Positions 1 to 64,000 of a stretch of 64,000 bases of DNA are shown here, one piece after another (position 1 is the stretch's first letter; every line of letters starts with the position of its first letter). The notes beneath the pieces were generated by a model. The model searched no databases and was not told the origin of the DNA. It saw only the letters and a program-made list of their open reading frames with translations. The translations under genes and the position numbers were made by a program. The DNA is from Sediminispirochaeta bajacaliforniensis DSM 16054. Its GTDB lineage: Bacteria; Spirochaetota; Spirochaetia; DSM-16054; Sediminispirochaetaceae. The stretch lies in the NCBI RefSeq assembly GCF_000378205.1, contig NZ_KB899410.1, positions 1 to 64,000 on the forward strand. Reading direction: 5' to 3'.

Positions 1-3000
1 GATCTTGTAGCCCTTGGCTGTAGTATTGGCGGAGATGTGAGTGGAGGGGGGACGCTTGACGGTGGAAGCGGGAGTGTCGATGTAACTGGAGATTTTACGG
101 TTAGCTCTTATGATGCTTCGAGTGGAACGACGAGTATAGCAGGGACGACGGTAAGCTTTACGAGTTTGACGCACAACAATGGGGAGATTGATCTTGACGG
201 GACGGGAACACCTGTAGTCTTGAGCACGGGAGGGCAGGGCTTTGGGAGCCTGACGCTCAGCAACGGGAGTGGGCCTGAGACGGTGAATGTGAGTGGTTCT
301 TTGAGTCTTGCGGGTGATCTGGATATAGCGACGGGGCACACGCTGGATATGGGGAACAGTATGCTGAGTGTGAGTGGAAGCACGACAAATGGTGGCTCGA
401 TAACGGGAGGGAGCGGTTTAGTAAGCTTTAGCAGTACGGTGAGTGGTACTGGAACGATAACGTCAGGAACTGGAGGAGTGACGTTTGAAGGGAACTACAG
501 TGGAGGAGTACTTGTGGGGAATGCCACCGGGACCATCACCTTCGAGGGTGCTTCCACCACCCTTGGTTCCTTCACTCCCAATGGTACTTCGGTCCTCTTT
601 TCGGGAACCGCTACTCCTCAGGTTTTTGATCCCAACGCCAACACCCTTGATGGAGATGTGAGCCTTAACAAGGACCTTCAGGCTTCGATTCTCCGGCTTA
701 CAGGGGATCTAACCCTGCAGGATGTGAGCATGACAATCGTTGTGGGAACTCTGGATCTTAACGCTCATACCCTGACCCTGAACGACAGCACCGGAAGTGC
801 TGGAAACCTCACCCTGGACTCCTCAGGAGGGCTTGATATGTCGACCTCCGGTTCCACCCTCGAATTGCAGGGAGACTGGAGCAGCGATTCTGCTTCAGCC
901 TTTAATCCGGGAAGTGAAACCGTGACGTTTAGCGGAGACCATGATCCTCAATCTTTGGCAAGCGGCGGGAAATCATTTTACAGCATAACAGTTACAAAAG
1001 ATGCTGCAGGCGACACGCTGCAGCTATCCGATAATCTGACTCAGAATGCGGGTGGCCTTCTTACCGTCACCACCGGGGAGTTGGACCTTAACGGCCATAC
1101 CCTTACCTTGGGCGCCGACCTCAGTTTGAATAGTTCGGACGGCACCGTAACGGTGGCGAGCGGAAGTCTGGATGGTGGAAGCAGCTATGACGTGACCGTG
1201 GCCGGGGGAAGTATCACCCATACGACTGGAAGCATCGATGTTGTCGATTTTACGGTATCCGGAGGAACGGTAACGATCGGAACGGGTGTCTTTACCGTTG
1301 CTGCGATGAGTGTGACAGGCGGGAGCTTTACGCAGACGGGAGACAACGGAGGCAATACGCAGAGTGTGGATTCCCTGAGTGTGGCGGGAGGAAGCTGCAG
1401 CTGGGACAGCGGATCGGCCGGCGGCACGCTTGTCTTTTCGGGTGACCTGACGGAAAGCAGCGGCTCACTTTTCTTCGGAGCCAAAACCGTCACGGGGATA
1501 GAAGACATATATATTACCGGAGGTAATCTCGACTTAGGGACGGCTGCTTTGACCTCTGCCGGAGGCGGAGCGGGGACCTATACAATCAACACGTCAGGAA
1601 CTATTACCGATTCGGGAAGCACCCTCACCCTTAACGGGGACGGTACCCTTAGCCTCGATGACGATGAGAGTATCGGAGCCCTGGTTATCGGGGCAGATAT
1701 CACCTTTATCGATGGTGGGGCGGACCCTGATGTGAATACGCTGAGCTTTTCGGGCGGCAGCCTTGCAGTAGGCGGGAGTGCCTTTCGTGCGAACAGTGCC
1801 GATGTAAGTGGAGCGGTGACGGTAGGAAACGGCGGAAGTTTTCGTACGGTAGGGGCACTTACGGTGGGTAATGGGGGAAGCATCACGGCTTCCGGAAGCG
1901 GCAGTGTAACGGCTGGAGCTGTTCTGACAATGAATGGGACCGGAACCATAAGTGTGGAAAACGGAATTATGAGTGTGAGTGCTGGTGGGGCGGCCCTCAA
2001 CGGGAGCGGGGCGCTCAGCTCTAGTGGCGCGGGAAATATAGATGTCACGGGAAATCTTGTGTGGACAGGAGCAAGCAGTGATGTGAGCCTCTCCGGAAGC
2101 GGGCAGCTGCTGGTAAGCGGAAACCTGACACAGGATGGAAGTTCCACGGGGGAGATAAGTACCGGAGCCGGCGGAATAGCCGTAGATGGTGATCTGAGCC
2201 AGAGTGCCGCCGGCAATGGAAACATAAGTGCCGGAGCCGGAGGGGTGAGTGTCGGGGGAGTACTCACGATGTACAGTACGCTGAGTGTGACGGGAGGAGA
2301 TATAGCGGTAGCTGGAGCCGGGACGTCGAGTAACAACGGAACCATAGAGACGATAACAAGTGGGAGCCAAAGTTATACGGGGGCGTTTACGAACAGTGGA
2401 ACATTGACAGGTATTGGAGCGGTGAGCTTTGGTTCCGACCTTACCAATAGCGGAACACTCAACATGGGAAGCGGAATAGTTAGCGTTCTAGGAGAACTTG
2501 ACGGGAGCGGAGGGACGATAGACTTCAATGGTACAAATGATGGAGAACTTGAGGTATCTGCCGATGTAACCTTTACAAGCGGAAGTAGTATCACAAATGG
2601 TGATTCGGGAGATGTGATTCGGTTCACCGGTGCCGGGGCACAGCTGGTACGAAGCGGCGGCCATGCGTTTCCCAGCCTAGAGGTGGATAAAAGCGGGGGA
2701 AGCCTTGGTTTAGATACTGATGACATGACGCAGGCCACGGGTGCGACGCTTAGTTTCGGCTGCAGCGGGGCAACGGCGGTGAATTTGAATGGCCTAAGCT
2801 GGACGCTTGAGGCATCGGTAGATATCAATGACAACGTAGAGTTCAACGTACTTGCAGGAACACTGGATGGGGGCCAGGCGCTTACGGTGAGTGGAACTGG
2901 AGATCTGACACATACGAGTGGACGTGTGGAGGTCTCGAGTTACACGCACAGTGGGACGGGAAGCTCTTTGTTTGGAGTTGGAGATATCGCAATAAGCGGC

Positions 3001-6000
3001 CAGCTGGAAGTGAGCGGCGGAAGCTTTACGCAGACAGGGGTGCCTTCGGGGAACCAGACAATTGGAAGCCTTCTGGTGGATGGCGGTGTCTGCAGCTGGG
3101 ACAGCGGATCGGCCGGCGGCACGCTTGTTTTTTCGGGTGACCTGACGGAAAGCAGCGGCTTACTTTTCTTCGGAGCTAAAACCGTCACGGGTATAGAAGA
3201 CATATACATTACCGGAGGTAATCTCGACTTAGGGACGGCTGCTTTGACCTCTGCCGGAGGCGGAGCGGGGACCTATACGATCAACACGTCAGGTACTATT
3301 ACCGATTCGGGAAGCACCCTCACCCTTAACGGGACAGGAGCCCTTACGCTGGATAACGATGAGAGTATCGGAGCCCTGGTTATCGGGGCAGATATCGCCT
3401 TTAGCGATGGCGGGGCGGATCCCGATGTGAATACGCTCACCGTGGAAAATACTTTTTCGTTGAGCTGCGGGACTAGTGACTTTTCCACCTCGGGTGATGC
3501 GGTTTTGAACGGGAACTTGAGTTTCAGCGACGGAAACTTTATCGCCGGAGGCAATCTCACCCTTAGCTCCGGCAACACGATGGAGGTGACCGGGGCCGGA
3601 GCGGTAACGGTGACCGGAACAACAACCGCAGCCGGGGCGGTTGTCATCGGAGGGGGGGGCGTAACCCTTGTCGGCGATGCCGACTTGTCGGGGGCCACCA
3701 TCGATTTCAATGCTTCGGCAGATAGGGACCTCGAATGTCGCAGCGACTTGACCTTTTCGTCTACAACTTCATTTAGCGGTAACGACTCTTCTGATACCCT
3801 GACCTTTTCCGGGGAAGTAGAACAGAATCTAACCAGTGCTGGCCATTCTCTTATGTCGGTATCGGTGGAATCATCGGGAATATCGGTAACCCGTGTGGTT
3901 CCCCTTGATGTTACGACCATCGACGGAAACCTTTCGGTGACAGCAGATGCCGAGTTTTCCACCGGTGGAAATGATGTTACCCTGTCAGGAGCCATGTCCC
4001 TCGAAGGCCTCGCATACCCCGACTGTGGTGTTTTTGAGCTTGACGGCAGGGAAACAGTATCCATCGGGACAATGGATACCGACAGCGGAATTGTACGATT
4101 TATCGGTGATTTGTCCGCTTCTTCGGCCGTCTCGGCGGCGGTGTACGATCTTGATGACCCATCAAGCGATCCTGCCAACTTCTATATTCTCGAGCTCAAT
4201 GCGACAAATAGCGGTACCACCTTTACCTTGGTAAAGAATACGGAGATTGCAAGTGAGGTCCGGGTCCTTCAGGGGAGCTTTGACCTTGGCGGATACAACC
4301 TTAGCATAGGAGGCTCTGCTCCCGGCAGTCTCTACGTTGCTTCCGGCGTTTCCCTCTCTGTGTCGGATGGAAATCTGACTGCGGACGGCGATGTAGAGTG
4401 CGATGGCACCATCTCTCTTTCCGGCACGGTTGTTTTGACCGCCGGGGAAGATATTTTCGGTACAGGAACCTTGGATGCCGGCTCTTCCGCCGATTCGGTC
4501 GAAATCAACGTTGGGCAGGATTTCGACATCACCACCTTTAATGCCGGAGAGAGTACCATCGCCTTCAATGACGATACGATCCAGGAAAGCCACATCGGTC
4601 GGGCCTACACCTTCTACAATCTGGAAATCGTCGATACCAATGGGAATGGAACGGCGAAAAGGATCTATTTTCCTGAGGGGGAACTGACCACCATCGCTGC
4701 AGGAGGCTCTTTTACGGTTACCGGAACATCAGGAGAGGATGTTGAGCTTTTAAGCTCCTATACCGAAAGCAATTCCCATCCTGCGACTGCCTATGACGAT
4801 GCTCTTCATGCCGAACAGTGGAGGCTTACCATCGAGGCTGGAGGAACCGCCGATATTAATAACGCCTACGTTGAGTTGAGCTATTCGTATGTTCCCATTT
4901 ACCCAACCTCTGCGCTGTTTCGACCGGACCGTTACAGCGAAGACAGTTGGTGTTACAACTGGCGGCTTGTCATTCCTGTTATCGGGAGCCTTATGCAGGA
5001 TTCCGATGGAAACGGAAAGTTAGACCGAATCCAGGTGACGGTAAATGCCTCCACTCCGTTGAATGATGACTTCTCCGGTTTTTCGGCAACGGTGGACGGT
5101 TACATGGTGGACGGTTACGATACCGGTACTTCGTACGACGATGTCTTCTATATTCTGCTTGAAGAGAAACCATATCTGGATACCGATGCAACCCCCTCCT
5201 GGTGGATTACCGGTGGTAACGATACGAATACAAGCCTCCGCTCGACTACCGGTACTAGCAGATATGTCACCATTGAAGATACCGGCGACATTGCTCCCAC
5301 CACCGATAGTGCGTCTCCCGTCATTGGTTACACCCTGGCCGTTTCCGGGTATAGCAAGGTCTTCATCCATTTCTCGGAGCCTGTTCAGGTCGACAGCAGT
5401 GCAAGTTCCTGGAACGCCGGCGATTTTACGGTAAACGGAACGTCGGCAACAAGTCTGTCCGTCGTAACGGGAAGCAGCGCGGAAATAGAAGAGGTAACCT
5501 TGAACACCGCCTCCGCGCTTTCCGATGCCAATATTATCGGTCATGTTACTGTCACGCTACCTGCTACGACCCAGGATGCGGAGGGCAATATCATCGGCTC
5601 CACCACCCACAGAGTCTCCGATCTTGGCCTCGGCATCATCGAACCTGTCTACGCCCGCAATACCGCCGTTCAGCGGGATGCCACTCGCGGGGCGGGGGTC
5701 GGGCTTATCAACTACTTTGATGATTCGGCATGGCTGGAACCCCAGGAGATCGAACTGCAGGTCAACTACGGATCGGCATCCGTGCCTACTCTTTTTTACG
5801 ATAGCGATGTCCCCCAGGATTTTACTTCCTCCGACAACTCAGGCCTGTGGCTTCCTTCTTTCGATGAAACCGACTTCAGTGGTCTGGTTCCCTATCCGAA
5901 CGATCCATCGGCAACCTTGCCTTCTGGGTACAGTTCTTCCGATCCTGCAAGTCTCTCAGGAGCGGACCTGGGCTCTTCCCTTGTTAATTTCACCATCTCC

Positions 6001-6438
6001 GATTCTTCGGATAAATTGAAAGACAACGGTACCTTCGATTTCTTCCTTTATGCCGATGATCTCTACCATGCCAGGGTCGCTTCCCCTGCCGCCTCGAACT
6101 GGTATCGTACCATTCGTCCCTTCTCTTTCGAAATGCGGGAGGTACGAACGCAGACCGGTGATGTGACCATCCTCAATAACGTCATCAACCCGGATGAGGG
6201 GGATAAGACCACCCTGCATTACACCATAACCCGTTCCGGTACCATTACCATTCAGGTATTTAATCTTGCAGGCGACCTGATTGATGTTCTCTACCGGGGA
6301 AGGCGAAGTGCCGGCGAGTACGCCGTTAGCTGGGACGGCCGCAACCGGGCAGGCTATGCAGTGGGCCGCGGGATATACTTCGTTCGGTTCAGCGGTCCTG
6401 GTATCGATGAGTATCGAAAGGTGATGGTGATTCGATGA
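1..6438 (+). CDS. giant repetitive surface protein, 5'-truncated by the window edge
   Basis: The frame is open from the first base, so the true N-terminus lies upstream; at least 2,145 residues are present. From the window start to about codon 1500 the protein is a Gly/Ser/Thr/Asn/Asp-rich run of short beta-strand repeats (motifs such as GTLTL, SGGSFT), as in filamentous-haemagglutinin or autotransporter passenger proteins. About codons 1765-1880 resemble an SbsA/Big_5-like Ig domain, and about codons 2070-2145 resemble the FlgD-type Ig domain often found at the C-terminus of secreted surface proteins (GDLIDVLYRG, SWDGRNRAG, GIYFVRFSG). It probably acts at the cell surface; ligand unknown. 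Two 348-bp segments are near copies of each other. Codon style changes along the gene (AGT/ACG/GGA-rich stretches against ACC/CTT-rich ones), suggesting assembly by repeat exchange. It overlaps the next gene by 4 bp. Confidence 0.8.
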   Translation, partial: DLVALGCSIGGDVSGGGTLDGGSGSVDVTGDFTVSSYDASSGTTSIAGTTVSFTSLTHNNGEIDLDGTGTPVVLSTGGQGFGSLTLSNGSGPETVNVSGSLSLAGDLDIATGHTLDMGNSMLSVSGSTTNGGSITGGSGLVSFSSTVSGTGTITSGTGGVTFEGNYSGGVLVGNATGTITFEGASTTLGSFTPNGTSVLFSGTATPQVFDPNANTLDGDVSLNKDLQASILRLTGDLTLQDVSMTIVVGTLDLNAHTLTLNDSTGSAGNLTLDSSGGLDMSTSGSTLELQGDWSSDSASAFNPGSETVTFSGDHDPQSLASGGKSFYSITVTKDAAGDTLQLSDNLTQNAGGLLTVTTGELDLNGHTLTLGADLSLNSSDGTVTVASGSLDGGSSYDVTVAGGSITHTTGSIDVVDFTVSGGTVTIGTGVFTVAAMSVTGGSFTQTGDNGGNTQSVDSLSVAGGSCSWDSGSAGGTLVFSGDLTESSGSLFFGAKTVTGIEDIYITGGNLDLGTAALTSAGGGAGTYTINTSGTITDSGSTLTLNGDGTLSLDDDESIGALVIGADITFIDGGADPDVNTLSFSGGSLAVGGSAFRANSADVSGAVTVGNGGSFRTVGALTVGNGGSITASGSGSVTAGAVLTMNGTGTISVENGIMSVSAGGAALNGSGALSSSGAGNIDVTGNLVWTGASSDVSLSGSGQLLVSGNLTQDGSSTGEISTGAGGIAVDGDLSQSAAGNGNISAGAGGVSVGGVLTMYSTLSVTGGDIAVAGAGTSSNNGTIETITSGSQSYTGAFTNSGTLTGIGAVSFGSDLTNSGTLNMGSGIVSVLGELDGSGGTIDFNGTNDGELEVSADVTFTSGSSITNGDSGDVIRFTGAGAQLVRSGGHAFPSLEVDKSGGSLGLDTDDMTQATGATLSFGCSGATAVNLNGLSWTLEASVDINDNVEFNVLAGTLDGGQALTVSGTGDLTHTSGRVEVSSYTHSGTGSSLFGVGDIAISGQLEVSGGSFTQTGVPSGNQTIGSLLVDGGVCSWDSGSAGGTLVFSGDLTESSGLLFFGAKTVTGIEDIYITGGNLDLGTAALTSAGGGAGTYTINTSGTITDSGSTLTLNGTGALTLDNDESIGALVIGADIAFSDGGADPDVNTLTVENTFSLSCGTSDFSTSGDAVLNGNLSFSDGNFIAGGNLTLSSGNTMEVTGAGAVTVTGTTTAAGAVVIGGGGVTLVGDADLSGATIDFNASADRDLECRSDLTFSSTTSFSGNDSSDTLTFSGEVEQNLTSAGHSLMSVSVESSGISVTRVVPLDVTTIDGNLSVTADAEFSTGGNDVTLSGAMSLEGLAYPDCGVFELDGRETVSIGTMDTDSGIVRFIGDLSASSAVSAAVYDLDDPSSDPANFYILELNATNSGTTFTLVKNTEIASEVRVLQGSFDLGGYNLSIGGSAPGSLYVASGVSLSVSDGNLTADGDVECDGTISLSGTVVLTAGEDIFGTGTLDAGSSADSVEINVGQDFDITTFNAGESTIAFNDDTIQESHIGRAYTFYNLEIVDTNGNGTAKRIYFPEGELTTIAAGGSFTVTGTSGEDVELLSSYTESNSHPATAYDDALHAEQWRLTIEAGGTADINNAYVELSYSYVPIYPTSALFRPDRYSEDSWCYNWRLVIPVIGSLMQDSDGNGKLDRIQVTVNASTPLNDDFSGFSATVDGYMVDGYDTGTSYDDVFYILLEEKPYLDTDATPSWWITGGNDTNTSLRSTTGTSRYVTIEDTGDIAPTTDSASPVIGYTLAVSGYSKVFIHFSEPVQVDSSASSWNAGDFTVNGTSATSLSVVTGSSAEIEEVTLNTASALSDANIIGHVTVTLPATTQDAEGNIIGSTTHRVSDLGLGIIEPVYARNTAVQRDATRGAGVGLINYFDDSAWLEPQEIELQVNYGSASVPTLFYDSDVPQDFTSSDNSGLWLPSFDETDFSGLVPYPNDPSATLPSGYSSSDPASLSGADLGSSLVNFTISDSSDKLKDNGTFDFFLYADDLYHARVASPAASNWYRTIRPFSFEMREVRTQTGDVTILNNVINPDEGDKTTLHYTITRSGTITIQVFNLAGDLIDVLYRGRRSAGEYAVSWDGRNRAGYAVGRGIYFVRFSGPGIDEYRKVMVIR
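1396..1743 (+). repeat. 348-bp internal direct repeat, copy 1
   Basis: Starts at the codons for CSWDSGSAGG and ends at DPDVNTL. It aligns without gaps to 3091-3438 (offset 1695 bp). By eye there are about 22 base differences, many of them third-position, so the protein is better conserved than the DNA. It lies wholly inside the giant surface-protein gene. Confidence 0.9.
3091..3438 (+). repeat. 348-bp internal direct repeat, copy 2
   Basis: Partner of 1396-1743 at a fixed offset of 1695 bp, in frame. Differences cluster around the GDGTLSLDDD / GTGALTLDND segment; the rest is close to identical. A recent duplication or gene conversion within the repetitive passenger region is the simplest reading. 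Confidence 0.9.
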
Positions 6439-6914
6439 GGTATCGCTGGCCTTTGCTATCGATGGTTTTCATTATGGCCCTATCCTCCTGTGATTATGCT
6501 CCGGATGCCGGGGGAGTGCGTTTTTTTCGGGTAAGCGTGGAGCTTACGGGAACCTGTTCCGCTGCGAGTCTCGATATCGATTTTAACGACGCTGCTGCGT
6601 TCACCGATGCTGAGGGAAATGCCTGGAGCGCGGTGACGAATCTTTCCCTCTCTTCTTCAGTTCTGCCCTATACCTGGAGTGCCACGGCTCTTGTTGATAG
6701 GAGCGATCCGAACCGCGCGTTGTATGTGTCCCTCGATTGTTCTCTTGCCTCCGGCGATGCGGTTACCGCACGTATTCTCTATGAAGAGCTCGTTCCCGAC
6801 GGTTGGAGTTCTCCCCGGCTTTTGGACTCGGGCGTGGTAAAATACGACGATACGCTTTCTGCGACGACCCAATATGGAAGCATAGGGCTTTCGACCTTGC
6901 TCCCGGAACCGTAA
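6435..6914 (+). CDS. small hypothetical lipoprotein
   Basis: 159 residues. It begins with a basic start, a hydrophobic stretch and an ALSSC lipobox (Cys at about residue 19), so it should be a lipid-anchored envelope protein. The ATG overlaps the stop of the giant surface-protein gene (ATGA), indicating translational coupling. The mature part contains short beta-strand-like segments and no motif I recognise. Because of the tight coupling it may help anchor, export or fold the large surface protein, but that is inference from position only. Confidence 0.7.
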   Translation: MRYRWPLLSMVFIMALSSCDYAPDAGGVRFFRVSVELTGTCSAASLDIDFNDAAAFTDAEGNAWSAVTNLSLSSSVLPYTWSATALVDRSDPNRALYVSLDCSLASGDAVTARILYEELVPDGWSSPRLLDSGVVKYDDTLSATTQYGSIGLSTLLPEP

Positions 6915-6932
6915 TTGTGGTAGAAAACCTTC

Positions 6933-7805
6933 ATGGACCCGCTTGTCTCCGTCATCATACCCGTCTATAACCGAAGAAAACTCCTGGCCGATGCGGTTCG
7001 TTCTGTTCTGATGCAGAGTTTCGGTGATCTCGAACTCATCGTGGTGGATGACGGTTCCGACGACGGAACGGTTCGTTCTCTTGCTTCCCTTTCCTCTGAT
7101 CCCCGTATCAGGCTTCTTACCCCTCCTCGGAGCGGCATGGCCGGTGCTGTTCGGAATCGTGGTGCCGCCGCTGCAAGAGGGCGATGGCTTGCCTTTCTCG
7201 ACAGCGATGATATCTGGCTGCCGGAAAAGCTTTCCCAGCAGTTTTCTCTTCTTCGTGAGCTGGGCAGTTTGGGCAGGCACCCCCGAATTATCCATGGCTG
7301 TGAGGTGTGGCTAAGAGACGATCGGATAATAAGCCAAAAGGGTCAGCGTCATCGCAGGGAGGGTGACATCTTTTCCGACGCCCTTACCAAATGCATCATC
7401 GGCCCTTCCTCCGTCATGATGGAACGGCAGCTCTACCTTGAAAGCGGAGGCTTTCGCGAAGACCTTGAGATCGCGGAGGATTACGAATTCTGGCTGAGAA
7501 TCACCGCCCTTGAGCCGGTTGCCTGGCTTTCCAAGGACTGTATTATCAAGCGGGCCGGATCCTGGCCCCAGCTTTCGGAAAAGTATGGGCAGATAGAGAA
7601 GTTTCGCATCCAGGGTCTGCTTCGTCTTGTAAAAGATTCCTGGTTTGCCGGGCATCGTCGTGATGGTGAAAGCAACGGTGATGCCGCTCTTCTCCGACAG
7701 CACCAGGCGGAACAGACCCTTGCGGGAAAATGCCGGATATACGCCGCAGGCTGCCGCAAGCGGGGTCGGCTGGAAGAGGCCCTGCGTTTTGAACGTGTGA
7801 AATAG
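6933..7805 (+). CDS. family 2 glycosyltransferase
   Basis: 290 residues with a classic GT-A fold start: VSVIIPVYNRRKLL near the N-terminus, the nucleotide-binding VDDGSDDGT at about residues 38-46, and the metal-binding FLDSDD (DxD) near residue 92. The EDYEFWLR segment near residue 183 is typical of GT2 enzymes that transfer a sugar from a nucleotide sugar. There is no membrane segment, so it should be a cytosolic or membrane-associated transferase. It follows the surface-protein and lipoprotein genes by 18 bp and is probably co-transcribed. Glycosylation of a surface polymer or of the upstream protein is possible but unproven. Confidence 0.88.
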   Translation: MDPLVSVIIPVYNRRKLLADAVRSVLMQSFGDLELIVVDDGSDDGTVRSLASLSSDPRIRLLTPPRSGMAGAVRNRGAAAARGRWLAFLDSDDIWLPEKLSQQFSLLRELGSLGRHPRIIHGCEVWLRDDRIISQKGQRHRREGDIFSDALTKCIIGPSSVMMERQLYLESGGFREDLEIAEDYEFWLRITALEPVAWLSKDCIIKRAGSWPQLSEKYGQIEKFRIQGLLRLVKDSWFAGHRRDGESNGDAALLRQHQAEQTLAGKCRIYAAGCRKRGRLEEALRFERVK

Positions 7806-7820
7806 TCTTATAGCGGCAAT

Positions 7821-8249
7821 TCAGGAAGATATCGTTCCATTTGCTATCATGGCATCTTCATTTTCGAAGATGGCCATTGCCGTATTCATCTTCTTAAAGC
7901 CGAGTTTTGCGTAAAAGCCTTCTTTTCCGGGGTTTGCATAAAGAATGATTTTTTTATGTCCTTTTGATTGGTTGATTAGGTGCTGCACTATTTGTTTTCC
8001 TAAACCATACCCCTGGTAATCGGGGTGTAAGGCAATATCGCAGATATAGGAACAGTCGGCACCGTCTGCCAGAGCCCTGCCTGCTCCAATAAGTTTATCG
8101 TTGTCAAAGGCAAAACATGTAAACATGCTATTGCCGAAAGTGATTTTTAGTCTTTCCGGTTCCTTTGTACCAAGAGGAGCAATGCTATACAGATCGGATA
8201 ACGCTTGCCAATCGATTGTGGATTGTTCGAATATCCATGATATATTCAT
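7821..8249 (-). CDS. GNAT-family N-acetyltransferase
   Basis: 142 residues, a normal length for a single-domain GNAT. The acetyl-CoA binding motif A is intact (DIALHPDYQGYGLG, about residues 69-82, the Q/RxxGxG/A pattern) and the C-terminal FYAKLGF motif B is present. It transfers acetyl from acetyl-CoA to an unknown amine. It lies tail-to-tail with the glycosyltransferase and downstream of a methyltransferase on the same strand. The DNA here is more AT-rich than the neighbouring genes, which with the nearby miniature element hints at an acquired patch. Confidence 0.85.
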   Translation of the reverse strand: MNISWIFEQSTIDWQALSDLYSIAPLGTKEPERLKITFGNSMFTCFAFDNDKLIGAGRALADGADCSYICDIALHPDYQGYGLGKQIVQHLINQSKGHKKIILYANPGKEGFYAKLGFKKMNTAMAIFENEDAMIANGTISS

Positions 8250-8302
8250 GAAAGGGGCTCCTCATTTCCGTTGGGCCGACAGCTGTACAGACGTGGGCAC
8301 GT

Positions 8303-9064
8303 TCATACCTTTTTTACGGCTCGCGTTGCGTAGAACGTTGGGACATTATATTCGTGTAGATTCCCTTCGCCATTTGTATCCTGGTAAATATCCGTCAAGA
8401 TAAAACCTGCTTTCAATTGCCCTCCGATTTGTTCCTCAATGGTATGAGAGAATTGGATTCCCCAATCATTCTTTAACGAGTACTCATACAATTCTTCATT
8501 TTCCAGCGGATCAAAAGGGAGCCTGTGCACTATTTCCTTTTCATCATCATCAAAGAGATAGTTGAATCCATTGTCCAATCCTGCCAGGAGCACTCCTCCG
8601 TTTTTCAGGACCCTGTAGCACTCTTTCCATACCGGAAGTACATCTTTTATATATGAATTTGATACCGGATGAAAGATAAGATCAAAGGAATCATCATCGA
8701 AAGGAAACGGTTTTGTCATATCGGCCCGTACAAGTTCAACTTCATACTTTTCTCTTGCTGCAACAATTCTCTCATTCTTCAACTGTTTTTCCGAATAGTC
8801 CAATACGGTACAGTCAGCCCCCAATGCTGCAAAGATAGGAATTTGCTGTCCACCACCCGAAGCCAGCCCAAGGATTTTTGCTCCCTTGAATTCGCAGAAC
8901 CACTCTTTGGGGACGGGTTTTGTAGGCGTCAATACCACCGACCACGAATTGTTCTGTGCGTTAGCGAATATCTCATGGCTGATTGGCGTTCCCCATTCCC
9001 AGCCCGTATTAACCCATCTGTCAATAACAAGCGCATTAAGCTCTGTATAATTTTTGTCTATCAT
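8303..9064 (-). CDS. class I SAM-dependent methyltransferase
   Basis: 253 residues. Motif I reads ILGLASGGGQQ (about residues 64-74), followed by the acidic strand-2 end VLDYSEKQL and motif post-II VRADMTKPFPF; FDLIFHPVSNSYI is the motif IV region. These place it in the Methyltransf_11/UbiE-like group that uses S-adenosylmethionine on a small molecule or other unknown acceptor. The ATG at 9064 has only a weak GGGG ribosome site. It is transcribed away from the miniature element at 9157-9215 and shares the AT-richer composition of the GNAT gene downstream. Substrate unknown. Confidence 0.85.
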   Translation of the reverse strand: MIDKNYTELNALVIDRWVNTGWEWGTPISHEIFANAQNNSWSVVLTPTKPVPKEWFCEFKGAKILGLASGGGQQIPIFAALGADCTVLDYSEKQLKNERIVAAREKYEVELVRADMTKPFPFDDDSFDLIFHPVSNSYIKDVLPVWKECYRVLKNGGVLLAGLDNGFNYLFDDDEKEIVHRLPFDPLENEELYEYSLKNDWGIQFSHTIEEQIGGQLKAGFILTDIYQDTNGEGNLHEYNVPTFYATRAVKKV

Positions 9065-9156
9065 CGTGTCCCCGTTTCGTAATCAGGTATTGTCATTCAG
9101 ATCTTCTGGTCAAATAGTAACAGATAGTCATTCCGCGTACAACTTCAATCTTTGAG

Positions 9157-9215
9157 TAGTGTTCCGAATCCTGGTGGTCCGCATATCGTTTCAATCACCA
9201 CGATTCCGGACAGTA
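9157..9215. mobile_element. miniature inverted-repeat element, short copy
   Basis: The left end TAGTGTTCCGAATCCTGGTG is matched in inverted orientation by a diverged right end (CACCACGATTCCGGACA then GTA). The same two ends, in the opposite orientation and longer, bound 57181-57329: 23 bases of this left end recur exactly there. Ends of the form TA-GTGTCC... suggest a target of TA, as for IS630/Tc1-like elements. There is no coding capacity; it looks like an internally deleted relic. It fills the gap between the methyltransferase and desulfidase genes. Confidence 0.6.
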
Positions 9216-9216
9216 G

Positions 9217-9777
9217 TTATGCTCTTTCCAGCAGGTCGAACAATCTTTGCGGCTCGTCGGCAAAAAGACCTACCACTGGGACCTGCAAGCCCTCTTTCTC
9301 AAGGAGCCTGCGCAGTTCCTGGATGAAAATGCCGTTCCCTTTTTCAAGGGTAACGGAATCGATGATCGCATCAACATTTTCTCTGCCTGAGAAATCACCT
9401 TTCCAACGAGCACTCTTGCAGGTGTAGGTAACACCGCAACTGGGGCTGCCGTCGATGCCGACAATGCCTGCGATCTCGAATTTTTCAGGGTGGGAATGAT
9501 ATTCCTTGATTTGATCGATGTAGGGGGCAAGAAAGGCATCGCTGTAATTGCGGAAGAAGGTATTGTCAAACTGATCACTGACATGGCCCCATCGCTGGGG
9601 ACCGTATAAGAGAAATTCGGGACAAGGCAACTGGACCAGTTGAAACCCTGCTTTTATTGCCCGTTCCAGAAAGATGCGGCGGAGGTTTTCTTCCTTTTTT
9701 ATCTCTTCTTCACAAAAAAGTTCCACCTTGGAGGCGGTATTCAGAATGCAATGCGAAACAAACAGTATCTTGGTCAT
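9217..9777 (-). CDS. TudS-like (DUF523-related) putative desulfidase
   Basis: 186 residues. Three cysteines sit where the TudS/DUF523 family places its Fe-S cluster ligands: C10 in VSHCILN, C52 in LPCPE and C114 in GSPSCGV. The known family member TudS removes sulfur from 2-thiouracil to give uracil with a [4Fe-5S]-type intermediate. This protein belongs, as far as I can recall, with the CD3072-type branch often found beside a particular ECF S component, and that pairing is seen here. It is divergent from the GntR/ECF/nucleoside operon and shares a 160-bp control region with it. The inferred role is desulfurising a thiolated nucleobase brought in by that transporter; the true substrate is unknown. 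The start ATG follows an AGAGG ribosome site. Confidence 0.75.
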   Translation of the reverse strand: MTKILFVSHCILNTASKVELFCEEEIKKEENLRRIFLERAIKAGFQLVQLPCPEFLLYGPQRWGHVSDQFDNTFFRNYSDAFLAPYIDQIKEYHSHPEKFEIAGIVGIDGSPSCGVTYTCKSARWKGDFSGRENVDAIIDSVTLEKGNGIFIQELRRLLEKEGLQVPVVGLFADEPQRLFDLLERA

Positions 9778-9795
9778 GACTAACCTCTTGCAACA

Positions 9796-9824
9796 GAAAT
9801 AACATTGCTTACCCGGCCTGTCAA
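9796..9824 (-). promoter_or_regulatory. sigma-70-type promoter for the desulfidase gene
   Basis: On the minus strand TTGACA (9824-9819), a 17-bp spacer and TATTTC (9801-9796). The predicted start point near 9789 is about a dozen bases before the ATG at 9777. The -35 box is perfect and the -10 weak. Confidence 0.5.
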
Positions 9825-9890
9825 TTATTATCAGTATAAATCAGGAAATAGAATTATAGATTCCACTATATCTAATTAAAAAAAAATTGA

Positions 9891-9917
9891 TACCAATAAA
9901 TTATTGACGTATTGGTA
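9891..9917. promoter_or_regulatory. palindromic operator in the GntR promoter
   Basis: Perfect inverted repeat TACCAATA-N11-TATTGGTA. It covers the -35 box and enters the spacer of the GntR promoter, and lies about 70 bp upstream of the desulfidase promoter. Position and symmetry fit an autorepressor site for the GntR/UTRA protein encoded next to it. Confidence 0.65.
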
Positions 9918-9932
9918 TTACTGTTTTATGAT
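9904..9932 (+). promoter_or_regulatory. sigma-70-type promoter for the GntR/ECF operon
   Basis: TTGACG (9904-9909), 17-bp spacer, TATGAT (9927-9932). The expected transcription start (about 9939) coincides with an in-frame ATG, pointing to a leaderless message. Confidence 0.65.
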
Positions 9933-9938
9933 ATTTTT

Positions 9939-10682
9939 ATGCATGAAGGGCATATTCCCGATGGGATGAAGAAAAAAAAGCTTCCGATGTATATCTCTGT
10001 CTACAATCGCCTCTGTGATTTCATTGCCGATATGGAGCCGGGGGCAAAACTTCCGACCGAGGAGATGCTGATCAGGCAGTTTGCCGTTTCCCGCAATACC
10101 CTGCGTCAGGCCCTGCAGCTGCTCGAAGAAGATCGCCTGATTAACAGACGGCAGGGATCGGGAGCCTATGTTTCGCGGCGTCCCTTTATGCACAGCGCAA
10201 GCGTCAATCGTTATTCGACCATCGAAACCTTGCTGGATAAGCTTGATTTTTCCTGGGAACTCGCCTGTCTCGAAATTTCCGTCCAGAATGTGGATGAACT
10301 GGAAAGTGAGATTCTCTCTCTGCCCAAGGGATCGTTGATTCATGTTTTCGATCGCGTCTACAGGGATGCAAAAGAGAAGGATATCGTTTTTGCGCATCTT
10401 CTGGATTTTGTTCCTCTGACTACCAAACTTGAGTTTCCGCGTTCGGGTCGCAAAGAAGAGATTGTGCGCTATGTAGAGGGAAAGGGTCATAGCAGCAGCT
10501 GTATTGTAACTGCAATAATTGCAGGTTCTCTCTATGCAAATATCTTTAAGGTGAAGGCAAATACCCCCCTTTTGCTTCTGCAGCAATTGGTCAGTGATGA
10601 AATCGGTACTCCGATATTTTTTAACAAGACAATTATTAATTCGTCGGTGAACGGACTGACGTTACGGGTCGATCGAATCTGA
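9939..10682 (+). CDS. GntR-family transcriptional regulator with UTRA effector domain
   Basis: About 247 residues: an N-terminal winged helix (KLPMYISVYNRL...LPTEEMLIRQFAVSRNTLRQALQLLEEDRLINRRQGSGAYVS) then a UTRA ligand-binding domain (HVFDRVYRDAKEKDIVFAHLLDFVP...), as in the HutC subfamily. The frame extends upstream to a TTG at 9912, but that lies inside the promoter spacer; ATG 9939 sits at the predicted transcription start and ATG 9966 is an alternative. It is first in a long operon for ECF uptake and nucleoside breakdown and divergent from the TudS-like gene. It is likely a repressor relieved by a nucleoside-derived effector. The palindrome at 9891-9917 is the probable binding site. Confidence 0.88.
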   Translation: MHEGHIPDGMKKKKLPMYISVYNRLCDFIADMEPGAKLPTEEMLIRQFAVSRNTLRQALQLLEEDRLINRRQGSGAYVSRRPFMHSASVNRYSTIETLLDKLDFSWELACLEISVQNVDELESEILSLPKGSLIHVFDRVYRDAKEKDIVFAHLLDFVPLTTKLEFPRSGRKEEIVRYVEGKGHSSSCIVTAIIAGSLYANIFKVKANTPLLLLQQLVSDEIGTPIFFNKTIINSSVNGLTLRVDRI

Positions 10683-10696
10683 ATCTTGGTCTCGTG

Positions 10697-10748
10697 TGCA
10701 AATTGTCACTATAGGGTCTCCCGGCAGTGGCGAATACCATAATTTGCA
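10697..10748 (+). promoter_or_regulatory. stem-loop leader before the ECF S gene, class unknown
   Basis: TGCAAATT at 10697-10704 pairs exactly with AATTTGCA at 10741-10748, enclosing 36 bases that contain GTCACTATAGGGTCTCCC and GTGGCGAATACC. It ends about 10 bases before the AGGAGGT ribosome site of the S-component gene. It could be a small ligand-binding or processing element; the conserved cores of purine and preQ1 riboswitches are not visible. Confidence 0.35.
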
Positions 10749-10769
10749 TAACAGTAGGAGGTTAGGAAC

Positions 10770-11405
10770 ATGAGTGTGAAAGATGATTTCACCTTGATGA
10801 GTACGTTGCTCATTCCCGTGGCAATTGCTCTGAATGTCGTAGGTGGCCAGATTGCGGCGGTCTTGGCCCTTCCGATTTATATCGATTCGATCGGAACCAT
10901 CCTTGCCGGTATTTTAGCGGGTCCCTGGGTCGGCCTTGTCGCCGGTATCCTGAGCAATGTTATCAATGGTATCTTTCAGCCGAACTTTTTCCCCTTTGCC
11001 GTGGTAAGCGGAGTGATTGGTTTGGTGAGCGGAATCCTTTCCAGAAAGCATATGTTTACCACCTGGTGGAAGATCATCATTTCTATTCTCTGTGTTACCC
11101 TTGTGGGCGTGGTCGTGGGCTCTCCCATCGTTATGTATGTCTACGGAGGCATCACCGGTAACGGCAGCACCTACCTCACTGCATTGATGCTGGCAACGGG
11201 AAAGACCCTTTTTACTTCGGTATTTACCTCACAGGTCTTCACCGAGATTGCGGATAAGGGCCTTTCGATCATTGTGGCCTACATCATCATAAAGGCAATG
11301 AGCGATCGTATCCTTGTCAAATATCCCTGTGGCGAACAGTTCCTTAAACATAAGAAGGCTGCTGCTGTTGAGGCTCCTGTTGCCGATGACGGAAAGGATG
11401 CCTAG
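10770..11405 (+). CDS. ECF transporter S (substrate-binding) component
   Basis: 211 residues with about six hydrophobic segments and the small Gly/Ala-rich helix pattern of ECF S proteins (IYIDSIGTILAGILAGPWVGLVAGILSN). It has a strong AGGAGGT ribosome site 12 bases before the ATG. It should set substrate specificity for the T and A subunits encoded immediately downstream. The combination with a TudS-like protein recalls the CD3073-type S components (memory of a family pairing, not a search). With phosphorylase, deaminase-like and hydrolase genes in the same operon, a nucleoside or modified nucleobase is the likely cargo. The C-terminus has an Ala/Val-rich, Lys/Asp-ended tail of about 20 residues. 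Confidence 0.85.
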   Translation: MSVKDDFTLMSTLLIPVAIALNVVGGQIAAVLALPIYIDSIGTILAGILAGPWVGLVAGILSNVINGIFQPNFFPFAVVSGVIGLVSGILSRKHMFTTWWKIIISILCVTLVGVVVGSPIVMYVYGGITGNGSTYLTALMLATGKTLFTSVFTSQVFTEIADKGLSIIVAYIIIKAMSDRILVKYPCGEQFLKHKKAAAVEAPVADDGKDA

Positions 11406-11447
11406 ACCTTTCGACAGCAAGACCAAAGAGATAGCAGGCTGATTATC

Positions 11448-11482
11448 ATCCCGCCGGGCATGGGCTTGGCTTCCGGCGGGAT
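11448..11482 (+). promoter_or_regulatory. intra-operon stem-loop before the EcfT gene
   Basis: ATCCCGCCGG (11448-11457) pairs perfectly with CCGGCGGGAT (11473-11482) around a 15-base loop; no T-run follows. It lies between the S and T genes and covers the upstream ATG at 11460, so it argues for the later start at 11508. It may set the ratio of S to T/A subunits. Confidence 0.6.
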
Positions 11483-11507
11483 AGAAGTAATTCAACAGAG
11501 GACCTTT

Positions 11508-12263
11508 ATGGACGTTAAGCGGCGATATTTGAATAAGCTTTATCCCATCACAAAACTTTTGTATCTTCTTCTCTTTTCCATACTGAGCATTATTGCGCCC
11601 TCGTGGTGGTATTCCTATTTTCTTTTTATTTTTCTTGTGCTTTTTGCTGCGACGGGGGATAGCGTCAAGGTGTTCATGAAAAAGATCGTCCGTTCGGTCC
11701 TTTTCCTTTTTATTCTTATTTTTGCCCTTCAAACGCTATTTCGGCCTGGGCAAGATATTATTTTTCATCTCTGGATTTTTGCGGCAAAGTGGGAGGGTGT
11801 CTTTTATGCCTTAAATCTTTGCGGCATTCTCCTTGTTATCGCCAGTTCGTTTATCCTTTTTTTTCAAACAACGCAAATGCAGGATTTGATTCTCTCTTTG
11901 GAGGCCTCCGGCTTTTCTCATACGGCATCCTACATCATCTTATCGACGCTCCAAATGATCCCCCAAACCAAGAAGCGGTCGGAGATAATCATGAACGCCC
12001 AACAGGCGCGGGGTATCGAGACGAAAGGAGGCTTAAAGGTCCGTTTGCGGGCCTTTATTCCGATGCTTGCACCATTGATTTTGAGTTCCTTTTCGGGGAT
12101 TGAGGAACGGGCTCTTACGCTGGAGGCCAGGGCCTTTTCTGCTCCCTGTAAAAAAACGCACATCCGCACCGTGGAAAAGGGGCGATTCGACGGCCTGCTG
12201 AGAGTGACTGCAGCCCTTATTCTGCTTGCCGCTGTTGCCGGGAGGTGTACCATATGGCACTGA
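11508..12263 (+). CDS. ECF transporter T component (energy-coupling transmembrane protein)
   Basis: 251 residues from the ATG at 11508, which has an AGAGGA ribosome site; an in-frame ATG at 11460 sits in a hairpin and has none. Several membrane helices are followed by the coupling-helix region with the ARG-type signatures of EcfT: NAQQARGIE near residue 166 and LEARAFS near residue 206. These contact the ATPases in known ECF complexes. It overlaps the next gene by 10 bp. It forms one transporter with the S protein and the two ATPases of this operon. Confidence 0.88.
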   Translation: MDVKRRYLNKLYPITKLLYLLLFSILSIIAPSWWYSYFLFIFLVLFAATGDSVKVFMKKIVRSVLFLFILIFALQTLFRPGQDIIFHLWIFAAKWEGVFYALNLCGILLVIASSFILFFQTTQMQDLILSLEASGFSHTASYIILSTLQMIPQTKKRSEIIMNAQQARGIETKGGLKVRLRAFIPMLAPLILSSFSGIEERALTLEARAFSAPCKKTHIRTVEKGRFDGLLRVTAALILLAAVAGRCTIWH

Positions 12264-13105
12264 TAGAGATCGATGATTTTAGCTACCAATATCCCGTCAG
12301 CGACGATTTTGCTCTGAAAAATATCACCTTCTCCATCGAACAGGGAGACTTCGTGGGCGTCATCGGGCCGAACGGAAGCGGCAAAACCACCTTGTGCAAC
12401 GCAATCCGTGGCTTCGTTCCCAGTTTCTACAAAGGGGTCAGCTTCGGCCAAATCCTATTCGAGGGAAAAGACCTCTCGAAGATTTCCTCAGGGGAATTGG
12501 CTGTTCGTATCGGGTACATCTTTCAGAATCCCTTCAATCAGATAAGCTATATCAAAGACACGGTTTTTGAAGAGCTCTGCTTCGGGCTGGAGAATCTTGG
12601 TGTGGAGCCTTCGGAGATTATTAGACGGGTTGAGGCCATCATCGACGAACTGGGCATAGGATATCTAAAGGATAAGAATCCCTTCGAGATTTCCGGCGGG
12701 CAGCAGCAGCGGGTCGCCCTTGCCTCGATTCTTGTTATGGACCCGGATGTGCTGGTCATCGATGAGCCGACGAGTCAGCTTGATCCTGTGGGTACCGAGC
12801 AGGTCTTTGCCATTATCGATCTGGTCAAGCAGAAGGGAAAAACAGTGGTCCTTGTTGAGCACAAGATAGATCTTGTCGCCGAATATGCCGACAAAATCAT
12901 CGTCATGGATAAGGGACGGATCGCCTTTTCCGGACCGACCCGGGAAATTCTTTCCGACGAGCGGCTTTTGGACCATGATACCCAGATTCCCGTCTATGCG
13001 CGGATAGGCCATCGGCTTCGAAAGGCGGGAAACCCGGTGGAACGGATTCCCATCACCCATGAGGAGACGGTAGACCTTCTCCGGGATCTTATGAACCACA
13101 AATAG
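12254..13105 (+). CDS. ECF transporter ATP-binding protein A
   Basis: 283 residues. Walker A GPNGSGKTT near residues 38-46, Q-loop FQNPFNQ, an intact signature ISGGQQQR near residue 143, Walker B VLVIDEPT and the H-loop VLVEHK. This is the canonical ABC subunit of the pair. The ATG at 12254 has GGAGG eight bases upstream; a GTG nine bases earlier is unlikely to be used. It is translationally coupled to EcfT and followed within 7 bp by the second ATPase. It powers import by the S/T pair at the cytoplasmic face. Confidence 0.92.
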   Translation: MALIEIDDFSYQYPVSDDFALKNITFSIEQGDFVGVIGPNGSGKTTLCNAIRGFVPSFYKGVSFGQILFEGKDLSKISSGELAVRIGYIFQNPFNQISYIKDTVFEELCFGLENLGVEPSEIIRRVEAIIDELGIGYLKDKNPFEISGGQQQRVALASILVMDPDVLVIDEPTSQLDPVGTEQVFAIIDLVKQKGKTVVLVEHKIDLVAEYADKIIVMDKGRIAFSGPTREILSDERLLDHDTQIPVYARIGHRLRKAGNPVERIPITHEETVDLLRDLMNHK

Positions 13106-13111
13106 GTAACA

Positions 13112-13930
13112 ATGATGCATGTAATTGAACTTGAAGATGTAAGTTTTTCTTATCCCGGCGGATTTCAGGCCGTCGATCACGTCAGTATGGGCTTTAATGC
13201 TGGCGAGGCGGTTGCTATTGTCGGACAGAATGGGGCAGGAAAAACGACGACGGTGAAACTGATGAACAACCTTTTTCAGCCGACCGAAGGAACGGTTTTC
13301 GTGCAGGGCAAGGATACGAGGGATTTTTCTACCGCCCAGATTGCACGAAAGGTAGGGTATGTGTTTCAGAATCCGGACGACCAGCTTTTTCAGTCTTCGG
13401 TTGAAAAGGAGGTCGTCTATTCACCCAAGATGAATAAGGTTCCGGAAGAGGAAAGTAAGAGGTGGATCGATCTGGCGGTTGAGCTCTGCGACCTGGAAGA
13501 CAAAATGGAGCTCAACCCCTACGATCTTCCCCTCTCCATTCGAAAATTCGTCACCATTGCTTGCGTTATTGCAATGAACCCCGACGTTCTGATTCTCGAC
13601 GAACCCACGGCGGGGCAGGATCTACATGGGCTGAATTTGCTGGCCCGTATTATCGAAGTCTTACAAAAGCGGGGAAAAACAATCATCACCATCACCCACG
13701 ACATGGATTTTGTCCTGGAACATTTCCGCCGGGTCATTGTAATGGCCGACAAGCGGAAGATCGCCGATGGTGACGCCCGCGATATCTTCTGGGACATGGA
13801 GATTATGAAAAAGGCTTCACTGAAACAGCCGCCGGTCTGCAGCCTGGCACGAGAGCTCGGCCTGACCAGGGGAATTGTGACGCAACAGGAACTCTTGGAT
13901 GCCATAGGCCAAACGGCAGATATTGTATGA
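13112..13930 (+). CDS. ECF transporter ATP-binding protein A' with degenerate signature
   Basis: 272 residues. Walker A GQNGAGKTT (residues 38-46), Q-loop FQNPDDQ, Walker B VLILDEPTAGQD (about 159-170) and H-loop ITHD are intact, but the ABC signature reads LPLSIRKF (about 139-146) instead of LSGGQ. In a heterodimer with the upstream subunit this would leave one composite ATP site with a normal signature and one degenerate, an arrangement known in other asymmetric ABC proteins. It overlaps the MFS gene by 4 bp (ATGA). Confidence 0.9.
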   Translation: MMHVIELEDVSFSYPGGFQAVDHVSMGFNAGEAVAIVGQNGAGKTTTVKLMNNLFQPTEGTVFVQGKDTRDFSTAQIARKVGYVFQNPDDQLFQSSVEKEVVYSPKMNKVPEEESKRWIDLAVELCDLEDKMELNPYDLPLSIRKFVTIACVIAMNPDVLILDEPTAGQDLHGLNLLARIIEVLQKRGKTIITITHDMDFVLEHFRRVIVMADKRKIADGDARDIFWDMEIMKKASLKQPPVCSLARELGLTRGIVTQQELLDAIGQTADIV

Positions 13931-15117
13931 AACAAAACGATACACTTTGTAGTTACTCACGTATAGCCGTTGTAGAGGCCTACGGCCTCTACCTGATGAC
14001 CGGTATAGCCGCCGCTTGTATCGGGGCTTCTATGATTGCCTTGACCGGTTATTTTCAGGTCTCGGTGGCTCAGGTAGCGGCTCTCAGCTCGGCCTTTGCC
14101 CTGGGCCGGGTTGTAATGGTCTTTTTTTGCGGTATCATCACCGAAAAACTGGGGGTACGGAAGTCGTTCATGATCGGCTACCTCGCACTGGGAATCAATT
14201 TTATTTTTATGCCCCTGAACACCCATTACTGGCTTGCACTTATTCTCATGGCTATAGCGGGCATGGGTATGGGGTTTCAGGACAGTGGCTGCCCCGTTAT
14301 TCTCTCCCGGGCTTTTCCGATGAATTACAGCGGTGCCATGAGCGCTGGGCAGGCATTTTTCGGGATTGGGAATTTTATTCCGCCGCTTACGATGTCGCTT
14401 CTCCTTTTGTCGGGATTGAGCTGGAAGGTGATGTTTTTCATCTTCGGCGGTATGACCCTTGCATTGTTCGTCGCCACTTTTTTTATGCCACGGGAACGCA
14501 TACCGGATAATTCGGGCGAGCATGAACACGGCTTCTCTATGGCGTGGTTGAAGCGACAGGGAAAATTCTTTTTCGTCTTGTTTCTTACCAATTTCTTTTA
14601 TTGCTCTCTGCTGAATATTGTCCATATTTACACTAATCCCTATGTTCTTTCGTTCGGGATCCATGAGAGCATTTCGGTAAATGTACTTACCATGTTCAGC
14701 GTCGGGGCCGTCATCGGCAGCCTTGCCTTTGTCCGCATTTTAAGGAGGGCCAGGCCGGTAAAGGTGCTGTTGGTAAACCTTGTTATCGCCTTTCTCTCTC
14801 TCTGCATTGCCATCATTTCGGGAAACATTATTGTCTTCTTCATCATGTTTACCGTAGCCGGTGCCTTCAGCGGTGTGCTTTTTTCCGTTTTGGTCACGCT
14901 GGCCACGAATGCTGCCCCCCGGCATACGGCGATGGCGGCAAGCCTGATCGGTTTTACGGGAGGGATTTCCGATATCCTCACTCCCCTGGCCGTGGGTCGG
15001 GTCGTAACCGTGGCATCGGTTCGCATTGCTTTTCCGTCGGTCCTGCTCGCCACCGCCATTGCCGTGGTCGGCGCCTATATGGTCATTCGTCTGCAGCCGC
15101 GGAAACAACAGGCTTGA
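13927..15117 (+). CDS. major facilitator superfamily permease
   Basis: 396 residues with about 12 membrane helices and the MFS loop 2-3 motif in the form GIITEKLGVRKSFMIGY. The protein resembles small-molecule/proton symporters or exporters of the YfcJ/oxalate-formate type size class. It is translationally coupled to the second ECF ATPase (ATGA overlap) and followed by the phosphorylase gene. In an operon that already has an ECF importer it could export a waste product (free base, or a desulfurised or deaminated product) or be a second uptake route; the sequence does not decide. Confidence 0.85.
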   Translation: MKQNDTLCSYSRIAVVEAYGLYLMTGIAAACIGASMIALTGYFQVSVAQVAALSSAFALGRVVMVFFCGIITEKLGVRKSFMIGYLALGINFIFMPLNTHYWLALILMAIAGMGMGFQDSGCPVILSRAFPMNYSGAMSAGQAFFGIGNFIPPLTMSLLLLSGLSWKVMFFIFGGMTLALFVATFFMPRERIPDNSGEHEHGFSMAWLKRQGKFFFVLFLTNFFYCSLLNIVHIYTNPYVLSFGIHESISVNVLTMFSVGAVIGSLAFVRILRRARPVKVLLVNLVIAFLSLCIAIISGNIIVFFIMFTVAGAFSGVLFSVLVTLATNAAPRHTAMAASLIGFTGGISDILTPLAVGRVVTVASVRIAFPSVLLATAIAVVGAYMVIRLQPRKQQA

Positions 15118-15153
15118 TACGTCGTATTTTTCTCTATTCAAGGAGGGTCCATA

Positions 15154-15927
15154 ATGGGATATGAACAATCGAAGGAAGTACTGAACGAAAAGGGACAACA
15201 GTACCATATTGCCTGTAAGAAGGGGGATGTGGGACGTTATGTTTTGCTACCTGGCGACCCTTTCCGGACCGATGCTATTGCATCCCTGTTGGACGGCGCG
15301 CATCTGGTTGCCCATAATAGGGAACATAAAACCTGGACGGGAAAGCTCGACGGTGTCGATGTGTCGGTAACAAGCACCGGCATGGGCGGACCGTCGGCAG
15401 CCATCGCCCTGGAGGAGCTGATCCACTGCGGGGCCGATACCTTCATCAGGGTGGGAACCTGCGGCCGGATCTGTGCCGATAGTTTCGAAGAGGGGGCGCA
15501 TGGGGTGATTGTAACCGGTGCGGTCCGGGACGAAGGAACCAGCCGACAGTATATCCCCATCGAGTATCCCGCCGTAGCCGACCGCGCGGTCGTCGAAGCC
15601 CTCGCCCGGGCTGCGGCAGACCTCGGCCATCGCTTTACCGAAGGTCTCTGCCAGTCCAAGGATTCCTTTTACGGACAACACGATCCCGACAGCATGCCCG
15701 AGGCTGATGCCTTGCATCGCCGCTGGAAGGCGTGGGAGGTCGGTCACGTCATGGCCAGCGAGATGGAAACCGCGGCCCTTTTTATCGTCTCTTCCATTCG
15801 CGGCTGCAGGACCGGGGCGATCCTTGCCTATGAGACGATGAATGGCCCGACCCTCGATGTGGCCTGCCTTGCAATCAAGCATTTGATCGCTGCAGACCTT
15901 CGCCGAGAAAAGGCTGGGGGAGTCTGA
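15154..15927 (+). CDS. nucleoside phosphorylase (uridine/purine phosphorylase family)
   Basis: 257 residues, the usual length for hexameric NP-I enzymes. The phosphate-binding LLPGDPFRTD, the VTSTGMGGPSAAIALEEL segment, RVGTCGRI and the catalytic/ribose-binding SEMETAALF motif (about residue 205) are all present. It catalyses nucleoside + phosphate to free base + ribose-1-phosphate. Motif wording is closest to uridine phosphorylases, but purine specificity cannot be excluded. It has a strong AAGGAGG ribosome site and is followed after 2 bp by the amidohydrolase gene, so base release and base deamination are probably consecutive steps. Confidence 0.88.
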   Translation: MGYEQSKEVLNEKGQQYHIACKKGDVGRYVLLPGDPFRTDAIASLLDGAHLVAHNREHKTWTGKLDGVDVSVTSTGMGGPSAAIALEELIHCGADTFIRVGTCGRICADSFEEGAHGVIVTGAVRDEGTSRQYIPIEYPAVADRAVVEALARAAADLGHRFTEGLCQSKDSFYGQHDPDSMPEADALHRRWKAWEVGHVMASEMETAALFIVSSIRGCRTGAILAYETMNGPTLDVACLAIKHLIAADLRREKAGGV

Positions 15928-15929
15928 TC

Positions 15930-17252
15930 ATGGGAGGCTATCTTGTACGAAACTGCGATGTAGCAGATGTTGCAACTCTCTCTTTTCGACGCCAGGATGT
16001 CCTTATCGAAGGGATGAGAATTGCTAAGATCGCTTCCTCCATTCGCCCGACCGGAAATGAGACGGTCATTGATGCCGACGGGAAGATGTTGCTCCCGGGA
16101 TTTGTCGACTGCCATAGTCATCTCCTTCAGACCTTCAGTAAGGGCTACCTGGACGACTATCCCATCGTCGACTGGCTGGTGAGGATGTACAAGATCGAAG
16201 AGGTGATGAGTGAGGAGGATAACTACTATGCGGTCCTTCTCGGCTGTCTGGAGGCACTTCGTTTTGGTACGACCACGATCAACGAGATGTGCGGGCAGCG
16301 CTATCTCGACTCTACCATGCAGGCCATTGAGGATTCGGGGATTCGGGCCACCGTCGGGCTTAGTCATACCGATATACCGGAAAATGACGTCACCCCCTTG
16401 TGGACGGTGGAGGAGAGCCTGAAAGAGTCCGAAGAACTTTTCCATCGCCACCATCTTCACCTTGAAGGCCGTCTGCGGACCTCTTGCGCCCCCTCGGGAC
16501 TTCCCGCCTGCTCAAAGGAATTAATGCAGGAGCTTAAGAGCTTTACCCGCTCTCACGGACTTATCTTTCATACCCACCTGGCCGAGGGTCCGGTAGAGAC
16601 GAAAAAGATCAGGGAGCGTACGGGCTGGGGCGAAGCCGAGGCCCTCTATCATTATGGTGTGCTGGATCGGGATACCCTCCTTGCCCACAGCATTTGGCTG
16701 GAGGATGATGAATTGGGCCTGATCAAAGAGAGCGGTTCTCATCCCGTCTATTGTCCGTCTACCAACCTGAAGATAAGCGATGGTATTCCTAAGGTTGATG
16801 CGATGCTCAAGATGGGTATCCCCGTTTGCCTCGGCTGTGACGGTGAGGCGAGCAGCTCCAACCGCGATATGGTTCTGGAAGCCCGGATAGGAGCCTATCT
16901 TCAAAAAGGCGCTTCCCTCGACCCTTCATCGATGGATCTTTCAACCACCTATACGATGATGACCAGATGCGGTGCCGAGGCGCTCAAGTATTCCGACCTC
17001 GGCGTAATCCGGGAAGGCACCCTTGCCGATTTCATCCTTGTCGATACCCGGGGCAATCTTGCCTTAAGTAACCAGAATACCCGGCTGAGCAATTTTCTGT
17101 ATGCGGGAGGTGGCAGCGATGTGGACACGGTTTTTGTGAACGGAAGGCTGTTGGTACACGGGAAGGATTTTCTTTCCTTCGATATCCAAGCAGTTTTAGA
17201 GCGGTGTGAGACATTGCTTGCCGGTCTGGACAAAAAGATCCGGGGAATCTGA
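15930..17252 (+). CDS. amidohydrolase of the ATZ/TRZ nucleobase-deaminase group
   Basis: 440 residues. Metal ligands H62 and H64 (DCHSHLL), the third His in FHTHLAEG, the fourth in LAHSIWL and the Asp in LGCDGEASSSN are all conserved, and the CPSTNLKI motif is that of ATZ/TRZ/SsnA-type hydrolases. Family members deaminate guanine, cytosine, 8-oxoguanine, methylthioadenosine/SAH or triazines. The neighbours (phosphorylase 2 bp upstream, nucleoside hydrolase downstream) indicate a purine or pyrimidine base or nucleoside as substrate. Which one cannot be read from motifs alone; a thio- or amino-substituted base fits the desulfidase context. Confidence 0.88.
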   Translation: MGGYLVRNCDVADVATLSFRRQDVLIEGMRIAKIASSIRPTGNETVIDADGKMLLPGFVDCHSHLLQTFSKGYLDDYPIVDWLVRMYKIEEVMSEEDNYYAVLLGCLEALRFGTTTINEMCGQRYLDSTMQAIEDSGIRATVGLSHTDIPENDVTPLWTVEESLKESEELFHRHHLHLEGRLRTSCAPSGLPACSKELMQELKSFTRSHGLIFHTHLAEGPVETKKIRERTGWGEAEALYHYGVLDRDTLLAHSIWLEDDELGLIKESGSHPVYCPSTNLKISDGIPKVDAMLKMGIPVCLGCDGEASSSNRDMVLEARIGAYLQKGASLDPSSMDLSTTYTMMTRCGAEALKYSDLGVIREGTLADFILVDTRGNLALSNQNTRLSNFLYAGGGSDVDTVFVNGRLLVHGKDFLSFDIQAVLERCETLLAGLDKKIRGI

Positions 17253-17280
17253 GAACACTATGCATGAAGGAGAAGTAGTT

Positions 17281-18258
17281 ATGGGAAAGAAGAAGGTCGT
17301 TCTTGATGTTGATACCGGGACCGATGATGCCGTTGCAATTCTTTGCGCGGCGGCATCTGAGGCCTTTGACCTCATTGGGGTGACGGTCACTTGCGGTAAT
17401 CTTCCCCTTGCCAATACCGTGGAAAACACCCTGCGGGTAGTTGCCCTAAGCGGCAGAGATATTCCCGTCTATGCGGGTTGTTCCCTTCCTATGGTGCGGA
17501 CCCTCATGCCGGGCAGGGCACACGATGTCAGACTTCAGACCGTTTCGACGGTGGTCGACGGTGAGCAAATCTCTATTCACGAACCATCCTTTCCTCTTCC
17601 TCTCTCGCCCTATACCGTCCGAAAGGCTCATGCCTGCTCGTTCCTCGTCGACACCCTGCGTAATGCCGAGGAAAAGGTTACCATCATAGGGGTTGCCCCC
17701 CTTACCAACATAGCCGTTGCTCTGCGAATGGATCCTTCTATCGCCGCAAACATCGAAGAGATTGTCGTTATGGGAGGAAGCGTCGCTTCCGGTAACAGGA
17801 CCCCCGCGGCAGAAGCCAATTTCTACGATGACCCCGAAGCGGCCCAGATCGTGCTCAAAAGCGGCTGTCCTGTCCGAATCTTCACCCTGGAAGCGACGGA
17901 ACGTGTTCCCTGCGATCATCAAGATGCGGATGATTTTCGCAGCCTGGGCACTCCTGCCGGAACCTTTGTCGGCGATCTTATCGACCGCTTCATCCATCGT
18001 TGTACCCAGCTGAATATTTGCGATAACGGTCAAGTGACGATTCACGATGCCATAACGGTTTGCGGTGTCATCGACCCGACAATCGTCACCTCCTTAGGGG
18101 CTGCAGCCTGTGATGTCAATCTCGGCGGATGGGCCGACGGTGCTCTCATTGCCGACCAAAGAAGCTTTGCCTCCCGGGAAAGCAGCGTTCGCATCGTCTA
18201 CGACATCGATAAAGAGCGTTGTGTGGATATGATGAAGGCCTGTTTGTCAAAGCTATAG
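17281..18258 (+). CDS. nucleoside hydrolase (IunH/RihA-type)
   Basis: 325 residues. It opens with the diagnostic calcium-binding DVDTGTDDAVAI motif; the VTVTCGN region, EIVVMGGSV and AEANFYDDPEAAQIV segments follow as in inosine-uridine hydrolases, and the C-terminal HDAITV is present. The reaction is nucleoside + water to base + ribose. Two in-frame ATGs exist upstream of and at 17281; the one at 17281 has AGGAG about eight bases before it, while 17260 lacks a site. It is last in the salvage operon. Having both a phosphorolytic and a hydrolytic nucleosidase in one operon suggests two nucleoside classes, or a modified ribose in one of them. Confidence 0.9.
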   Translation: MGKKKVVLDVDTGTDDAVAILCAAASEAFDLIGVTVTCGNLPLANTVENTLRVVALSGRDIPVYAGCSLPMVRTLMPGRAHDVRLQTVSTVVDGEQISIHEPSFPLPLSPYTVRKAHACSFLVDTLRNAEEKVTIIGVAPLTNIAVALRMDPSIAANIEEIVVMGGSVASGNRTPAAEANFYDDPEAAQIVLKSGCPVRIFTLEATERVPCDHQDADDFRSLGTPAGTFVGDLIDRFIHRCTQLNICDNGQVTIHDAITVCGVIDPTIVTSLGAAACDVNLGGWADGALIADQRSFASRESSVRIVYDIDKERCVDMMKACLSKL

Positions 18259-18322
18259 TCCGTTCAAACGGCCGATACCATGTGCTGATAACACTAAAGG
18301 ATCGATAAAAGCCCTGCCATGG

Positions 18323-18826
18323 CTAAGCCGAGGGAGCTGTTCTTGCCAGGGAGTCGATGTTTGCCATCGGAGTGACGGTAAGGCATAAGGAGTCCTTTTG
18401 CGATATCACCCAGATCACCACATCGCTCCCATGAATGGCGACATAAAGCCTGCTGTCCACACTGAGAGTGGAACCGATTGATGCGAGATTTGGTGTTCCG
18501 CCCGTGTAGACCCCTATCAACATACCCGCAACTTTCCAGGCCTCCTTTCCAAGTAGGTTGCCGAAAAGCAGAAAGATTGCAAGAGAACCGAGCACTTCAG
18601 CGAAAAGTGCTCCTGCCAGGGACCTGATGCCTGGGCCGGCAATGCTTTTCCAGGTATCGAGATGGAGGAACAAACCTACGGCATAGGTAACTACTACAGG
18701 GCCGGCTTTCTTGAGAAGCGGTGATTTTGAGGTGATAAGAAGGATAAGAGCGGAAATAAGCAGAAACAGCAGCCCCCAAAGGGCGGAAACGAGAGGTCCG
18801 TCCATGTCTTCCATTATGCCGATCAT
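18323..18826 (-). pseudogene. DUF819-family membrane protein, internally deleted and truncated
   Basis: The translation shows recognisable DUF819 (YjcL-like) pieces: an N-terminal helix (LWGLLFLLISALILLI), then SLAIFLLFGNLLGKEAWKVAGM and the family hallmark GVYTGGTPNLASI. Normal members are near 380-400 residues; here only about 168 are left. The stretch between the first helices and the SLAGALF region is shortened, and after the GSDVV segment the homology stops in a short unrelated tail. This looks like a decaying gene. Start uncertain: ATGs at 18826, 18814 and 18805 are possible and none has a clear ribosome site. Confidence 0.6.
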
Positions 18827-18885
18827 GTGGAAAAATGAAATGTGACATTGACGACGGCAGTGGGGTGGGGTACATTGCATACATC

Positions 18886-19617
18886 ATGAGAAAGATGATA
18901 TGTTTGGGACTCGTTCTGTTGTGTTCGATGCTTGTGCTGCTCTCTGGGTGCAGCGGCAGGGATTCTGTTTTACTGCGAGATGATGGGAGTGGTAGGATCG
19001 AGGCGCAGGTCGTTCTTCACCCTTTTTTCATTGCTTACCTTGATGATATTATTGCTGGTTTTTCTAATGCCGATCCCCATTCTATGGAGCTTTTTGATCT
19101 TCCTACCTTACGAGAGAGCATGGCGGCGATTCCCGGTCTGGAGTTGAAACGGGCCGTTACACCGAAGCGGGGCAGCTTGCTTCTTGATTTTGCTTTTGAC
19201 GATGTTTCTGCCCTTTTCGCGCAGGATGAGGCTTCTCCTTTGGTCTTCACCCGACGTTCCGATGGAACAAGCGAAATGCAGTTTTCTCTGAATACCGATA
19301 CCTGGCCGGCGGTACGCTCCTTTATTCCCATGAGCCAGGAAGATGGAGTTGAGACCTTCGGACCGCAGGACCCTCCTGTTACTCCGGAAGAGTATACGGA
19401 TCTTCTGGTCTTTCTTCTGGAAGAGTATGCCGATGAGGATGCCGTCATTGCTATGATCAAATCACAACGTGTTGATCTTACCGTTCGTGTCGACGGAACT
19501 ATTTCCGAGAGCCGCGGTTTTGATTCCGTTTCAGGCCGTGAGGCAAAAGTCTCGTTGCCGCTTTTGGATCTCGTGACTCTTCATAATCCTGTAGAACTGA
19601 AACTTGTTTGGAAATAA
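18886..19617 (+). CDS. hypothetical lipoprotein
   Basis: 243 residues from the ATG at 18886 (MRKMICLGLVLL), giving a clean signal ending in the LLSGC lipobox. An earlier in-frame ATG at 18835 would put 17 polar residues before the signal and is unlikely. The mature part has alternating hydrophobic segments and no family I recognise. Its stop codon is directly followed by the start of the sensor kinase gene, so the two are probably translated together. The lipoprotein may monitor the envelope for the kinase; that is only positional inference. Confidence 0.7.
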   Translation: MRKMICLGLVLLCSMLVLLSGCSGRDSVLLRDDGSGRIEAQVVLHPFFIAYLDDIIAGFSNADPHSMELFDLPTLRESMAAIPGLELKRAVTPKRGSLLLDFAFDDVSALFAQDEASPLVFTRRSDGTSEMQFSLNTDTWPAVRSFIPMSQEDGVETFGPQDPPVTPEEYTDLLVFLLEEYADEDAVIAMIKSQRVDLTVRVDGTISESRGFDSVSGREAKVSLPLLDLVTLHNPVELKLVWK

Positions 19618-21225
19618 ATGAAATTACAGGATGCTCGGACCCTGGCCCTGCTTATGATTATTCTTCTTGGGGTCACCTTGGCTGCAATGTACCCTGCCGT
19701 CAAGGTCTGGGAGGAGCATACCAGCTCAGATCGGGTCGATCCTGTCAATTTGTTTCGCCACTGGTCCGATCTCCAGCTTCTTACCTTTGCTTTTCTTGTC
19801 GCCGAGGTTCCTGCGGAACATTATGATGCTTTGAAGACCAGTTCCTTGCGCCTTACCATGGAATTGAATCGCGTAACCCACGATGAGGAAATTATCTCGA
19901 TCCTTGGGCTCTCTACCCGGGGAGAGCGCCTGCTCGAGCTGCCTGCCCTCCTTTGGCAGGAGATTGAGGAGAAACTTTTCCCCGAATATGAGGCGCTGGC
20001 TGGCCTGGACGGTCCTGTGGGGGGACCCGCCCTGGAATACCTTAGGCGGGAAACTATTCGCCTCTACGATCCCTTCGGAAAAAGCCTTGTGGAACTCGCA
20101 GAGGAGGTCTCTCGGCTGTACGATTCCGAATTTCATGCCTTGAAGCGTATTTTTCTCATGATGCTTTTGCTTGTTGGTGTCATTCTGGTCGGCGTGCTTG
20201 TCTCTTTGCGTTCTCTGTTTGGGTTTCAGCGGCTGCAGTTGGGCGTTCTCGTTCACCATCCCGATCCTCTTTTCGTCCTCGGTAAAGACGGTAAAATCCT
20301 CTATGCGAACCCTGCGGCCAATCTCATTGTCAAAGAAGACAGTTATCGAAAGAGTGTTGAAGAGGTGGTTGACTTTGTCCCCGAAGCCACGCCCTTGGCA
20401 AATCAACAGATGCTGAAGGTTGGTAACGGAACCCGGCCGATTGTTCATCACGTGGATCGTATCTATTCTCAGCGGGGTACCTTCCTGGGTGAGGTCCATT
20501 TCCTGCGGGATATGACACAGTGGAATCAACTTGCGGCAGAGGTTCGCAGAAAGAGGGAGCTTGATCTTCTCTCCACTATGGCCGCTTCCTTTGCCCATGA
20601 GTTCAACAATACCCTTGCCGCCCTGGCCGGGAAGATTGAGCTCGGTTTGATAGAAGAAGATGGGGCGCTGAAGGTAAAGTGGCTCGGAGAGGCCAAGCGT
20701 TTGATCGGGCGGGCCTCTATTATGACGCGGGAATTAATCGCTTTTGGTTCAGGGGAAAGTGAAGAGCTCAAAGCGGTTACACTTGTCGAGGAGTTGGAGA
20801 CTGCTGTACGGATTGTCTTTGAGGAGTGCCCCTTGGAATGTATCCTTGATATTTCCTCCATCGATGCCTCTTTCCATGCCGCGGATAAGGTCGGATTACA
20901 GGTAGTGTTGACTCAGGTCCTGCGTAACGCTGCCGAAGCGCATGTAGCTTCCTCCTGTAATCTTCCTGTTGAGGTCTCCGTGGTTCCCTCGGATAAAAAA
21001 AACGATGAGATCACCATTCTTGTTCATGATCGGGGACATGGGCTGCCCCATACCGATATCGAACGTCTTTTCGAGCCCTTTTACACCGAGAAGTGGAATC
21101 ATAAAGGTCTGGGGCTTCCCTTTTCTCGTTATCTGGTTGAGAGGATAGGGGGAAGTATCACTCTCCATTCCCGATCGGGGGGCGGAACAACGGTGATGAT
21201 TCGGCTGCCGGTGCGCTATGCTTGA
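19618..21225 (+). CDS. membrane sensor histidine kinase with PAS domain
   Basis: 535 residues: TM1 at about 7-27, an extracytoplasmic region of about 150 residues, TM2 at about 178-200, a PAS domain (PDPLFVLGKDGKILYANPAA, about 216-300), a HisKA helix with the phospho-acceptor H327 in SFAHEFNN, and an HATPase_c domain with N-box LRNAAEAH, G1 DRGHGLP and G2 GLGLPFS. It should autophosphorylate and pass phosphate to a response regulator, but none is adjacent. It is co-transcribed with a lipoprotein upstream and a PTS EIIA gene downstream. Confidence 0.88.
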   Translation: MKLQDARTLALLMIILLGVTLAAMYPAVKVWEEHTSSDRVDPVNLFRHWSDLQLLTFAFLVAEVPAEHYDALKTSSLRLTMELNRVTHDEEIISILGLSTRGERLLELPALLWQEIEEKLFPEYEALAGLDGPVGGPALEYLRRETIRLYDPFGKSLVELAEEVSRLYDSEFHALKRIFLMMLLLVGVILVGVLVSLRSLFGFQRLQLGVLVHHPDPLFVLGKDGKILYANPAANLIVKEDSYRKSVEEVVDFVPEATPLANQQMLKVGNGTRPIVHHVDRIYSQRGTFLGEVHFLRDMTQWNQLAAEVRRKRELDLLSTMAASFAHEFNNTLAALAGKIELGLIEEDGALKVKWLGEAKRLIGRASIMTRELIAFGSGESEELKAVTLVEELETAVRIVFEECPLECILDISSIDASFHAADKVGLQVVLTQVLRNAAEAHVASSCNLPVEVSVVPSDKKNDEITILVHDRGHGLPHTDIERLFEPFYTEKWNHKGLGLPFSRYLVERIGGSITLHSRSGGGTTVMIRLPVRYA

Positions 21226-21260
21226 CAGCTGCGCTTTTCAAGCGATAAGGTGCTTACGTT

Positions 21261-21701
21261 ATGAACGTAAAAAAGCAGCTCAGCGAAAACCTTGTTTCAC
21301 TTGATCTTCCCGGAAAGACGAAGCGGGATGTTATCGAGGCCCTTGTGGATCTTGCCATGAAAAGCGGAAAGATCAGAGATCGTCAGGCCGCCCTGGATGC
21401 CGTGCTTGAACGGGAGGCCAAGATGTCTACCGGCATTCAATCCGGGGTTGCAATTCCCCACGGAAAATGTGCTGCCGTGGAGGAGCTTGTCGCCTGTGTC
21501 GGTATTAAGCGGGAAGGGGTTGATTTCAAAGCCCTGGATGGTGAGCCCAGCCTCATTTTTATTATGACGATAAGTCCTGTCAATAAAACCGGCCCTCATG
21601 TACAGTTTCTTGCCGAGGTTAGTAAGATCCTTCAAAATGAAGAAAGCCGCAAGGCGATGCTTGCTGCCACGACACCGGCACAGCTGCTCTCCCTCCTTTA
21701 G
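21261..21701 (+). CDS. PTS EIIA type-2 domain protein (PtsN-like)
   Basis: 146 residues, the length of a single fructose/mannitol-type EIIA domain. The phosphorylatable His is H67 in VAIPHGK, and the flanking REAKMSTGIQSG and FIMTISPVNKTGPHVQFLA segments match the family. No EIIB or EIIC gene is nearby, so a regulatory role like PtsN is more likely than sugar transport. It is followed 12 bp later by a cation/proton antiporter. EIIA domains fused to or next to antiporters are a recurring theme, so phosphorylation may tune that transporter. Confidence 0.85.
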   Translation: MNVKKQLSENLVSLDLPGKTKRDVIEALVDLAMKSGKIRDRQAALDAVLEREAKMSTGIQSGVAIPHGKCAAVEELVACVGIKREGVDFKALDGEPSLIFIMTISPVNKTGPHVQFLAEVSKILQNEESRKAMLAATTPAQLLSLL

Positions 21702-21713
21702 GAGGGGCCGCCG

Positions 21714-23453
21714 ATGTTTTCAAATGATAGCAAACGTCCATTTGCCCTTGTTATAGTGCTGTTCTCTTCTCTGGCGGTTCCCGTGCTGCTTCTCGCCTCC
21801 GAATCGGTTGCCGAATCCGGTCCCTACATGACCCATCTCATGACGTTGCTGATTCTGCAGCTTTCCTTTATCGTGATTGCCTCCCGCTTCCTCGGTTGGA
21901 TATTCAGCCGCTACCTTCGGCAGCCCAAAGTCCTGGGAGAGCTTGTCGCAGGGATGGTGGTGGGCCCCTATGCCCTAGGCAGGCTTCGGGTTCCAGTCCT
22001 TGATAGCCCTTTGTTTCCGCTCCCTGCGGGAACCTTGCCTGTTAGTCCGGAGCTTTACGGTTTTGCAGTTGTCGCTTCAATTGTCTTGCTTTTCTTTGCA
22101 GGGCTGGAAACCGATTTACCCACCTTCCTTCGTTTCTCGATGAAAGGCAGTCTTGTCGGTTTCGGTGGTGTTGTCGTTTCCTTTTTCCTTGGCGACATGG
22201 TTGCGGTGCTGTTTCTTCCTGCCGTTCACCGATTTATGCATCCGACGGCACTTTTCCTGGGAACCCTCTCTACCGCTACCAGTGTCGGGATAACTGCAAG
22301 GATATTGAGTGAAAAGAAAAAGATGTCGAGTCCCGAGGGGGTCACCATCCTTGCTGCTGCCGTACTGGATGATGTTTTGGGGATTATCCTCCTTGCCGTT
22401 GTTGTTGGTGTTGCCAAGGTTGCCAGTGCAGGAGGTCATGTTCACTGGGGTCACATTGGGATTATTGCCGCAAAGGCCTTTGGTTTCTGGTTGATCAGTA
22501 CCGTGCTTGGTATCATCTTTGCGCCGAAACTGAGTCGGAGGCTGAAACGGCTGGAATCAATGGAAATGGTTGCCTCCGTCAGTTTCGGTATTGCTTTGTT
22601 TTTGTCAGGCTTGTCGGAAATGGCCGGTTTGGCTATGATAATCGGAGCGTATGTCGTCGGCTTGAGCCTAAGCCAAACCGATATCGCCTTTGAGATCCAG
22701 GAAAAGCTTCACGGCATTTACGACTTCATGGTTCCGATTTTTTTCGCCATCATGGGTATGATGGTGGATTTTTCCGCCTTACCTGCGGTGCTTGGTTTCG
22801 GGGCCCTCTACGTTTTAGTTGCCTTTGCAGGCAAGCTTATTGGTTGCGGGCTTCCCGCCCTTGCCACCGGCTTCAATGTACGAGGAGCCCTTCGTATCGG
22901 TGCCGGGATGTTGCCCCGAGGGGAGGTTACCTTAATTGTCGCCGGGATAGGCCTTGCTTCGGGGGCAATCGGTCCTGAAATTTTCGGGGTTGCCATCATG
23001 ACGCTACTTGCTGCCGGCATTGCGGCACCCCCTCTTCTGATAAAAAGTTTTCATGGCGGTAGTGGTTATACAAAATCCCTTGATACGGGATCAGGTTCGA
23101 TGAAAACCATTGAGTTGGAATTCCCGTCCAAAAGAATGGCCGAATTTGTGATCAGCGAGGTACTGAACGGTTTCCGGGGTGAGGAGTTTTTTGTCCAGCC
23201 GGTCGATCATAATCGGCAGCTGTATAACCTTAGGAAGGACGATATTCAGATCACCCTGAAGCTGGATGGTACTGTGGTGCAGTTGTCTACCGTTGAGGAG
23301 CATGAACCTTTTGTACGGCTCCTTATGCTTGAGGTGCTGTTGGACCTGAAAGAGTTTGTTCAGTCGATTGAAAGCATGAAAAGTCCGGATATGATGGGTA
23401 CCGATCTTCTGTTGGGGATCTTCGGAGAACCGACTTCCGGGAAGAGCATATAA
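21714..23453 (+). CDS. CPA2-family cation/proton antiporter with C-terminal cytosolic domain
   Basis: 579 residues. About 12 membrane segments occupy residues 1-440, with hallmark regions QPKVLGELVAGMVVGP, LETDL, SVGITARIL and AAVLDDVLGIILL (the paired Asp of CPA2 exchangers), then GMLPRGEVTLIVAGIG. After about residue 455 there is a soluble domain of about 120 residues with an unrecognised fold. It exchanges Na+ or K+ for H+ across the inner membrane. It has an AGGAGG ribosome site and is coupled to the EIIA gene upstream. Confidence 0.88.
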   Translation: MFSNDSKRPFALVIVLFSSLAVPVLLLASESVAESGPYMTHLMTLLILQLSFIVIASRFLGWIFSRYLRQPKVLGELVAGMVVGPYALGRLRVPVLDSPLFPLPAGTLPVSPELYGFAVVASIVLLFFAGLETDLPTFLRFSMKGSLVGFGGVVVSFFLGDMVAVLFLPAVHRFMHPTALFLGTLSTATSVGITARILSEKKKMSSPEGVTILAAAVLDDVLGIILLAVVVGVAKVASAGGHVHWGHIGIIAAKAFGFWLISTVLGIIFAPKLSRRLKRLESMEMVASVSFGIALFLSGLSEMAGLAMIIGAYVVGLSLSQTDIAFEIQEKLHGIYDFMVPIFFAIMGMMVDFSALPAVLGFGALYVLVAFAGKLIGCGLPALATGFNVRGALRIGAGMLPRGEVTLIVAGIGLASGAIGPEIFGVAIMTLLAAGIAAPPLLIKSFHGGSGYTKSLDTGSGSMKTIELEFPSKRMAEFVISEVLNGFRGEEFFVQPVDHNRQLYNLRKDDIQITLKLDGTVVQLSTVEEHEPFVRLLMLEVLLDLKEFVQSIESMKSPDMMGTDLLLGIFGEPTSGKSI

Positions 23454-23499
23454 CAATAATGCGTCTTGATTAAGCGCGAGAAGCAGGAGGAGCAAAGTA

Positions 23500-24687
23500 G
23501 TGGGACAATTTAGGTATGCGGAACGGACGGAATGCATGGAGTCGAGCATTCTGCGTGAGATCCTCAAGGTCACTGCACAACCGGGGATGATTTCTTTGGC
23601 GGGCGGACTTCCCTCACCCGATGCCTTCCCCGTTGAGCTGGTAAAAGAGCTGTGTGATAAGGCTCTGACAACCTGGAAGGACTCAATTCTTCAGTACGGC
23701 ACGAGCGAAGGGTTTGCTCCCCTGTTGGAGGCGCTTTCCGGTTATTTAAAGAACGATCGGCATATTGAAAGTGCCGAAACAGATCGTATCTTGGTCACCA
23801 ACGGAAGTCAGCAAATTCTCGACGTCGTGGCAAAGCTTTTCATTATGCCGGGAGATAAGATTGCCGTTGAATCCCCTACTTATCTGGGGGCGCTTCAAGC
23901 CTTTAATCCCTATCAGCCTGTCTATGTCGATATCGCTACCGATGAAGAGGGGGTCATTCCGGAATCCCTGGAAGAGGTGGCAGTGAAAGAGAAGCCGAAG
24001 TTTTTCTACCTTGTTCCTACGTTCCAGAATCCCACGGGAAAATCCATCGGTTTGGAGCGACGAAAGGCCATTGCCGATATTGCGATCAAGCACAACCTGC
24101 TGATTGTTGAAGATGATCCCTACGGTGCGATTCGTTATCGGGGTGAGCCGTTACCACCGATCGCTTCACTTGCTTCCGATAATATTCTCTACTCCGGTAC
24201 CTTTTCAAAAACATTTGCTCCCGGCCTCAGACTGGGATTTGTGACAGCCCCGAAGGATCTGATCTCCTGGATGGTAAAGGCCAAGCAGAGTATCGATTTG
24301 CATACCAGTACCTTCGTACAGGCCCTTGCCGCGCTCTACCTCGGAGAGGGGCACATGAAACGGCAGATTCCGAAAATTTGTGAACTGTATCGTCCGAAAC
24401 AGGAGGCGATGCTTGCTGCGCTGAAAAAACACTTCCCTTCTTCTTTCTTTTTCACCGAGCCAGAAGGTGGAATGTTTGTCTGGGCGGAAGGCCCCGAAGG
24501 TTTCGACAGCCTTGCCGTTTATGAAAAAGCCATTGAACGGAAGGTCGCCTATGTGCCCGGTCGTTTCTTTTATACACGAAAGGAAGACGGGGCCGGTACC
24601 ATACGCCTGAACTTTACCAACAGTACGGTGGAGCAGATCAATTCCGCCGTTGCCACTCTCGGCGATCTCTTCGCCGAACAAGTCTAA
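23500..24687 (+). CDS. PLP-dependent aminotransferase (class I/II, 2-aminoadipate/MocR-like group)
   Basis: 395 residues, starting with GTG at 23500 seven to ten bases after an AGGAGG site. The PLP Schiff-base lysine is K237 in GTFSKTFAPGLRLGF; NPTGKSIG and EDDPYGAIRY are the other cofactor-contacting motifs. It lacks the GntR domain of MocR regulators, so it is the plain enzyme of the LysN/AraT type that moves amino groups between amino acids and 2-oxo acids. It faces the glutamine synthetase gene tail-to-tail across a shared terminator hairpin, so both may serve nitrogen handling. Confidence 0.9.
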   Translation: MGQFRYAERTECMESSILREILKVTAQPGMISLAGGLPSPDAFPVELVKELCDKALTTWKDSILQYGTSEGFAPLLEALSGYLKNDRHIESAETDRILVTNGSQQILDVVAKLFIMPGDKIAVESPTYLGALQAFNPYQPVYVDIATDEEGVIPESLEEVAVKEKPKFFYLVPTFQNPTGKSIGLERRKAIADIAIKHNLLIVEDDPYGAIRYRGEPLPPIASLASDNILYSGTFSKTFAPGLRLGFVTAPKDLISWMVKAKQSIDLHTSTFVQALAALYLGEGHMKRQIPKICELYRPKQEAMLAALKKHFPSSFFFTEPEGGMFVWAEGPEGFDSLAVYEKAIERKVAYVPGRFFYTRKEDGAGTIRLNFTNSTVEQINSAVATLGDLFAEQV

Positions 24688-24707
24688 CAATCTGTAACAA
24701 TGAAAAA

Positions 24708-24740
24708 GGGCTGTCCTGCATAGCCAATGCAGGACAGCCC
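24708..24740 (-). terminator. intrinsic terminator for glnN (hairpin usable from both sides)
   Basis: A 14-bp perfect stem (GGGCTGTCCTGCAT with its complement) around a 5-base loop. Read on the minus strand it is followed by CTTTTTCATT, a proper T-run, so it ends glnN; on the plus strand, after the aminotransferase, the trailing run is weaker (GACCCCCTTT). Confidence 0.85.
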
Positions 24741-24783
24741 GACCCCCTTTATTCTCCTCCTTTAACAAAAAAACAGTCGAGGA

Positions 24784-26919
24784 TTAGAGCATAAACAAAA
24801 GTTCCTCATAGTTAGGGAACGGCCATGCATCCCTGGGCAGTGCCTCTTCAAGGGCATCTCCAGCCGCTCTCAGGGTACTCATGGCGACAAAAACATCAAA
24901 CCGATAGCTTCTCGCCTGTTTTGAGGGATCGGCTATGCTCTGGGCACTTTTTACTTTTACTTCAAGTACATCGGCAGCTGCGGCAAGTTCCTCGGCTTTT
25001 TCCACGAGGTAGGCAAGTATCTCGCGCTGGCGCTTCATGGGAAGCTGAGAGTCGATACTACCCACCCGTCCGATCAGTTCCGCAGTTTCTGCGATGTAAC
25101 GATTGACCGCCGGATAGATAGACTGCCGTGCCATGCGGAGCATGATTTCAGCTTCAATGTTAATCTTTTTACTGTAGCTTTCAAGATAAATTTCATGTCG
25201 GCTGAGAATTTCTTCCTTACTGAGAATACCGTGTCGGCTTAAAACGCCGATATTACTGTCGTCGGTAAGCCGCTCGATCGCCTCAACGGTGGTTGCAATG
25301 TTGGGAAGACCTCGTTTTTCGGCTTCTGCAACCCAATCGTCGGAATAACCATTCCCGTTGAATACAACCCGCTTGTGATTGTTGTAGCTCTCTTTTACCA
25401 GTTCGGCGATAGTCTTGGTTTTGTCCGTATCCTTTGCGGTTTCGAGCCGTTCGGCAAAACCCGCGAGAACATCGGCAACAGCTGCATTTAGAAAGGTGTT
25501 GATTTCCGCAATCGAGGCGCTGGAAGCTGCCATACGGAACTCAAATTTGTTTCCGGTAAAAGCGAAGGGGCTTGTTCTGTTCCTGTCGGTCATGTGCTTG
25601 GGAAACTTCGGCAGGCTTGTCTGGCCGATGATCATCATCTCGCCTTCACGTGCTTTTACTGTTCCACCGCCAGAGACGGCTTCCAGGATATCGCTGAGCT
25701 GATCGCCGAGGAAGATCGAAATAATCGCGGGCGGTGCCTCGTTTGCACCGAGGCGGTGATCATTTCCTGTATTTGCCGCAGAGACCCTCAGCAGGGGCGC
25801 GTAACGATCCACAGCTTCGATAACCGCAGCGAGGAAGAGCAGAAATTGGGCGTTTTCATGGGGACTGTCACCAGGCTCGAGAAGATTGATACCATCGTCG
25901 GTGGCAATCGACCAGTTGTTATGCTTTCCAGAACCGTTGACACCTGCAAAGGGCTTCTCGTGAAGCAGTACGACCAAACCATGGCGAAGGGCCACCTTGC
26001 GCAGAGTGTCCATCACGAGCTGGTTGTTGTCGGTAGCAACATTTGCACTTGCAAAAATAGTTGCAAGCTCGAACTGGTTCGGAGCAACCTCGTTGTGCTG
26101 GGTTTTTGCGGAAATACCGAGCTTCCACAGTTCATAGTTCAATTCCCGCATGAAATCGGAAACCCGTTCCTTAATTGAACCGAAGTAATGATCGTCAAGC
26201 TCCTGTCCCTTGGCGGGCATGGCGCCGAAAAGGGTCCGGCCCGCAAGGATGAGGTCGGGGCGTTTATCGTACAAACTCTTATCGACCAGGAAGTATTCCT
26301 GTTCCGGACCAACAGTGGTGAATACATGCTTGCTGGAGTCGTTTCCGAGGATTTTCAGAATGCGCAGGGACTGCTTTTCAATCGCTTCCATGGAACGAAG
26401 CAGGGGGACCTTTTTATCCAGGGCTTCTCCCCTAAAACTGATAAAGGCGGTGGGGATGTAAAGGGTGACCCCTGTTCTATCTTCTTTCAGGAAGGCAGGA
26501 CTCGTTGTGTCCCAGGCTGTATAACCTCGTGCTTCAAAGGTCGCCCGGAGGCCGCCGCTGGGGAAACTGGATGCATCCGGCTCTCCCATGATCAGCTCTT
26601 TTCCAGAGAACTCCATGATGACCTTACCGTCGGAGGTAGGACTTATGAAGGAATCATGCTTTTCGGCAGTCAGCCCCGTCATCGGCTGAAACCAGTGGGT
26701 ATAGTGCGTTGCACCCTTTTCAATTGCCCAGTCCCGCATTGCGCTGGCAACGACCTCGGCAATCTCAAGGGTTAAGGTCTGTTCACCCTTCATAACCGCC
26801 TGTAATTCCTTAAACACCGACTTGGGAAGTCGCTGCCGCATGACACTTTCGCTAAATTGGTTAGACCCGTAAAGCTCGGTAAGAGGGGTCTTGGTGAAAT
26901 CGATGTTTCCGTTTGCCAT
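24784..26919 (-). CDS. glnN: type III glutamine synthetase
   Basis: 711 residues, in the 690-730 range of GSIII rather than the 450 of GSI. Recognisable blocks: FRGEALDKKVPLLRS, TVGPEQEYFLVD, AKTQHNEVAPNQFELA, NGSGKHNNWSI (ATP/glutamate site) and NTGNDHRLGANEAPPAI. It makes glutamine from glutamate, ammonia and ATP in the cytosol, the main ammonium assimilation step. GGAGG lies just before the ATG. A near-perfect sigma-54 promoter about 40-60 bp upstream implies nitrogen-controlled activation by an enhancer-binding protein. Confidence 0.95.
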   Translation of the reverse strand: MANGNIDFTKTPLTELYGSNQFSESVMRQRLPKSVFKELQAVMKGEQTLTLEIAEVVASAMRDWAIEKGATHYTHWFQPMTGLTAEKHDSFISPTSDGKVIMEFSGKELIMGEPDASSFPSGGLRATFEARGYTAWDTTSPAFLKEDRTGVTLYIPTAFISFRGEALDKKVPLLRSMEAIEKQSLRILKILGNDSSKHVFTTVGPEQEYFLVDKSLYDKRPDLILAGRTLFGAMPAKGQELDDHYFGSIKERVSDFMRELNYELWKLGISAKTQHNEVAPNQFELATIFASANVATDNNQLVMDTLRKVALRHGLVVLLHEKPFAGVNGSGKHNNWSIATDDGINLLEPGDSPHENAQFLLFLAAVIEAVDRYAPLLRVSAANTGNDHRLGANEAPPAIISIFLGDQLSDILEAVSGGGTVKAREGEMMIIGQTSLPKFPKHMTDRNRTSPFAFTGNKFEFRMAASSASIAEINTFLNAAVADVLAGFAERLETAKDTDKTKTIAELVKESYNNHKRVVFNGNGYSDDWVAEAEKRGLPNIATTVEAIERLTDDSNIGVLSRHGILSKEEILSRHEIYLESYSKKINIEAEIMLRMARQSIYPAVNRYIAETAELIGRVGSIDSQLPMKRQREILAYLVEKAEELAAAADVLEVKVKSAQSIADPSKQARSYRFDVFVAMSTLRAAGDALEEALPRDAWPFPNYEELLFML

Positions 26920-26960
26920 TATTTCCTCCGAAGTTATTTCTATCGCTTGTGTATATTGTA

Positions 26961-26977
26961 TTGCAAAAATCGTGCCA
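26961..26977 (-). promoter_or_regulatory. sigma-54 (-24/-12) promoter of glnN
   Basis: The minus strand reads TGGCACG-ATTT-TTGCAA, matching the RpoN consensus TGGCACG-N4-TTGCW exactly. The expected start is near 26950, giving a leader of about 30 bases to the GGAGG site. RpoN control of glutamine synthetase is classical in other bacteria. Confidence 0.8.
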
Positions 26978-27046
26978 TTCTATGTGTTGCTTTTTGTAAT
27001 TTATTTACGGAGAAAAAGATAAAATGATTAAGCCATAGGATGGCAC
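26972..27046. repeat. 13-bp inverted repeat embracing the sigma-54 -24 box
   Basis: GTGCCATTCTATG (26972-26984) and CATAGGATGGCAC (27034-27046) are complementary except at one position, 49 bases apart. One arm contains the -24 element. It could be a protein site or a large stem-loop. Confidence 0.55.
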
Positions 27047-27066
27047 CTAAAAGTAGGGGATTTTAC

Positions 27067-27110
27067 CTACGAAAATGTAATACCGACATTATTGTATTAC
27101 ATTTTCGTAG
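27067..27110. promoter_or_regulatory. 17-bp perfect palindrome upstream of glnN
   Basis: CTACGAAAATGTAATAC (27067-27083), 10-base spacer, exact inverted copy (27094-27110). It lies about 90-130 bp upstream of the sigma-54 promoter, a normal distance for an enhancer-binding site, and also one base after the stop codon of the DUF2156 gene. No T-run follows on either strand, so a simple terminator is less convincing. Confidence 0.6.
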
Positions 27111-27111
27111 T

Positions 27112-28026
27112 CTATTCTGAGATTTGGTCCGAAGGGCAGCAGTTGGCAGATTCTTCCGGTTGCACCTTGAACTTTTTTACGAAGGCGTCCGGTCGATAGC
27201 TCATCTTTGCCTGGCGGAGTCCGGGATCTCCGAGATCCTGTTCTCGATTGATATAACAGTAATGACGGGGAAGCATGGAGGCGAAAGAACGGTTGATAAA
27301 TTGATAGATTCCTTTGAAATCGTCGTTGGCCTTTTCGAAATGCACAGCGAAGGCCTTTCCTTTTGCCAGGGGTTCGCCCAGAGAGTAGGCTGCTGGGCTT
27401 CCGTCGACATAGGTAAGACAGCCGATAAGACCCAGCTCTTCCATCATTTCGAGAGCCTCCTTTGCCGCTTCAAAATCGCCTGGGTCCTCGCGCTCTTTCC
27501 TCCATGCATCAAGGATGGTCATGGCATCGTTGCGATTCTCCTTGTCGATCCACTTTTCTTCATAGGCATAACTATTAATAAAGGCGTTCACGAGATTTCG
27601 CTTTTTGTGGTATTTCCTGCCTGCAAGGGTTGCAAGGTTCTTCCTCAGATAAAGATAATCAAAGTTTTCTCTATCCTCACAGACACACAGCCCCTTTTGT
27701 TCCAGATTGATCCGTTCTTTTTCCGCATACTGCTCCGGCAAATTCTTTAAATACTGATGTTCGGAAAAAAGAGCGCGGAGGGTCTCTCTATCGTCCGGAA
27801 TACCACAGGGAAGCATAAAAAATTTTCCTGACTCACTTGTTCCGCTTATCACAAGATGATTATCCGGCAGCCTGCTCAGTCGATAGCCGTATCGCTTACG
27901 AAAGAGGAAGAGCCCTGCAAACGTGAATTCCGATATCCCGTCCTTGAGGAGAGAAAGCCCGGGATGAAGCTCGCCTCTCATTGATAGATCGATTGGTGCA
28001 AAGACCGGGTATTGTGGTATGCTCAT
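27112..28026 (-). CDS. DUF2156-family protein
   Basis: About 304 residues from the ATG at 28026; a TTG 36 bases earlier is possible, and neither has a clear ribosome site. The sequence matches the DUF2156 fold (GNAT-like, related to the C-terminal domain of phosphatidylglycerol lysyltransferase MprF): YLYLRKNLATLAGRKYHKKRNLVNAF, LTYVDGSPAAYSLGE, FEKANDDFKGIYQFINRSF, YINREQDLGDPGLRQAKMSYRP. The last block is the family hallmark. It may transfer an aminoacyl or acyl group, but stand-alone members are uncharacterised. No membrane helices. It is divergent from pepT. Confidence 0.8.
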   Translation of the reverse strand: MSIPQYPVFAPIDLSMRGELHPGLSLLKDGISEFTFAGLFLFRKRYGYRLSRLPDNHLVISGTSESGKFFMLPCGIPDDRETLRALFSEHQYLKNLPEQYAEKERINLEQKGLCVCEDRENFDYLYLRKNLATLAGRKYHKKRNLVNAFINSYAYEEKWIDKENRNDAMTILDAWRKEREDPGDFEAAKEALEMMEELGLIGCLTYVDGSPAAYSLGEPLAKGKAFAVHFEKANDDFKGIYQFINRSFASMLPRHYCYINREQDLGDPGLRQAKMSYRPDAFVKKFKVQPEESANCCPSDQISE

Positions 28027-28108
28027 ATCGATAAAGATACTAAAGAGATCATTCCTGATCAATAAAAACAGAATTGCCTATCGTGGATCGTAACGATATA
28101 GTGATGAT

Positions 28109-29380
28109 ATGAGTACAAAACTACAAAGCGAGCTGAAGGAAGAACTCCTTGAACGCTTCCTTCGTTATGTAAAGATTACCACCATGAGTGATCCCCATGT
28201 CGAAACCTTGCCTTCGACCCCGGGACAGTGGGATCTCCTCCATCTGTTGAAACGAGAGCTCGGTGAACTGGGAATAGCCGATGTCGAACTTGATCAGTGG
28301 GGGCACCTTGTCGCTCGTGTTCCCGGCAATCGCCGAAATGGTGAGTTCCCCACCATCGGCTTGATGGCTCATGTCGATACCTCTCCGGATATGAGCGGTG
28401 TCGACGTGAAACCGCAGGTTCACCGTGATTACGACGGGAATGTCATATCCCTTACGGAAGGATACATCCTCGATCCCGTTTCTTATCCCGAGCTTCTGCA
28501 GTGCAAAGGGGGGACCGTCATTACTTCCGACGGAACAACCCTTCTTGGTGCCGATGACAAGGCCGGGGTTTCAGAAATTATGACGGCCCTCTCCTGGCTC
28601 CTTGCTCATGATGAGATCGCCCGTGGAGATCTTGAGATCGTTTTTACTCCCGATGAGGAAACCGGCAGAGGCCTTGATAGGTTTGATCCCTCCCTCCTTA
28701 AAGCCTCCTGTTGCTATACCGTGGACGGAGGGGAGCGGGGCATCATCGAGGGGGAGTGTTTTAATGCGGCTGTCGCAAGGGTTTCTTGTGTCGGCAAGGT
28801 GATCCACCTTGGTACCGCCCGCGGCAAGCTGGTCAATGCCGTTGCCATGGCGTCGGCTTTTGTCTCGATGCTTCCCCGGAACGAGAGTCCTGAGGCCACC
28901 GATGATCGCTACGGTTATTATGCGGCCCTTGAAATTTCCGGGGATCTCGACAAGGCCTATGTCGATGTCTATTTGCGGGATTTTGAGACGAGCGGTATGG
29001 AACGAAGGATCGGGGCCCTTGGCCATTTTGCCAAAGCCGTTGAGGAGGCCTTTCCCGGAGGAAAGGTTGATGTCGACGTTCGAAAGCAGTATGCAAATAT
29101 GCGGGAGCATATTGCTGCAGATCCGCATATCATGGAACTCCTGGAAACGGCCGTTGCGAAAAGCGGTGTCGAGCCTGTCCGGCAGATCATTAGAGGCGGT
29201 ACCGACGGTTCCAGATTAAGCGAGATGGGCATCCCTACACCCAATATTTTTACCGGCGGTCACAATTATCACAGCCGTTTCGAGTGGGCGTCCCTTGAGA
29301 TCATGGCGGAGGCTTGTGAAACACTTATTCACCTGGTCTCACTTTGGGCCGAACAGAAAGCAACAAAGGGCGCTGTTTGA
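28109..29380 (+). CDS. pepT: peptidase T (tripeptide aminopeptidase)
   Basis: 423 residues, the usual length of PepT. M20-family metal ligands: AHVDTSPDM, LGADDKAGV, the EEtGrGxD run TPDEETGRGLD, and the last His in FTGGHNYHSRFEW. RGGTDGSRLSEMG is also typical. It removes the N-terminal residue of tripeptides in the cytosol using two zinc ions, so it takes part in peptide nutrition and turnover. It stands alone, divergent from the DUF2156 gene and followed 56 bp later by envelope-protein genes. Confidence 0.93.
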   Translation: MSTKLQSELKEELLERFLRYVKITTMSDPHVETLPSTPGQWDLLHLLKRELGELGIADVELDQWGHLVARVPGNRRNGEFPTIGLMAHVDTSPDMSGVDVKPQVHRDYDGNVISLTEGYILDPVSYPELLQCKGGTVITSDGTTLLGADDKAGVSEIMTALSWLLAHDEIARGDLEIVFTPDEETGRGLDRFDPSLLKASCCYTVDGGERGIIEGECFNAAVARVSCVGKVIHLGTARGKLVNAVAMASAFVSMLPRNESPEATDDRYGYYAALEISGDLDKAYVDVYLRDFETSGMERRIGALGHFAKAVEEAFPGGKVDVDVRKQYANMREHIAADPHIMELLETAVAKSGVEPVRQIIRGGTDGSRLSEMGIPTPNIFTGGHNYHSRFEWASLEIMAEACETLIHLVSLWAEQKATKGAV

Positions 29381-29436
29381 ATCTTGGGATTCTTTGTGCT
29401 ACGTTTATCTTCGAAGGGTTATAGGGGGTACCGTGA

Positions 29437-30555
29437 ATGAAACGGCTTGTCTGCTTGTTGTTCTTGACACTGGCGATGACGGGAATAGTATTCGCCGGGC
29501 GGCTGAGCGGTGAAATAGTCTATCTGGACGGAACGGTCGATGTCTACCGTGACGGTAAGAAACTTGAGTGGCAGGATGTGGATATCGGTTTTTATCTTGA
29601 GCCCTACGATACCCTTGAAACCGGAAAAGACGGCAGTGCCGAAATCGATGTCGTCACCGCTTCTGGGACATCTGCTGTTGTTCAGGTTCTTCCCGATACG
29701 GCCTTTTATCTTACCGATGATGCGGTGGGTGGAAAACAGCAGAGCAGTTTCACCATGATGAAGGGGAGCCTCTCCTTTCGTGTCCATAAACTTACCAGCA
29801 ACGAGAGTTTTAATGTTCGTACGGAAAGTGCCGTCATGGGAATCCGTGGGACCAGCTTTGACGTGGCATCCAGCCCTGAGGGGGGAATCCTTGTCCTCTG
29901 TGACGAAGGGGCCGTGGAATGTGCCGATCCTCAGGGGCGCAGCTTCTATGCAAAACCCGGGCAGGTAGTGGAGGATGTTCCCGAAACGGAGATTTCCGCC
30001 TTTGCGGTTGCCCGGGAGGATCTGGATACCTATAAAAGTTATTGGATATCCAAACGGATGGATGTTTTTAAAAACGGGGCGGATACCTTTATCCGCGGTT
30101 ATGCCCGTCAGTACCAAAACTACTATCCGAAATTTGAGGAGGCCTACCGTCTTCTTGCCGCAAACAGGGCACTTCTTGAACGATACGGTAAGGCTGGGAC
30201 AACTGCCACCGGTACCCTTTTCCAGGTGAAGTCAAAGATAAGTCCGTCCGTTATCAAGATGAGGAGTATCCTGCCGCTTTTCGAACAGCTTTTTTACCGG
30301 CTTGATGTACTTGCGGCCTATCATGAACAGGGAATCGGCAGGACCAACATCGATAATACTCTTTCGTCCGCCCAGTTTTTTACCCGTTTCGGAAAAAGTT
30401 ATGCCGAAACGAAACTGCAACTCTCCGATGTTCGCTATCTGTTTAAGCTCTATAAGGAAATCGATGACGCTACCGGTGGAGGGGCGTCTGGGCTTCTTGA
30501 TAATCCCTTTTCACTGGAAGGTACCGGCCATTTTGGGGGTAAAATTAGTTTTTGA
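29437..30555 (+). CDS. secreted FecR-domain protein
   Basis: 372 residues: a signal peptide (KRLVCLLFLTLAMTGIVFAG) then a FecR domain (GEIVYLDGTVDVYRDGKKLEW..., YDTLETGKDGSAEIDVV, NVRTESAVMGIRGTSFDV, about residues 20-155), followed by a helical C-terminal half of unknown fold. There is no sigma factor or TonB receptor nearby, so this is not a classical FecIR regulator. Stand-alone periplasmic FecR proteins are common in spirochaetes and of unknown role. It is followed 62 bp later by a lipoprotein gene. Confidence 0.8.
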   Translation: MKRLVCLLFLTLAMTGIVFAGRLSGEIVYLDGTVDVYRDGKKLEWQDVDIGFYLEPYDTLETGKDGSAEIDVVTASGTSAVVQVLPDTAFYLTDDAVGGKQQSSFTMMKGSLSFRVHKLTSNESFNVRTESAVMGIRGTSFDVASSPEGGILVLCDEGAVECADPQGRSFYAKPGQVVEDVPETEISAFAVAREDLDTYKSYWISKRMDVFKNGADTFIRGYARQYQNYYPKFEEAYRLLAANRALLERYGKAGTTATGTLFQVKSKISPSVIKMRSILPLFEQLFYRLDVLAAYHEQGIGRTNIDNTLSSAQFFTRFGKSYAETKLQLSDVRYLFKLYKEIDDATGGGASGLLDNPFSLEGTGHFGGKISF

Positions 30556-30617
30556 TGTATTAGATGTTTTTGCCTGTTTACCCTTTTTTGTGCTATAGTA
30601 CGAATAGGAAGGATTAT

Positions 30618-31955
30618 GTGAATAGGCTTCGTTCCATTATAGTGCTCTCGTGTGTTGCTTTTTTATGTGCCGGTTGCGGTGATGCGGATCTTTTTTCCCC
30701 TTTCGGTGATGACAAAGTGGAAAGTAGGTATATTGATCTCTCGGTCGAGGCCGGTGCCGTTCTTATGCCCGGCGCTGTGATTGAAATCAGAAAAAAGGGT
30801 GAGTGGCAGACTTTGCCTATTCCTGATCGAATGCTCGTCACCATCCTTGATCGTGATAGTCGAAGTGTCGGGAGTGCCGAGTTTACTCAGGAGCTTTTAG
30901 ATGATGAGCTGCCGCCCGTTACTCTGGAAGAATCCCACAGGGGGTATCACCTCCTGCGATATGAGCTCTTTGATGCCGAGAATCAAATCATAGAATCAGG
31001 TGAGATTCCTTTTTTTACCGAATCCTATCTTCCTGAAATACCTTTCATCAATATTGTTCCCGCTGCCTCCCTCGAGCCCGGAACATACGGCCTTCTTTTT
31101 ACCAATGTGGGAGAGAATCCCGATTTTTTTCTGCGGTGGAGTCTCGAAGGCGAGCCCTTTGCCTTCGGCCTTGCCGGTGACTTTAAGGATGGGGCTCTTT
31201 TGACTGCACCGGGACGTGATGGTGTGTATACGGTTTTGCTGGAACTTTTCCCGGAACCTCCTCCCGAAAATTGTGCCGGGGATTATCCTTTTTCATCTCC
31301 CTTTTACCGCACGATGGAGTTCTATGTCGATTCTACCGCCTCCACGCCTGGGAGCGATCTGTTTCCCGACGGAAGTCATGAAATTTTGTTCCATTTTTAC
31401 GGAAGCTTGGATCCCGCCTCGAACACCCTTTCTTCGGAGATTCGGAGGCGGGGAACCCCCCGGCCTTTTGTCAGGAACGGGACCTTCGGGTACCGTTTTG
31501 CAGTCGGGGATCGGCTTGAGATCGATTTGAAAGCTGCGGAAGATCGATCCTCAATTACTATCGATCATATATTCGAACCGCTGGAAAAAGATGCCGATAC
31601 TTCTGTTTGGGAGCTTACGAAAGATGGGGAGATCGTATTGAGTGCCGGACGTGATTCCTCTTCCATTCCCTATATACTCCTGCCTGCCCGGAAGAAGGAG
31701 GTCCAATCGCCTGAACGGCTCTCTGCGGGGATTGCAGCCATCCCCTCGTCCATCGTCGGTTGGAGCGTCTCTCTTGATGGAAGGCGTTTGGTGGTTTCCT
31801 GTTCGATTGATCATCATGTTGTGAAAACGTGGGAGGATTCGAGTGACGGCTTTGACCTTGCGGCTCCTTTGGCCCTCTGCATAGGGGGGCAGGCTCCTCT
31901 CTTCTTGGATGAATTGGGAGTGCACGTTTCGGTTCGTAACGGAGGAGTGCAATAG
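30618..31955 (+). CDS. hypothetical lipoprotein
   Basis: 445 residues starting at GTG 30618, which has AGGAAGGA five bases upstream and places the signal peptide (NRLRSIIVLSCVAFLCAGC) at the very N-terminus with an LCAGC lipobox. An in-frame ATG at 30564 would add 18 residues and lacks a ribosome site. The mature protein is rich in beta-strand-like segments with repeated Pro/Gly turns, and I recognise no domain. Its position between a FecR-domain protein and the LPP20-type operon makes an envelope role likely. Confidence 0.75.
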   Translation: MNRLRSIIVLSCVAFLCAGCGDADLFSPFGDDKVESRYIDLSVEAGAVLMPGAVIEIRKKGEWQTLPIPDRMLVTILDRDSRSVGSAEFTQELLDDELPPVTLEESHRGYHLLRYELFDAENQIIESGEIPFFTESYLPEIPFINIVPAASLEPGTYGLLFTNVGENPDFFLRWSLEGEPFAFGLAGDFKDGALLTAPGRDGVYTVLLELFPEPPPENCAGDYPFSSPFYRTMEFYVDSTASTPGSDLFPDGSHEILFHFYGSLDPASNTLSSEIRRRGTPRPFVRNGTFGYRFAVGDRLEIDLKAAEDRSSITIDHIFEPLEKDADTSVWELTKDGEIVLSAGRDSSSIPYILLPARKKEVQSPERLSAGIAAIPSSIVGWSVSLDGRRLVVSCSIDHHVVKTWEDSSDGFDLAAPLALCIGGQAPLFLDELGVHVSVRNGGVQ

Positions 31956-31986
31956 CTAACTTTCATGCAATAATCCTTCTTCCACG

Positions 31987-32015
31987 TTGAAATTTTAAGA
32001 TTCTGCCTATATTAT
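31987..32015 (+). promoter_or_regulatory. sigma-70-type promoter for the envelope lipoprotein operon
   Basis: TTGAAA (31987-31992), 17-bp spacer, TATTAT (32010-32015). The predicted start near 32022 is about 23 bases before the ATG at 32045, leaving room for the GAGGAGG site. Confidence 0.6.
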
Positions 32016-32044
32016 TTAGATGGAAAACTTTGAGGAGGAGCTCC

Positions 32045-33346
32045 ATGAAATCTCGACGTTTGTCGGCTTTACTGCTTGCCGTCTGTATGATGGCAATGTC
32101 CCTTTCTGCACAAGAAATTTCCGAAAAAAAAGATATTGCTGTCTTCAGTCTCAGTTATGCAGATTGGAGCATACCTTCCGGGGCTCTTGGTCTGGTCGAC
32201 CAGGCCATACAGAATGTTTTTGTTGGGTTGGGACGATTTAACATCTACGGGATGACCTATCGATTAGAGGCCGGCGATATTCAATCCTTTATCGATCAGG
32301 TGAAAAAATACAAAGAGGAAAACGTCAAAATCCCCGAAGAGGTCAGGCTTGGAGAAGCAACCTTTACCGAGGCTGATTTCAATAAACTTGTCGGTTCCTT
32401 CATCGTCGTTATCCCGGTAATGAGCTACTACGATGTTCGCAATGACGAAGGCACCTATGAAGCCGATATTCAAACCTCCTTTACCTTTGTCAATGTCGAG
32501 GAGGGGAAGGCCTTCGCGAGTTTTCAGATCGATACTTCGGGGTCGGGAGACAGCCAGAAGGAAGCGGTAAAAGGTGCCGTTGACGCCATCCCCATGCAGC
32601 TGCAGTATAAGCTTCGCAGCGTTCCTGAATTTCAGCTGAAGACCGGTATTATTGATATTGTGGGAAGAGAATATATTATCGAATTCGGCAGGAACATGGG
32701 CGTCCAGGTCGGTGATGAGTTTGCCATTGTCGAGACAAGGGTTCTTCCTTCCGGTCGTCAGATGTCGAAGGAGACCGGGTTGATTGTTGTAAAATCCGTC
32801 GACGAAGAAATCTCCTCGACCCGGGTACGCTATAGTAATGGGCGGCCGAATGTGGGGGAACAGCTGAAGGAGATTCCACGACTCGGTGTTGAGCTGTCCG
32901 GATATCTTGATATCCTTCAGTCTTCCGATTCTGACGAGGAGATTTTTGCTATTGCTGGCTTGCGGTCGGTTGCAAGTCGTGGTTTCTATTCGCTGAGGCC
33001 CGTGGTAGGAGTAGAGGTTCCTCTTGGCGACTCGTTTGCTATCTGGTTTCCGGTTAACGCCTATGTCGGTGCCGAAGCCAACTGGATGTTCGGGCGGCTG
33101 AGCATTAACCCCAGTGCCGTCGTCGGTGCGGGGTTCCTTGTTCCTATCAACGGCGACGAGGATTATGAGTACTTCAGCAGCATCGGTTTTACCGGGCTTG
33201 TTGAGGCACAATATCTTTTCAAACAGAACATGAAATTTTTCCTTCGTACGGGATATACTTTTTATCAGGCCTTGGTCCTTGAAGACATTAATCCCAACGA
33301 TTACAACGGTGTTGTCTTGGGCGGCGGCCTGACCTTCAAGTTGTAG
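32045..33346 (+). CDS. envelope protein, FlgT/CsgG-like N-part with possible barrel C-part
   Basis: 433 residues from ATG 32045 (GAGGAGG just upstream; a TTG at 32030 is less likely). The signal peptide ends around MSLSAQE. The N-terminal half (IAVFSLSYADWSIPSGALGLVDQAIQNVF..., then VDAIPMQLQYKLRSVPEFQLKTGIIDI) resembles the nucleotide-like fold of FlgT/CsgG/LPP20-associated proteins; the C-terminal 150 residues alternate hydrophobic and polar residues and end in GGGLTFKL, like an outer-membrane strand. It heads an operon with two large lipoproteins. Possibly an outer-membrane assembly; family assignment is tentative. Confidence 0.6.
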   Translation: MKSRRLSALLLAVCMMAMSLSAQEISEKKDIAVFSLSYADWSIPSGALGLVDQAIQNVFVGLGRFNIYGMTYRLEAGDIQSFIDQVKKYKEENVKIPEEVRLGEATFTEADFNKLVGSFIVVIPVMSYYDVRNDEGTYEADIQTSFTFVNVEEGKAFASFQIDTSGSGDSQKEAVKGAVDAIPMQLQYKLRSVPEFQLKTGIIDIVGREYIIEFGRNMGVQVGDEFAIVETRVLPSGRQMSKETGLIVVKSVDEEISSTRVRYSNGRPNVGEQLKEIPRLGVELSGYLDILQSSDSDEEIFAIAGLRSVASRGFYSLRPVVGVEVPLGDSFAIWFPVNAYVGAEANWMFGRLSINPSAVVGAGFLVPINGDEDYEYFSSIGFTGLVEAQYLFKQNMKFFLRTGYTFYQALVLEDINPNDYNGVVLGGGLTFKL

Positions 33347-33359
33347 CAGGAGCAAATAG

Positions 33360-34748
33360 ATGAAAAAGAAAAACAGTATTGTGAAAATCGGAGCCGCGTT
33401 CTCCGTTGTTTTCGTACTTCTTCTGGCGGGTTGTGCCAGCACTGGTGGAGGGCCTGCAGCGTCCGGCAAACAGGCGGCTGCTTCCGCCACACCGGTTCCT
33501 TCGCCGGTCTATTACGGCAGCGGCAGTGGAGCCACTCAGACCGAGGCGATGAACCAGGCTAAGATTGCGGCGGTGCGTAAAGCTTCGGCCGATCTGCTCG
33601 GCGTTGCCGCCGCGGCAGCAAAACGAGATGAAGTTGAGACGGCTCTTTTTGGCAAGGGCGGCGTCAATGCATATGTGTACAATGATTCCATGGAGATTAT
33701 CGACCGTGGGGGATCGGATGGCGATTTTTCCTTAACCCTTGGTATTAAAATCAACCTTGAATCTGTTGCTGCGGTCCTCCGTGGCGCCGGCATCTACGGC
33801 GGACAGGTGTTACCCCAGGGGGGCGAGGTCGCTCTTGTCGATCAGCCGAGGCCTGCCATTTCCGCTCCGCAGCCTGCAACCGCAACTACCGAAGCTACCC
33901 CTTCCGCCGGACAGGAAGAAGTTCCTGAAGAGGCGTCTGCTTCGACGTCCGGCGAGATCGATCCGCAGGAAGCCGCATTAATTCAGGATATCGTAGGTAA
34001 TCTCAGTTACATGGTCTACTACGATGAAGAAAGCGTCACCGATCAGTTTCTTGCCACCACCGCGGTCGGTATGGCCAACAAGTATCTTGCACAGAACGGT
34101 ATGAACTATGTCGACTTGGAGCAGATCGAACGGCTCAAGAAGGACCAGGAGATGGCCTATGAGGAAGAGACCGGACAGTCCATCTCGATGATTCAGTGGA
34201 TCGCAAATAAACTTAATGCAGATATTTACATTGAGATTGCCGTCGATGCGAATTCGGAAACCAAGAGTGGCCGTTATTACGGCAGCGCAAGTGTAAACCT
34301 GAAGAATTTCGATGCCTCTACCGGGAGTGGCAGGGGAACTGCTTATTATCAAACCGTACCTCCTGCCATGAGCACCGTAAGCGAGAAGGATGCCCTCAAC
34401 AACGCCGTTGCTTCGGCCACCTATAACGCAATACAGAAGGCGATCGAACAGGCGCAGTTGTATACCCGACAGGAGCTGAGCCAGGGAATTAAGTATACGT
34501 TGGTGATTCAGAATACGCCCGACTCCAGAATGATGAGGAACTTTGAGAAGAAGATAGAACGCAAGGTCAAGAATATCCGAAAATTGAGCTATGCTCCTGA
34601 AGAAAGTCGGTATGAGGTGCGCCTTATCGGGCGTATTACCGATCTCGAAGATTTGGTCTACGATGCAACCGAAGGGGTTTCCGGAATGGAAGGAACCTTC
34701 CTTGTGTTTCAGCGGGGTAATTCCATCACTTTCGATACAGGACTATAA
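33360..34748 (+). CDS. large lipoprotein with FlgT/LPP20-like domain
   Basis: 462 residues. Signal peptide and lipobox VLLLAGC (Cys near 25). An N-terminal domain (YYGSGSGATQTEAMNQAKIAAVRKASADLLG) follows the pattern of LPP20/FlgT N-domains, in which a shared -x-A-x-x-x-A- helix packs on a sheet; a Pro/Ala/Thr-rich linker (about 160-195) leads to a second half with TLVIQN and YEVRLIGRITDLEDL segments. AGGAG lies 8 bases before the ATG. Same operon as its neighbours (14 bp after the first gene, 1 bp before the third). Confidence 0.65.
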   Translation: MKKKNSIVKIGAAFSVVFVLLLAGCASTGGGPAASGKQAAASATPVPSPVYYGSGSGATQTEAMNQAKIAAVRKASADLLGVAAAAAKRDEVETALFGKGGVNAYVYNDSMEIIDRGGSDGDFSLTLGIKINLESVAAVLRGAGIYGGQVLPQGGEVALVDQPRPAISAPQPATATTEATPSAGQEEVPEEASASTSGEIDPQEAALIQDIVGNLSYMVYYDEESVTDQFLATTAVGMANKYLAQNGMNYVDLEQIERLKKDQEMAYEEETGQSISMIQWIANKLNADIYIEIAVDANSETKSGRYYGSASVNLKNFDASTGSGRGTAYYQTVPPAMSTVSEKDALNNAVASATYNAIQKAIEQAQLYTRQELSQGIKYTLVIQNTPDSRMMRNFEKKIERKVKNIRKLSYAPEESRYEVRLIGRITDLEDLVYDATEGVSGMEGTFLVFQRGNSITFDTGL

Positions 34749-34749
34749 G

Positions 34750-36231
34750 ATGAGAAAGATGCGCAAAACGAGTTTTATTCTTTCGGGATTCATTATTCTC
34801 TCATTTCTCTTCGGCTGTGCTTCTTCGGGCTCCGATAGATCGGGAAGCGATCGCCCTTCATGGGTGATGACGCCTCCTGCGGATACTTCCGACGAGGTCT
34901 TTTTTGTCGGTTCCGGTTCGAATCCGGACGGTGATGAGGCCGCGGCCCGGCAGGCGGCTACCGGCGATCTTGTTGCATCGATTACCCGCTTCCTTGGTGT
35001 AAAGGTAACCGCCGATACTACTGTTGAAGCGAAGGATACCCTTGATTCGTTTACCACGAGCCTCGAGCAGACGATCAAGGAGAGCAGCAAGGCCCAGATA
35101 GGTGATTTTCGCATTCGGGATACCTACAGCGAGAAGCAGGGTGGGATTGCAAATGTCTATATTCTTGCGGCCTATGACAAGGAATCCCTCTTAAAGGAGC
35201 AGGCCCGGATTCAGGCTGTCTTTGCAGAACAGCGCGAGGCCATCTCCGGCCCCGAAGCCGAGGGCGATTCACTTGCTTCTTCCGGTTCCTGGTACCGGGC
35301 TGCAGTCAAATATCTTGAAGCCGCATTGGCTGCCTCAAGTTCCGAGGTGGATAATGCCGCCATCAAGTACGAGCGAAACATGAATAAAGCGCGGAGGGCG
35401 GTTCAGGCGATTACCATTGTTCGCTTGAACGACAACCTTTCGGCTGATATGAACAAACCCTTTGGGGAGGGGTTTCGTGCCAAGGTTTCTTCCGAGGCAG
35501 GGGCTCTTTCAGATGTTCCTGTGAGGGTGACCTATAAAACCTTGGGGCGAAATAATCGGACGCAGATACAAGTCGAGACGGTAAAGAGCGGATCCGGCGG
35601 TGGAGTGGAATTTCTTCCTCCTCCTCCCGATTTTGTCGGAAAAGAGACCCTTTCCATGGGTATCGATCTTTCGGATGCGCTTGAGAGTTTAGAGAATGTA
35701 CCGGATGCCCTCTATCCCCAACTTGAGGCCCTCGAACAGCTGATCGGGACAAAAGAGGTAAGCTTTTCCTATACCGTGGAAAGCCGGGCGAAGGAGGTCG
35801 CTACGGCGGTCATGATCGTCGATGTCGATAACGGCGGGAATGCCACCGGACGGACGGAGACGGCTTCGGGGCTCTTGGAGGCCCTCAGCAGCCAGGGCTT
35901 TAAGGTCGGAACCGTTACCCCCTTTTCGAACCTTCAGGGTTCCAGCGATGCGGCCGTTATCAGAAATGCCGCAACTAGCTTCGGAAATCAGTACGGAAGA
36001 ATCATCTTCGGTACCGTCGGAATCAGCGATTTTCGAGAGGGAGACGGCCGTTTTACGGTAAAGGTCTCCGGAGACATCAAGGTTGCCGACCTTTCGAGTG
36101 GAGATATCCTTTACTCGTCCGGAACAAAATTCAAGACGGCTCTTGGCAACAATGCTCAGAGTGCGATGAGTGCCGCTTTTAAACAATTCGGTAAGATGAT
36201 CGGCGATTCCATGGCCAACAGCCTGCCGTGA
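34750..36231 (+). CDS. LPP20-family lipoprotein
   Basis: 493 residues from ATG 34750, one base after the previous stop. Lipobox SFLFGC (Cys near 25). The LPP20 domain is clear: RPSWVMTPPADTSDEVFFVGSGS, EAAARQAATGDLVASITRFLGV and NVYILAAYDKESLLKEQ (about residues 35-160). A central Ig-like part (about 260-330) and a C-terminal CsgG/LpoB-like part (VMIVDVDNGGNAT, TSFGNQYGRIIFGTVGISDF, GDIKVADLSSGDILYSS) follow. LpoB-like domains elsewhere activate peptidoglycan synthases or form outer-membrane export pores; the role here is unknown. Confidence 0.72.
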   Translation: MRKMRKTSFILSGFIILSFLFGCASSGSDRSGSDRPSWVMTPPADTSDEVFFVGSGSNPDGDEAAARQAATGDLVASITRFLGVKVTADTTVEAKDTLDSFTTSLEQTIKESSKAQIGDFRIRDTYSEKQGGIANVYILAAYDKESLLKEQARIQAVFAEQREAISGPEAEGDSLASSGSWYRAAVKYLEAALAASSSEVDNAAIKYERNMNKARRAVQAITIVRLNDNLSADMNKPFGEGFRAKVSSEAGALSDVPVRVTYKTLGRNNRTQIQVETVKSGSGGGVEFLPPPPDFVGKETLSMGIDLSDALESLENVPDALYPQLEALEQLIGTKEVSFSYTVESRAKEVATAVMIVDVDNGGNATGRTETASGLLEALSSQGFKVGTVTPFSNLQGSSDAAVIRNAATSFGNQYGRIIFGTVGISDFREGDGRFTVKVSGDIKVADLSSGDILYSSGTKFKTALGNNAQSAMSAAFKQFGKMIGDSMANSLP

Positions 36232-36239
36232 TTTTCGTT

Positions 36240-37049
36240 TTAGAAAACCTTCTCGACCCCGAAGTTCTTTAACTGAATTTCGGGGTCGTTTGTTATGAGG
36301 CCGTCCACACCCCTATGAAGAAGCATTTTCCCGCTGGCGGGATCGTCGACGGTCCAGGGAATTACGGCACGACCTTCAACCCTTCGGTACCATGCCGTGG
36401 CAAAGGGGCCCGCTTGATAAAAATCCGGTTTGAGAATTGGGGTCGAGGCAATGACTTTACCGAAACCTCGGCGGAGAATTGCGGGAACCGCCTTGTCGTT
36501 GCTGTAGATAATTGCAGTGGGAATCGACTTGCTTCGCTTCCTTGCTGCGATGAGAGGAAATGGATTAAAAGAGGAGAGTATGCACCGCATCTCCAGTCCT
36601 GATTTCTCGATAACGTCGACGACGGCCGAGGCCAGCCCACTATCCCCCCGTGTTTCATCCTTTAATTCGATATCGTAATAGAAACGATCGGAAAAGGTTT
36701 CGAACAGCTCTTGCAGTGTTATTATAAGCTCACCTGTAAACTCGGGAGAAAACCAACTTCCGATGTCGGCACGCCTGAGATCGTCCAGTCTGCAGGCCTC
36801 TACAACTGCCTCGATGCCTGCGGTTCGTTTGAGGTTGTGATCGTGTATAACGACGATCTTTCCGTCCTCTGTGAGGTGGACATCCAGTTCGATACCAGGT
36901 ATGTGAAGATCGGCGCAGAGCCTGAATGCGGACATTGTGTTTTCCGGTGCTCTTGATGAATAGCCGCGATGGCCGAATAGAAGGGGGCGTAATGCTTGCT
37001 GATTAATAAAGTGGTCTTCGGAAAACTGTGCTAAGGCGTATGGTTTCAT
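36240..37049 (-). CDS. glycerophosphodiester phosphodiesterase
   Basis: 269 residues, single GDPD domain without signal peptide. Catalytic and metal-binding motifs are intact: GHRGYSSRAPENT (His-Arg), ELDVHLTEDGKIVVIHDH (Glu, Asp, His), and YYDIELKDE. It splits glycerophosphodiesters such as glycerophosphocholine to sn-glycerol-3-phosphate and an alcohol. Its start overlaps the stop of a coiled-coil protein gene by 4 bp, so the two form an operon. A second, less canonical GDPD is found at 63202-63963. Confidence 0.9.
   Translation of the reverse strand: MKPYALAQFSEDHFINQQALRPLLFGHRGYSSRAPENTMSAFRLCADLHIPGIELDVHLTEDGKIVVIHDHNLKRTAGIEAVVEACRLDDLRRADIGSWFSPEFTGELIITLQELFETFSDRFYYDIELKDETRGDSGLASAVVDVIEKSGLEMRCILSSFNPFPLIAARKRSKSIPTAIIYSNDKAVPAILRRGFGKVIASTPILKPDFYQAGPFATAWYRRVEGRAVIPWTVDDPASGKMLLHRGVDGLITNDPEIQLKNFGVEKVF
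36254..36288 (+). terminator. terminator hairpin of the LPP20 operon, inside the convergent gene
   Basis: CGACCCCGAA (36254-36263) pairs with TTCGGGGTCG (36279-36288), followed by TTTGTT. It begins 22 bases after the LPP20 stop codon and is built from sense codons of the convergent phosphodiesterase gene (its last dozen codons). Confidence 0.6.
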
Positions 37050-37471
37050 TTGTTCTCCTCCATGCTTCGCTTCAACTCTTCCAAAGCGGCCTCTGCGTCG
37101 GCATTGCGTTGGAGCTCGGCAAATGCCTCGCTTTCCGAGCCGATATTTCCTGCGAGGGCGTCAAGTCTTCTGACAAGGGCCTCGGCATCGGTGGAGAGAA
37201 GCCTTTCAGGTGCATTACTTTTCCATAACGTTTTTGCTTCTTCCACATCACGGGAAAGAAGACTCGCCTCTACCTCGAGCTTCTGGATTTCCGTTTCAAG
37301 TTCACTGACCCTTTTCTTTGCAGCCTCGGCAAGCTCTTTTTTTCCAGAATTTTCGGCGAGATCGACCCTTGAGAGCCATGTTTTCAATTCGCTTTTCTTG
37401 CCTGAAATGCTCTTTTCCAAACGCTTCGCTTCTGTGGCGATGCGAAGGGCATATTCCCTATCCGCATTCAT
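37046..37471 (-). CDS. small coiled-coil protein
   Basis: 141 residues from the ATG at 37471. Almost the whole protein is charged heptad-like helix (EAKRLEKSISGKKSELKTWLSRV, KKRVSELETEIQKLEVEASLLSRD, ALEELKRSMEENK), so a coiled coil is the only firm statement. There is no signal or membrane segment. The frame is open further upstream, but that part contains no plausible protein and crosses the region just before typA. It overlaps the phosphodiesterase gene by 4 bp and is divergent from typA. Function unknown. Confidence 0.7.
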   Translation of the reverse strand: MNADREYALRIATEAKRLEKSISGKKSELKTWLSRVDLAENSGKKELAEAAKKRVSELETEIQKLEVEASLLSRDVEEAKTLWKSNAPERLLSTDAEALVRRLDALAGNIGSESEAFAELQRNADAEAALEELKRSMEENK

Positions 37472-37570
37472 AGATAAATGATACCACGGGAAATAAAACA
37501 GGTCGAGACCGACGGCTAATGGCCTCTCGGCAGCTTGTATACACGCCCCGCTTCGGGGTATCGTCTTTTT

Positions 37571-39403
37571 ATGCAAAGCACACAGCAAAATGATACCATA
37601 CGGAATATTGCAATTATTGCCCATGTCGATCATGGGAAAACCACTTTAGTAGATGCTATGTTTCAACGAAGCGGAGTTTTTCGGGCCGGTCAGGAGGTTG
37701 CAGAGCGTGTCATGGATCGGCTCGACCTGGAGCGGGAGCGAGGGATTACCATTGAGGCGAAAAACTGTTCCATCGAATGGAAAGGCCTTCGTATCAATAT
37801 TATCGATACGCCGGGGCATGCCGATTTCGGCGGCGAAGTGGAGCGGGCCCTGTCGATGGTCGATGGGGCCGTTCTTTTGGTCGATGCCGCGGAGGGGCCT
37901 CTTCCTCAAACACGGTTCGTCCTTTCAAAGGCACTGAAGGCGGGGCTCTCGCTTATCGTTGTCATCAATAAGATCGATCGCCAGGATGCACGTCCTTTGG
38001 AGGTATTGGATGAGGTGTATGACCTGCTGATCGATCTTGATGCGGGAGATCATCAGCTTGAATTCCCGATTCTCTATGCCGTTGGAAGAGACGGTGTGAT
38101 AAAAAGAAGTCCCGATGGGGAGGATGAAAAGCTCGATCTTCTTCTTGATACCATTGTTGATCATATTCCTTCGCCGTCGGTTGATATGGTGGGACCCTTT
38201 CGTATGTTGGTTTCCGATTTAGGCTATGATGACTATCTTGGACGTCTTGCCGTAGGAAAGGTATACGGCGGATCTGTCCAAGCAAATGAGGCTCTTGCCT
38301 GTATCGGCCCGGACGGAAAGGCCAAGCCCCTTCGGGTGACACGTCTGCAGTCCTACAGGGGGTTGGTTCTATCCGATGTGACAGAAGCGAAGGCCGGGGA
38401 GATCATCGTACTTGCGGGGATCGAGGATGTTCATATCGGTGATACTGTCTGTTCCAAAGATAATCCTGTACCCCTGAAACGGATCACCGTGGATGAACCG
38501 ACGGTTTCCATGCGGTTTTCCGTAAACAACGGGCCCTTTTCCGGTAAGGAGGGAAAGATCGTTCAGGGGACGAAAATCTTTGAACGTTTGGAAAAGGAAA
38601 CGCTCACAAATGTCTCTATGCGGGTGAGTCGGGGGGATGATCGCGATAGTTTTATTGTTCAGGGGCGGGGCGAGTTTCAGATGGTTATTCTCATTGAAAC
38701 TATGCGTCGCGAAGGATTTGAATTTTGTGTGGGTCGTCCCCATGTTATTTTTCACCAGGAAAATGGGAAAAAGATGGAACCGATAGAGCATCTTTTTATC
38801 GATTGTGCGGATCCTTTCACCGGTGTTGTGACCGAAAAGCTTTCAAGGCGAAAGGGGCGTATGCTCAATATCACCAGCCACGAAAATGGTCGTGTCAGGA
38901 TCGAATTCTCGGTTCCCAGCCGGGCACTCATCGGATATCGTGATGAATTCCTTACGGACACAAAAGGAACGGGGATCCTCAATAGCTATCTCTCGGGGTA
39001 CGAGGAGTACCGGGGAGATTTTACCGGCCGATTCACCGGCTCGCTTGTTGCCGATCGTGAAGGTACATCGGTCCCGTATGCACTATTTAACCTTGAAGCT
39101 CGTGGAACGCTCTTCGTTGTTCCGAAAGATCCTGTTTATGAAGGGATGATTGTCGGTGAGCATAATCGCGAAAACGATCTGAATGTCAATCCTACCAAAA
39201 CCAAGAAACTTTCAAATATGCGCGCCTCGGGAAAGGACGATGCGGTGATTTTGACACCGGTTCTTCCCATGACCCTCGAACGGGCGGTTCAGTTTATCCG
39301 TGAAGATGAGCTTATCGAGGTAACGCCGAAATCAATTCGTCTGCGAAAAAAAGAGCTTTCTGCGGCTCGTCGCAAGATCGAAGATAAAAGGGGGCAGTCT
39401 TAA
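37571..39403 (+). CDS. typA: translational GTPase TypA/BipA
   Basis: 610 residues, the standard TypA length. G1 AHVDHGKTT (about 18-26), switch RERGITIEAKN, G3 DTPGHADFGGE, G4 NKID, then the EF-G-like domains with FIVQGRGEFQMVILIETMRREGFE and the C-terminal FNLEARGTLFV and YEGMIVGEHNRENDLNVN blocks unique to TypA. It binds ribosomes and supports 50S assembly and stress growth. ATG 37571 gives the normal N-terminus; an ATG 36 bases earlier is in frame but within a CCCCG-CTT-CGGGG mini-hairpin. No strong ribosome site is visible. Confidence 0.95.
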   Translation: MQSTQQNDTIRNIAIIAHVDHGKTTLVDAMFQRSGVFRAGQEVAERVMDRLDLERERGITIEAKNCSIEWKGLRINIIDTPGHADFGGEVERALSMVDGAVLLVDAAEGPLPQTRFVLSKALKAGLSLIVVINKIDRQDARPLEVLDEVYDLLIDLDAGDHQLEFPILYAVGRDGVIKRSPDGEDEKLDLLLDTIVDHIPSPSVDMVGPFRMLVSDLGYDDYLGRLAVGKVYGGSVQANEALACIGPDGKAKPLRVTRLQSYRGLVLSDVTEAKAGEIIVLAGIEDVHIGDTVCSKDNPVPLKRITVDEPTVSMRFSVNNGPFSGKEGKIVQGTKIFERLEKETLTNVSMRVSRGDDRDSFIVQGRGEFQMVILIETMRREGFEFCVGRPHVIFHQENGKKMEPIEHLFIDCADPFTGVVTEKLSRRKGRMLNITSHENGRVRIEFSVPSRALIGYRDEFLTDTKGTGILNSYLSGYEEYRGDFTGRFTGSLVADREGTSVPYALFNLEARGTLFVVPKDPVYEGMIVGEHNRENDLNVNPTKTKKLSNMRASGKDDAVILTPVLPMTLERAVQFIREDELIEVTPKSIRLRKKELSAARRKIEDKRGQS

Positions 39404-39407
39404 GCCT

Positions 39408-40439
39408 ATGACACCGCAAAAGCGTTGCTATTTTCCCACGATAAGCTCTCGTTCCTGGCAGCATCCGGCCGATACTGCCGCCTTGGAGGCTCTGAAAAAG
39501 ATCCCCGGTTTAAGCCAGGTAACCAAAGCGGTCCTTTCCATCACCTCGGACCGCTCTCTTCGGCTTTTTTTTCTCGGGTCAGCCGTTCGTGTCACCGAGC
39601 GGCAGTTCCCCCGCATACATGCATTGGCAAAGGAAGCTTGTTCTGTCCTGGATTACGACGACAAGCTTGATATATTCGTTACCTATAATCCCGCGATGAA
39701 TGCCGGAGCGGTCGGTGTCGACCGCCCCTTTGTTACCCTCAACAGTGCCCTTGTCTCCTCCCTGGATGATGAGGAGCTTCTGACCGTAATCGGTCACGAG
39801 CTTGGACACTGTATGAGTGGTCATATTCTCTATAAAACCTTACTGTGGGTTTTGGTGAATGTGAGTTTCAAGGCGCTCCGCATTCCGGGGCTCGATCTTC
39901 TCATTATTCCCGTTATGGCGGGCTTGCGTGAGTGGGACCGCAAAAGTGAGTTAAGCGCGGACCGTGCCGGTTTATTGGTTTGCCAGGATCAGGATGTCTC
40001 CTTCCGGCTACTCATGAAGCTGGCCGGCGGGAATGACATCGGCCAGATGGATATAAACGAATTCTTCTCTCAAGCCGCGGAATATGATGCCGGGGAGTCT
40101 GTTATCGACTCCCTTCATAAATTCCTGAACACTTGGGACATGTCTCATCCCCTCCCTGTTATACGCATCCCGGAACTCAAGCGTTGGGTCGACGATGGCA
40201 GCTTTGGGAGGATCTACGGTGGAGATTACCTGAAACGGGGAGGTGAGGCAGAGGAGAAAAATCGGGACTATTTCAAGGAAGCTCACCAGCAATATGAATC
40301 TGATTTTGAAGAGACTCGGGACCCTGCTGCAGGCTTTGCAAAACATCTCGGTAAGGCCTTAGGTGATTTGGGAAAAGAGGGAGGAAAAATTGTCCGGGAT
40401 ATCTTTGATCAGTTCGATCAAAAGGGAAGGCATGAGTGA
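39408..40439 (+). CDS. M48-family zinc metalloprotease
   Basis: 343 residues. The zinc motif HELGH is in LTVIGHELGHCMSGH (about residues 128-141), and the third ligand region DRKSELSADRAGL has the expected Glu and Asp. Typical M48 neighbours such as VNSGAVGVDRPFVTLNSALV-type strand (here NAGAVGVDRPFVTLNSAL) support the assignment. The hydrophobic stretch around residues 145-170 is short, so it may be peripheral to the membrane rather than HtpX-like. It follows typA by 4 bp and is probably co-transcribed. Role in protein quality control is inference. Confidence 0.88.
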   Translation: MTPQKRCYFPTISSRSWQHPADTAALEALKKIPGLSQVTKAVLSITSDRSLRLFFLGSAVRVTERQFPRIHALAKEACSVLDYDDKLDIFVTYNPAMNAGAVGVDRPFVTLNSALVSSLDDEELLTVIGHELGHCMSGHILYKTLLWVLVNVSFKALRIPGLDLLIIPVMAGLREWDRKSELSADRAGLLVCQDQDVSFRLLMKLAGGNDIGQMDINEFFSQAAEYDAGESVIDSLHKFLNTWDMSHPLPVIRIPELKRWVDDGSFGRIYGGDYLKRGGEAEEKNRDYFKEAHQQYESDFEETRDPAAGFAKHLGKALGDLGKEGGKIVRDIFDQFDQKGRHE

Positions 40440-40470
40440 GGAGTCTTTCTATCGATAGGCTTTTTGCTCC

Positions 40471-40848
40471 CTATTGGCGATAGATGACGGACTTGATATG
40501 ACCTATCAGCTGATTGATGTTTACCGGTTTTGTCATGCAGGCTACAGGGGATAACTCATGTGCTTTTTCGATGAAAGATTCATTTGTATAGCCGGTGATA
40601 AAAATAATCGGGAGATTTTTGTGTATTTCCCTTAGGCGCCGCATCGCTTCTACACCGTCGATTTCTCCTGCCAATCTTCCATCCATAAGTACCAGATCGG
40701 GATTTCGGTTTTTTGCAAAGCGGACAACATCCTCCCCGGATGCGAAGATTTTGCTGATCGGATAACCGGCATTTCGAAGCTTCATTGTAAGATTCATGGC
40801 TATCATGGCTTCGTCTTCGACCAAAAGAATCATGTTTTCACTGTTCAT
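40471..40848 (-). CDS. single-domain response regulator
   Basis: 125 residues, a lone receiver domain. The acidic pair is E11/D12 in VEDEA, the phospho-acceptor D56 is in LVLMDGRL, the Thr is in FITGYT and the conserved Lys is in TKP. It carries no output domain, so it acts on a partner protein like CheY or Spo0F. ATG 40848 overlaps the kinase stop (ATGA) and is preceded by GGAGGAT within the kinase gene; a longer frame starting 51 bases earlier is not needed. The cognate kinase is encoded just upstream. Confidence 0.92.
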   Translation of the reverse strand: MNSENMILLVEDEAMIAMNLTMKLRNAGYPISKIFASGEDVVRFAKNRNPDLVLMDGRLAGEIDGVEAMRRLREIHKNLPIIFITGYTNESFIEKAHELSPVACMTKPVNINQLIGHIKSVIYRQ

Positions 40849-41870
40849 CGTAGATCCTCCAGTGTCGGATGGATGATACGCTTGAAGCGAATCGAGCATC
40901 TGAGCCCTCTCTCACCACGCTTATCGAATGCTATTGTTCCTCCCAGCTGATGTTCGATAATGAGGAAGATTGTCTGCATCCCGAGGGTCGATTGCGACCG
41001 AACATCATAGTTATGAGGAAGGCCGATGCCGTCGTCGCAGTACATGAGTTCGATTTCGTTCTCGGCCTCTATAAATGAGAGAGAAATTGCTATATTTCCC
41101 TTTTCCCCTTTCGGGAAGGCATGCTTTAGTGAGTTTGTAAATAACTCGTTTAGTACGAGCCCACACGGAATTGCCAGGTCAATAGGCACGGCAATGTGGA
41201 CGAGATCGAACCTCATTGCTATTGTATTTCCGCCGTTTTGGTAGCTTTTCAATAAGAGCCGTGCGAGTTTCTGGATATAGAGATCAAGATCAATACTGGA
41301 AAGGTTCTTTGATTCGTACAGCATTTGATGCACGAGCGACATTGATGTGATTTTAGTTTCTATCTCCTGTGATAACCGTATGAGGTTTTCATCTTCGGAA
41401 TAGGATGCGCTGAGGGAGATCATCGAACTGATGATGTTCATATTGTTCTTTGTTCGGTGATACAACTCCCGTATAAGTGTCTCTCGTTCGAGAAGTGCCT
41501 GACGGATACTCTCTTCTGTTCTGACTCGTTTGGTGATATCACGACCATATAGATTCGCATATCCCGATTCGACGATAGGGGCAATGGAGAAGGCGTAAAC
41601 CCGTGTTTTATGGGGAACATCAATCTCCATGCTCCGCGCTTCACTTAGTGACGATAATGCCGTTTCTCGTAAAAGTGGGGGGGCCGGTTGATCGAATTCC
41701 AGTTTCCATTCGTCGAGCAACATTCTGCTTGCCTTGTTTGCATAGATAAGCATGCCTGATGAATCAATTCTCAGGACTGGATTGGGATTCTCTGATGGAA
41801 AGCGCGACAAATCCTCGGTTGAAAGCCGGCTAAGAGGATCGTTACTATCGCCCTGGTATGAATGCTTCAT
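40845..41870 (-). CDS. cytosolic sensor kinase, HisKA_2 type, with PAS domain
   Basis: 341 residues without membrane segments. A PAS domain (NPNPVLRIDSSGMLIYANKAS, about 29-115) is followed by a HisKA_2 helix with the phospho-acceptor H138 in ELYHRTKNNMNIISSMISL and an HATPase domain (LVLNELFTNSLKHAFP, YCDDGIGLP, STLGMQTIFLI). The HxxxKNN pattern is diagnostic of this family, common in light, stress and general stress signalling pairs. It is coupled to the receiver gene by a 4-bp overlap. Its promoter predicts a start only about 4 bases before the ATG and no ribosome site is present. Confidence 0.9.
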   Translation of the reverse strand: MKHSYQGDSNDPLSRLSTEDLSRFPSENPNPVLRIDSSGMLIYANKASRMLLDEWKLEFDQPAPPLLRETALSSLSEARSMEIDVPHKTRVYAFSIAPIVESGYANLYGRDITKRVRTEESIRQALLERETLIRELYHRTKNNMNIISSMISLSASYSEDENLIRLSQEIETKITSMSLVHQMLYESKNLSSIDLDLYIQKLARLLLKSYQNGGNTIAMRFDLVHIAVPIDLAIPCGLVLNELFTNSLKHAFPKGEKGNIAISLSFIEAENEIELMYCDDGIGLPHNYDVRSQSTLGMQTIFLIIEHQLGGTIAFDKRGERGLRCSIRFKRIIHPTLEDLR

Positions 41871-41880
41871 CTATTTGCTA

Positions 41881-41909
41881 ATGTTAGTCTACGTCGAAGT
41901 GTTTGTCAA
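41881..41909 (-). promoter_or_regulatory. sigma-70-type promoter for the HisKA_2 kinase
   Basis: Minus-strand TTGACA (41909-41904), 17-bp spacer, TAACAT (41886-41881). The predicted start near 41874 is about 4 bases from the ATG at 41870. Confidence 0.6.
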
Positions 41910-41935
41910 AAAAGAAGAAATTTTGGTGAAAAATA

Positions 41936-41964
41936 TTGACTTATTGTATTAGTACAATTAGTAT
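41936..41964 (+). promoter_or_regulatory. sigma-70-type promoter for the YtrA/slipin/ABC operon
   Basis: TTGACT (41936-41941), 17-bp spacer, TAGTAT (41959-41964). Predicted start about 41971, adjacent to ATG 41973. Confidence 0.6.
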
Positions 41965-41986
41965 TGTATTATATGAATAGTACAAT
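41943..41986. promoter_or_regulatory. repeated YtrA-type operator half-sites
   Basis: ATTGTA-TTAG-TACAAT is a perfect palindrome filling the promoter spacer (41943-41958). A third half-site ATTGTA at 41963 keeps a 10-bp step, and a fourth, TACAAT, is at 41981. Helically phased half-sites across the promoter suggest cooperative autorepression by the adjacent GntR-family protein. Confidence 0.65.
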
Positions 41987-42374
41987 GAAAGCGCGAGGAG
42001 TTGTTATATCTCTTGATCCCGCCCGGGGAGTCCCCTTCTATCGCCAGATTATCCAGCAGATCGAGCATGCGATTCTTGGGCAACGGCTTTTTCCCGGAGA
42101 TAGACTACCGACCATCAGGGCTTTGGCGATAGACCTCAAGATAAATCCGAACACCATTGCAAGAGCCTATGGAGAACTGGAAATAAGAGGGATCGTTACA
42201 ACCCAGGTGGGAAACGGTACCTTTGTTTCGGATCAGCCTCCTTCGGAGGTGGACGACGAGCGGAATCTCAGAATCAGCGAAACCCTCGTCCGCTTTCTTC
42301 GTGACATGCGCGATCTCGGGGTCGAACGTTCTGAAGTCATCGATCTTGTTAAGAGTTTCAAGGAGGAAACATGA
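41973..42374 (+). CDS. YtrA-subfamily GntR transcriptional regulator
   Basis: About 133 residues: a GntR winged helix (VPFYRQIIQQIEHAILGQRLFPGDRLPTIRALAIDLKINPNTIARAYGELEIRGIVTTQVGNGTFVS) with only a short C-terminal helical tail, which defines the YtrA group. Such proteins usually repress ABC transporter operons that they head. The start may be ATG 41973 or 41985; neither has a ribosome site and the predicted transcription start touches the first. It overlaps the slipin gene by 4 bp. Confidence 0.9.
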   Translation: MNSTMKARGVVISLDPARGVPFYRQIIQQIEHAILGQRLFPGDRLPTIRALAIDLKINPNTIARAYGELEIRGIVTTQVGNGTFVSDQPPSEVDDERNLRISETLVRFLRDMRDLGVERSEVIDLVKSFKEET

Positions 42375-43477
42375 ACCTGTTCCAGAAGCATAGTAAAATG
42401 AAAACGCCGATCAAGAATACAAAGGTCCCCGAACGGCAAAGAGATTTTTCATTGAATGCCGTCGGCCTTGGCCTCTTGGCGGTTTTCTTTGGTGTCGGTA
42501 TGGCTATCAGGTTGGGTACAGGTGCTGCTCCTTCCCTCATAGAGTATGTTGTTCTGTGCACGACCCCAATACTGGCTATGGTGATCATGGCCCTTTTCCC
42601 TCGATGGACGTCGGCTGTGAAGCTTCTGATTATTTTCATTGCCATTCTGCTTGCATGGAAGATCAGTGAGGCTCCATACGCCATAGTTTTTGCAGCAGCC
42701 GGGGCCTTGCTTGCCCCCTCTGTGCAGAAGATGGCGGAATGGGAACGTGCCATCATTCTTCGTTTCGGGAAATTTCACAGGGTGAAAGGGCCTGGGCTTT
42801 TCCTTCTAATGCCTCTTGCCGAACGTGTTGCAAAGGTGGTGGATCTAAGGATTAGGGTAACTGATTTTACCGCAGAAACGACGTTGACCCTGGATTCGGT
42901 GACTGTGACGGTAGATGCCATCTGTTTTTGGCTGGTGTGGGATTCTGAAAAAGCGGTCTGTGAAGTTCAGGATTACGAAGATTCCGTCATTCTTTCTTCG
43001 AAAACGGCCCTTAGAAGTGCTGTCAGTAAAAATACCTTGTCGACTTTTCTTGAGCGTGGCGATGTGATAGAGGAACATATTAGGGAGGAGGTTGACAAAA
43101 AAACCACCGAATGGGGGATTACCGTTCAGCATATCGAAATAACGGATGTGCAGATCCCTGAAAAGTTACAGGATTCCCTGAGTCATCAGGCCCAGATGGA
43201 GAGGGAAAAGAAGGGGAGGATACTCCTTGCTGAGGCTGAGATCGAGATCGCCCGGAAACTTGAAGAAGCTGCCGAAATTTACGATGCTCATGATACCACT
43301 TTGCTGCTCAAGAGCTTTTCTATCCTGAATGAGGGACTAAAGGCTGGCAATTCTATGATGCTGGTACCCAATTCGATTGCCGAAAAATTGAAATCAAAAG
43401 ATGTCTTTGGCCTGCAGGCGTTGAACGAAATCAGACGCAACGCTGCAGAGAAGGAGGATAAGAATGGGCGTGGTTGA
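42371..43477 (+). CDS. slipin/SPFH (band 7) membrane protein with extended membrane N-terminus
   Basis: 368 residues. About four membrane segments (roughly residues 28-118) precede an SPFH domain that starts with EWERAIILRFGKFHRVKGPGLFLLMP and continues through VDLRIRVTDF, TLDSVTVTVDAICFWLVWD and the amphipathic/coiled region QMEREKKGRILLAEAEIEIARKLEEAA. Slipins oligomerise on membranes and organise protein or lipid microdomains. Ordinary slipins have one hairpin; the extra helices are unusual. It lies between the YtrA regulator (4-bp overlap) and the ABC ATPase (14-bp overlap), so it is probably an integral part of that transporter system. Confidence 0.88.
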   Translation: MNLFQKHSKMKTPIKNTKVPERQRDFSLNAVGLGLLAVFFGVGMAIRLGTGAAPSLIEYVVLCTTPILAMVIMALFPRWTSAVKLLIIFIAILLAWKISEAPYAIVFAAAGALLAPSVQKMAEWERAIILRFGKFHRVKGPGLFLLMPLAERVAKVVDLRIRVTDFTAETTLTLDSVTVTVDAICFWLVWDSEKAVCEVQDYEDSVILSSKTALRSAVSKNTLSTFLERGDVIEEHIREEVDKKTTEWGITVQHIEITDVQIPEKLQDSLSHQAQMEREKKGRILLAEAEIEIARKLEEAAEIYDAHDTTLLLKSFSILNEGLKAGNSMMLVPNSIAEKLKSKDVFGLQALNEIRRNAAEKEDKNGRG

Positions 43478-44147
43478 TACCATTGCGCTATATAAAGATT
43501 ATGAACTGAACGATTTGAAGATACATGCCCTCCGAGGTGTAAGCCTAAGCTTTGAGGCTGGGGCCTTTGCCGCTGTTGCAGGCCCTTCCGGAAGCGGTAA
43601 GTCCACCTTCCTGCACCTCGTCGGTTGTCTCGACACCCCTACGGCCGGTTCCCTCTCCGTCGATGAACGTGAGGTTGCCTCGCTCTCCCGTAACCAATCG
43701 GCACTCTTGCGACGGCAAAAAATCGGGTTCATCTTCCAGGCCTATAATCTGATACCGGTTCTTTCCGCCCTTGAGAATGTTTCTCTTCCGTTGGTACTGC
43801 TTGGAATAGAAAAGAAGGAGGCCCGGCAGCAGTCGCTTCGGGCTTTGGAAGAGGTCGGGCTGGGAGGTATGGAACATCGTCGGCCCAAGGAGATGTCCGG
43901 CGGTCAGCAACAACGGGTGGCGATTGCCCGTGCGCTGGTGAAAAAGCCGTCTCTGATCCTCGCTGATGAACCCACCGCTAATCTCGATTCGACCACAGGC
44001 AGGGCTATTCTCGATCTTATGCTTGCGTTGAATGAGAAAGAAGGAACGACTTTTATCTTTTCCACACACGATCCCATGGTAATGGAGTTTGCCCGCCGTT
44101 TGATAATGCTTCGGGACGGGATGGTTGAATCGGAGAGTCGACGATGA
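43464..44147 (+). CDS. ABC transporter ATPase, LolD/MacB type
   Basis: 227 residues. Walker A GPSGSGKST, Q-loop FQAYNLIP, signature MSGGQQQRVAIARAL, Walker B LILADEPTANLDS, and H-loop STHDP. The DEPTANLD form and the length are typical of LolD/MacB/FtsE ATPases that drive FtsX-type permeases in mechanotransmission rather than substrate import. It overlaps both neighbours (slipin upstream, permease downstream by 4 bp). It energises the two permeases encoded next. Confidence 0.93.
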   Translation: MGVVDTIALYKDYELNDLKIHALRGVSLSFEAGAFAAVAGPSGSGKSTFLHLVGCLDTPTAGSLSVDEREVASLSRNQSALLRRQKIGFIFQAYNLIPVLSALENVSLPLVLLGIEKKEARQQSLRALEEVGLGGMEHRRPKEMSGGQQQRVAIARALVKKPSLILADEPTANLDSTTGRAILDLMLALNEKEGTTFIFSTHDPMVMEFARRLIMLRDGMVESESRR

Positions 44148-45838
44148 GGTATTCCATCTCGGCAACCGTTGCCTCGATGGCATTACGGAATCTTGCACGG
44201 CATCGTGTCAAAACGGTTATTACCGCCCTTGCTGTGGCAGTAAGTGTCGCACTCTATATTTTCATGGATGGATGGCTGCTTGGGATGAACCTCGATTCAC
44301 GTCGGAATATCGTCTCCTATGAGATGGGGGCGGCAAAGATCCAGACCAAGGCCTATTTCAGCAAGAAAGATGAGCTTCCCATGTACGAGAGTTTTACCGG
44401 CTGGCAAGGCATAGCCTCGGCCCTGGAGCGCTCGGGCTATGATGCGGCCCCCCGTTTCGTATTCTCAGGTACCCTCTATTCCCGTACCGGTTCCGCTCCC
44501 ATCCTCTTTAACGCTATGGATCCCAAACGGGAACACAGGCTTTTGCGCTACACCGATTTTGTAGATGCCGGCCGCTTCCCTCGCTCCGGAAGCTTTGAAA
44601 TTGCTCTCGGGACAATGGCCGCGGAAAAATTACATGTAGGTATTCCTCGGCGCCCTTCGGAGAACCTTTGGGAGGATGAGGTCCTTGCCGCCACCCGGAA
44701 TGAAGAGGAGCGGGACTTTGTTCAGGGGCTCTATACCGAACGCTTTGAATCCGGAGAGGCCAAGATGGCCCTTCGCGACGATGTAACACATGAGGAGATC
44801 AATCGCCTATGGGATATCCTGTATGCTTCGGGGCGGATGGATGTACGGATATCGACGGTCATCGACATGATTGCCGCTCCCGAGAAAATTCGTGAGGAGC
44901 GTTTTGAGGAGGATTTGCTGCCGTCCCTTACGGCCGAGGACCGTCAGTTGATACAATCGGCCTATACACAGGATCCCTTAGTTGGTGATTATCTTCTTTC
45001 TACGGACGACAGCGATCTTCTCGACCGGGTCTTAAAGGCGATGACTGCAGCCGACTATTCCGGTGCCATCCGCCATGTAAATCAGCTCATTGATGCGGTG
45101 GTCGTCGGCATTATCAATTCACCGAATCCGAAGACAAACGGAAATATAGCATATATCCCTCTCGATGCCCTTCAGGGAACAGGCGGACTCATGTTGGACG
45201 GCGCCGTGACCGAGCTCTTGGTCCGGGCCTCGAACGCAAAGGATTCTGTTCTTCCTGGAAGCTTTGAGAGCCCTGATACGATTAAGTCGGCCCTTGTGAG
45301 CTCGCTTGCCGAAGAGGGGAAACGGTTTCCTTCCGAGCTTGTCGTCAAGGGGTGGGAAGATTATTCCGCCGATTATTTCGCGGCTTCCGCCGGGGACCAT
45401 GTCTCTACCCGCATCATGGCGCTTTTTCTCTTTCTTCTTTCGTTCATCGGCATTGCAAATACCATGCTGATGGCGGTGCTTGAACGGACAAAAGAGATTG
45501 GTATGATGCGTGCCCTCGGAATGACTGACGGTCAGCTTCTTTTCTCTTATGTGTTGGAGGCTGGTCTTGTCGGCCTTATCGGCGCTTCGGTGGGCGTGCT
45601 CTTGGGCTGTCTGATCAATATTCCCATGGTACATACCGGTATCGACTTTTCTTCCCTTGCAAAGCAGGCGGGTGGTGATTTTGGGTATCGTATTACCTCG
45701 CAGTTTCGGTCGGCATGGAACCCCAAGGTGATTGTGGGCACCGCTTTTATAGCAACGCTTCTTTCCGCTCTTATGGCCTTGCCTCCCACCTTCAGGGCTC
45801 TGCGGATGCCTGTCACCGAAAGCCTTCGTTTTGAGTGA
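44144..45838 (+). CDS. FtsX-type ABC permease 1 (LolC/E-like)
   Basis: 564 residues: an N-terminal membrane helix (VITALAVAVSVALYIFMDGW), a long periplasmic region (about residues 50-420), and three C-terminal helices with the FtsX signature IANTMLMAVLERTKEIGMMRALGMTDGQL. This 1+3 helix arrangement is that of LolC/LolE and MacB. The periplasmic domain is larger than in the second permease and may be the cargo-handling side. It is coupled by ATGA to the ATPase gene. Confidence 0.9.
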   Translation: MRYSISATVASMALRNLARHRVKTVITALAVAVSVALYIFMDGWLLGMNLDSRRNIVSYEMGAAKIQTKAYFSKKDELPMYESFTGWQGIASALERSGYDAAPRFVFSGTLYSRTGSAPILFNAMDPKREHRLLRYTDFVDAGRFPRSGSFEIALGTMAAEKLHVGIPRRPSENLWEDEVLAATRNEEERDFVQGLYTERFESGEAKMALRDDVTHEEINRLWDILYASGRMDVRISTVIDMIAAPEKIREERFEEDLLPSLTAEDRQLIQSAYTQDPLVGDYLLSTDDSDLLDRVLKAMTAADYSGAIRHVNQLIDAVVVGIINSPNPKTNGNIAYIPLDALQGTGGLMLDGAVTELLVRASNAKDSVLPGSFESPDTIKSALVSSLAEEGKRFPSELVVKGWEDYSADYFAASAGDHVSTRIMALFLFLLSFIGIANTMLMAVLERTKEIGMMRALGMTDGQLLFSYVLEAGLVGLIGASVGVLLGCLINIPMVHTGIDFSSLAKQAGGDFGYRITSQFRSAWNPKVIVGTAFIATLLSALMALPPTFRALRMPVTESLRFE

Positions 45839-45848
45839 GGAGCAGATA

Positions 45849-47135
45849 ATGGAGAATGTCATGGATAAAGAGCTGCGGGGGCAAGGTGATTTTCTCACCC
45901 TATCGACCATAGCGTATCGTAATATTTGGCGAAACGGTAGAAGGACAATCCTTTGTATTATCGCCGTTGCCGTTGCCGTCTTTTTTAATATTTTTATGCA
46001 GGCCTGGATTTCCGGGATGATAGAGGGGATAGAGGAGGCTGTAAGGACCTATGAAACCGGCCATGTCAATGTAGTTAGCAACCTGTTTGAAGAGGAACGG
46101 GAATACTATCCGGTTCAGTATCCCATTGCCGACGGGAAAAGTGCTACCGAACTCTCTGCCGAGATCGAGGCTCTTCCCGGTGTAAAGGCCGCCTTGCCGA
46201 GGATTACCACGTATGCCTCGCTTTTCGATAGTACGGTAAAACACGCCTTGCTTTGGGGCATTGATATACAGCGGGAGCGTGCGGTAAATGTTTTTAATTT
46301 GACCGATCGTGACGATGGTTTGATCGAAGGCCGTTTTCCCAGGGCCGGGAGTAACGAATGCGCCGTGGGCCTTGAGTTTGCACGGAAGGCCGGGGTGAAG
46401 ATCGGAGACCCAATACCTTTAAAAACAGTGTCCGCACAGTTTTCCGATAAATACTGGCGACCTGTGATAACAGGAATATTTGCGTTCGATTATCGAAAGT
46501 TCGACGAAGAGGTTATTCTCGTCCCCATTGATCGCCTCCAACGCATCCTTGTCTTGGGGGAGGCTACCCAACAGATGTTCATCTATGCCGAAAATGCCGA
46601 TGATGCCCTCCGTTTACGGGATGAAGTTGCGAAGATGTTAGGGCCGGGGCAAACGGTTCGCGAATGGGGGGATAACTACTGGGTTGCTTATATGCGGCAG
46701 ACCTCCTTTCTGTATGTCATTGTCTTTCTTGTTTTTCAAATTGTCGCCAGTTTTCTGATTATCAACACCGTTCTGATGATCATTCATGAGCGTATTAAGG
46801 AAATCGGTATGATGGGAGCCTTGGGGATGACTCGCAGAGAGATCGTTACCGTCTTCTTTCTGGAAGCTGTCTTTCTGAGCGTTTTGGGATCTGCCGTCGG
46901 CATGTTCTTCGGCGGGCTCGTAACATGGATAGGCTCTCTATTTCCTCTGGATATGGATACCTTTACCGGAGGCGGCATGAAGGAATTTCCCGTCTCAGGT
47001 ACCATTTTCATCACCTTCTCTCCGAAGATTCTCATGGAAGGGTTTGTCTTCGGTATCCTTGTCTCTTCCCTTTGTACGCTGATTCCTTCGTTGAAAAGTG
47101 CCTTCATTGAACCGGTAGAGGCCCTTCGGCGATGA
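45849..47135 (+). CDS. FtsX-type ABC permease 2 (LolC/E-like)
   Basis: 428 residues from ATG 45849, which has GAGGAG six bases upstream (a TTG 18 bases earlier would overlap the previous gene). One N-terminal helix (TILCIIAVAVAVFFNIFMQAW), a periplasmic domain of about 230 residues and three C-terminal helices with the hallmark NTVLMIIHERIKEIGMMGALGMTRREIV. It pairs with the upstream permease as a heterodimer, as LolC does with LolE. It overlaps nothing but is followed by the LolA-like gene within 50 bp. Confidence 0.9.
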   Translation: MENVMDKELRGQGDFLTLSTIAYRNIWRNGRRTILCIIAVAVAVFFNIFMQAWISGMIEGIEEAVRTYETGHVNVVSNLFEEEREYYPVQYPIADGKSATELSAEIEALPGVKAALPRITTYASLFDSTVKHALLWGIDIQRERAVNVFNLTDRDDGLIEGRFPRAGSNECAVGLEFARKAGVKIGDPIPLKTVSAQFSDKYWRPVITGIFAFDYRKFDEEVILVPIDRLQRILVLGEATQQMFIYAENADDALRLRDEVAKMLGPGQTVREWGDNYWVAYMRQTSFLYVIVFLVFQIVASFLIINTVLMIIHERIKEIGMMGALGMTRREIVTVFFLEAVFLSVLGSAVGMFFGGLVTWIGSLFPLDMDTFTGGGMKEFPVSGTIFITFSPKILMEGFVFGILVSSLCTLIPSLKSAFIEPVEALRR

Positions 47136-47182
47136 GTCCTCATCAAAATGCCCGAGCAATATCATGGGCAAAGGAGTGTACG

Positions 47183-47965
47183 ATGCAAAAGTATAATAGC
47201 TGCGGAAGATCCGAGATTGTGCCGGTGGTGCTGCTATGTGCTGCAGTTTTTTCTTTTTTCTTCTTATCCCCCGCGGTGGTGGAGGGCGAACCTTCAGCCG
47301 CCGAGCTGTTGGCACAAGTGGACGATAACGAGGTCTACGATACCATTACCTATACCGGGGAGATGATCATCGAATACCAGGGGCGCCGCTATGAAAAACG
47401 CTTTGAGGCTGTGGCAAAGGAAAACTCAGACAGCTTCATCGAATTCGTCAATCAGGAAGATCTCGGTACGAAGTATCTTAAACGAAGCGGTCGCCTCTAT
47501 GTCTATTCTCCCGATAGCGAACAGGTTATGCTGATTTCCGGTCATCTGCTGAAGGAGTCGATGATGGGCTCGGATCTTTCCTATGAGGATACCATCGAAA
47601 ATAATAAGATGTCCGACCGTTACAATCCGAGCCTCATCGGGAGTGATACCATCGACGGACATCCCGCCTGGGTGCTCGACTTAGCTGCCAAAAAAGAGAG
47701 TGAGAGCTATCCTCGGCGAAAGTTTTGGGTCGACAAAGAAAACGGTGATCTTCTTCATGCCGAATTTTACGCCTTGTCGGGTGCGAAGCTGAAGGAGTAT
47801 TCCCTGATTCGTGCGGATGTCATTCATGACCGTCGATTCCCTGTTGAGTTTGAGATGCGGGATTTGCTACGTAAGAATAGTCGGACCCTTTTCATTATGC
47901 ACGATGTGGTCCTGGATGCTCCGGTGAACGATTCGGTTTTCAGTATGCGGAATCTTGAAAGATGA
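47183..47965 (+). CDS. LolA-like periplasmic carrier (outer membrane lipoprotein-sorting family)
   Basis: 260 residues from ATG 47183 (AAGGAG upstream; an in-frame start at 47132 would add 17 residues before the signal). Signal peptide through about residue 35 (VVEGEPSAAELL follows). The mature part has the half-barrel pattern of the LolA-like/YjhA-type families: TYTGEMIIEYQGRRYEKRFEAVAKEN, YLKRSGRLYVYSPDSEQVMLISG, WVLDLAAKKESESYPRRKFWVDKENGDLL. Such proteins ferry lipids or lipoproteins across the periplasm. Its place after two Lol-like permeases makes it the probable carrier of the system. It overlaps the next gene by 4 bp. Confidence 0.87.
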   Translation: MQKYNSCGRSEIVPVVLLCAAVFSFFFLSPAVVEGEPSAAELLAQVDDNEVYDTITYTGEMIIEYQGRRYEKRFEAVAKENSDSFIEFVNQEDLGTKYLKRSGRLYVYSPDSEQVMLISGHLLKESMMGSDLSYEDTIENNKMSDRYNPSLIGSDTIDGHPAWVLDLAAKKESESYPRRKFWVDKENGDLLHAEFYALSGAKLKEYSLIRADVIHDRRFPVEFEMRDLLRKNSRTLFIMHDVVLDAPVNDSVFSMRNLER

Positions 47966-49200
47966 AACGGTGGCAAGGTTCTTTAGGGGCCGTGGCTTGC
48001 CGTCGGGGCCGCCTGTTTGGGCATGGTCTTATTATCGCCACGCTTTTCATGGTCGTTGCTATGCCGATTATTGCAGAACCTGTTTTTTCCGGTATTCTGA
48101 CTACAACCCTTGATACGGTAGCAGGAGCAGGAAAGGCCTCTGATTTTAGCTATGGCTCAGAGCAGTACGCCAATGTACGCATGCGCTCTTCTTTAGGCGA
48201 CCGGGCGGTTGTGCAAGCTGCGGTAAACCTTATCGCAGCAACGGGAAGCGGGGCCGAGACGCTGCTCTATTCGAACGACCAGGCGGAGAGCTCGACAGAT
48301 GATGAAAACTATGTGGCAAAGCTGGAGTTGGAACGGCTCTACGCACAGATTCGGGGAGAGGTGACCGATATCGAGTTGGGGCTTATGCGGGTTGCCTTTG
48401 GCTACGGTCAGGCCTTTCGTCCGACAGATTTTCTCAATCCTCCAAATCCTCTCTTGCCTGATGCAAGGCCAAGGGGGTCCCTTGGCGGGACCCTTGCTTT
48501 TTATCCATCTGACCTTACGAAGATCCTGTTTTTTTCCGCCGGAGGCGTTGATCCTCTGGAAACAGCTGGAGATGGGCTCCTTTTCGGTGCCTCCGGGGAA
48601 AACCACTGGTCTAACGTTAGTGTTCAGCTGCTCTACTCATTTCAGGCCCCTGATGAGGATTACTGGATGGGATTCCATCGGAGCGGCGTGTCTCTGAAGC
48701 TCGATACGGCTGTGGGGATTGTTCTCGATGCCCTCTATGGTTTTGATCCCGCTGATCCGGAGGGGTGGAGTGGACTTGAGGCTGCCTTGGGCTTGGATGC
48801 CTCTTTCTTTGACGGTGATCTCTACACTATTGTTCAGTACCTTTTTAATGGTCCCGGATACCTGGGACACTCGCAATCTATACGTGAGTTGGATACGGCG
48901 GAACTCAACGCAGAGGAGCTTTCCGACTACAACAGGAGGAATTACCTCTACGCTCAGGGAATCTATAGCCTTGATGACTATACACGTATCAATTTTTCCC
49001 TTCTCTTTACTCCCGACGATTTTTCTTGTTCACCAGCGATGGGTTTTGAATATGAACCTTTTCAGGGGTGCACACTGGCGATGACCGGACGCCTTTCCCT
49101 GGATGGTGAGTTCCTTTCTTCAGGAGAGCGGGGCGAGCTCGGGCCTATATTTGCCGGAACCTACGGCTCTGTTCATACCACTTTTACCCTTCGCTTTTAG
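47962..49200 (+). CDS. outer-membrane beta-barrel protein
   Basis: 412 residues. A signal peptide (LIIATLFMVVAMPIIAEP) precedes alternating strands with aromatic girdles, ending with an outer-membrane-type C-terminus HTTFTLRF (terminal Phe after alternating hydrophobics). Internal blocks LELERLYAQIRGEVTDIELGLMRVAFGYGQAFRPTDFLNPPNP resemble the DUF1302/porin-like strands of proteins found beside LolA-like and RND lipid exporters. It is the last gene of the operon and gives the system an outer-membrane end point. Confidence 0.75.
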   Translation: MKRWQGSLGAVACRRGRLFGHGLIIATLFMVVAMPIIAEPVFSGILTTTLDTVAGAGKASDFSYGSEQYANVRMRSSLGDRAVVQAAVNLIAATGSGAETLLYSNDQAESSTDDENYVAKLELERLYAQIRGEVTDIELGLMRVAFGYGQAFRPTDFLNPPNPLLPDARPRGSLGGTLAFYPSDLTKILFFSAGGVDPLETAGDGLLFGASGENHWSNVSVQLLYSFQAPDEDYWMGFHRSGVSLKLDTAVGIVLDALYGFDPADPEGWSGLEAALGLDASFFDGDLYTIVQYLFNGPGYLGHSQSIRELDTAELNAEELSDYNRRNYLYAQGIYSLDDYTRINFSLLFTPDDFSCSPAMGFEYEPFQGCTLAMTGRLSLDGEFLSSGERGELGPIFAGTYGSVHTTFTLRF

Positions 49201-49237
49201 GGACCGGCCATCTGTGAACACGAACGATGTATTTCCA

Positions 49238-49265
49238 TTGACAATTACGATATGAAGTGTAGAAT
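49238..49265 (+). promoter_or_regulatory. sigma-70-type promoter for the MtnA-like/ECF operon
   Basis: TTGACA (49238-49243), 16-bp spacer, TAGAAT (49260-49265); predicted start about 49272. Confidence 0.6.
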
Positions 49266-49280
49266 ACGAAATTGTAATAA

Positions 49281-49301
49281 AAATGTTGTGATACAACATT
49301 T
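49281..49301. promoter_or_regulatory. palindromic operator downstream of the start point
   Basis: AAATGTTGT-GAT-ACAACATTT, 9-bp perfect arms. It begins about 10 bases after the predicted transcription start, so a bound protein would block elongation. The RpiR regulator encoded at the end of the operon is the natural candidate to bind it. Confidence 0.6.
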
Positions 49302-49321
49302 AGCAACATATGGGAAGGTTT

Positions 49322-50371
49322 ATGCGACATCTAAGCGATTATATGCCGTTTATTCTCAAGAAGGAGAACATCGCCCGGATCGAAGGGGATGAAGTTCTCA
49401 TTGGAAACAGAAGCCTTTATCCCTTTGAAAAAAGTTTTTTCCGCTGCCGGGAAACGGAGGATGTCGCTTGGGCCATCGAAAAGATGATTACCCAGGGAGG
49501 CGGACCGGTTCGAGCGGCGATGCAGGCAATGCTGCTGCTTGCAAAGCGGATGGATGAGGGGCGCTTGCCCCGTGACCCGGCACTTTTTGTCCAGGCAAAA
49601 GAGCGCCTTGAAAGGACACGCCCGACCAATACAACCATGGTCAGGGTCCTTGAGCTGATGGTATCGGCGATTCATGATAGTCTTGGGAGGGGAGGCTCCT
49701 GCGGCGAAAGCGCCGGGGCGTTTATTGCAACCTATGAGTCCCGCTATGAAGAGCGGGCCTTTGCCATGGCGGATATTGGTTCCTCTCTCATCGACGACGG
49801 CGATGGGGTGTTGACCATGTGTTTCGCCGAAACCTCTTTTATCCTTACCATTGCCCTTGCCATGGAGCAGGGAAAACGTATAAAGGTGTATACCCCTGAA
49901 ACCCGTCCCTATCTTCAGGGTGCACGATTGACTGCTCCCTGCCTTGAAGAGATAGGAGCCGATGTAACCCTCATTACCGATAACATGCCTGCTTATCTCA
50001 TGAGCCAGGGTGAAATTCAGAAATACATGACCGCCGTAGACATTGCCGTGAGCGATGGCTGGGTCGCCAATAAAATCGGAACCTATCAAAATGCCATAAG
50101 CGCCGCATTCCATGGAATTCCGTATTTTCCCTTCTCAGGAGACCCCGACATGAGAAAGGTGGGACGAGATTCCATCATCATTGAGCAACGCGATCCCGAG
50201 GAAGTAAAACACCTTCGGGGCCTTGCAACTACTACCGATACGATGAAGGCCTATTATCCCGCCTTTGATATCGTGCCCCCCCACCTGATTGCCGGGATCA
50301 TTACTCCCAAGGGGCTCATCTCGCCTTATCTACTGAGGCGTGAGTACGGGGAAGGGGAGAGCGCTCTGTGA
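49322..50371 (+). CDS. MtnA/eIF2B-family sugar-1-phosphate isomerase
   Basis: 349 residues from ATG 49322, preceded by GGGAAGG (ATG 49310 has none). Family blocks are clear: GGGPVRAAMQAM, LERTRPTNTTM, the catalytic Cys C167 in LTMCFAETSF (where MtnA has THCN), YTPETRPYLQGARLTAPCL, TLITDNMPAYLM and VANKIGTYQNAI. The MtnA loop GADRIxxNGD is shortened to VSDGW, keeping one Asp. MtnA isomerises 5-methylthioribose-1-phosphate; relatives use other ribose-1-phosphates. The neighbours (vestigial mtnP-like start, ECF transporter, RpiR) fit uptake and breakdown of a nucleoside or methylthioribose. The exact substrate is open. Confidence 0.82.
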   Translation: MRHLSDYMPFILKKENIARIEGDEVLIGNRSLYPFEKSFFRCRETEDVAWAIEKMITQGGGPVRAAMQAMLLLAKRMDEGRLPRDPALFVQAKERLERTRPTNTTMVRVLELMVSAIHDSLGRGGSCGESAGAFIATYESRYEERAFAMADIGSSLIDDGDGVLTMCFAETSFILTIALAMEQGKRIKVYTPETRPYLQGARLTAPCLEEIGADVTLITDNMPAYLMSQGEIQKYMTAVDIAVSDGWVANKIGTYQNAISAAFHGIPYFPFSGDPDMRKVGRDSIIIEQRDPEEVKHLRGLATTTDTMKAYYPAFDIVPPHLIAGIITPKGLISPYLLRREYGEGESAL

Positions 50372-50409
50372 CGGGAGCGATCATCGGCGGAACCGGTGTA
50401 TTCAATAAA
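50368..50409 (+). pseudogene. vestige of an mtnP/purine nucleoside phosphorylase-like gene start
   Basis: A GTG overlapping the previous stop (GTGA) starts a frame reading VTGAIIGGTGVFNK, which matches the N-terminus of MtnP/PNP-II enzymes (AIIGGTG, the phosphate loop). After about 14 codons the likeness stops; the frame then runs through the ribosome site and start of the ATPase gene and ends at 50520. MtnP usually accompanies MtnA, so this looks like the stump left by deletion of nearly the whole gene. A chance or leader-peptide origin is less likely but possible. Confidence 0.5.
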
Positions 50410-50449
50410 TTGGTGTGCCGGTATCGAAAAGGTTATAAAGGAGGTCCCC

Positions 50450-52162
50450 ATGGAAGATGGGGTAAAGGCTGTCGATATTCAGGGCTTGCATTTCAGCTAC
50501 CGGGGAAATCCCGAGGTTGAGGCCGTGGGCGGCATCGATTTGAGTATCGAACGGGGAGAGTTTGTTGTTGTTATGGGACCAAGCGGGGCCGGCAAGTCGA
50601 CCCTGGCAAATAGTTTGAACGGTCTTATCCCCGGTTTTCTGAAAGGAACGTACAAAGGGCAGGTCTTAGTGAATGGAAAGCCGGTAAAGGGAAATAGCGT
50701 CAGCTCTATGGCGCGTACAGTCGGATTGGTTTTTCAGGATTTCGAGGCCCAGCTTTTTTCCACGAACGTCAATCTCGAGATAGCCTTCGGGCCTGAAAAC
50801 TTTGCAGTTGAGAGGAGCGAGATCGTAAAGAGAATCGAGAAGGTCTTACATACCGTTAACCTTCAAGGCTTTGAGGAGCGGCAACCATCAACCCTCTCGG
50901 GAGGACAGAAGCAACGCTTGGCGATCGGCTCGGTCCTCGCCACCTTTCCCGAAATCATCTGCATGGACGAACCAACCACTGATCTGGATCCCATGGGCAA
51001 ACTGGGAATTTTTCAGATAGCGCGGGAGCTTCATGCAAGCAGTGATTTTACCCTTATCATCATAGAACACGAGACCGAAGAGGCGCTGAATGCAGACCGC
51101 CTTGTCCTCATGAAGGATGGGAAGATCCTTAAAGAGGGAAAGCCGAATCAGCTACTTCGCGATGTGGCTTTTACCGATGATATCGGCATCATGAGCCTTC
51201 AGATTCCGAAGTTTTTTCATGAACTTCTCCATATTGAGGGGGAGCGGCTTCCCATTACCCCTGAGGAAGGGAAGACCTTTTTTAACGAGCGGGGACTGCG
51301 GATTGAAGATCGAGCCTATCAAGCCCTTTTGGCCGGTGAGAAGGAGCGCCGGGCTACCTATGGTGGACCCGTTGTCCGAGTCGAAGGGCTCTCTCATGTC
51401 TATCCCAACGGGAACAAGGCTGTCAGTGACGTCGATCTTGAGATTTGCGAGGGAGAGTTCGTCGCTTTGCTTGGCCACAACGGCAGCGGCAAAACCACCC
51501 TGGTAAAACATCTAAACGGACTTTTGCTTCCCTCCGAAGGAGAGGTCGTCGTTTACGGAAAGAACACCAAAGAGCACTCCATCTTTGAGATCGGTAAGGA
51601 GATCGGTTATGTGTTTCAGAATCCCGATCACCAGATTTTTTCGGACACGGTCTACGACGAGGTCGCCTTCAGTCCAAAGATCCGCGGCTGCGGAGAGGAG
51701 GAGGTGCGTCGTCGGGTGGGCGAGGCCTTGGAATCGGTGGAGTTGACCGGCTACGAAGAGGCCGATCCCTTCTCTTTAAGCAAGGGAGAGCGTCAGCGGG
51801 TTGCCGTCGCCTCGGTCCTTTCGGCCAGGCCGAAGACCATCATCCTTGATGAACCGACGACCGGACTTGATTTCAAGGAGCAGCGCCGGATGATGGAACT
51901 GATCAGAAAGCTTAACGAGGCAGGTCATACCATCATCATGATTACCCACACCATGTGGGTAGTCGCCGAATACGCCCACAGGGTGGCGGTGATCAAGGAT
52001 GGAAGGCTTTTGATGGATGGCCCGACGAGGGAGGTCTTTGCCAGGGAAGGAGAGCTTACCGCCTCATATCTCAAGACACCTCACATCGTCTCCCTTTCCA
52101 ATCTGTTGGGCAGGACATTGCTTTCCATCAATGAAATGAAGCTGTGTACAGAGGGGATGTAA
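50450..52162 (+). CDS. ECF transporter fused double ATPase (A-A')
   Basis: 570 residues from ATG 50450 (AAAGGAGG upstream); the open frame further 5' belongs to the mtnP-like vestige region. Two complete ABC domains are fused. The first has Walker A GPSGAGKST (43-51), signature LSGGQKQR and MDEPTTDLD; the second has Walker A GHNGSGKTT (about 342-350), signature LSKGERQR and LDEPTTGLD. Fused pairs serve as the whole ATPase unit of one ECF transporter. T and S genes follow at 2 and 53 bp. This differs from the first ECF locus, where A and A' are separate. Confidence 0.92.
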   Translation: MEDGVKAVDIQGLHFSYRGNPEVEAVGGIDLSIERGEFVVVMGPSGAGKSTLANSLNGLIPGFLKGTYKGQVLVNGKPVKGNSVSSMARTVGLVFQDFEAQLFSTNVNLEIAFGPENFAVERSEIVKRIEKVLHTVNLQGFEERQPSTLSGGQKQRLAIGSVLATFPEIICMDEPTTDLDPMGKLGIFQIARELHASSDFTLIIIEHETEEALNADRLVLMKDGKILKEGKPNQLLRDVAFTDDIGIMSLQIPKFFHELLHIEGERLPITPEEGKTFFNERGLRIEDRAYQALLAGEKERRATYGGPVVRVEGLSHVYPNGNKAVSDVDLEICEGEFVALLGHNGSGKTTLVKHLNGLLLPSEGEVVVYGKNTKEHSIFEIGKEIGYVFQNPDHQIFSDTVYDEVAFSPKIRGCGEEEVRRRVGEALESVELTGYEEADPFSLSKGERQRVAVASVLSARPKTIILDEPTTGLDFKEQRRMMELIRKLNEAGHTIIMITHTMWVVAEYAHRVAVIKDGRLLMDGPTREVFAREGELTASYLKTPHIVSLSNLLGRTLLSINEMKLCTEGM

Positions 52163-52163
52163 G

Positions 52164-52967
52164 ATGGATATGTTTTTATATATGGATCTGAAGACTGGTA
52201 TCCATCGTCTTGATCCGAGAACAAAATTGCTGTTGATGTTCCTCACCTTTACCGTCGGTGTCATATCAAAGAACATCATTATCTTGAGTGCGACGCTCCT
52301 TCTCGTTTTGCTCCACGGGGCAGCAGCTAAAATCCTTTCCAATTTGAAGCGAATCAAGGTGGTCCTGCTGATGATAAGCCTCTTTTCCCTTGTCATCTGG
52401 GCCATCGCCGGGAAAGGGGGAGGAGAGCGTTTCCTCATCTTTTCTCTCAATGGTCTCTTTTACGGATGTATGACCGCCATTCGCACAAACCTCATGATCC
52501 TTGCCGGTATGGTTTTCCTCAGCACGACTAAAATTGAGGAAATCTCGGAGGGACTGGTAAAGATTCATCTGCCGTATCGCGGGGCCTTCGCCTTTTCGAC
52601 CGCCATCAGGCTGGTCCCGATGATTGTGGCGACCAGCTATACAATCATTCAGGCGCAGAAGTCCCGGGGATTAGATCTTGACTCCGGAAATATCCTGGAA
52701 AAGATTCGAAAATACGCTCCTTTGATGATTCCCACCCTGGTTTCGGTGATCAGGGGAACAAATGTTTTTTCCATGGCCCTTGAGTCGAAAGGGTTCGGTT
52801 ATTCCGAAAAACGGACCAATTATCTTGATCTGAAAATGACGTGGAAGGATCTCCTTGCCTCTTGCATCGGTGTTGCCGTTGTGGCGGTGGTTGCCTATAT
52901 TCGTTTTGATGCTGCGGCGTTTCATTCCCTGGTTTCCACCTTCCCTTGGGCCGATTATTCTCTGTAG
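52164..52967 (+). CDS. ECF transporter T component
   Basis: 267 residues, beginning 2 bp after the ATPase stop. The usual EcfT layout: HRLDPRTKLLLMFLTFTVG at the start, five or so membrane segments, and the two coupling motifs QAQKSRGLDL (about residue 155) and ALESKGFGYSE (about 205), which correspond to the ARG-type motifs that touch the ATPases. It scaffolds the fused ATPase and the S component of this operon. Confidence 0.9.
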   Translation: MDMFLYMDLKTGIHRLDPRTKLLLMFLTFTVGVISKNIIILSATLLLVLLHGAAAKILSNLKRIKVVLLMISLFSLVIWAIAGKGGGERFLIFSLNGLFYGCMTAIRTNLMILAGMVFLSTTKIEEISEGLVKIHLPYRGAFAFSTAIRLVPMIVATSYTIIQAQKSRGLDLDSGNILEKIRKYAPLMIPTLVSVIRGTNVFSMALESKGFGYSEKRTNYLDLKMTWKDLLASCIGVAVVAVVAYIRFDAAAFHSLVSTFPWADYSL

Positions 52968-53020
52968 GTGTATCGTGTGCCTCTTTTGAGGTACCTAATA
53001 CATAATAAAAGGAGTTGCTT

Positions 53021-53845
53021 ATGAGAGATGTGTTTGCCATGTGGAAAAACACCAAAATGGTCGTTCTTGTGGCACTGAGCGCCGGCCTGTATGCGGCCCT
53101 GCTGATTCCGTTTAAGGGCTTTGTACTTATCCCCGGTATCACCGAGGTCAGACCTGGAAGCGCACTTCCCGTAGTTCTTGGCCTGCTTTTCGGTCCTGCC
53201 GGTGCCTGGGGATCTGCCATCGGAAACCTTATCGGAGACTTTTTCGGTTCTCTTGGAATCGGCAGTATCTCCGGCTTTGTGGGGAACTTCATGTTTGCTT
53301 ATGTTCCCTATAAGCTGTGGATTAATCTTGGTCTTGCTCCCTCCGGCGAGTATACCCCGGATCTGAAATCAGGAAGAAAGGTTGTTACATACGTGGTCGT
53401 TGCCATTCTTGGCGCTGCAGCCTGTGCGCTTCCCATCGCCTGGTTTCTTGATGTCCTCGGTATGGTTCCCTTTGCGGCTCTCGGAAGTATCATTACCCTG
53501 AACAACAGCATCCCTTCGATCGTCCTTGGTATTCCCGTTCTCTTGATCCTCTATCCCAGGATCGTGAAGTGGGACCTCCTCTGGACTGATCTCATGGATG
53601 AAGAGGATATTCCCGTCGCCGGAAAGCTTTCCAGGATCGGTGCCGTTATCATGGTCATCAGCATCCTTGTAGGACTCATCGGCGGCTTTCTTGCAGCCTT
53701 TGGCGTAGGGCAAGAGCTACTCTATGGCGGGTTCGGTGCAGGAGGTGATGTGGGATCAGCCGGTGTTGTTCTCATAGGAGGTATCGGTACTGCCGGGTTG
53801 ATTATCTCCTCGTTCCTGCAGAACTATCCCAAAAAAGAATCGTAA
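53021..53845 (+). CDS. ECF transporter S component
   Basis: 274 residues from ATG 53021 (AAAAGGAG upstream). The membrane pattern and the LPVVLGLLFGPAGAWGSAIGNLIGDFFGSLGIGSISGFVGNFMFAY block are typical of ECF S proteins with a Gly-rich packing helix. It is longer than the usual 180-220 residues, with an extra loop (about 130-145) and a C-terminal pair of helices ending in NYPKKES. Specificity cannot be read from the sequence; the isomerase and RpiR neighbours suggest a pentose-containing compound. Confidence 0.82.
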   Translation: MRDVFAMWKNTKMVVLVALSAGLYAALLIPFKGFVLIPGITEVRPGSALPVVLGLLFGPAGAWGSAIGNLIGDFFGSLGIGSISGFVGNFMFAYVPYKLWINLGLAPSGEYTPDLKSGRKVVTYVVVAILGAAACALPIAWFLDVLGMVPFAALGSIITLNNSIPSIVLGIPVLLILYPRIVKWDLLWTDLMDEEDIPVAGKLSRIGAVIMVISILVGLIGGFLAAFGVGQELLYGGFGAGGDVGSAGVVLIGGIGTAGLIISSFLQNYPKKES

Positions 53846-53858
53846 TTGGTAATCATCG

Positions 53859-53884
53859 GACCGGTGCCGTTAGTGGTGCCGGTC
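53859..53884 (+). terminator. stem-loop between S component and RpiR genes
   Basis: GACCGGTGCC and GGTGCCGGTC form a 10-bp stem (two G-T wobbles) with a GTTAGT loop. No T-run follows, so it may be a partial terminator or RNA-processing element limiting regulator expression. Confidence 0.45.
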
Positions 53885-53891
53885 TGTATAA

Positions 53892-54734
53892 ATGGAGAAA
53901 TACGTGTCATCTTCCCCCTTAAAAAAAGATTTTTTTACACGTCTGAAAACTGCCTATGCCTCGCTTTCCGTTTCTGAAAAGAAGGTAGGGAAATTCATTC
54001 TTTCCTATCCCTCTCGTGTGGTGGAGATGTCCCTTGCCGAGGTTGCCAGGGAGAGCAGCGTCAGTGATGCGACGGCCATGCGTTTTAGCCGTAGTATCGG
54101 TTACCGGGGATGGCTCGAGTTGAAGATTGCTCTCATCAGATCGCTTCCCGAAAGCATCGGAGATGAGACTATCGGAGAGAGCCCTTTTCGGGCGATTATC
54201 AGGAAAAGTAAAGAGGCTCTGGATGAAACCGCCATGGCTTTTGATGAGGATACCTTTGAACGAGGTATGGATCTACTCCAGAATGCCGGAAAAGTCTTGA
54301 TAACCGGTTCCGGAACCTCGGGACCTATAGCTCACGAACTTTATAATAGGTTGTTTCGTCTCGGCATCAACTGCACGGTGGCAAGTGATGTGATGTTGCA
54401 AATCATGCATGCGGCACTTCTGAGCGAGAAGGATCTTCTTTTCGTGATATCCCAGTCAGGGGCTTCCGATATGGTCATGAGAGCCGTAGAGGTTGCAAAA
54501 CGTTCCTACGTCCCTGTGATGACCATCACGGGGAATGCTCTGACCGAGCTTGCCAAGGCCTCCGATGTTCTCCTGCTGTCGGTTTGCCATGAGCCAAACC
54601 CCGAAACGGTCGCCTCCCGGATCGCTCAGCATGCCATTGTGCAGGCTATCTATCTTTCCCTTTCGAGACGACTGGGAGATCGCGGCCGCCGGCTTGAAGA
54701 TGGCATCTGGGACGCGTTTTTCCCGGAAGCATAG
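53892..54734 (+). CDS. RpiR-family transcriptional regulator
   Basis: 280 residues: an HTH_6 domain (LSVSEKKVGKFILSYPSRVVEMSLAEVARESSVSDATAMRFSRSIGYRGWLELK, about 18-75) and a SIS sugar-phosphate-binding domain (KVLITGSGTSGPIAHELYNRLFRLGI, VISQSGASDMVMRAVEVAK, about 130-260). It senses a phosphorylated sugar and represses or activates the operon it closes. GTG 53904, with GGAG six bases upstream, is an equally good start. The likely site is the palindrome at 49281-49301. Confidence 0.9.
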   Translation: MEKYVSSSPLKKDFFTRLKTAYASLSVSEKKVGKFILSYPSRVVEMSLAEVARESSVSDATAMRFSRSIGYRGWLELKIALIRSLPESIGDETIGESPFRAIIRKSKEALDETAMAFDEDTFERGMDLLQNAGKVLITGSGTSGPIAHELYNRLFRLGINCTVASDVMLQIMHAALLSEKDLLFVISQSGASDMVMRAVEVAKRSYVPVMTITGNALTELAKASDVLLLSVCHEPNPETVASRIAQHAIVQAIYLSLSRRLGDRGRRLEDGIWDAFFPEA

Positions 54735-54784
54735 TAGCATCTTCAAATTTTTCTCATATAATAGCCGTTATAGGAGAAAAATTT

Positions 54785-55597
54785 ATGGCAGATTGTTCGG
54801 AAAAGAGGCCTGGAAATATCATCTATTTTTCTCATGGAGGTGGCCCTCTCCCGATTCTCGGCGACCCAAGTCATGCGGCGATGATCGCTTTTATGAAAGA
54901 GCTTCCCCGGCAGTTGCCGAAACCGGAAGCTGTTGTCGTTGTGAGTGCCCACTGGGAGGAGCCGCTTCCGACCATCATCGGGGCCGAGGCCCCGTCGCTG
55001 TTTTATGATTACTACGGCTTTCCGAAGGAGGCGTACGAGCTGCAATATCCTGCGCCAGGAGCGCCTCGTTTGGCGCAAACCATGCAAAGGGCCCTTCAGG
55101 AGGCCGGCATTGCTTCGAGAATAGATGAGAGACGTGGTTTTGATCACGGTCTATTCATTCCTTTGAAGATGATGTATCCCGATGCCGATATTCCCATGAC
55201 GCAATTGTCCCTTATCCGGGGATTGGAGCCGCAACAGCATATTGCCTTGGGCCGGGCCCTTCGTTCGCTGGCAGATGAAAACATCCTCATCATCGGATCC
55301 GGCTTTTCGTTTCATAATATGCGGGCCTTTACCTGGGATTCGTCGAATCAGGAGGATCCTGCGAATGATGAGTTTCAGGAGTGGCTTATCGATGTTTGTA
55401 CCGGTGATTACAGCAGCTCCGAGCGGGAAGAAAAGCTGACGGCCTGGACTGATGCTCCCCATGCCAGGTATTGCCATCCGAGAGAGGAGCATCTGCTTCC
55501 CTTACATGTCTGTTTGGGAATGTCCGGACAGAAGGCCCGCCTTGTGTTTGACGATCATATTCTGGGAAAGCGGGCTATTGCTCTGCAGTTTTGCTGA
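54785..55597 (+). CDS. LigB-family (4,5-DOPA extradiol-type) dioxygenase
   Basis: 270 residues, the length of YgiD/DODA proteins. Metal- and substrate-contacting blocks: YFSHGGGPLPIL (His), VVVSAHWEEPLPTI (His), FDHGLFIPLKMMYPDADIPMTQLSL (His) and IIGSGFSFHNMRAF. Family members open catechol-type rings with Fe or Zn; many bacterial ones have no known physiological substrate. The gene lies after the RpiR gene with its own AGGAG site, and nothing nearby suggests aromatic degradation. Confidence 0.87.
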   Translation: MADCSEKRPGNIIYFSHGGGPLPILGDPSHAAMIAFMKELPRQLPKPEAVVVVSAHWEEPLPTIIGAEAPSLFYDYYGFPKEAYELQYPAPGAPRLAQTMQRALQEAGIASRIDERRGFDHGLFIPLKMMYPDADIPMTQLSLIRGLEPQQHIALGRALRSLADENILIIGSGFSFHNMRAFTWDSSNQEDPANDEFQEWLIDVCTGDYSSSEREEKLTAWTDAPHARYCHPREEHLLPLHVCLGMSGQKARLVFDDHILGKRAIALQFC

Positions 55598-55611
55598 CCT
55601 ATCACGACGGA

Positions 55612-55828
55612 GTAGCTTCGGGGATGTGCGAACGATGTCCAGAAGACTCTTCCATGAGGGCATCTTGGATAAAGGGGTTTGGTAGATCTTCATCGGTACG
55701 GTCCTTGGAGGCGATTGGGAATATGTTGACAGGAACATCAGGCCGTTGAATGGGGCCGTTCTCTGCGAGAAAGCAACAGCCGATAATCGTTAGGGAGGGA
55801 TGAGCCTCCCTAACGATATGAGCTGCTA
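55612..55828 (-). other. possible protein-coding remnant in the 228-bp gap
   Basis: Between the dioxygenase and SDR genes, the minus strand carries a frame of about 70 codons without a usable start, reading GCCFLAENGPIQRPDVPVN, then IFPIASKDRTDEDLPN and ending HIPEATPS at a TGA. Amino-acid use looks natural, but I recognise no family. It may be the C-terminal stump of a lost gene or chance. The rest of the gap holds two hairpins. Confidence 0.25.
55786..55817. terminator. strong hairpin downstream of the SDR gene
   Basis: ATCGTTAGGGAGG (55786-55798) with its perfect complement (55805-55817), loop GATGAG. It lies just after the SDR stop on the minus strand. There is no T-run directly after it on either strand. 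Confidence 0.5.
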
Positions 55829-55840
55829 AAGCAGCTTTTT
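55821..55840 (+). terminator. short terminator hairpin overlapping the SDR stop codon
   Basis: AGCTGC-TAAA-GCAGCT followed by TTTT on the plus strand; it would stop plus-strand transcripts coming from the dioxygenase gene. The SDR stop codon (minus strand) lies inside it. Confidence 0.5.
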
Positions 55841-56677
55841 CACTTGCTCTTCAAGAGAGAGCGGTGAGCGCTCCAATACTTTTTCGAGATCGCTGCTTGA
55901 GATATCAAGGGTACCGGCAGCTATGGATTCGTCGAGTTGTGCATAGAAAGCGGCCCCGGCCTCGGGCATTCCTGCTGCAACCAATCGTTGTTTCCGTTCT
56001 TCGACGCTGATCCGTTCATACCGAATATCCTTTCCCAGTACCTTTCCTGCTGCTGAGGCAAGCTGCTCATAATTCCAGGGGGCACCTGCGAGTTCCAGGG
56101 TCATGCCGTCATAGCTTTCCGAAACAAGTGCTTTTGCCGCTGCTTCGGCATAGTCACTTTTGGAAGCCGATGCTACTTTGCCGTCTTCCGCGGCTGCAGC
56201 TATTGTGCCGGAGTCTCGGGCAGCCCGGATATCTCCGGTATAATTTTCCGCATACCAGTTATTTCTGAGGATAACGAATGAAAGGCCGGAATGCCTTAAT
56301 AGCTCCTCGGTCGCTCTATGCTCGGGGGATAGCGGATTGTCTGAGGTATCGGCCCTGGTAATACTTGTGTAGAGGATTGTTTTGGTACCGGCATCCTGTG
56401 CAGCCTCAATAACGTTCTGATGCTGTGTAGCTCGTTTTCCCACTTCGGAACTTGATATCAAAAGAAGGCGATCCACCCCGATAAAGGCCTTCCTTAGTGA
56501 GTCTTGATCATCATAATCGCCGATACGCACGGTAATTCCCTGCTTTTCGAGATGTTCCGCTTTTGATCTGTTTCTTGCAAGGCCAATGATAGAAGAAGGC
56601 TGAACACCGAGGTTTATCAACTGTGAAACTACCAGTGATCCAAGCTCTCCAGTGGCCCCTGTTACTCCATACATCAT
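55826..56677 (-). CDS. NmrA-like SDR reductase (QorB-type NAD(P)H:quinone oxidoreductase)
   Basis: 283 residues, the size of QorB. The nucleotide-binding GVTGATGELGSLVV is at the N-terminus, LARNRSKAEHL sits at the end of strand 2, and LLISSSEVGKRATQHQNVIEAA, ITRADTS, LRNNWYAENY follow, as in the QorB/NmrA-like atypical SDRs. It probably reduces quinones or senses NADPH. It is divergent from an HxlR regulator across a control region with a 16-bp palindrome, a pairing well known for redox or electrophile-responsive genes. Confidence 0.87.
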   Translation of the reverse strand: MMYGVTGATGELGSLVVSQLINLGVQPSSIIGLARNRSKAEHLEKQGITVRIGDYDDQDSLRKAFIGVDRLLLISSSEVGKRATQHQNVIEAAQDAGTKTILYTSITRADTSDNPLSPEHRATEELLRHSGLSFVILRNNWYAENYTGDIRAARDSGTIAAAAEDGKVASASKSDYAEAAAKALVSESYDGMTLELAGAPWNYEQLASAAGKVLGKDIRYERISVEERKQRLVAAGMPEAGAAFYAQLDESIAAGTLDISSSDLEKVLERSPLSLEEQVKKLL

Positions 56678-56686
56678 CTTTTTCTC

Positions 56687-56735
56687 CTTACTAAAAGTTA
56701 GTTATTCATGAAATATAGTACTAACTTTTAGTAAG
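56687..56735. promoter_or_regulatory. HxlR operator between divergent genes
   Basis: CTTACTAAAAGTTAGT (56687-56702), 17-bp spacer, perfect inverted copy (56720-56735). On the minus strand it overlaps a possible SDR promoter (TTGTCA then CTATAT about 17 bp later), and one arm carries the AAGGAG site of the SDR gene, so binding would silence it. Confidence 0.7.
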
Positions 56736-56799
56736 TGACAACTCTTTTTTTTTATGGTACGTTTAGTAGTGTTCAATATTTTTTTTGCATGGTGATGGT

Positions 56800-57183
56800 A
56801 TGAAGCAAATTCCGTACGATGTGTTTGCCGCCGGTTGTCCCTCCCGGTCCGCTTTTTTGCATATATTCAGTCGCTGGGGCGTCCTTATCCTTGCACGTCT
56901 TCAGGAAGGGCCTGCACGTTTCGGTACACTGGCTCGATCGATAGAGGGAATTAGCGAGCGAATGCTGTCGAAGAGTCTCAAACTTCTGGAAGAAGAGGGA
57001 CTTGTTTACCGCCGGGAATTGGAAAAGCGTCCTCCCCATGTGGAATATGGGCTAACCGATGCAGGTGCACGAATTGCCGAAGGGATTCTGTATGTAATCC
57101 AGCAGCTTTATACCGTAATGGACTCGAGGGGCAGCACACTCTCTCGTACCGAAAAGTCGTGCGAAGAGGTAAGCATGGAGTAG
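56800..57183 (+). CDS. HxlR-family transcriptional regulator
   Basis: About 127 residues from ATG 56800 (a TTG at 56785 is in frame; ribosome site weak). Single HxlR winged helix: CPSRSAFLHIFSRWGVLILARLQEGPARFGTLARSIEGISERMLSKSLKLLEEEGLVYRRELEKRPPHVEYGLTDAG. A Cys (residue 12) lies at the N-terminus where redox- or aldehyde-sensing HxlR proteins carry their reactive Cys. It probably controls the divergent SDR reductase. Its stop codon TAG is the first three bases of a miniature mobile element, so the natural C-terminus may have been changed by insertion. Confidence 0.9.
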   Translation: MKQIPYDVFAAGCPSRSAFLHIFSRWGVLILARLQEGPARFGTLARSIEGISERMLSKSLKLLEEEGLVYRRELEKRPPHVEYGLTDAGARIAEGILYVIQQLYTVMDSRGSTLSRTEKSCEEVSME

Positions 57184-57329
57184 TGTCCGGAATCCTGGTG
57201 GTTTTATGCCGTTTCCTCCGGAGAAATTCTTTCATTTCCCGGATTACTTGATCTTTTACACCTGCACTCTTGTAATTGATGGAAAGAAAAAGAATTGGGA
57301 TGCTTTGACCACCAGGATTCGGAACACTA
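57181..57329. mobile_element. miniature inverted-repeat element, 149-bp copy
   Basis: The left end TAGTGTCCGGAATCCTGGTG and the right end CACCAGGATTCGGAACACTA are near-perfect inverted repeats of about 22 bp. Both ends match the short element at 9157-9215 in the opposite orientation. TA at each boundary fits a TA target duplication as made by IS630/Tc1-like transposases. The 105-bp interior shows no transposase. The element directly follows, and supplies the stop codon of, the HxlR gene. Confidence 0.7.
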
Positions 57330-57377
57330 TGCAAGTGCTAAATATATCCCCGTGGGATAGGTTGCCGGCAGAAGGGT

Positions 57378-57405
57378 CCCCGGCCTCACAACCGTAAAGC
57401 CGGGG
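57378..57405 (-). terminator. weak terminator hairpin after the encapsulin gene
   Basis: CCCCGGC (57378-57384) pairs with GCCGGGG (57399-57405) around a 14-base loop, 10 bases after the encapsulin stop on the minus strand. The following bases (ACCCTTCTG) give no real T-run. Confidence 0.4.
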
Positions 57406-57414
57406 AGCACAGAA

Positions 57415-58212
57415 TTACATGCTAAAGCAGACCAGAGCTTCCGGGGTGATGACGCGGAAGCTAAAGGATTCCGAGAAGAAAAGATGAACCTCTTCGGAAT
57501 CGTGATGATGATAGCCTATGGAGAAGTCCTGCCCCAGGGTAAGTTCAAAGTCTCCTCCCCGATCGGAGGCGAGGATGGCCGTATCTACAAACCCTGAGTA
57601 GATGACCTTACCCTCAATTTGCTTTTCCACTAAGGTTTTTAGTGATCCGCCAGGGGTCGGACGACCCATGAACTTCCACAATTCGGAATTGACAATAAGG
57701 TTACTTGCACCCCTGACACCTTCCGCAAGCAACCTGGTTTTTGCTTCGGAAACGGCATCGACGATCGCTTCATTTTCGAGCTTAAGCGGTATTTTGTCAC
57801 TGTCGACGGCATCCTGGATACCGGTAATCATACCGGGCTTAAAGCCCTTAAAAATTGCCGTTTCCTCAAAAGCCGCCATCTTTTTTGCCGCCGTTACGAC
57901 TGGGGTCAGATCGATATCAAGGGCCCCCCGTTCGATGTTGTCCAGTTCCCAGGTTTTCAGAGAAAAACCGATACGGCTTTCCACCAGAGGCTGAACCATA
58001 TAGACGCCGTATCGGACCTCGTCTTTTTTTTGGTCCTTGCTGAGGGCAAGTCGCCCCAGGTCTACACTCGTGTATCCAATACCGTGGGGGCCGGATACGT
58101 CAAGGAATTTTCGTCCCGACAAATTGGCGGCCAGAGTCTCCCTCGCCATCTCGTCTATTTCTTTCCATGCAGCATCGCTTATCGGCGCAAGATCTCGTTT
58201 CAGGATATCCAT
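57415..58212 (-). CDS. encapsulin shell protein (family 1, linocin-M18 type)
   Basis: 265 residues, the normal length of T=1 encapsulins. Diagnostic blocks: LKRDLAPISDAAWKEIDEMARETLAANLSGRKFLDVSGPHG at the start, SRIGFSLKTWELDNIERGA, AFEETAIFKGF, and the C-terminal DFSIGYHHHDSEEVHLFFSESFSFRVITPEA. The HK97-fold subunits assemble into a hollow shell of about 24 nm around cargo. The cargo gene is 8 bp upstream, and GGAGG precedes the ATG. Confidence 0.96.
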   Translation of the reverse strand: MDILKRDLAPISDAAWKEIDEMARETLAANLSGRKFLDVSGPHGIGYTSVDLGRLALSKDQKKDEVRYGVYMVQPLVESRIGFSLKTWELDNIERGALDIDLTPVVTAAKKMAAFEETAIFKGFKPGMITGIQDAVDSDKIPLKLENEAIVDAVSEAKTRLLAEGVRGASNLIVNSELWKFMGRPTPGGSLKTLVEKQIEGKVIYSGFVDTAILASDRGGDFELTLGQDFSIGYHHHDSEEVHLFFSESFSFRVITPEALVCFSM

Positions 58213-58220
58213 GTTACCTC

Positions 58221-58589
58221 CTATTCCCGGCCCTTTAGGCTGCCGATACCAAGACTCCCTGATTCCTGCGAAGCGGTACCGGTCAACTTCGAGGTTCCTC
58301 CCAGGAACTCTTCTTCGACTTCCTCGGCGCCTTGTTGGTAAAAACCCTCTTCCTCTGGTGCCAATTCTTTGAGTAAGCGAAGGAATTCTCCTGCGTGTAC
58401 CTTTTCTTCGTCGGCAATATCTAGTAATACCTGGCTAGCAAGGGTGTTATCCGTTGATGCGGCCAACTGTTCATAGAGCTGAGTTGCCTCGTATTCCGCC
58501 GCCACCATCATTCTGATGGCCCGCACCAACTCGCCGTGATTGAGCATTCTGTCGTTATCTTTTACGCTGAAAGGATTTCCGAATTCCAT
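58221..58589 (-). CDS. encapsulated ferritin-like protein with targeting peptide
   Basis: 122 residues from ATG 58589 (AAGGAGGAGG upstream; the frame extends 14 codons further without a ribosome site). Ferroxidase residues E32, E62 and H65 (AAEYEATQLYEQL, DEEKVHAGEF) agree in position with the Rhodospirillum EncFtn enzyme. After an acidic linker and a Ser/Gly-rich hinge the C-terminus ends GSLGIGSLKGRE, an encapsulin cargo-loading peptide. It forms annular decamers that oxidise Fe2+ inside the shell. Confidence 0.95.
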   Translation of the reverse strand: MEFGNPFSVKDNDRMLNHGELVRAIRMMVAAEYEATQLYEQLAASTDNTLASQVLLDIADEEKVHAGEFLRLLKELAPEEEGFYQQGAEEVEEEFLGGTSKLTGTASQESGSLGIGSLKGRE

Positions 58590-58616
58590 AATGCCTCCTC
58601 CTTGTTGACATACCCT

Positions 58617-58645
58617 ATTCTTGATCGTCAAGGCTAAGCTGTCAA
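58617..58645 (-). promoter_or_regulatory. promoter of the encapsulin operon
   Basis: Minus-strand TTGACA (58645-58640), 17-bp spacer, AAGAAT (58622-58617); start expected near 58610, about 20 bases before the cargo-gene ATG. Confidence 0.55.
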
Positions 58646-58671
58646 GGAAACTCTTATGGCTTTATCCTTAA

Positions 58672-58974
58672 TTAAAGCAGTTTTCTGAATATTTGCATGT
58701 TTGAATATGAAAAGCCATTCTTTTGATAGAAATGATGAGCGACGGTATTGGTCCCGTCGGTTAAAAGATTATTTACCATGCCAAGGATACTTTCATGTTT
58801 CAGCGAGGCAAGGACGAAACCTGCATCGGGATTTTCGATAATCATGCAAAGTCCCGCTTCCTGTTTTGATCGGTCCGGACAAAACTCCTCTTCTTGGGAA
58901 AAAAGAAGCGCCAGAAGTTTACATAGATCGGGGATGTGAGACAATTCTGCTTCGATGATCTTAAAAGGTTCCAT
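58672..58974 (-). pseudogene. GNAT acetyltransferase with in-frame central deletion
   Basis: About 100 residues. The N-terminal part (IIEAELSHIPDLCKLLALLFSQEEEF, then VLASLKHESILGMVN) and the C-terminal part (LLTDGTNTVAHHFYQKNGF, then SNMQIFRKLL) each match a common GNAT family of about 150 residues, but the middle, which carries acetyl-CoA motif A (RGxGIG), is missing. The join falls at GMVN-NLLTD, where short similar words could have recombined. Catalysis is therefore not expected. Start could be 58974 or 58986. Confidence 0.65.
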
Positions 58975-59014
58975 GTCCACCAGCATATAACATGCATCTG
59001 ACAGAGAAAAGCTA

Positions 59015-59980
59015 CTATTGGATATGATAGATCCTGTAGTTCCAGTTCATAATCTCCGGTTTCAGTACCGATTCGTAGCGTTCGAGCATGGCGTTGAGGT
59101 TTTTCGCCTTGCTTCTGGCATTGAAGGGTACCACCAGGAGGTCGAAATCCGTGAGTTTTCCAAAGGGGAATTGTGACTTTTCTGGAGGCTCCGTACGAAT
59201 TTCATGTCCGGTGAGGATGAGGATTTTCGGGCCTTGTGTCTCTTTGAGAATTTTTTGTTTAACCCTGCTTTCCCGTTCCTGCTCCACGCCTACGGTTCCG
59301 TCGAATAAGAATGAGGTTCCCTGGATGATCATGTCGAAGGTGGGCCCTTTATAAAGGGAAATATCGTCTCCGAGAATCGAATTGGTAACGGGATCTACCT
59401 CTCCTGCCGGGGTTCTGACCGTGATTTGCTCCGTTTTTACATGTGGTTCGAGAAATCGTTCAATGATACTGATGTTGTGGGTGAATACCTCATAATAAAT
59501 GGACGATTCACTGCTGTGGTTTGCAATGATGTCCGCGAGGTGGTAAACGGTACTGCCGGCATCGATGAGCAGCTTAATCGTCGGTGCCGAGGTTTCTGCA
59601 TACTGGCGGCTATCGCTTCGGTGCAGGATCATATCGTAGAGAGCATTACTGACTTTTATCTTTTGGTTGATGTAAAGGTGCCGTTTTTGGGCAAAGGCCA
59701 GCATGGAACGGTGTAAACGCAGGGCGTATTCATCCTTGTCGGTACGTTCTTTGTCGAAGAGCCGGTATCCGATCTCGTCTTCATAGTTGTGAATTTGCGT
59801 ATAGATCCAGCTACTCCCGGAATAAGAAACGCGAAAACGCTTTTCGATATACGCTTTTACCTCGGATATCGGTATTACGATATCGAGGATGGATTCATGG
59901 GACTGGCGATCGTATTCCGAGGAAAAAAGGACAAACAACGCCATGATAAGATCTTGTCGTTTAACCCTGTGTGTGATCAT
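59015..59980 (-). CDS. DeoR-like regulator with unusual N-terminal domain
   Basis: 321 residues. The C-terminal part (about 130-300) resembles the DeoR sensor domain: LLIDAGSTVYHLADIIANH, EVFTHNISIIERFL and FDMIIQGTSFLFDGTVGV are the phosphosugar-binding blocks. The N-terminal 120 residues do not show the standard DeoR helix-turn-helix; a winged-helix-like stretch (VSYSGSSWIYTQIHNYEDEIGYRLFDKERTD) may serve. It is divergent from the ABC importer operon and probably controls it in response to a sugar or polyol phosphate. Confidence 0.72.
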   Translation of the reverse strand: MITHRVKRQDLIMALFVLFSSEYDRQSHESILDIVIPISEVKAYIEKRFRVSYSGSSWIYTQIHNYEDEIGYRLFDKERTDKDEYALRLHRSMLAFAQKRHLYINQKIKVSNALYDMILHRSDSRQYAETSAPTIKLLIDAGSTVYHLADIIANHSSESSIYYEVFTHNISIIERFLEPHVKTEQITVRTPAGEVDPVTNSILGDDISLYKGPTFDMIIQGTSFLFDGTVGVEQERESRVKQKILKETQGPKILILTGHEIRTEPPEKSQFPFGKLTDFDLLVVPFNARSKAKNLNAMLERYESVLKPEIMNWNYRIYHIQ

Positions 59981-60072
59981 AGCGGCTCCATGTCGTTGCT
60001 TAGTTTATGAGCGTCACATGCTAAGTAAAAAGTATAACCTATGCGGTATCGAGTTGTTAAGTGAAAATCCGA

Positions 60073-60086
60073 ACAAGCTTGCTTGT
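60073..60086. promoter_or_regulatory. short palindrome upstream of the ABC importer operon
   Basis: ACAAGC-TT-GCTTGT, perfect 6-bp arms, about 40 bases before the start codon of the solute-binding protein. It is a possible site for the divergent DeoR-like regulator. Confidence 0.35.
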
Positions 60087-60127
60087 GAGACCATGCATGA
60101 TAGGATATCAATCAACAGGAGGGATAT

Positions 60128-61399
60128 ATGAAGAAGCGAATAGCTATGCTGTGTTTTCTTTTCTCGACCGTCGGTTTACTTTTTGCCGGCGGAACCCAGG
60201 AAAGTGGGGAAAAAGAAATCAAGTTGACAATCGCCGGCCGGGACGGCGCTTACGGCGAGGCCATGCAGATGGCGGCGGATGCATACCACGAGAAGCATCC
60301 CGAGGTATCCTTTGAGGTATTGAAGCTTTCGGGAAGCAGTCTGTTTGAAAAAACCGTGATCGACATGAGAAGTGAGACAGGTACATACGATGTGATTCTC
60401 ATCGATGATCCCAATGCCACCCAGTTTCTGGAAGTAAACTGGCTTGCGAACCTCGATGAACTTTACAAACAGGCCGGAGTTAGCATCGATTCCGACTTCA
60501 TCGAACCGACGCTGAGGTTGGGGCGCTATCCCTATACGGCAAATGGAACCCTCTATGCACTTCCTTTTGCAGGTAACGTGGAGCTGTTTGCCTATCGAAC
60601 GGACCTATTTGCAAAGTACGGCCTCCAAGAGCCACAAACCTGGTCGCAAGTCCTTACGGCGGTGAAGACTATCGATAAAAATGAGCCTTCCCTCGACGGC
60701 GTCGTCTTCAGAGGGGTAAAAGGCAATCCAATTGTTACCGGATTTCTTCCCATCTTCTGGGCTTTCGGCGGAAAGATCCTTGATGCCGACGGCAATGTAA
60801 CCATCAACTCACCCGAAGGACTCAACGCTTTACACTATTTTCTCGAGCTGAGCAAGTACGCTCCCGAAGGCGTCTCCATGTATCAGTCGGCCCAGGTTAA
60901 AGACGCCATCTATTCCGGTAAAGCGGCGATAGCAACCGAGGTCTGGCCAGGCTGGATAGGCGATTTGGAAAATCCGGAGAAATCTTCCGTTGTCGGAAAG
61001 GTCAAGGTGATCAAACATCCCGGCGAGGTTGAGAAATCGTCACCGATGATCGGGGTGTGGCTGGCCGGAATTCCAAAGGCCTCGAAGCACCAGCAGGCAG
61101 CCTTTGATTTCCTGCGCTTTCTGACAAGTTACGATATGCAGGTGGCAATGTCCGATAGCGTAGGATTACCTCCGACGAGAAGCGAGGTCTATAAGCTCGC
61201 TTCCCAGCAGGCGAAATATCCCTGGTATCCGGCACAGCTCGATGCCTTGCGTAGCGGCGTGGCCCGTACACGAACAACAAAGTGGAAGGAAGTGGAGGAC
61301 CAACTTGGTACAGTGCTTCAGTTCGCCCTTATGGGGAATATAAGCGCTGAGCAGGCGCTGGCGGAAGCGGAGAAGGGCATCACCAATATTCTTAAGTAG
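60128..61399 (+). CDS. ABC importer solute-binding protein (family 1)
   Basis: 423 residues with a signal peptide (MKKRIAMLCFLFSTVGLLFAGG) but no lipobox Cys. Family 1 features: KLTIAGRDGAYGEAMQMAADAYHEKHPEVSFEVLKL, YDVILIDDPNATQFLEVNWLANL, AALPFAGNVELFAYRTDLF-type hinge (here LPFAGNVELFAYRTDLF) and the C-terminal AAFDFLRFLTSYDMQ. AGGAGGG lies before the ATG. It binds a sugar, polyol or phosphodiester in the periplasm for the two permeases downstream. The GDPD gene in the operon points to a glycerophosphodiester or glycerol-phosphate ligand (UgpB-like role, inferred). Confidence 0.9.
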   Translation: MKKRIAMLCFLFSTVGLLFAGGTQESGEKEIKLTIAGRDGAYGEAMQMAADAYHEKHPEVSFEVLKLSGSSLFEKTVIDMRSETGTYDVILIDDPNATQFLEVNWLANLDELYKQAGVSIDSDFIEPTLRLGRYPYTANGTLYALPFAGNVELFAYRTDLFAKYGLQEPQTWSQVLTAVKTIDKNEPSLDGVVFRGVKGNPIVTGFLPIFWAFGGKILDADGNVTINSPEGLNALHYFLELSKYAPEGVSMYQSAQVKDAIYSGKAAIATEVWPGWIGDLENPEKSSVVGKVKVIKHPGEVEKSSPMIGVWLAGIPKASKHQQAAFDFLRFLTSYDMQVAMSDSVGLPPTRSEVYKLASQQAKYPWYPAQLDALRSGVARTRTTKWKEVEDQLGTVLQFALMGNISAEQALAEAEKGITNILK

Positions 61400-61407
61400 C
61401 CGCTTTT

Positions 61408-61441
61408 CACGATAAGGCCGGGGCCTCCCGGCCTTATCGTG
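61408..61441 (+). terminator. strong intra-operon hairpin after the binding-protein gene
   Basis: CACGATAAGGCCGGG (61408-61422) with its perfect complement (61427-61441), loop GCCT, then CTCTTTATT. Such 15-bp stems commonly protect or partly terminate the message so that binding protein exceeds permeases. Confidence 0.75.
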
Positions 61442-61490
61442 CTCTTTATTGCGTTTCGGTACTCATTTTTATGCGACAGGAGACTACTAC

Positions 61491-62369
61491 ATGAGGACTG
61501 GAAATTACATCCGGAAAAATCTCTTTTTTTTCGTTCTGATTTCCCCGGCGGCGGCGATTATGGCTTGGCTGACCATCTATCCTGTCATACATGTCGTCGA
61601 CCTCTCTTTTTTCAAATACAATTATATTACCGATATAAAAACCTTTGTAGGCCTTGGTAATTTTAAGGAGATCCTAGGCGAACAGTTATTTCAACAGGCA
61701 TTTCTCAATACCCTGCTTTTCTCGCTTTTGGCCACGGCGGCGGAGGTTGCGGGCGGGATCATCCTCGCCCTTATTTTCGACGGCCGCTTCGCCGGTAAAA
61801 GGGTATTCATGATCATATCGATTTTTCCCATGATGATATCGACGATGGTCATCTGTGCCATCTGGAAGACCATGTACCATTACGATATCGGTCTTTTTAA
61901 CGCAACCCTGCGATCCATTGGCGCAAAGCCCGTGGGGTGGCTGATCGATCAGGGGAAGGCTCTCTTCTCCATTGTCATCGTCGATATCTGGCAGTGGACC
62001 CCCTTTACCTTCATCATGACCCAGGCGGCGATGAGTTCGATACCAGGTGAAATCTACGAAGCTGCGCAAATCGATGGAGCAAAATACCATCAAATCGTCG
62101 GACGAATTACCCTGCCTATCCTCTCAAGCCAGATCATGCTTCTGATCATGCTGAGAACAATCGATACCTTCAAGCTCTTCGGCAAGGTGTATGCCCTGAC
62201 TCAGGGCGGTCCGGGTAACTCGACGGAGACGCTCTCTTATTTTATCTATCGCGAAGGCTTTTCTTATTTCAATTTGGGAAGGGCCTCAACCGCTTCCATC
62301 ATTACCCTGATCGTTGCGGCCGGGATTTCCCTGATCTACATCAGGAAGATCCTTCAGGAGGATGCATGA
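61491..62369 (+). CDS. ABC importer permease 1 (MalF/UgpA-type)
   Basis: 292 residues from ATG 61491 (AGGAG upstream; the frame is open 42 bases further without a site). Six membrane helices; the EAA coupling motif reads EIYEAAQIDGAKYHQIVGRITLPIL (about residues 195-220), contacting the ATPase. It forms a heterodimer with the next gene product and overlaps it by 4 bp. No ATPase gene precedes it; one may follow after the window or be shared. Confidence 0.92.
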   Translation: MRTGNYIRKNLFFFVLISPAAAIMAWLTIYPVIHVVDLSFFKYNYITDIKTFVGLGNFKEILGEQLFQQAFLNTLLFSLLATAAEVAGGIILALIFDGRFAGKRVFMIISIFPMMISTMVICAIWKTMYHYDIGLFNATLRSIGAKPVGWLIDQGKALFSIVIVDIWQWTPFTFIMTQAAMSSIPGEIYEAAQIDGAKYHQIVGRITLPILSSQIMLLIMLRTIDTFKLFGKVYALTQGGPGNSTETLSYFIYREGFSYFNLGRASTASIITLIVAAGISLIYIRKILQEDA

Positions 62370-63202
62370 GAAAGCATATACGAAAGAAAAGTTCCAATCC
62401 CCTGTTCTGGATTGTATTGGTCGTCATCATGGGCATCATCCTGTTCCCCATCTATTGGATCATCGCAACGTCCTGTAAGACACCGGTAGAGGTTATTCTT
62501 CCGAAGCCGACCCTTTTTCCTCATGATCTTACCTTCATGAATTATAAAGCGGTTTTGCAATCGGGCTTTTTGCATAATATGCTCAACAGCCTGATTGTGG
62601 CCGTATGTGCCACAGGTCTTTCTCTTTTCCTCTCCTTTACCGCTGCATATGCTCTGGTTCGATACCGGTTTCCCTTGGCATTCAACTCGCTTTTCCTTGT
62701 GTGGGTCTTGGTTGTGAAAATATTGCCCCCGGTCGTACTGGCGATTCCCCTCTATACCATGTTTAACTCGATGCACCTGATCAACAAGTTGCTTGGTCTT
62801 ATCCTGGTCTATCAGGTCTATACCTTGCCCTATTGTATCTGGATGATTTTCGGATTTCTCAAATCTGTTCCGATTTCCTTTGAAGAGGCTGCCCTTATCG
62901 ACGGGGCAAGTCGCTGGTACATCTTGGGCAATATCGTTCTTCCCCTTGCCAGGACGGGTATTATCGCCACTTCCATCTTCGGGATCATCTCTGCATGGGA
63001 TGAGTTTCTCTTCGCCCTGCTCTTTGTCAGGACCCCCTCTCTGGAAACCTTGCCGCTGGTTATTGTCAACTACATAGGTGAGTACGAGACGCTATGGGGC
63101 GAGTTGATGAGTATCGGATTGTTGACAACGGTGCCGGTGCTGCTCTTTTCCAACTTCGTATATAAGTATTATACGAAGGGTTTTTCGATGAGCTTGAAAT
63201 AA
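62366..63202 (+). CDS. ABC importer permease 2 (MalG/UgpE-type)
   Basis: 278 residues, six membrane helices. EAA motif SFEEAALIDGASRWYILGNIVLPLARTG near residues 171-198, and the MalG-like tail YKYYTKGFSMSLK. It partners the MalF-type permease. Its stop overlaps the ATG of the phosphodiesterase gene by one base, so the two are tightly coupled. Confidence 0.92.
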   Translation: MRKHIRKKSSNPLFWIVLVVIMGIILFPIYWIIATSCKTPVEVILPKPTLFPHDLTFMNYKAVLQSGFLHNMLNSLIVAVCATGLSLFLSFTAAYALVRYRFPLAFNSLFLVWVLVVKILPPVVLAIPLYTMFNSMHLINKLLGLILVYQVYTLPYCIWMIFGFLKSVPISFEEAALIDGASRWYILGNIVLPLARTGIIATSIFGIISAWDEFLFALLFVRTPSLETLPLVIVNYIGEYETLWGELMSIGLLTTVPVLLFSNFVYKYYTKGFSMSLK

Positions 63203-63963
63203 TGACAACGGAACACAGGCCTTTAATTACCGTTCACAGCGGAGGGTTTTCGACCCCGGCCAACAGCATGGCCTATCTGAAGCTTGCATGCGAGAAGCGC
63301 CCCGATATCATCGAGATAGATGTCCGTGCCACCCTTGATAATGTGGTCATACTCTCTCATGACCCGGCAGTTGGTAATTCGGTGATTGCCGAGGTTACAT
63401 CCGCTCAATTATTTGAGACGAATCCCACTGTTATTACACTTGAGCAAGCACTGCGAATATGCGAGGATCACCGCATTGGTCTGAACCTCGATATCAAAGA
63501 GCAGCGGGCTATCGACCCTCTGCTGCGTATATTGGATCGCCACAAGTCTGAACGGCCCTTTATTTTTTCCGGATGTGGGCGGCCGGAAGTAGAGGAGTTG
63601 CATAGAAAAAGCCCCAGGTCGCGGGTTCTGTATAATGCCGATCCGTGGGATTGGAAAAAGGTTCCGGACTATCGTGATTATATGCGGGCGCAACTATCGG
63701 CGGTGAAGGAGCTGAATTGTTTTGGTCTTAATATCTCGTGTGAAGATTTAAGGCCGGAGTTTATGGGCTATTCAAGGCTCTATGATATTCCTATTTTGGT
63801 TTGGACCGTAGACGATGAAGAACGTATGCAGGAATTGATTACCCTCGGCGTCTATTCGATTACGACGAACAATGTGGATCTGCTGCGGACCGTTCTTCGG
63901 CGGAATTCGGGCAGGAAATTACGTTTATACGATACCGATTGGATTAAACATCCAAAACAATAA
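63202..63963 (+). CDS. glycerophosphodiester phosphodiesterase-like protein (atypical active-site loop)
   Basis: 253 residues without signal peptide. The GDPD barrel is recognisable: IIEIDVRATLDNVVILSHDPAVG supplies the Glu, Asp and second His, NLDIKEQRAI and VWTVDDEERMQELITLGVYSITTNN follow as in the family. The first motif, normally HRG...PENT, reads HSGGFSTPANS, so the His is kept but the catalytic Arg is replaced by Ser. Either a divergent enzyme or altered chemistry. In a Ugp-like operon it would correspond to UgpQ and hydrolyse imported diesters in the cytosol. Confidence 0.82.
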   Translation: MTTEHRPLITVHSGGFSTPANSMAYLKLACEKRPDIIEIDVRATLDNVVILSHDPAVGNSVIAEVTSAQLFETNPTVITLEQALRICEDHRIGLNLDIKEQRAIDPLLRILDRHKSERPFIFSGCGRPEVEELHRKSPRSRVLYNADPWDWKKVPDYRDYMRAQLSAVKELNCFGLNISCEDLRPEFMGYSRLYDIPILVWTVDDEERMQELITLGVYSITTNNVDLLRTVLRRNSGRKLRLYDTDWIKHPKQ

Positions 63964-63986
63964 GACCATAACAGGGAGGCATAAAA

Positions 63987-64000
63987 ATGGACATCACCAT
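63987..64000 (+). CDS. start of the next operon gene, cut by the window edge
   Basis: ATG at 63987 with AGGGAGG eight to fourteen bases upstream; only MDIT is visible. It continues the importer operon. The missing ATPase subunit is one candidate, but the four residues decide nothing. Confidence 0.5.

Follow-up and report, generated by a model that had tools for sequence, protein, structure and literature searches.

A modular spirochaete operon encoding a YtrA-like regulator, a slipin and a candidate inner- to outer-membrane ABC transport line

The closest published relatives of the operon described here are the Borrelia BBJ23–BBJ29 cluster and the Bacillus ytr operon. BBJ23–BBJ29 encodes a LolD-like ATPase, a single type VII permease, a LolA-like carrier and an Omp85-type outer-membrane barrel, together with two TPR proteins and one further gene, and contains neither slipin nor GntR (PMC13078400). 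In Bacillus subtilis, ytrGABCDEF joins a YtrA-type regulator to a MacB-type YtrE/YtrF ABC transporter and has an additional YtrBCD part; the organism is a monoderm, and carrier, barrel and slipin are absent (PMC12772383). Two other systems share the carrier principle: the LolCDE–LolA pathway, with an ATPase, two LolC/E-fold permeases and a LolA-fold carrier, and the MMPL/RND–PF17131–barrel sets, in which a transporter accompanies a PF17131 carrier. Slipins belong to the stomatin (SPFH) family and their usual partner is NfeD. Literature searches turned up no account of the exact slipin–GntR–LolA operon.

The window, a stretch of 64,000 nucleotides from Sediminispirochaeta bajacaliforniensis DSM 16054, contains seven overlapping or near-overlapping open reading frames, all on the + strand, between positions 41973 and 49200. 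The original prediction had placed a seven-gene run with overlaps here, and the reading-frame positions, the Pfam matches and, for the barrel, a structure model agree with it. The genes and their control elements are the following:

41936–41964, + strand: predicted sigma-70-type promoter, TTGACT-17-TAGTAT; the TTGAC offset is kept in most homologous promoters
41943–41958, + strand: putative operator O1 (half-overlap), perfect palindrome ATTGTA-TTAG-TACAAT, inside the -35/-10 spacer
41963–41986, + strand: main putative 24-bp operator O2, ATTGTATTATATGAATAGTACAAT, spanning the -10 edge and the regulator start codon
41973–42374, + strand: GntR-family regulator, YtrA-like, 133 aa (PF00392, 7.6e-16; YtrA-size homologues with known structure)
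42371–43477, + strand: slipin (stomatin-type SPFH protein) with extra N-terminal helices (PF01145, Band_7/SPFH, 2.1e-31)
43464–44147, + strand: LolD/MacB-type ABC ATPase (Pfam ABC_tran, 4.7e-33)
44144–45838, + strand: FtsX-type permease 1 (PRM1), 564 aa (PF02687, 3.6e-18)
45831–47135, + strand: FtsX-type permease 2 (PRM2), 434 aa (PF02687, 1.2e-17; PF12704, 1.1e-12)
47132–47965, + strand: LolA-like periplasmic carrier (PF17131, LolA_like, 9.4e-45)
47962–49200, + strand: predicted outer-membrane beta-barrel of about 18 strands with a C-terminal Phe (AlphaFold2 model; structure matches)

This order supports one co-transcribed trans-envelope line, with ATPase and permeases at the inner membrane, a carrier in the periplasm, a barrel at the outer membrane and a YtrA-type regulator. 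No intrinsic terminator was found between 49200 and 49310, 3´ of the barrel gene, and the number of candidates in the region is at the level of shuffled sequence.

The arrangement is widespread in spirochaetes. The survey for the same gene order suggested with the original prediction recovered it complete in 31 other retrieved Spirochaetota loci, with protein identities down to 26–40%; the flanks of these loci are unrelated, so the arrangement is not a matter of chance. A peptide-pattern search for named relatives returned one weak archaeal slipin besides three loci from spirochaetes, and nothing more. It had been proposed that the original prediction would fall if slipin or carrier were not conserved with the transporter. 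The outcome is split: practically all untruncated copies of the transporter have the carrier and the barrel with them, while the slipin is tied more tightly to the GntR gene than to this transporter, and at least eight genomes retain the transporter but lack the slipin. By gene content, the system is modular, comprising a GntR–slipin pair and a transporter core (ABC–PRM1–PRM2–carrier–barrel). The core occurs behind a TetR gene (L089, L090 and L092), with GntR alone (L093) or with no regulator (L091, L096 and L097). The slipin, for its part, stands with GntR beside an ABC-2 transporter in three loci (L082, L083 and L085), and in a fourth (L079) the pair has no transporter and adjoins a D-Ala-D-Ala ligase gene.

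Of the first 30 loci, 27 keep the GntR regulator, a short protein that fits the YtrA-subfamily build of a wHTH with a small tail for dimerisation; its PF00392 domain lies at residues 23–85, and it has homologues of known structure (3by6, 4ham, 4r1h and 3neu). For YtrA-subfamily regulators, the operator is described as a long palindrome of about 24 bp in the regulator's own promoter (PMC6746942), and a candidate of this kind is present here. The consensus ATTGTAYTA-N6-TARTACAAT (24 bp) is found with four or fewer mismatches in all 41 GntR promoters and with two or fewer in 38 of them, against an average of 6–8 mismatches in shuffles; TTGAC lies at an equal offset from it (-27 or -32) in most homologous promoters. 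The right half of O2 doubles as the first regulator codons, ATG AAT AGT ACA (M-N-S-T), and the regulator start is probably leaderless. The O1 palindrome is a single copy in the 4.57-Mb assembly, and this promoter is likewise the sole site of the 24-bp operator in the genome, where 3-mismatch matches elsewhere did not exceed a reversed-pattern control and gave no sign of a wider YtrA regulon. Judged from these sequence features, the regulator very likely controls its own promoter. The YtrA repressor of the original prediction is YtrA-like in size, homologues and operator; that it represses is something we infer. Operons of the YtrA type are responsive to inhibitors of the lipid II cycle (PMC12772383), and by analogy with such precedents envelope stress or antimicrobials are plausible inducers. 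The exchange of GntR for TetR in some loci suggests ligand-type induction.

The predicted LolD/MacB-type ATPase and two FtsX permeases are borne out by the ABC_tran and FtsX Pfam matches. Structures matching the ATPase include BceA, PsdA, MacB and YtrE; those matching PRM1 are LolE, LolF, YtrF and MacB, and those matching PRM2 are LolF, LolE and YtrF, so that the Bacillus YtrE and YtrF structures cover all three proteins. Both permeases have the build of type VII (MacB/LolCDE) transporters, with PF02687, a large domain after the first transmembrane segment and four such segments by hydropathy (22–40, 424–442, 473–491 and 529–547 in PRM1; 40–58, 293–311, 338–356 and 400–418 in PRM2). The periplasmic domain of PRM1 is about 140 residues longer than in most homologues. 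The carrier is of a LolA-like family, as had been proposed, and matches chains of the LolA superfamily (4z48, 3buu and 9tp6); its family is PF17131, not LolA PF03548.

For the barrel protein, Pfam gave no family above the cut-off, only sub-threshold matches. Its AlphaFold2 model, built on a shallow alignment of 4 sequences (pLDDT 63), is an 18-strand antiparallel barrel, a fold held with moderate confidence. The model aligns in VIA (Z 19–21) with Occ/OprD-type porins, Campylobacter MOMP and AlgE, which upholds the proposed outer-membrane barrel; Omp85 was not among the top Foldseek and VIA matches of this shallow model. The barrel gene keeps the same position in 40 loci, with identity to the window's copy of 12–18% in a distant group, a divergence too great to support a single cargo kept across the loci. 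It is also not obvious that an Occ-like barrel would suit a lipid cargo. Compared with BBJ23–BBJ29, the operon shares the LolD-like ATPase, type VII permease, LolA-like carrier and an outer-membrane barrel, but has two permeases, an Occ/MOMP-like 18-strand barrel in the model, a slipin and a YtrA regulator, and no TPR protein among its seven genes by Pfam.

The reading that is probably correct is an exporter that carries an amphiphile across the envelope, is induced conditionally and has the slipin as an accessory. A YtrA-type repressor would sit on the 24-bp operator overlapping its own promoter and, as YtrA precedents suggest, leave it under an envelope signal. The ABC transporter then made would be heteromeric and of the MacB/LolCDE type (type VII), and its periplasmic domains may push amphiphilic cargo out of the inner membrane's outer leaflet; the PF17131 carrier could ferry it in a hydrophobic cavity through the periplasm, and the dedicated 18-strand barrel would take it at the outer membrane. 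The co-induced slipin may assemble into an oligomeric platform in the membrane, one that would organise or protect the inner membrane near such transporters. Against this reading, MacB-fold proteins, BceAB among them, can also work without exporting across the envelope.

It is rather unlikely that the cargo is instead a membrane- or wall-active antimicrobial, or a drug–lipid complex, removed by detoxification or efflux as with MacB, Bce and Psd. The YtrA and TetR regulators, the BceA, PsdA, MacB and YtrE matches of the ATPase and the orphan GntR–slipin pair beside the D-Ala-D-Ala ligase gene would fit such efflux. However, neither the membrane-fusion protein (MacA adaptor) nor the TolC-type channel of a MacAB–TolC tripartite pump is found by Pfam among the seven genes, and a LolA-like carrier is better suited to lipids than to drugs. 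Furthermore, no consistent contribution of the ytr operon to surviving antibiotics was seen in B. subtilis (PMC12772383).

It is improbable that the operon is an additional, specialised Lol pathway that sorts some lipoproteins to the outer membrane, along the lines first suggested for this locus. The best model for the ATPase is LolD (224.5 bits) and for PRM2 LolC/E (104.5 bits), the carrier is LolA-like, and BBJ23–29 has been read as possibly serving lipoproteins (PMC13078400). However, all operon scores fall under the equivalog cut-offs: 307.75 bits for LolD (TIGR02211), and 362.45 bits for LolC/E (TIGR02212), against which the permeases reach 60.9 and 104.5 bits. A better LolCDE candidate lies in the same genome at C10:160751-164058, with permeases at 211 and 206 bits and an ATPase at 259.4 bits; this ATPase also fails, so the TIGR02211 cut-off is strict for this phylum. 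The genome's only PF03548 LolA is at C5:187533. Between Walker A and the signature, E. coli LolD carries HHLLPDFTALENV and the C10 ATPase FHYLLKEFTAVENV, whereas the operon ATPase reads YNLIPVLSALENV, with FQAYNLIPVLSALENV replacing the LolD-like motif; most of the homologous ATPases parsed have (Y/F)NLIPVL(T/S)A at this position. Moreover, no lipoprotein gene is co-encoded among the seven, the line ends in a barrel, and the operon is governed by exchangeable, predicted repressors of its own. The separate LolCDE-like and LolA genes, the deviating ATPase signature and the lack of a co-encoded lipoprotein argue that this is not the housekeeping Lol system, and the proposed Lol-like lipoprotein line found no support in the form given. 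The MMPL/RND–PF17131–barrel sets, with paralogues here at C1:314025 (which additionally has a DUF1302 barrel) and C21:76561, differ in being energised by an MMPL rather than an ABC transporter.

The slipin, as predicted, carries extra membrane helices. Its SPFH/Band 7 domain is nearest to stomatin (PDB matches to stomatin at 1.6e-44 and QmcA at 3.8e-33), and hydropathy indicates three to four N-terminal hydrophobic segments, which place extra helices upstream of the family's usual membrane segment. In contrast to the slipin–NfeD pair, Pfam finds no NfeD gene among the seven. A structure model from four sequences was set aside (pLDDT 46.7). SPFH proteins form multi-subunit rings, with 16 chains in stomatin entries and 26 in the QmcA entry of the PDB, and flotillin-type members are induced under envelope stress (PMC8144471). 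A role of the slipin as a structural subunit that the transporter cannot do without, a cage around it, would agree with such rings, with its place beside the transporter in 24 of 28 slipin-bearing relatives and with its co-inheritance with the core (gene-distance correlations of 0.75–0.87, against 0.82–0.93 within the core). This is nonetheless doubtful, given the transporter operons without slipin and the slipins found alone or with ABC-2 transporters. Since the GntR–slipin pair and the core each occur without the other, the slipin appears to be an exchangeable accessory, best read as scaffolding or protecting the membrane and not as a part that the transporter requires.

Retrograde traffic, bringing lipids removed from the outer membrane back to the inner one, is very improbable: carrier, barrel and ABC transporter could work either way and sequence does not tell direction, but the MacB/LolCDE type, where studied, extrudes into the periplasm.

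Many spirochaetes lack LPS, and how they bring lipids and lipoproteins to the outer membrane, a question on which this candidate export line bears, is largely open. It is tentatively possible that spirochaetes use an inducible, slipin-assisted conduit for lipid or glycolipid repair or export, in which a stomatin-type ring would mark or seal the inner-membrane patch of a LolCDE-fold transporter passing an amphiphile on to a carrier and a barrel dedicated to it, with GntR–slipin as a module able to plug into various ABC transporters. Inducer, cargo and slipin role are directly testable in a conserved, regulated line that runs complete from the inner membrane to the outer and has a defined operator, and the split into a GntR–slipin pair and a transporter core offers a concrete handle on bacterial slipin function.

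The window lies on contig 5 of a spirochaete assembly totalling 4.57 Mb. Between 41973 and 49200 on the forward strand lie seven frames, each overlapping or almost overlapping the next, which were assigned in order by Pfam, NCBIfam and PDB profile searches:

GntR: regulator of the GntR family, YtrA size, 133 aa
SLP: slipin, a stomatin-type SPFH protein
ABC: ATPase, placed between LolD, DarD, DevA, MacB and FtsE models
PRM1 (44144-45838) and PRM2: two FtsX permeases
LOLA: LolA-like carrier, PF17131
OMB: last protein of the operon, without a family name from these searches

The slipin starts with three to four hydrophobic segments (28-46, 59-77, 80-98 and a weaker one preceding the SPFH domain), exceeding the single hairpin that a stomatin has. 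Most homologues have similar N-terminal segments, and some are shorter. In the window's subgroup, PRM1 exceeds most homologues by ~140 residues, all in the periplasmic domain, and three loci (L065, L103 and L105) carry two PRM1-type genes per operon, giving three permeases. The last protein was modelled as an 18-strand barrel (mean pLDDT 63, from four sequences), matching Occ/OprD porins, Campylobacter MOMP and AlgE with VIA Z scores of 19-21 across ~280-320 residues. The model supports the fold of an outer-membrane barrel, not a function.

Among 60 relatives, the slipin search was bimodal: 28 genomes gave a long match of at least 199 bits, whereas in the others every match scored below 95 bits and was of HflK/C or QmcA type. 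A LolD-type transporter adjoins the slipin in 24 of these 28 genomes. Across all loci fetched, the complete order GntR-SLP-ABC-PRM1-PRM2-LOLA-OMB was found at 31; the remaining slipin loci with a transporter are mostly cut by contig ends. In the distant group, identity to the window falls to 33-40% (slipin), 26-34% (PRM2), 26-32% (carrier) and 12-18% (barrel), and the flanking genes differ. When 393 genomes were sampled evenly across the phylum, 44 gave a match above ~200 bits, several of them outside the class. Several Treponema-type slipin matches, in G242, G333, G387, G394, G378 and G400, carry one in-frame stop inside the aligned span, which may reflect end effects or decay.

Searching with PRM1 in place of the slipin revealed slipin-free transporter operons. 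These are headed by a TetR-type gene in three relatives (G010, G035, G053) and by GntR alone in G048; no regulator was found on searching those of G012, G017, G021 and G059 or the second copies in G003 and G041. All keep carrier and barrel except L094, a partial second copy with permeases only. Conversely, G004 has a GntR-slipin pair without a LolD-type transporter (L079, 5939-8206), with a D-Ala-D-Ala ligase gene 88 bp downstream, which may point to a signal from the cell wall. In G042, G018 and G007 (L082, L083, L085) the slipin lies beside an ABC-2 ATPase/permease set instead, with GntR where visible (the G007 contig stops inside the slipin, leaving GntR out of view). Slipins lacking a LolD-type transporter fall at three places within clade B of the slipin tree, and thus look derived. 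The refuting condition set with the original prediction of a Lol-like export operon, slipin or carrier not conserved with the transporter, therefore gives a divided answer: the transporter keeps its carrier and barrel, but the slipin is tied first to GntR, since the core occurs without it and the pair without this transporter.

In the slipin tree, the window and G001, the one congener searched, fall in clade A, alongside Treponema-type families, while G002 and G003, of the window's own family, fall in clade B (support 100/99 on both sides). Family f34 is also split (G379 in clade A, G218 in clade B). Such splits would reflect either ancient duplicates sorted differently or movement of the operon between lineages. 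Gene-distance correlations are 0.75-0.87 for slipin versus core and 0.82-0.93 within the core, as expected for a slipin mostly co-inherited with the core but exchangeable.

Two palindromes, at 41943-41958 and 41963-41986, interlock with the promoter, TTGACT-17-TAGTAT. The second, ATTGTATTATATGAATAGTACAAT, fits the consensus ATTGTAYTA-N6-TARTACAAT, which occurs upstream of every GntR gene examined with 0 (19 promoters), 1 (14), 2 (5), 3 (2) or 4 (1) mismatches, against 6-8 in shuffles; as the consensus was derived from part of the same promoters, these counts measure conservation and are not an independent test. The independent check is the genome scan, in which sites with fewer than three mismatches occur at this promoter only and three-mismatch matches are no more numerous than in a reversed-pattern control. 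The predicted operator shows the 24-bp layout with distant half-sites reported for bacterial YtrA regulators (PMC6746942). At clade A loci (the window, L061, L099, L100, L007, L109 and others), the right half-site includes the start codon and is translated as M-N-S-T, and the -10 box lies just ~8 nt upstream; from this spacing, the message is probably leaderless. Immediately upstream of the operon, and divergent from it, are genes for a HisKA_2/HWE-type histidine kinase and a response-regulator-like protein (40471-41870, reverse strand). A strong promoter-like site (TTGACA-16-TAGAAT, 49238-49265) lies between the barrel gene and the next, an IF-2B-family gene, which suggests that the IF-2B gene forms a unit of its own.

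Transporters of the MacB/LolCDE fold work at the periplasmic face, and proteins with a LolA fold carry acyl chains. YtrA regulators act as repressors of the operons that encode them, and SPFH proteins assemble into large rings. Beyond the parts, order, conservation, operator and modularity established here, an envelope signal would relieve repression, the transporter would push an amphiphile to the carrier for delivery to the barrel, and the slipin would organise or protect the membrane at the export site. The nearest described counterparts are Borrelia BBJ23-29 (PMC13078400), which follows the same plan but ends in different components, and B. subtilis ytr, the monoderm counterpart of regulator and transporter. 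No description of the added slipin cassette, of its being separable or of the operator turned up in the literature searched. The ytr operon is reported to be induced by lipid II-cycle inhibitors and to have no consistent role in antibiotic survival (PMC12772383), so drug induction alone would not make this operon a resistance pump. In B. subtilis, SPFH flotillins take part in the response to envelope stress (PMC8144471).

A housekeeping Lol role was rejected, as contig 10 carries a better LolCDE candidate and the genome also has a PF03548 LolA, at C5:187533 (contig 5); the operon ATPase reads YNLIPVLSALENV where the contig-10 ATPase reads FHYLLKEFTAVENV. The genome encodes five PF17131 carriers, and of the other four, two adjoin other ABC permease sets (C5:164k, C15:107k) and two adjoin MMPL transporters. 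The set on the window's contig (L024, C5:159939-164849) comprises, besides the carrier, another ABC ATPase with two permeases and a barrel resembling porins (sub-threshold Porin_O_P match), with no slipin seen alongside. At C1:314025 (L026, with a DUF1302 barrel too) and C21:76561 (L027), MMPL/RND-type transporters adjoin the carriers, the same family predicted from these neighbours to be driven by an engine other than ABC. Since all five carriers lie beside a transporter, giving each PF17131 carrier a transporter of its own is a recurrent design in this genome, of which the window holds the slipin-bearing, regulated version.
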